Positions 1 through 11,831 of a stretch of DNA of 11,831 bases are shown piece by piece. The notes beneath the pieces are model-generated. The model made no database searches, had not been told where the DNA came from, and saw nothing but the letters and a program-made list of their open reading frames with translations. Position 1 is the stretch's first letter. Each line of letters starts with the position of its first letter. The translations under genes and the position numbers were made by a program. This DNA is from Candidatus Pelagibacter sp. (lineage in GTDB: Bacteria > Pseudomonadota > Alphaproteobacteria > Pelagibacterales > Pelagibacteraceae). The stretch covers positions 1 through 11,831 of the forward strand of contig JAOJAE010000023.1 in assembly GCA_028227525.1 (NCBI GenBank), read 5' to 3'.

Positions 1-454
1 TAAATTCATGAAGCAATGTACTAACTTCTTTTATTCCCTGATTTACTCTGTAAGGTGAAAAAGCATTCATACTTATAAAAATTTTTTTTTTAGTTTTTTT
101 AATCACTCCTTTTTTTTCCAATTCCTCAATTTTTCTTCTTACACTTTCTTTAGGGATTTGAAGATCTTTTGAAATATCACTTATGTTAATCTTCTCAATT
201 TCAAGTGTTTTATCTTTAAAAAAAGTCTCAAATTCTACAATGAGCCCATTTTTTCTAAAAAATATAAAATCTTTGTTAACAAGATAGATAAGAATTATAT
301 ACTTATCGATATCCCCATAAACTCCATAAGCCCTTATGAACCAATTACTAAGCATCTTGTAGTATGTAGGTGCGAGTTTGCTAAAATTTTTATTAATAAT
401 CTTAAAAATTTTATTCTCATCTAATTGAGCTGATATTCTTGGAATTTTATTCAT
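1..454 (-). CDS. Winged-helix-like putative transcriptional regulator (partial, C-terminus off window)
   Basis: An uninterrupted minus-strand frame starts with ATG at 454-452 and runs off the left edge after 151 codons; there is no stop inside the window, so the C-terminus is missing. I do not recognise a named family. Residues about 88-128 look like a winged helix-turn-helix: a first helix ISDISKDLQI, a turn with PKES, a recognition helix VRRKIEELEKKGVI, then a lysine-rich wing ending in IFIS. This is the usual 'establish the site, then K/R-rich wing' pattern of MarR/Lrp/Crp-type domains. Residues 30-70 are rich in aromatics and isoleucine (YYKMLSNWFIRAYG, KYIILIYLV) and may form a dimerisation or sensory part. 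It is divergent from two small membrane-protein genes. The 102-bp gap to the first of them holds two copies of a shared motif, so it may control itself and them (inference). A TTGACT box lies upstream on the minus strand at 499-494, without a convincing -10. Confidence 0.72.
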   Translation of the reverse strand, partial: MNKIPRISAQLDENKIFKIINKNFSKLAPTYYKMLSNWFIRAYGVYGDIDKYIILIYLVNKDFIFFRKNGLIVEFETFFKDKTLEIEKINISDISKDLQIPKESVRRKIEELEKKGVIKKTKKKIFISMNAFSPYRVNQGIKEVSTLLHEF

Positions 455-467
455 ATATTTAAAAAAA

Positions 468-486
468 CCCAATTTGAACAATCATT
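468..486 (+). repeat. Motif copy 1 of 3 (candidate operator near the regulator start)
   Basis: The sequence CCCAATTTGAACAATCATT is the first of three related 19-bp elements. It matches copy 2 at 14 of 19 positions and copy 3 at 15 of 19. It lies 14 bp upstream of the minus-strand regulator start codon and 32 bp (about three helical turns) from copy 2. The core TTG-AA-CAA is a short imperfect dyad. Binding by the neighbouring regulator is inference. Confidence 0.5.
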
Positions 487-499
487 AAATAAGAGTCAA

Positions 500-518
500 C
501 CCATTTTGGACAATAGAT
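500..518 (+). repeat. Motif copy 2 of 3 (upstream of small membrane protein 1)
   Basis: CCCATTTTGGACAATAGAT shares the CCCA-n-T-n-TG-n-AC frame with the other copies, and its core TTG-GA-CAA keeps the short dyad. It starts exactly 57 bp before the ATG at 557, the same offset as copy 3 before the second small gene. That equal phasing argues for a control element rather than chance similarity in AT-rich DNA. Confidence 0.5.
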
Positions 519-541
519 CTATATATAAATTAATCATTAGA

Positions 542-550
542 TGTTTAATT
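542..550 (+). promoter_or_regulatory. Candidate extended -10 for a leaderless transcript of small gene 1
   Basis: TGTTTAATT reads as an extended -10 (TG at 542-543, hexamer TTAATT at 545-550). It ends 6 nt before the ATG at 557, which would place transcription start at or next to the start codon. No Shine-Dalgarno sequence precedes this ATG. The second small gene has a matching TGGTTAAAT at the same distance. AT-rich background makes any -10 weak evidence; the matched phasing is the support. Confidence 0.3.
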
Positions 551-556
551 ACGCCA

Positions 557-766
557 ATGAGTACTGAAAGCTTAAATAGAACATCACACGTTATTGAAGA
601 CCCTAAAGTTGTTGAAGACTCTAATGTTGTTGTAACTCCTAGAGTTAACGTTGATGTTCTAAAGCAAAGAATAATAGATCAGAAAAAAAAAGATAAATTT
701 AAAAGAACAATTATTTTTTCTACAGTCTGTGTATCTTTAGGTGTTCTAACTCTTCTTGCAAATTGA
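557..766 (+). CDS. Small single-helix membrane protein 1 (69 aa), paralog of the next gene
   Basis: Function unknown. The 69-residue product has a polar, acidic N-terminal half (about 1-32), a basic stretch with LKQR and KKKDKFKR (35-50), and one hydrophobic helix at about 51-67 ending just before the C-terminus. By the positive-inside rule the N-terminus should be cytoplasmic, with the protein held by its tail. The frame is open from a TTG at 506, but I chose the ATG at 557 because a shared upstream motif and a putative -10 then sit at the same distance as for the downstream paralog. The two proteins align without gaps from LKQ through the start of the helix (LKQ, 13 residues, TII-x-S), and both have a DPK earlier. 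Composition is like the rest of the window, with no sign of recent transfer. It is divergent from a putative regulator and followed 62 bp later by its paralog. Confidence 0.65.
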   Translation: MSTESLNRTSHVIEDPKVVEDSNVVVTPRVNVDVLKQRIIDQKKKDKFKRTIIFSTVCVSLGVLTLLAN

Positions 767-771
767 TTTTG

Positions 772-790
772 CCCAATCTGAACTGTCATC
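772..790 (+). repeat. Motif copy 3 of 3 (upstream of small membrane protein 2)
   Basis: CCCAATCTGAACTGTCATC begins 6 bp after the stop codon of small gene 1 and 57 bp before the ATG at 829. It matches copy 1 at 15 of 19 positions and copy 2 at about 10 of 19. The right half of the TTG..CAA dyad is not kept here, so if a protein binds, the CCCA-n-T-n-TG-n-AC part may matter more than the dyad. Confidence 0.45.
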
Positions 791-813
791 CTCTTTAATT
801 CGAAACTTTGTAG

Positions 814-822
814 TGGTTAAAT
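814..822 (+). promoter_or_regulatory. Candidate extended -10 for a leaderless transcript of small gene 2
   Basis: TGGTTAAAT (TG at 814-815, hexamer TTAAAT at 817-822) ends 6 nt before the ATG at 829, as the TGTTTAATT element does before gene 1. There is no Shine-Dalgarno before this ATG. Having its own motif and -10 suggests gene 2 can be transcribed separately from gene 1. Confidence 0.3.
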
Positions 823-828
823 CTTATT

Positions 829-1029
829 ATGAACAAAGTATTAGATGACGTCTCTAAGAGTAATAATGAATTAAATGAAGTTAAAGATCCAAAAAAACTT
901 TGTGTTCACGATCTTAAACAAAAACTTAAGACAAAACAAAAAAGACAATTTATTAAAAATACAATTATTTTATCTTTTATAATTACTTTCTTTGGAGCAA
1001 TATCTCTTTTAATTTATCAAAGTCTCTAG
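829..1029 (+). CDS. Small single-helix membrane protein 2 (66 aa), paralog of the preceding gene
   Basis: Function unknown. The product has a polar N-terminus (1-25), a very basic segment with LKQKLKTKQKRQ (29-40), and a hydrophobic helix at about 45-62 followed by a short YQSL tail. This is the same plan as the upstream 69-aa protein. The spacing from LKQ to TII-x-S is identical, so a tandem duplication followed by divergence is the simplest reading. The likely topology is N-terminus inside with a C-terminal anchor. The last 21 bp overlap, tail to tail, the 3' end of the minus-strand Ldh2-family dehydrogenase gene, so transcripts from both sides would be complementary there. No enzyme or transporter motif is visible; the small size, basic linker and single helix would fit a membrane-associated modulator peptide, but that is a guess. 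Confidence 0.62.
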   Translation: MNKVLDDVSKSNNELNEVKDPKKLCVHDLKQKLKTKQKRQFIKNTIILSFIITFFGAISLLIYQSL

Positions 1030-2013
1030 ATCTTTTTTAATAATATCTGGTATTGAGATTTCTCTTTTAAGATTTTGTTTGTATCGATTAAATTTATTTT
1101 GTCCTGGGTACATTATTTCTTTAACACCTTTAATTTTTGGAAGTTTTTTAATTGTTTTAATATTATCTTTAATTCTTTGGTTATAATTTTTTTGAAATAA
1201 ATTTGCTTTAAAGGTTATAAATAAATGGCCAATATTTTGTGGACCAGAAAAATCATCAAAAGGATCTTTAACTCTTCCTGCATGATTACCTCCTGTTAAA
1301 ACACCACTTAAAATATCTACCATCCAAGCAAGACCCGAGCCTCTAAATCCTGCAATTGGAAGTTGAACACCTGCAAGTGCTTTTTTTGCATCAGTTGTAG
1401 GGTTGCCAGATTTATCTAAAGCTACACCTTCAGGAATTGTTTGTTTGTTTCTAGCAGCAACTCTAATTTTACCTCTATTTATAACAGAGATTGATGTATC
1501 TAATATAAATGGAATTTTAGATCCAGTAGGGGTTCCAAAACAAACAGGATTTGTTCCAAACAAAGATTTTAAAGCACCATGTGGAGCAACAGCAGGAGGT
1601 GCATTTGTATAAATCATTGCAATTAAATTTTTCTTAACAGCTTGTTCTGCATAATAACCTGACAAACCATAGTGACCGCTGTTTTTAACTGCAACCATTC
1701 CAATACCAGTTTTTTGAGCATGTTTAATTGCAGTTTTAATTCCAAGATCTGCTGCAACAAAACCAATACTATTATTTGCATCAATATGTGAAATAGATTG
1801 AGAAATTTTCTTTATTTTAATTTTAGGTTTTGGATTAATTACTTTTTTTGAAATTCTATCACAGTACATCTTAAGTCTTGCTAGGCCGTGCCCATAGGCA
1901 CCAACTAATTCTGCATTAATTAATGCATTAGCTGAAATCAAAGCGTGATCTTTGCTTAGACCATATTTTTGAAAGATTTTTATGATTTCTTTTTTAAGAA
2001 TTGGGGTTTTCAC
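1009..2013 (-). CDS. Ldh2/malate-lactate-sulfolactate dehydrogenase family NAD(P)-dependent oxidoreductase
   Basis: A 334-aa member of the Ldh2/MDH2 family, whose members reduce or oxidise 2-hydroxy acids (malate, lactate, ureidoglycolate, sulfolactate) with NAD(P)H. Family marks: AYGHGLARLK with His42, NSGHYGLSGYYA with His114, GTNPVCFGTP at 153-162, LDTS at 171-174, EGVALD followed by GNPTTDA, and GSGLAWMVDILSGVLTGG. Length is normal. Where many relatives read G-G-[YV]-K-G in the late glycine-rich segment, this one reads AGFRG, with Arg224 at the usual lysine position (from memory of the family). It starts with GTG, 2 nt after the permease stop and behind an AAAGGG ribosome site, so it is the last gene of the transporter operon. 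Its place next to taurine-type import makes a sulfonated hydroxy acid a plausible substrate (ComC-type sulfolactate dehydrogenases belong to this family), but malate or lactate cannot be excluded. Confidence 0.85.
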   Translation of the reverse strand: MKTPILKKEIIKIFQKYGLSKDHALISANALINAELVGAYGHGLARLKMYCDRISKKVINPKPKIKIKKISQSISHIDANNSIGFVAADLGIKTAIKHAQKTGIGMVAVKNSGHYGLSGYYAEQAVKKNLIAMIYTNAPPAVAPHGALKSLFGTNPVCFGTPTGSKIPFILDTSISVINRGKIRVAARNKQTIPEGVALDKSGNPTTDAKKALAGVQLPIAGFRGSGLAWMVDILSGVLTGGNHAGRVKDPFDDFSGPQNIGHLFITFKANLFQKNYNQRIKDNIKTIKKLPKIKGVKEIMYPGQNKFNRYKQNLKREISIPDIIKKDLETLIN

Positions 2014-2015
2014 GA

Positions 2016-2822
2016 TTACCCTTTACCACGCCATGGAATATATTTGTCTATAAGTTTTCTTAAAGTTACATCAAATAATAAACCAAGCATTCCCATCACA
2101 AAAATAGTGATCCAAATAACCTCATATTGGAAGTATTTTTTAGCTACGTTTTCAACAAAACCGATACCAGTAGTTCCTGCTAAAAACTCAGCAGCAACTA
2201 ATGTTCCCCAACACATACCAATTGCAACTCTAACACCAGTTAATATTTCAGGTAATGAGTTTGGAAATATTACATATCGAAGTATTTGCCATCTAGAAGC
2301 ACCTAATGAGTGAGATGCATGAATTTTCGATAATTGAGTACCTGACGCACCAGCTCTAGCTGAAATAATCATGATAGAAAAAGATACCATAAAAAGTAAA
2401 AATACTTTTCCAACGTTATCAATACCTAAAACAGATATGATAAGAGGAGCCCATGCAAGAGGGGGTACAGGTCTGTATAGTTCAATTAATGGATCAAAAA
2501 ATCCTTTTGCAAACCTATTTAGACCCATAAATAATCCTAAAGGTACACCAAATATAATTCCAAGAATTAAACCTAAGAATACTCTTAAAAAAGAGTCCCA
2601 TATATGACCCATTGGGACAGGTATTTTAAATAAATTAAATTCACCAGTTACTACACTTAAAACTTTACTTTTAAAGTTTGGTTCAACTACACCAAATTCA
2701 TTATGTACCGGATATTTGCCTGGTATGATATCTGCAATCCAATCAGGTAAGATAAAACCAACTATTTTACTTACATCCATCATCTCAAACCAAAGCAATG
2801 GGATATTTTTTAAATCCAACAC
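2016..2822 (-). CDS. tauC: Taurine-type ABC transporter permease (TauC-like)
   Basis: Inner-membrane permease of an organosulfonate importer in the TauC/SsuC family. The core is very close to TauC in plan: GVPLGLFMGL, DPLIELYRPVPPLAWAPL, the coupling-helix region SLGASRWQILRYVIFP followed by LPEILTGVRVAIGM, and WGTLVAAEFLAGTTGIGF. At the N-terminus the first membrane helix and LPxP linker expected of TauC are absent; the protein goes quickly to a soluble stretch (about 20-75) and then the second canonical helix. The missing pieces seem to be in the preceding 380-aa frame. Start choice is uncertain: GTG at 2822 gives 268 aa and overlaps the upstream gene by 38 bp, with no clear ribosome site. 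ATG at 2783 lies 1 nt after the upstream TGA stop and would suit reinitiation (255 aa). It is followed 2 nt later by the dehydrogenase gene. Confidence 0.85.
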   Translation of the reverse strand: MLDLKNIPLLWFEMMDVSKIVGFILPDWIADIIPGKYPVHNEFGVVEPNFKSKVLSVVTGEFNLFKIPVPMGHIWDSFLRVFLGLILGIIFGVPLGLFMGLNRFAKGFFDPLIELYRPVPPLAWAPLIISVLGIDNVGKVFLLFMVSFSIMIISARAGASGTQLSKIHASHSLGASRWQILRYVIFPNSLPEILTGVRVAIGMCWGTLVAAEFLAGTTGIGFVENVAKKYFQYEVIWITIFVMGMLGLLFDVTLRKLIDKYIPWRGKG

Positions 2823-3927
2823 TAGGTTTTGATAAAAGGATAAATTTACTTAGTGTATCAGATGGTTTGGGTAACCATCTACCCGAACCTTGTTCTGAAC
2901 AATTTGGACCACTCGATACAATCGTACCTGCTGGAAATAAAAGAATATCAACTAATCTTAATGATCCTTGCTCATTTTTTTGAACTTCATCAAATGTTAA
3001 TATAGATTTTTGCATTCCATCTAATGTGCTTGGAGGAAAAATACTTGCGTATTCAATTCTTCTTGCAATTTTAAGAACATCTTTCGCTAAGGTTGATGCA
3101 ACTTCCTCACTATCACTTGCTGCTTTTCTAAATGCTTTAACATCATCTTTAATTTCTTTGATAACTGATTTGTATTGGAAGTTATGATTTTTTAATTTAA
3201 AGAATTGATCGCTAATAACTTTTAATTCTTGAGCAGCTGCGTCAAATTTTAAACCTTTATCTGTTTTAGGAATTACTGGTACTTCAACTGTATTTTCTAC
3301 CGCAGTTCCTGATGCACCCCAACCACCTTCAGCTTGAGCGTCTTGTAATCTTTTACTTCTTTGTTCTGCTGTTTCATATGGATAATCTTTTTTTTGAAAT
3401 TCTATGGATAATTGATCAATTTTATTTGCAAGCTCACTTATTTTAACTTTTGTTTCATTATCTAATAAATTTTCATTAGTTAGTAATGGAATAGTTGATT
3501 TTGTTTTATCAATTAATCCTATTAAAAAAGATCTATGCTGTTCACTTATTTCTTTTGAATTTTGAATTTCATTTTTAAGCTTAATTATATTTTTATTTTC
3601 AGATTTAATTATAGACGTACTTTTGAATTCTCTTTCTTCAATAGGGAATAGATATTTTAATGATAATAAAGAGTCGTTTACTTTACCTACTTGACATAAT
3701 TCATTAGCTGATTGTGGGTAAAATGATTTTGCAATATCCCATGAATAATAAAGCCATGTTAATAGAATGACACTACTACCAACAATGATCCAGTGAGTTC
3801 CACCTTTTGCTCTCTCAGGGTTACCAAAAACTGCATCAACTTTCTCAGTTCTGATAAGTTTTCGCCCATACATAATGCAACCGATGATGGCTACAATAAT
3901 TGCAAAGGTGATAAATTGAGTAAACAT
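2785..3927 (-). CDS. Transporter-associated membrane protein; likely N-terminal part of a split TauC permease
   Basis: A 380-aa protein between the ATPase and permease genes. Two hydrophobic helices are near the N-terminus (about 2-20 and 46-62), the second reading WIIVGSSVILLTWLYYSWDI, much like the first helix of TauC-type permeases. A long, charged, probably periplasmic and largely helical region follows (about 80-310), with a glycine/valine break near 205-220 and two cysteines, one in NELCQVGK and one in SGPNCSEQG. The C-terminal 35 residues contain GRWLPKPSDTLSKFILL, which resembles the periplasmic LPxPxxVL segment that normally follows the first helix of TauC/SsuC. It starts 1 nt after the tauB stop (TAG-T-ATG), so translation is coupled, and its end overlaps the permease gene. 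I infer it supplies the missing N-terminus of the permease, carrying a large periplasmic insertion. If instead separate, it is an accessory subunit of unknown role. Confidence 0.8.
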   Translation of the reverse strand: MFTQFITFAIIVAIIGCIMYGRKLIRTEKVDAVFGNPERAKGGTHWIIVGSSVILLTWLYYSWDIAKSFYPQSANELCQVGKVNDSLLSLKYLFPIEEREFKSTSIIKSENKNIIKLKNEIQNSKEISEQHRSFLIGLIDKTKSTIPLLTNENLLDNETKVKISELANKIDQLSIEFQKKDYPYETAEQRSKRLQDAQAEGGWGASGTAVENTVEVPVIPKTDKGLKFDAAAQELKVISDQFFKLKNHNFQYKSVIKEIKDDVKAFRKAASDSEEVASTLAKDVLKIARRIEYASIFPPSTLDGMQKSILTFDEVQKNEQGSLRLVDILLFPAGTIVSSGPNCSEQGSGRWLPKPSDTLSKFILLSKPSVGFKKYPIALV

Positions 3928-3928
3928 A

Positions 3929-4726
3929 CTATAATTCTTTACCCATAATTTCTTCTTCCATGTTCCATATCATGGTTAAAATCTCTTCTCTTTTGCTAGT
4001 AAAATCTTTTAAGTTTTTAATTTCTCTTAAATCTTCTTTTAATCCCATAGATGCAAATGGAAGATTGTACTCTTTATGAATTCTTCCAGGTCTTGGTGCC
4101 ATTACATAAAGTCTTTCACCAAGTAACAATGCTTCTTCAACTGAGTGTGTAATTAAGATAATTGTTTTTCCAGTTTCTTTCCAAATTTTTAAAACTAACG
4201 ACTGCATTTTTTCTCTAGTGAGTGCATCTAGAGCTCCTAATGGCTCATCCATTAAAATTAAATCTGGATCATTTATCAAACATCTTGCAAGAGCAACTCT
4301 TTGCTGCATACCTCCTGATAATTGGTATGTTGGAGTATTCCCAAACCCTTGAAGACCAACTATTTCTAACCATTCTTCAACTTTTTTTGCAGTTTCAATT
4401 GGATCTTCTTTTTTCATTCTTAATCCAAAATTCACATTTTCAGCAACTGTTAACCATTCAAATAAAGCACCTTGTTGAAATACCATTCCTCGTTCAACAC
4501 CTGGTCCATTAATTTCATTATTACCCAATGTTATTTGTCCAGAAGTTGGTCTTAAAAATCCTGCTGTAATATTTAGTAAAGTTGTTTTCCCACATCCAGA
4601 AGGGCCAAGAACTGTTAAAAGTTCTCCTTTTTTTAAAGTAAAATTTACATCTTTTAATGCGTGAACAGTTTCTCCTTTAGGAGTTTTAAAAATCATATTT
4701 AGATTTTGTGAAACCAAATCACTCAT
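3929..4726 (-). CDS. tauB: Taurine-type ABC transporter ATP-binding protein (TauB/SsuB-like)
   Basis: Cytoplasmic ATPase of 265 aa that powers the importer. All nucleotide-binding motifs are present and in order: Walker A GPSGCGKTT (41-49), Q-loop MVFQQGALFEWLTV (81-94), signature LSGGMQQR (136-143), Walker B LILMDEP (156-162, Glu161), D-loop GALD (164-167) and H-loop His194 in ITHSVEEA. The adjacent MAPRPGRI and the FQQ..LFEWLTVAENV segment are typical of the TauB/SsuB/NrtD group. Length is normal. The gene lies 88 bp downstream of tauA with an intrinsic terminator between them, and 1 nt before the next gene. Substrate cannot be read from the ATPase; the taurine call rests on the binding protein, the permease core and the aminotransferase next door. 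Confidence 0.93.
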   Translation of the reverse strand: MSDLVSQNLNMIFKTPKGETVHALKDVNFTLKKGELLTVLGPSGCGKTTLLNITAGFLRPTSGQITLGNNEINGPGVERGMVFQQGALFEWLTVAENVNFGLRMKKEDPIETAKKVEEWLEIVGLQGFGNTPTYQLSGGMQQRVALARCLINDPDLILMDEPLGALDALTREKMQSLVLKIWKETGKTIILITHSVEEALLLGERLYVMAPRPGRIHKEYNLPFASMGLKEDLREIKNLKDFTSKREEILTMIWNMEEEIMGKEL

Positions 4727-4752
4727 AAGAATACTTTATATTAAAATATTTT

Positions 4753-4791
4753 AAAAAAATAGGCACCAACTATCTCTAATTGGCGCCTATT
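4753..4791 (-). terminator. Intrinsic terminator/attenuator between tauA and tauB
   Basis: Read on the minus strand, the arms are AATAGGCGCCAA (4791-4780) and TTGGTGCCTATT (4769-4758). They form a continuous 12-bp stem with one G-U pair around a 10-nt loop, followed directly by more T residues, giving a run of seven T through 4753. This is a textbook Rho-independent terminator and the most GC-rich stem seen in the spacers. It lies 24 bp past the tauA stop and before tauB, so it probably lets most transcripts end after the binding protein, with read-through feeding tauB and the rest. Confidence 0.88.
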
Positions 4792-4814
4792 AAAATTTAT
4801 TTTATGCTCTAAAA

Positions 4815-5756
4815 TTATAGAGGTAAAAAGCTTGTATCAACTGCTCCGTTAGGAGTATCCATTCCTTTTAAGAAACCAGCAAGGTTTCCAGAAGTCATAG
4901 ACTTTTCAGTTTCTGCAGGTGTTAGAAATTTAAATCCACCGATTGTTTCTTTCATATCACCAAGTTTCATTTCAGCGTCTTTTGCTATTACGTTCATATC
5001 TGATTTACCAGACGCGTATCTAGCGTTTGCTTCGTGAGTTACTTCGATGAAAGTTCTTAACATACCAGGATTTTCTTTCATGAACTTGTCAGTTACAGAT
5101 GTAATATCAATACCTAAGATACCAGCATCTCTAGCTTCTTGAACAGTTAAAAGTCTTGATCCAACTGCAGTTGCAGCTTTGATAGAGTTACCACCAAATA
5201 GACAAGCCATAACAACGTCACCACTTACTAATGCAGCAGCACCTTCTTCTGGGTCCATTTGAATAACATCCATTTTAGATCTGTCAGCTCCAATAACTTT
5301 CATACTTTCGTCAAAAACGTATTCAGCCATTGTTCCTAGTGGAACTGCAACTTTTTTGCCTTCTAACTCAGAACCATTTGCTTTTGTAATTCCAGAAGCA
5401 TTAGATGTAACACAAGTTGTTCCACCCATTCCGTATTCCATAGCAATGTCTACAAGTTTTAAAGGAGCTTTTGATTTAACAGCATTAATGAAAGGTACTA
5501 AACCTTGTGAGTAAGAAATATCAATATCTCCTGCTAACATAGCATCAGTCATTGCACCACCATTTGAAAAGTTAGTCCATTTAACTGGAACACCTAGAGC
5601 TTTTTCGTAAATACCTTTAACTTTATCTTCTTGGTTTGGCGTTGGCCATTCTAGAAAGAATGCAACTCTTACTTCTTTAGCAGCTGAATTAGCAACTGAC
5701 ATAGAAAGGGTAAGAGCAACTACTGAACCAAGAATAAAACTTAATATTTTTTTCAT
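4815..5756 (-). CDS. tauA: Taurine-type ABC transporter periplasmic substrate-binding protein (TauA-like)
   Basis: A 313-aa periplasmic binding protein that delivers substrate to the TauBC complex. The N-terminus MKKILSFILGSVVALTLSMSV is a clear signal peptide; cleavage near NSA|AKE (about residue 25) is likely. The mature part follows the TauA/SsuA plan: a first strand VRVAFFLEWPT, the NGGAMTDAMLAGDIDISYSQ segment (target-site-by-dosage motif of this family), ELEGKKVAVPLGT, then EEGAAALVSGDVVMACLFGG, and late SVTDKFMKENPGMLRTFIEV. Length is close to E. coli TauA. The start is supported by a good ribosome site AGGGG (5768-5764) 7 nt before ATG. A hairpin terminator follows it. Divergent placement from an omega-amino-acid aminotransferase supports taurine or a related amino-sulfonate or omega-amino acid as the ligand, but the binding pocket cannot be judged here. 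Confidence 0.9.
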   Translation of the reverse strand: MKKILSFILGSVVALTLSMSVANSAAKEVRVAFFLEWPTPNQEDKVKGIYEKALGVPVKWTNFSNGGAMTDAMLAGDIDISYSQGLVPFINAVKSKAPLKLVDIAMEYGMGGTTCVTSNASGITKANGSELEGKKVAVPLGTMAEYVFDESMKVIGADRSKMDVIQMDPEEGAAALVSGDVVMACLFGGNSIKAATAVGSRLLTVQEARDAGILGIDITSVTDKFMKENPGMLRTFIEVTHEANARYASGKSDMNVIAKDAEMKLGDMKETIGGFKFLTPAETEKSMTSGNLAGFLKGMDTPNGAVDTSFLPL

Positions 5757-5790
5757 TATTATTCCCCTGTTTAATTAATTAAATTACCTT

Positions 5791-5819
5791 ATTAAAATTC
5801 AATTTTAGATTGATGTAAA
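5791..5819 (-). promoter_or_regulatory. tauA: Candidate tauA promoter
   Basis: On the minus strand, TTTACA (5819-5814) and TTTAAT (5796-5791) are separated by 17 bp, each matching the sigma-70 consensus at 5 of 6 positions. The predicted start, around 5784, leaves a leader of about 28 nt that contains the AGGGG ribosome site. The -35 box overlaps one arm of a spaced inverted repeat, which suggests regulation at this point. Confidence 0.45.
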
Positions 5820-5858
5820 ACAAAAAAATCAAAATATTCAATTCAGGGTTGCATCAAT
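5809..5858. promoter_or_regulatory. Paired inverted elements ATTGATGYAA in the divergent control region
   Basis: ATTGATGTAA (5809-5818) and TTGCATCAAT (5849-5858) are inverted copies with 9 of 10 positions matching and centres exactly 40 bp apart. Each core (TTGATGYAA) is itself close to a dyad. The left element overlaps the -35 of the candidate tauA promoter; the right one begins with TTGCAT, a possible -35 for the aminotransferase gene. They may be operators for a regulator of both operons; no regulator gene of the TauR type is in the window. Confidence 0.4.
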
Positions 5859-5946
5859 ATTATTCTAGTTTAAGTATTTATTTTAGTCTAAAGAGGCCAT
5901 AGATTCAGAATTACAAAATTAAATTAATATAAAGAGAGAAACTTTT

Positions 5947-7293
5947 ATGAGCTCAGAGAACAGAACTTCAGTACCAAATTCTTTAAATGAACATTGGATG
6001 CCATTTACATCTAACAAAGATTTTAAAGCAAATCCGAGATTAATAACTGAAGCTAAAGGAGTTTATTTAAAGACACACCACGGTAAAACACAAATTGATG
6101 CAAGTTCAGGATTATTTTGTAATCCATTGGGTCATGGAAGAAAAGAAATTACAGAAGCTGTAACAAAACAATTAGAAACATTAGATTATGCTCAACCTTT
6201 CCAGCAAGGTTTTGGTGGATCATTTGAATTAGCTTCAAAAATTGCAAAACATACACCAGGTGATTTAAACAAAATGTTTTTTACAATTTGTGGATCAACT
6301 GCTGTTGAAACTGCAATTAAAATTGCTGTTGCATATCATAGAGCGAAGGGAGACGCACAAAGATTTAGATTTGTAGGACGTGAAAGAGGTTATCACGGAA
6401 TGAACATTGGATGTGTTTCAGTAGGTGGAATGGTTAACAATGTTAAAACATTTGCAAGTATTTTAATGCCTGGTGTTCAACACATTAGACACACCCATTT
6501 ACCAGAACATAAATTTGTAAGCGGTCAACCGGAGACAGGTGATTATCTTGCAAATGATCTTGAGACTATTTGTGCAAACTTTGGTGGAGAAAATATTGCA
6601 GCATGTATCGTTGAACCTATTGCAGGATCAACAGGAACATTAGTTCCACCAAAAGGATACTTACAAAAACTTAGAGAGATTTGTGACAAACATGGAATAC
6701 TTTTAATCTTTGATGAAGTAATCACTGGTTGGGGTAGAACAGGATCTAAGTTTGGTGCAGATGAATTTGGTGTAACTCCTGATATTATGACAATGGCAAA
6801 AGCTACAACTAATGGTGTTGTACCTATGGGTGTTGTTGCTTGTAATGATTATATTTATGATGCAGTGATGGATGCTTCACCAACAGGAGCGGTTGAATTA
6901 TTTCATGGTTATACTTATTCTGGAATTCCAGTTGCAGTAGCTGCAGCTTTAGCTGTTCAAGATATTTTCGAAAAAGATGACATTTTTAACAGAGCAAAAA
7001 ATTTAGCTCCATATTTTCAAAAAGGTTTATTTTCTCTTCAAGATTTAGAGTCGGTAGATAATATTAGAGGATATGGAATGATGGGTGGTATTGATATGAA
7101 ATTAAATACCAAACCAGGTAAAGCTGGTTATGAGTGTTTTAAAGCTTGTTATGAAGCAGGTGTAAATTTTAAAGCAACTGGTGACTGTTTGATTATTGCT
7201 CCACAATTTATTTGTGAAGAAAAACATATTGATGAAATTATTGATAAACTTAGAACAGGTATCACTAACTATCAAAAAAACCAAAAAAACTAA
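5947..7293 (+). CDS. tpa: Class III omega-amino-acid:pyruvate aminotransferase, probable taurine:pyruvate aminotransferase
   Basis: PLP-dependent cytoplasmic enzyme of 448 aa. In this context it should transfer the amino group of taurine (or beta-alanine/hypotaurine) to pyruvate, giving alanine and sulfoacetaldehyde (or the matching semialdehyde). Visible marks: EHWMPFTSNKDFK near the N-terminus, typical of the omega-amino-acid:pyruvate group; CGSTAVETAIK (115-125) for phosphate binding; GYHG (148-151) for PLP stacking; IFDEVITGWGRTG (254-266) with Asp256 contacting the ring nitrogen; MAKATTNGVVPMG (283-295) with Lys285 as the Schiff-base lysine; and FHGYTYSGIPVA. All catalytic residues are kept. 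The ATG follows GAGAG (5934-5938). It is divergent from tauA and 36 bp upstream of alanine dehydrogenase. Sequence alone fits beta-alanine:pyruvate aminotransferase at least as well; the taurine call comes from the neighbours. Confidence 0.85.
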   Translation: MSSENRTSVPNSLNEHWMPFTSNKDFKANPRLITEAKGVYLKTHHGKTQIDASSGLFCNPLGHGRKEITEAVTKQLETLDYAQPFQQGFGGSFELASKIAKHTPGDLNKMFFTICGSTAVETAIKIAVAYHRAKGDAQRFRFVGRERGYHGMNIGCVSVGGMVNNVKTFASILMPGVQHIRHTHLPEHKFVSGQPETGDYLANDLETICANFGGENIAACIVEPIAGSTGTLVPPKGYLQKLREICDKHGILLIFDEVITGWGRTGSKFGADEFGVTPDIMTMAKATTNGVVPMGVVACNDYIYDAVMDASPTGAVELFHGYTYSGIPVAVAAALAVQDIFEKDDIFNRAKNLAPYFQKGLFSLQDLESVDNIRGYGMMGGIDMKLNTKPGKAGYECFKACYEAGVNFKATGDCLIIAPQFICEEKHIDEIIDKLRTGITNYQKNQKN

Positions 7294-7329
7294 TTAGGTT
7301 TTAAACATATAATTTAAGAGAAAAGCGTT

Positions 7330-8448
7330 ATGAAGATAGGCGTACCTAAGGAAATCAAACCACAAGAAAATAGAATTGGTTTAACACCTGAAAGTGTAAA
7401 AACATTAGTTTCAGAAGGTCATGAAGTAATTGTTGAAAACAATGGTGGTTTTGAAGCTGGTTTTGAAAATGACCAATATACTAATGTAGGTGCAAAAATT
7501 GCAAGTACTGCTGCTGATATTTTTAACGATGCAGAAATTATAGTTAAAGTTAAGGAGCCTCAAAAAGTTGAAGTAGATATGATTAGAGAAAATCAAATCG
7601 TCTACACTTATCTTCATCTTGCTGCTGCTAAAGAGCTAACTGAAGGATTGATTAAATCTAAAAGTATTAATATCGCATATGAAACAGTAACAGATGATAA
7701 TGGAAGATTACCTTTACTTGCACCAATGAGTGCTGTTGCAGGAAGGATGTCGGTTCAAGCTGGAGCTCATTGTCTTGAGAAAAATCAAAAAGGAAGAGGA
7801 CTTTTATTAGGTGGTGCACCAGGAGTAACTGGTGGAACAGTTGTTATTTTAGGTGGAGGAGTTGTTGGAGAAAATGCAGCTGTGATTGCAACTGGTATGC
7901 AAGCAAAGGTTCATATTGTTGATAAATCTGAAGCAAGATTAAAACAACTTGTTGAAATGTTTGGTGACAAAATAATTCCAGAGCAAAGTGATAAAATTGA
8001 TTTAAATAAATTAGTTTCTGAAGCTGATCTTTTAGTTGGTGGTGTCTTAATTCCAGGAGCAGAAGCTCCAAAATTGGTTACTAAAGAAATGATTAAATTA
8101 ATGAAAAGGGGATCAGTTATAGTTGATGTTGCAATTGATCAAGGTGGATGTGTTGAGACAAGTAAACCAACTACCCATGGTGATCCAACATATATCGTTG
8201 ATGATGTAGTTCATTATTGTGTAGCAAATATGCCTGGTGGTGTTCCAAGAACTTCAACACTTGCATTAAATAATGCAACTTTACCTTTTTTAGTTAAACT
8301 TGCTAACAAGGGATATCAAAAAGCTTTAGGTGAAGATAAAAATTTTTTAGCTGGCTTAAATGTTCATAAAGGTCATGTAACATACAAAGCAGTAGCAGAT
8401 GTTTTTAATCATGAATTTGTTGAACCTGAGAAAGCAATTCTAAATTAA
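7330..8448 (+). CDS. ald: Alanine dehydrogenase
   Basis: NAD-dependent L-alanine dehydrogenase of 372 aa, the usual length, converting alanine to pyruvate, ammonium and NADH. The start MKIGVPKEIKPQENRIGLTP is the family signature, with Arg15 in the substrate site. Lys75 (in VKVKEP) and His96 (in YTYLHLAA) match the catalytic lysine and histidine of characterised enzymes; the nucleotide site GGGVVG is at 175-180 with Asp198 at the end of the second strand; Asp270 lies in VDVAIDQGG. Nothing is missing. A weak AAGAG (7316-7320) precedes ATG. The gene follows the aminotransferase by 36 bp, probably as one operon, and closes its cycle: alanine made by transamination is turned back into the pyruvate acceptor while nitrogen is freed as ammonium. 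Its stop is 4 bp from the convergent galE stop. Confidence 0.96.
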   Translation: MKIGVPKEIKPQENRIGLTPESVKTLVSEGHEVIVENNGGFEAGFENDQYTNVGAKIASTAADIFNDAEIIVKVKEPQKVEVDMIRENQIVYTYLHLAAAKELTEGLIKSKSINIAYETVTDDNGRLPLLAPMSAVAGRMSVQAGAHCLEKNQKGRGLLLGGAPGVTGGTVVILGGGVVGENAAVIATGMQAKVHIVDKSEARLKQLVEMFGDKIIPEQSDKIDLNKLVSEADLLVGGVLIPGAEAPKLVTKEMIKLMKRGSVIVDVAIDQGGCVETSKPTTHGDPTYIVDDVVHYCVANMPGGVPRTSTLALNNATLPFLVKLANKGYQKALGEDKNFLAGLNVHKGHVTYKAVADVFNHEFVEPEKAILN

Positions 8449-8478
8449 AAGTTTAACTAGAAATTTTAATTTTTTTTT
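8442..8478 (+). terminator. Possible weak terminator after ald
   Basis: AAATTAAAA (8442-8450) can pair with TTTTAATTT (8464-8472) around a 13-nt loop and is followed by T residues to 8478. The stem is A-T only and includes the ald stop codon, so it would be unstable; the U-tract is the better part of the evidence. The opposite strand lacks a T-run in the right place, so it would serve ald only. Confidence 0.25.
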
Positions 8479-9439
8479 CCCATTCATAAGCTGTTTTGAG
8501 AATATATTCTAAATTGTTAAATTTTGGTTTCCAATTTAAAATTTTATTAAATTTACTAGGATTAGCAACAACCATTTTACTATCTCCAGGTCTTCTAGGA
8601 CCAATTTTAGATTTTATTTTTTTACTTAAAATTTTATTATAAGTATCAATAACCTGTTTCACAGAATATCCATTTCCATAACCACAATTAAATATATTAG
8701 ACTTGTTTTTATCTAATAGATGTTTTGCTGAAACTAAATGAATATCAGCTAAGTCTGATACATGTATATAGTCCCTAATTGCTGTACCATCTCCAGTATC
8801 ATAATCGTTACCATTAATTATAATTTCATCTCTCTTGCCAACGGCAACTTCAGAAGCAATTTTAATTAAATGTGTAGAATATTTTGAAATAAGTCCTGAT
8901 CTTAATTTTTGATCAGCTCCAGCTACATTAAAATATCTTAAAATAATGTAAGAGATATCATCAGTTTTTGATTTATTAATTATATAATTTTCTAATTTTA
9001 ATTTTGTTTCTGCGTATGGGTTTAATGGATTTAAATCATCATTCTCAGAAACATTATTTTTAATTGGGTTTCCATAAACAGATGCTGTTGATGAAAAAAT
9101 AATTTTTTTTAGACCATTTTCAAAGCAAGTATTTAAAAAGATTTTTGCCTTTTCAAAATTAAAATCATTATATCTTTCAGGTTCTTTGACAGACTCATCA
9201 ACCCTAATTAGACCTGCAAAATGCATTACAATGTCAAATTTATTATTAATTAATGTTTTTGAGATATTTTTTGTATCTGCAATGTCACAATTAATAAATT
9301 TTGCTTCAGGGTTTAATAAAGTTTTGTTCCCAGTTACCAAACTGTCAACTATCGTTACATTACAACCTTGGTCAATTAATAAATTAGTAACATGACTACC
9401 TATATATCCAGCGCCACCAGTTAAAAGAATATTCTTCAT
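8453..9439 (-). CDS. galE: UDP-glucose 4-epimerase (GalE-type short-chain dehydrogenase)
   Basis: Extended short-chain dehydrogenase/reductase of 328 aa that interconverts UDP-glucose and UDP-galactose (or the N-acetyl forms) with bound NAD, supplying sugars for surface glycans. Visible: TGGAGYIGS (7-15) for NAD, Asp32 binding the adenosine ribose, HFAGLIRVDESV (73-84), SSTASVYG (116-123) with the catalytic Ser/Thr, and the YxxxK pair Tyr142/Lys146 in NPYAETKLKLE. Later come RYFNVAGAD, the substrate-site DGTAIRDYIHVSDLA, and GPRRPGD, all specific to GalE. Length is slightly short of E. coli GalE (338). It stands alone on this strand: convergent with ald (4 bp between stops) and divergent from the DMGDH-like gene with a 41-bp gap. 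Nothing links it functionally to the taurine genes. Confidence 0.93.
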   Translation of the reverse strand: MKNILLTGGAGYIGSHVTNLLIDQGCNVTIVDSLVTGNKTLLNPEAKFINCDIADTKNISKTLINNKFDIVMHFAGLIRVDESVKEPERYNDFNFEKAKIFLNTCFENGLKKIIFSSTASVYGNPIKNNVSENDDLNPLNPYAETKLKLENYIINKSKTDDISYIILRYFNVAGADQKLRSGLISKYSTHLIKIASEVAVGKRDEIIINGNDYDTGDGTAIRDYIHVSDLADIHLVSAKHLLDKNKSNIFNCGYGNGYSVKQVIDTYNKILSKKIKSKIGPRRPGDSKMVVANPSKFNKILNWKPKFNNLEYILKTAYEWEKKIKISS

Positions 9440-9480
9440 AAAATCTAAATTTAATATTAATATTAATTATCATTTAATTT
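9440..9480. promoter_or_regulatory. Compact divergent promoter gap between galE and the DMGDH-like gene
   Basis: Only 41 bp separate two divergent start codons and they must hold or abut both promoters, unless these lie inside the opposite coding regions. The gap has no G and two C on the plus strand. It contains alternating TAATATTAATATTAATTA, which gives several equivalent -10-like hexamers in both directions. No Shine-Dalgarno precedes either ATG. Exact promoter boxes cannot be assigned. Confidence 0.4.
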
Positions 9481-11831
9481 ATGAATAACAAAGAATTACC
9501 GAGAAGTACTAAAGTTATTGTGATTGGTGGAGGAGTTGCTGGATGTTCTGTTGCTTATCATTTGGCAAAATTTGGATGGAAAGACACAATACTTCTTGAA
9601 AGAGATCAGTTAACATCAGGTACCACTTGGCATGCTGCTGGGTTAGTTGGACAATTAGGTGCAACTGCTACAATTACAAAACTTAGAAAATATTCACTTA
9701 ATCTCTATAAAGAATTAGAGCAAAAAACTGAACTTTCAACAGGGCTTAAACAAAATGGTGCGATTACTGTTGCAAGTTCAAAAGAAAGACTTCAAGAATT
9801 ATTAAGGCAAGCAACATCAGCTCAACTTTTTGATGTTAATGTTGAAGTTCTTAATAAACAAAAAGTTAAAGAATTATATCCAGTAATTAATGACAAGGAT
9901 ATTTTGGGTGGTGTTTATATGCCAGAAGATGGTCAAGCGGATCCAGTAGGGGTTACTAATGTCTTAGCAAAAGCTGCTAGAATGGAGGGTGCTCAAATAT
10001 TTGAAAAAACACCTGTTACTAAAATACTTATAAAAAATAATAAAATAACTGGTGTTGAAACATCTGAGGGAAAAATTCAGTGTGAATATGTAGTTCTTGC
10101 AACTGGAATGTGGTCAAGACAAATTGGTGAAGATATTGGTGTTAGTGTGCCTTTATATCCAAATGAGCATTTTTATATAATTACCGAACCAATGAAAGAT
10201 CTACCAAAAGATCTACCAGTTTTAAGAGATTATAATGATTGTCTTTATTTAAAAGAAGATGCAGGAAAAATGCTTGTTGGTATTTTTGAGCCAGGCGCAA
10301 AAAATGCTTTTAAAGAAAAAGGGGTTGTTCCAAATGATTTTTCTTTTGGAGAGTTTCCAGATGATTTTGATCATTTTGAACCCTATTTAGAAAAATCTTT
10401 TAAAAGATTACCAATGTTAGAAACAGCAGGTGTTAGAAAATTTTTTTCAGGGCCAGAGTCGTTTACACCTGACACTCAATATTTATTAGGAGAAACTCCA
10501 GAAGTTAACAATCTTTATACGTGTTGTGGTTTTAATAGTATTGGTATTGCAAGTTCTGGTGGAGCGGGACGAGTTACAGCAGAATGGATGATTAACGGAT
10601 ATATGAATGAGGATTTATATTCATTAGATATAAAAAGATTTCAAAAATTTCATTCTTCTAAAAAATTTATAATGAATAGGGTTACAGAAACTTTGGGAGA
10701 TTTGTATGATATGCATTGGCCCTATAAACAACACATAACTTCAAGAGATCAAAAATTACTTCCATACCATGAAGAATTAAAAAAAGCAGGAGCATGTTTT
10801 GGTCAATCAGGAGAGTATGAAAGACCCATGTGGTATGCTTTAAATGGCACTAAGCGAGAGTACAATTATAGTTTTAATTATCAAAATTGGTATCCATCAG
10901 TTGAGCATGAATGCAAAAATACAATTGAAAATGTTGGATTGTTTGAACTTTCTCCTTTTTCAAAATATGAAATTAAAGGTGAAAAAGCATATAAAGAATT
11001 ACAAAGATTGTGTACCGCAAATATTAAAAATGAAATTGGAAAATGTACTTATACCCATATGCTTAATGAAGGAGCTGGAATTGAAACAGATCTAACGGTT
11101 GTTTGTCTTGAAAAAAATCATTTTAGAATAATAAGTTCTGCAGCAGTTAGAACTCATGATAAAGCACACATATTAAAATATTTATCAAAGGATCTTGAAT
11201 TTAAAGATATTACAGATGACTTAGTTTGCTTAGGTGTATTTGGACCAAAAAGTAGAGAATTATTATCAAAAATAACTGCAGAAGATTTTACAAATGAAAA
11301 TTTTAAATTTGGTACAGGTAAAAATATAAATCTAAATTCAATTGATGTTTGGGCTCAAAGACTATCCTATGTTGGTGAACTTGGTTATGAGCTTTATATT
11401 AAAAAAGAAAACGCTAAAGAAATATATGATTTAATTGTCGATACTGGAAAAGATTTTAGTCTTACTCATTGTGGCTCTCATGCTATGGATACAATGAGAA
11501 TGGAAAGTGGTTTTTTACATTGGGGACATGATATTTCACCAGAAGAAAATCAGTATCAAGCAGGACTTAATTTCGCAATTAGCTACAAAAAACCTTTTGA
11601 TTTTGTAGGAAAAGAAAAGTTGCTAAAAATTAGAGATCAAAAATTAGACCGAAGATTTGTTATGTTAGTTTTAAAAGATAATACACCTGGAAAACCACTT
11701 TTATTGCACGAAGAACCAATTTACTTTGATGATAAAATTATTGGAAAAACAACATCGGGAAATTTTTCATTTAATTATAATAAAAATTTATCATTTGGTT
11801 ATGTAAATTGTGAACTTTCAAATGAAAAACT
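9481..11831 (+). CDS. Dimethylglycine/sarcosine dehydrogenase-like FAD-GcvT oxidoreductase (3' end cut off)
   Basis: The open frame runs from ATG 9481 to the right edge, 783 full codons, without a stop; relatives are a little over 800 aa, so only a short tail is missing. Residues about 11-390 form a DAO-type FAD domain: VIGGGVAG (14-21), acidic end of the second strand at Glu40, and TTWHAAGL (48-55), where His51 matches the histidine that carries covalent FAD in dimethylglycine and sarcosine dehydrogenases. FSGPESFTPDTQ (322-333) and CGFNSIGIASSGGAGR (509-type tail of the FAD fold, near 349-364) follow. From about 430 onward is a GcvT/aminomethyl-folate domain with YVGELGYELYI (630-640) and GHDISPEENQYQAGL (682-696). 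The family oxidatively demethylates N-methylated glycines and passes the one-carbon unit to tetrahydrofolate. Exact substrate is not readable; the pairing with glycine betaine breakdown is inference, since no neighbour in view confirms it. Confidence 0.88.
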   Translation, partial: MNNKELPRSTKVIVIGGGVAGCSVAYHLAKFGWKDTILLERDQLTSGTTWHAAGLVGQLGATATITKLRKYSLNLYKELEQKTELSTGLKQNGAITVASSKERLQELLRQATSAQLFDVNVEVLNKQKVKELYPVINDKDILGGVYMPEDGQADPVGVTNVLAKAARMEGAQIFEKTPVTKILIKNNKITGVETSEGKIQCEYVVLATGMWSRQIGEDIGVSVPLYPNEHFYIITEPMKDLPKDLPVLRDYNDCLYLKEDAGKMLVGIFEPGAKNAFKEKGVVPNDFSFGEFPDDFDHFEPYLEKSFKRLPMLETAGVRKFFSGPESFTPDTQYLLGETPEVNNLYTCCGFNSIGIASSGGAGRVTAEWMINGYMNEDLYSLDIKRFQKFHSSKKFIMNRVTETLGDLYDMHWPYKQHITSRDQKLLPYHEELKKAGACFGQSGEYERPMWYALNGTKREYNYSFNYQNWYPSVEHECKNTIENVGLFELSPFSKYEIKGEKAYKELQRLCTANIKNEIGKCTYTHMLNEGAGIETDLTVVCLEKNHFRIISSAAVRTHDKAHILKYLSKDLEFKDITDDLVCLGVFGPKSRELLSKITAEDFTNENFKFGTGKNINLNSIDVWAQRLSYVGELGYELYIKKENAKEIYDLIVDTGKDFSLTHCGSHAMDTMRMESGFLHWGHDISPEENQYQAGLNFAISYKKPFDFVGKEKLLKIRDQKLDRRFVMLVLKDNTPGKPLLLHEEPIYFDDKIIGKTTSGNFSFNYNKNLSFGYVNCELSNEK

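Follow-up and report, generated by a model that had tools for sequence, protein, structure and literature searches.

A SAR11 contig of 11,831 nucleotides (the window, as the whole of the analysed stretch is called here) contains a gene for a taurine-type ABC importer permease that occupies two overlapping open reading frames instead of one. Two questions arise from this arrangement, namely whether the permease is really split, as a preliminary description of the region had proposed, and what the large segment lying between its first helix and its core might do. We consider it about 85% probable that the locus is the tauC gene of a SAR11 tauABC operon, disrupted in the window copy where an A run is one base too long, and that it encodes a TauC/NrtB-like permease of a type I ABC importer with two insertions, A and B, identity and architecture being covered jointly by this figure. 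The features on which the discussion draws are the following.

1009 to 2013, minus strand: Ldh_2-family dehydrogenase, downstream of tauC (profile match)
2016 to 2822, minus strand: C-terminal piece of tauC, a 268-aa ORF with insertion B and the type I importer permease core; GTG start
2016 to 2611, minus strand: permease core (HIWDS... to ...IPWRGKG), BPD_transp_1 (profile matches)
2612 to 2832, minus strand: insertion B, about 70 residues, between linker and core (alignment); the frame change lies near its start
2785 to 3927, minus strand: N-terminal piece of tauC, a 380-aa ORF with TM0, TM1, insertion A and the LPxP-type linker; ATG start
2806 to 2811, minus strand: run of six A (coding strand), site of the frame change; none of the 80 related loci (best 80 of at least 481) has more than five A in the homologous run
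2833 to 2880, minus strand: RWLPKPSD linker, equivalent to the linker of short TauC (alignment)
2881 to 3741, minus strand: insertion A, about 285 residues, predicted helical domain with a terminal beta hairpin (alignment, AF2)
2899 to 2901, minus strand: Cys343, before EQGSGRWLPKP, invariant in 45 of 45 representatives
3694 to 3696, minus strand: Cys78, in NELCQV, invariant in 45 of 45 representatives
3742 to 3798, minus strand: TM1, residues 44-62 (alignment; AF2 helix 44-61 of the relative L002)
3844 to 3924, minus strand: extra N-terminal helix TM0, residues 2-28 (hydropathy; AF2 helix 2-28 of L002; alignment)
3929 to 4726, minus strand: tauB, ATPase, one base upstream of tauC (profile matches)
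4815 to 5756, minus strand: tauA, substrate-binding protein of the SsuA/TauA type (profile matches)
5947 to 7293, plus strand: omega-aminotransferase, divergent from tauA (NCBIfam match, gene order in relatives)
7330 to 8448, plus strand: alanine dehydrogenase, ald (NCBIfam match)

According to the ORF list and to profile searches, the window holds a Pelagibacterales-type locus in which tauA, tauB and the tauC-like gene all lie on the minus strand. The NCBIfam TauB model (7.7e-80) and TIGR01729 (5e-22) both match in the window at scores below their own equivalog cut-offs; the context by which the TauC equivalog is defined, an operon with TauB and a TauA-type binding protein, is present here, and the gene order of relatives agrees with it. 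TauB directly precedes the long TauC in 114 of 117 loci, and the remaining three begin at a contig end. For a closer comparison, at least 596 pattern matches were obtained from genome contigs, of which at least 481 encoded a relative, and the best 80 loci were kept; among these 80 SAR11 loci the aminotransferase gene is divergent in 72, and a gene of the Ldh_2 family lies downstream of tauC in 57. The aminotransferase is likely a taurine--pyruvate aminotransferase (tpa), and together with the neighbouring alanine dehydrogenase it would fit taurine as the substrate of the importer. The best NCBIfam model for the Ldh_2 gene (1009-2013) is L-sulfolactate dehydrogenase, matched below its cut-off, and a role of this enzyme in sulfonate use is possible. 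Since tauB, the Ldh_2 gene, the aminotransferase, ald and galE match their best profiles almost end to end, the window is not broken generally. Elsewhere in it, an open-ended fusion of an FAD oxidoreductase and a GcvT-like part (9481-11829, NCBIfam) adjoins galE, and the peptides of two small adjacent ORFs (506-766 and 829-1029) end alike, with basic residues leading into a hydrophobic helix.

Both ORFs of the tauC region, of 268 and 380 aa, were confirmed within 2016 to 3927, as the preliminary description had it. They overlap by 38 bases in different frames, and the last six residues of the 380-aa ORF lie beyond the A run, in the shifted frame. The stretch of 1912 bases amounts to 637 codons plus one base. 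In all of the 80 related loci (best 80 of at least 481) the same region is one uninterrupted ORF, of 636 aa in nine loci, 637 aa in three and 641 aa in 68. The longest A run at the junction has five bases in 75 of these loci and two or three in the other five; the window has six at 2806-2811, and its frame is therefore shifted. The single ORF of all 80 loci, taken with the longer run, points to a sequencing or assembly error or to a very recent mutation. A rough Ka/Ks against four relatives gave 0.06-0.10 for insertion A and 0.03-0.04 for the core, so that, with both halves strongly conserved and the relatives uninterrupted, the gene was intact until very recently, or is still intact and the sequence is in error. 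The claim of a real split is thus not borne out: a homopolymer indel cut one gene in two, the overlapping frames themselves are ordinary, and the population very probably makes a single chain of 636 aa.

A permease genuinely made of two chains, in which the N-terminal piece with TM1 and the insertion would be synthesized apart from the core and then assembled with it, could be argued from the fact that both ORFs are open and that the GTG start of the core ORF lies in the overlap. However, it would have to be reconciled with the single ORFs of all 80 loci (best 80 of at least 481), and also with the wider order Pelagibacterales, sampled around the Pelagibacteraceae genome L025, where 76 of 147 genomes match at E<=1e-80 and 71 of these 76 matches span positions 1-636 without a stop. 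The other five are accounted for by contig ends (G886, G922 and G897), a frame shift close to the C-terminal end (G894) and a chimera in which tauC runs into tpa (G842), the last being the only one of the 76 in which the core is absent. We regard a two-chain permease as highly improbable. It is also conceivable that the run is a slippage site, and that transcriptional or ribosomal slippage yields the full chain, because six A in an AT-rich genome could serve as a slippage tract and the shift needed is of a single base. Yet none of the 80 loci (best 80 of at least 481) has six A at this site, and runs of 6-9 A or T, present in tauC and in all seven neighbouring genes scanned, are read through, which makes recoding very unlikely. 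A single gene with a one-base error or a very recent mutation therefore remains the preferred reading. As to G842 (L142, 419-1828), tauC is joined there after residue ~434 to the C-terminal end of tpa, a gene that is normally divergent; this is likely an artefact of amplification or assembly.

Single-chain homologues covering both parts were found among proteins as well as among genome loci. When 7998 candidates were scored against the 380-aa piece, 5953 proteins matched at E<=0.001; 120 of these matches were listed, 100 of them with a length of 635-636 aa and 20 with another length. Homologues of the 380-aa protein away from permeases were looked for in 23 of the 120 matches listed, and 19 of the 23 continue into the permease core. 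The other four (P0010, P0012, P0040 and P0052) end within insertion B and for this reason neither help nor hurt the reading as a single permease. The ten proteins closest to the window among the matches listed (P0001-P0010, 91-96% identical over the 380-aa piece) all fall short of 636 aa; several look frameshifted, at different places, and some are on contigs of 33-171 kb. Their shortness probably reflects assembly errors in a region conserved between strains. Gene decay was considered for the short matches and set aside; by eye, several of those inspected end in shifted frames, the place varying from one to the next, and P0014 has a tail that resembles an adapter. We take the short forms among the best protein matches to be probable assembly errors.

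The architecture of the chain was derived by aligning six long proteins with eight short TauC proteins that come from other genomes. Short and long proteins have in common a short FG motif, TM1, the linker and the core, and the alignment is gapped at insertions A and B. The 268-aa piece matches only positions 79-273 of the 275 of the TauC model, in agreement with the earlier observation that the first helix and the linker are missing from it. Both were correctly sought in the 380-aa protein, where the helix at ~44-62 aligns with TM1 of short TauC and the GRWLPKPSDTLSKFILL segment, described as leading into the core, aligns with the short-TauC linker. That the two parts belong to one permease with a large insert after the first core helix also holds, but the insert measures ~285 residues and not ~250, and an N-terminal helix (residues 2-28) and a second insertion of ~70 residues had been left out. 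The former, TM0, is not present as such in the eight aligned short proteins. Ahead of TM1 stands FGNPERAKGG, aligned with FGDA.. in short TauC; the TM1 segment falls below the hydropathy cut of 1.4, and TM1 was called from the alignment and the AF2 helix. The topology of TM1 and the positively charged loop preceding it would place both insertions on the periplasmic side. Insertion B corresponds to residues 366-437 of L002, an intact relative, in which the stretch 375-393 just exceeds the hydropathy cut (1.46) and could be in contact with the membrane. At the place of B, the short proteins S127-S129 (three of the eight) have a smaller, cysteine-bearing insertion.

The assignment of the core is based on profiles and on fold. 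The 268-aa piece matches BPD_transp_1 (PF00528) with E 3.2e-25 and 89.4 bits, the gathering score being 26.4, and in a Foldseek search the AF2 model of L002 (the intact relative, and not the window), a moderate model over its full chain (pTM 0.56), matched the type I core fold of CmpB (2.8e-8), NrtB (1.8e-6) and MetI (4e-4), and also OpuA. TauC (NF007545) is the best NCBIfam match of the 268-aa piece, and the resemblance extends to a core of ~200 residues, to TM1, to the linker and to the operon with TauA and TauB. On the other hand, the 268-aa piece on its own scores 185 bits against an equivalog cut-off of 342, and the long chain differs in its two insertions and its extra N-terminal helix; most long relatives have 636-644 aa, compared with the 275 positions of the TauC model and with 288-333 aa in the eight short proteins. 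The closest solved structures of the core are those of the cyanobacterial nitrate and bicarbonate permeases NrtB and CmpB (8w9m and 9u9z), matched in sequence by the relative P0020 with E 1.6e-21 and 3.5e-21, and the fold of the L002 model agrees. These proteins, however, are of ~280 aa, the matches start at 442-444 of the long chain, and they have no counterpart of insertions A and B.

Modelled alone, insertion A gave an AF2 prediction with mean pLDDT 82.3 and pTM 0.77, consisting of twelve helices of at least four residues and a low-confidence hairpin. No convincing Pfam or NCBIfam family was found for it. A Pfam scan of 46 insertion rows at E<=1 returned scattered families, CALCOCO1 (15 rows) and IFT20 (12 rows) among them; the strongest individual hits (LRS4, 1.3e-4 in one row; CALCOCO1, 7.7e-4; Rv2743c, 8.3e-4) were in our judgement matches to coiled-coil composition and were dismissed. 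Fixed-pattern motifs for the two cysteines were found in 113 and 116 of the 117 loci, and the 45 aligned representatives, in which both cysteines are invariant, include all five misses of the fixed patterns. Outside the Pelagibacterales, insertion A is only 27-33% identical to that of the window, and the cysteines are still kept. A disulphide bond between Cys78 and Cys343 is presumed. The mean pairwise difference among 24 SAR11 loci is 0.295 for the insertion versus 0.048 for the core; its invariant positions include R..KST, WG and Cys.

The long form extends beyond the Pelagibacterales. In a second order, 46 of 136 genomes match it; 39 of these matches run from position 15 or earlier to 635-636, one of them with an internal TAG, and the remaining seven are incomplete. 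In G690, which is among the 46, the match lies on the contig of L003 (7065 bases), whose N-terminal piece is 93% similar to that of the window; where they were compared, L003 and L141 do not differ in sequence. This is probably a SAR11 contig mis-binned into a metagenome-assembled genome of the other order. In a third order, seven of 11 genomes match, all across 2-636. At class level the full-length form was present in six of 289 genomes, in frames that stay open over 641-652 aa, and the match ranking next is confined to 440-636; the phylum-wide sample of 398 genomes yielded one match at E<=1e-80, the centre genome itself, these two counts being such that a long form could be missed, as at most four (class) or three (phylum) candidates per genome were scored in many genomes. 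Among plasmids, 1295 records match the long chain of L087, and none covers 80% of it. In a tree of the core with 26 rows (18 long and eight short), all long rows fall on one side of a branch with support 100/100, at a split where, as the program warns, long branches meet.

As to the role of insertion A, the large periplasmic insertion P2 of MalF, likewise in a type I importer permease, is the most similar known arrangement by place and size. P2 comes after the MalF helix that would correspond to TM1, and additional N-terminal helices exist in MalF too. In PMC3150292, P2 is given as residues 91-271, made of antiparallel beta-sheets and loops, and is said to contain a segment in direct contact with MalE; the title of a paper cited there states that this contact lasts through the catalytic cycle. 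Because of this resemblance and of the contact with MalE, we tentatively favour, at somewhat short of even odds, a docking or gating arm for the binding protein. With two TauC chains in each importer, two arms would then stand beside the docking face of TauA, where they might capture or orient loaded TauA and couple its docking to opening, as MalF-P2 may do for MalE. The analogy is not complete: P2 has beta-sheets, whereas insertion A, of ~285 residues, is predicted to be all-helical, and the arm would be on both chains here if TauC is a homodimer. OpuA and GlnPQ are also ABC importers with extracytoplasmic domains on the permease chain, and the core of OpuA was among the fold matches; but their domains are substrate-binding domains, while here TauA is separate and the insert is predicted to be all-helical.

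Not all of the data speak for docking on TauA. The identity to the TauA of the window is 47-54% in long systems and 23-47% in short ones; TauA thus shows no sharp difference between the two, which counts against docking. Coupled change was assessed by the distance correlation of the insert with each partner, others held fixed, with 500 permutations. In 24 loci, with Tpa as the control, the partial correlation was 0.40 with TauA (one of 500 permutations as high) and 0.39 with TauB (none of 500), which cannot touch the insert, and the correlation with the core was 0.64; in 20 loci with Ldh2 as the control, the values were 0.26 for TauA (21 of 500) and 0.37 for Ldh2 (one of 500). Since TauB and Ldh2 correlate with the insert as TauA does, the signal for TauA is not specific. 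The insertion might instead be a structural arm that makes no contact with TauA and either dimerizes importers or tethers them to peptidoglycan or some other partner in the envelope. Coiled-coil-like helices would suit this, and the fast sequence change quoted above fits a surface scaffold; the invariant R..KST, WG and Cys positions, however, suggest a defined surface, and we hold such a structural arm to be doubtful. That the insertion is a ligand sensor domain regulating the importer, comparable to the helical sensor domains of chemoreceptors and TorS, and not a docking arm, appears unlikely. If the docking or gating arm is retained, a fuller but still more tentative proposal can be made, i.e. 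that a class of taurine importers arose once in marine Alphaproteobacteria in which each permease chain bears, between TM1 and the linker, a disulphide-closed, all-helical periplasmic arm, and that the paired arms of the homodimer clamp or recruit taurine-loaded TauA. Such an arm would be the alpha-helical counterpart of MalF-P2, independent of it in origin and two-fold symmetric, and might suit scavenging at very low taurine concentrations.

No description of the long TauC or of its insertion was found in the titles and abstract openings searched, mostly of openly available literature, and we take the protein for a taurine-type member of the type I importer permeases whose extra domain appears to be undescribed. 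SAR11 bacteria are very abundant in the ocean, and in the surface Atlantic a large share of the cells taking up taurine belongs to them (PMC6647121). Of the Pelagibacterales genomes sampled, some of them probably incomplete, about half (76 of 147) carry an extra permease domain that is unnamed in the family libraries searched. Models of taurine capture taken from E. coli TauABC would then miss nearly half of the permease chain, and this touches uptake kinetics, the recruitment of the binding protein, and annotation that expects a TauC of 275 aa.
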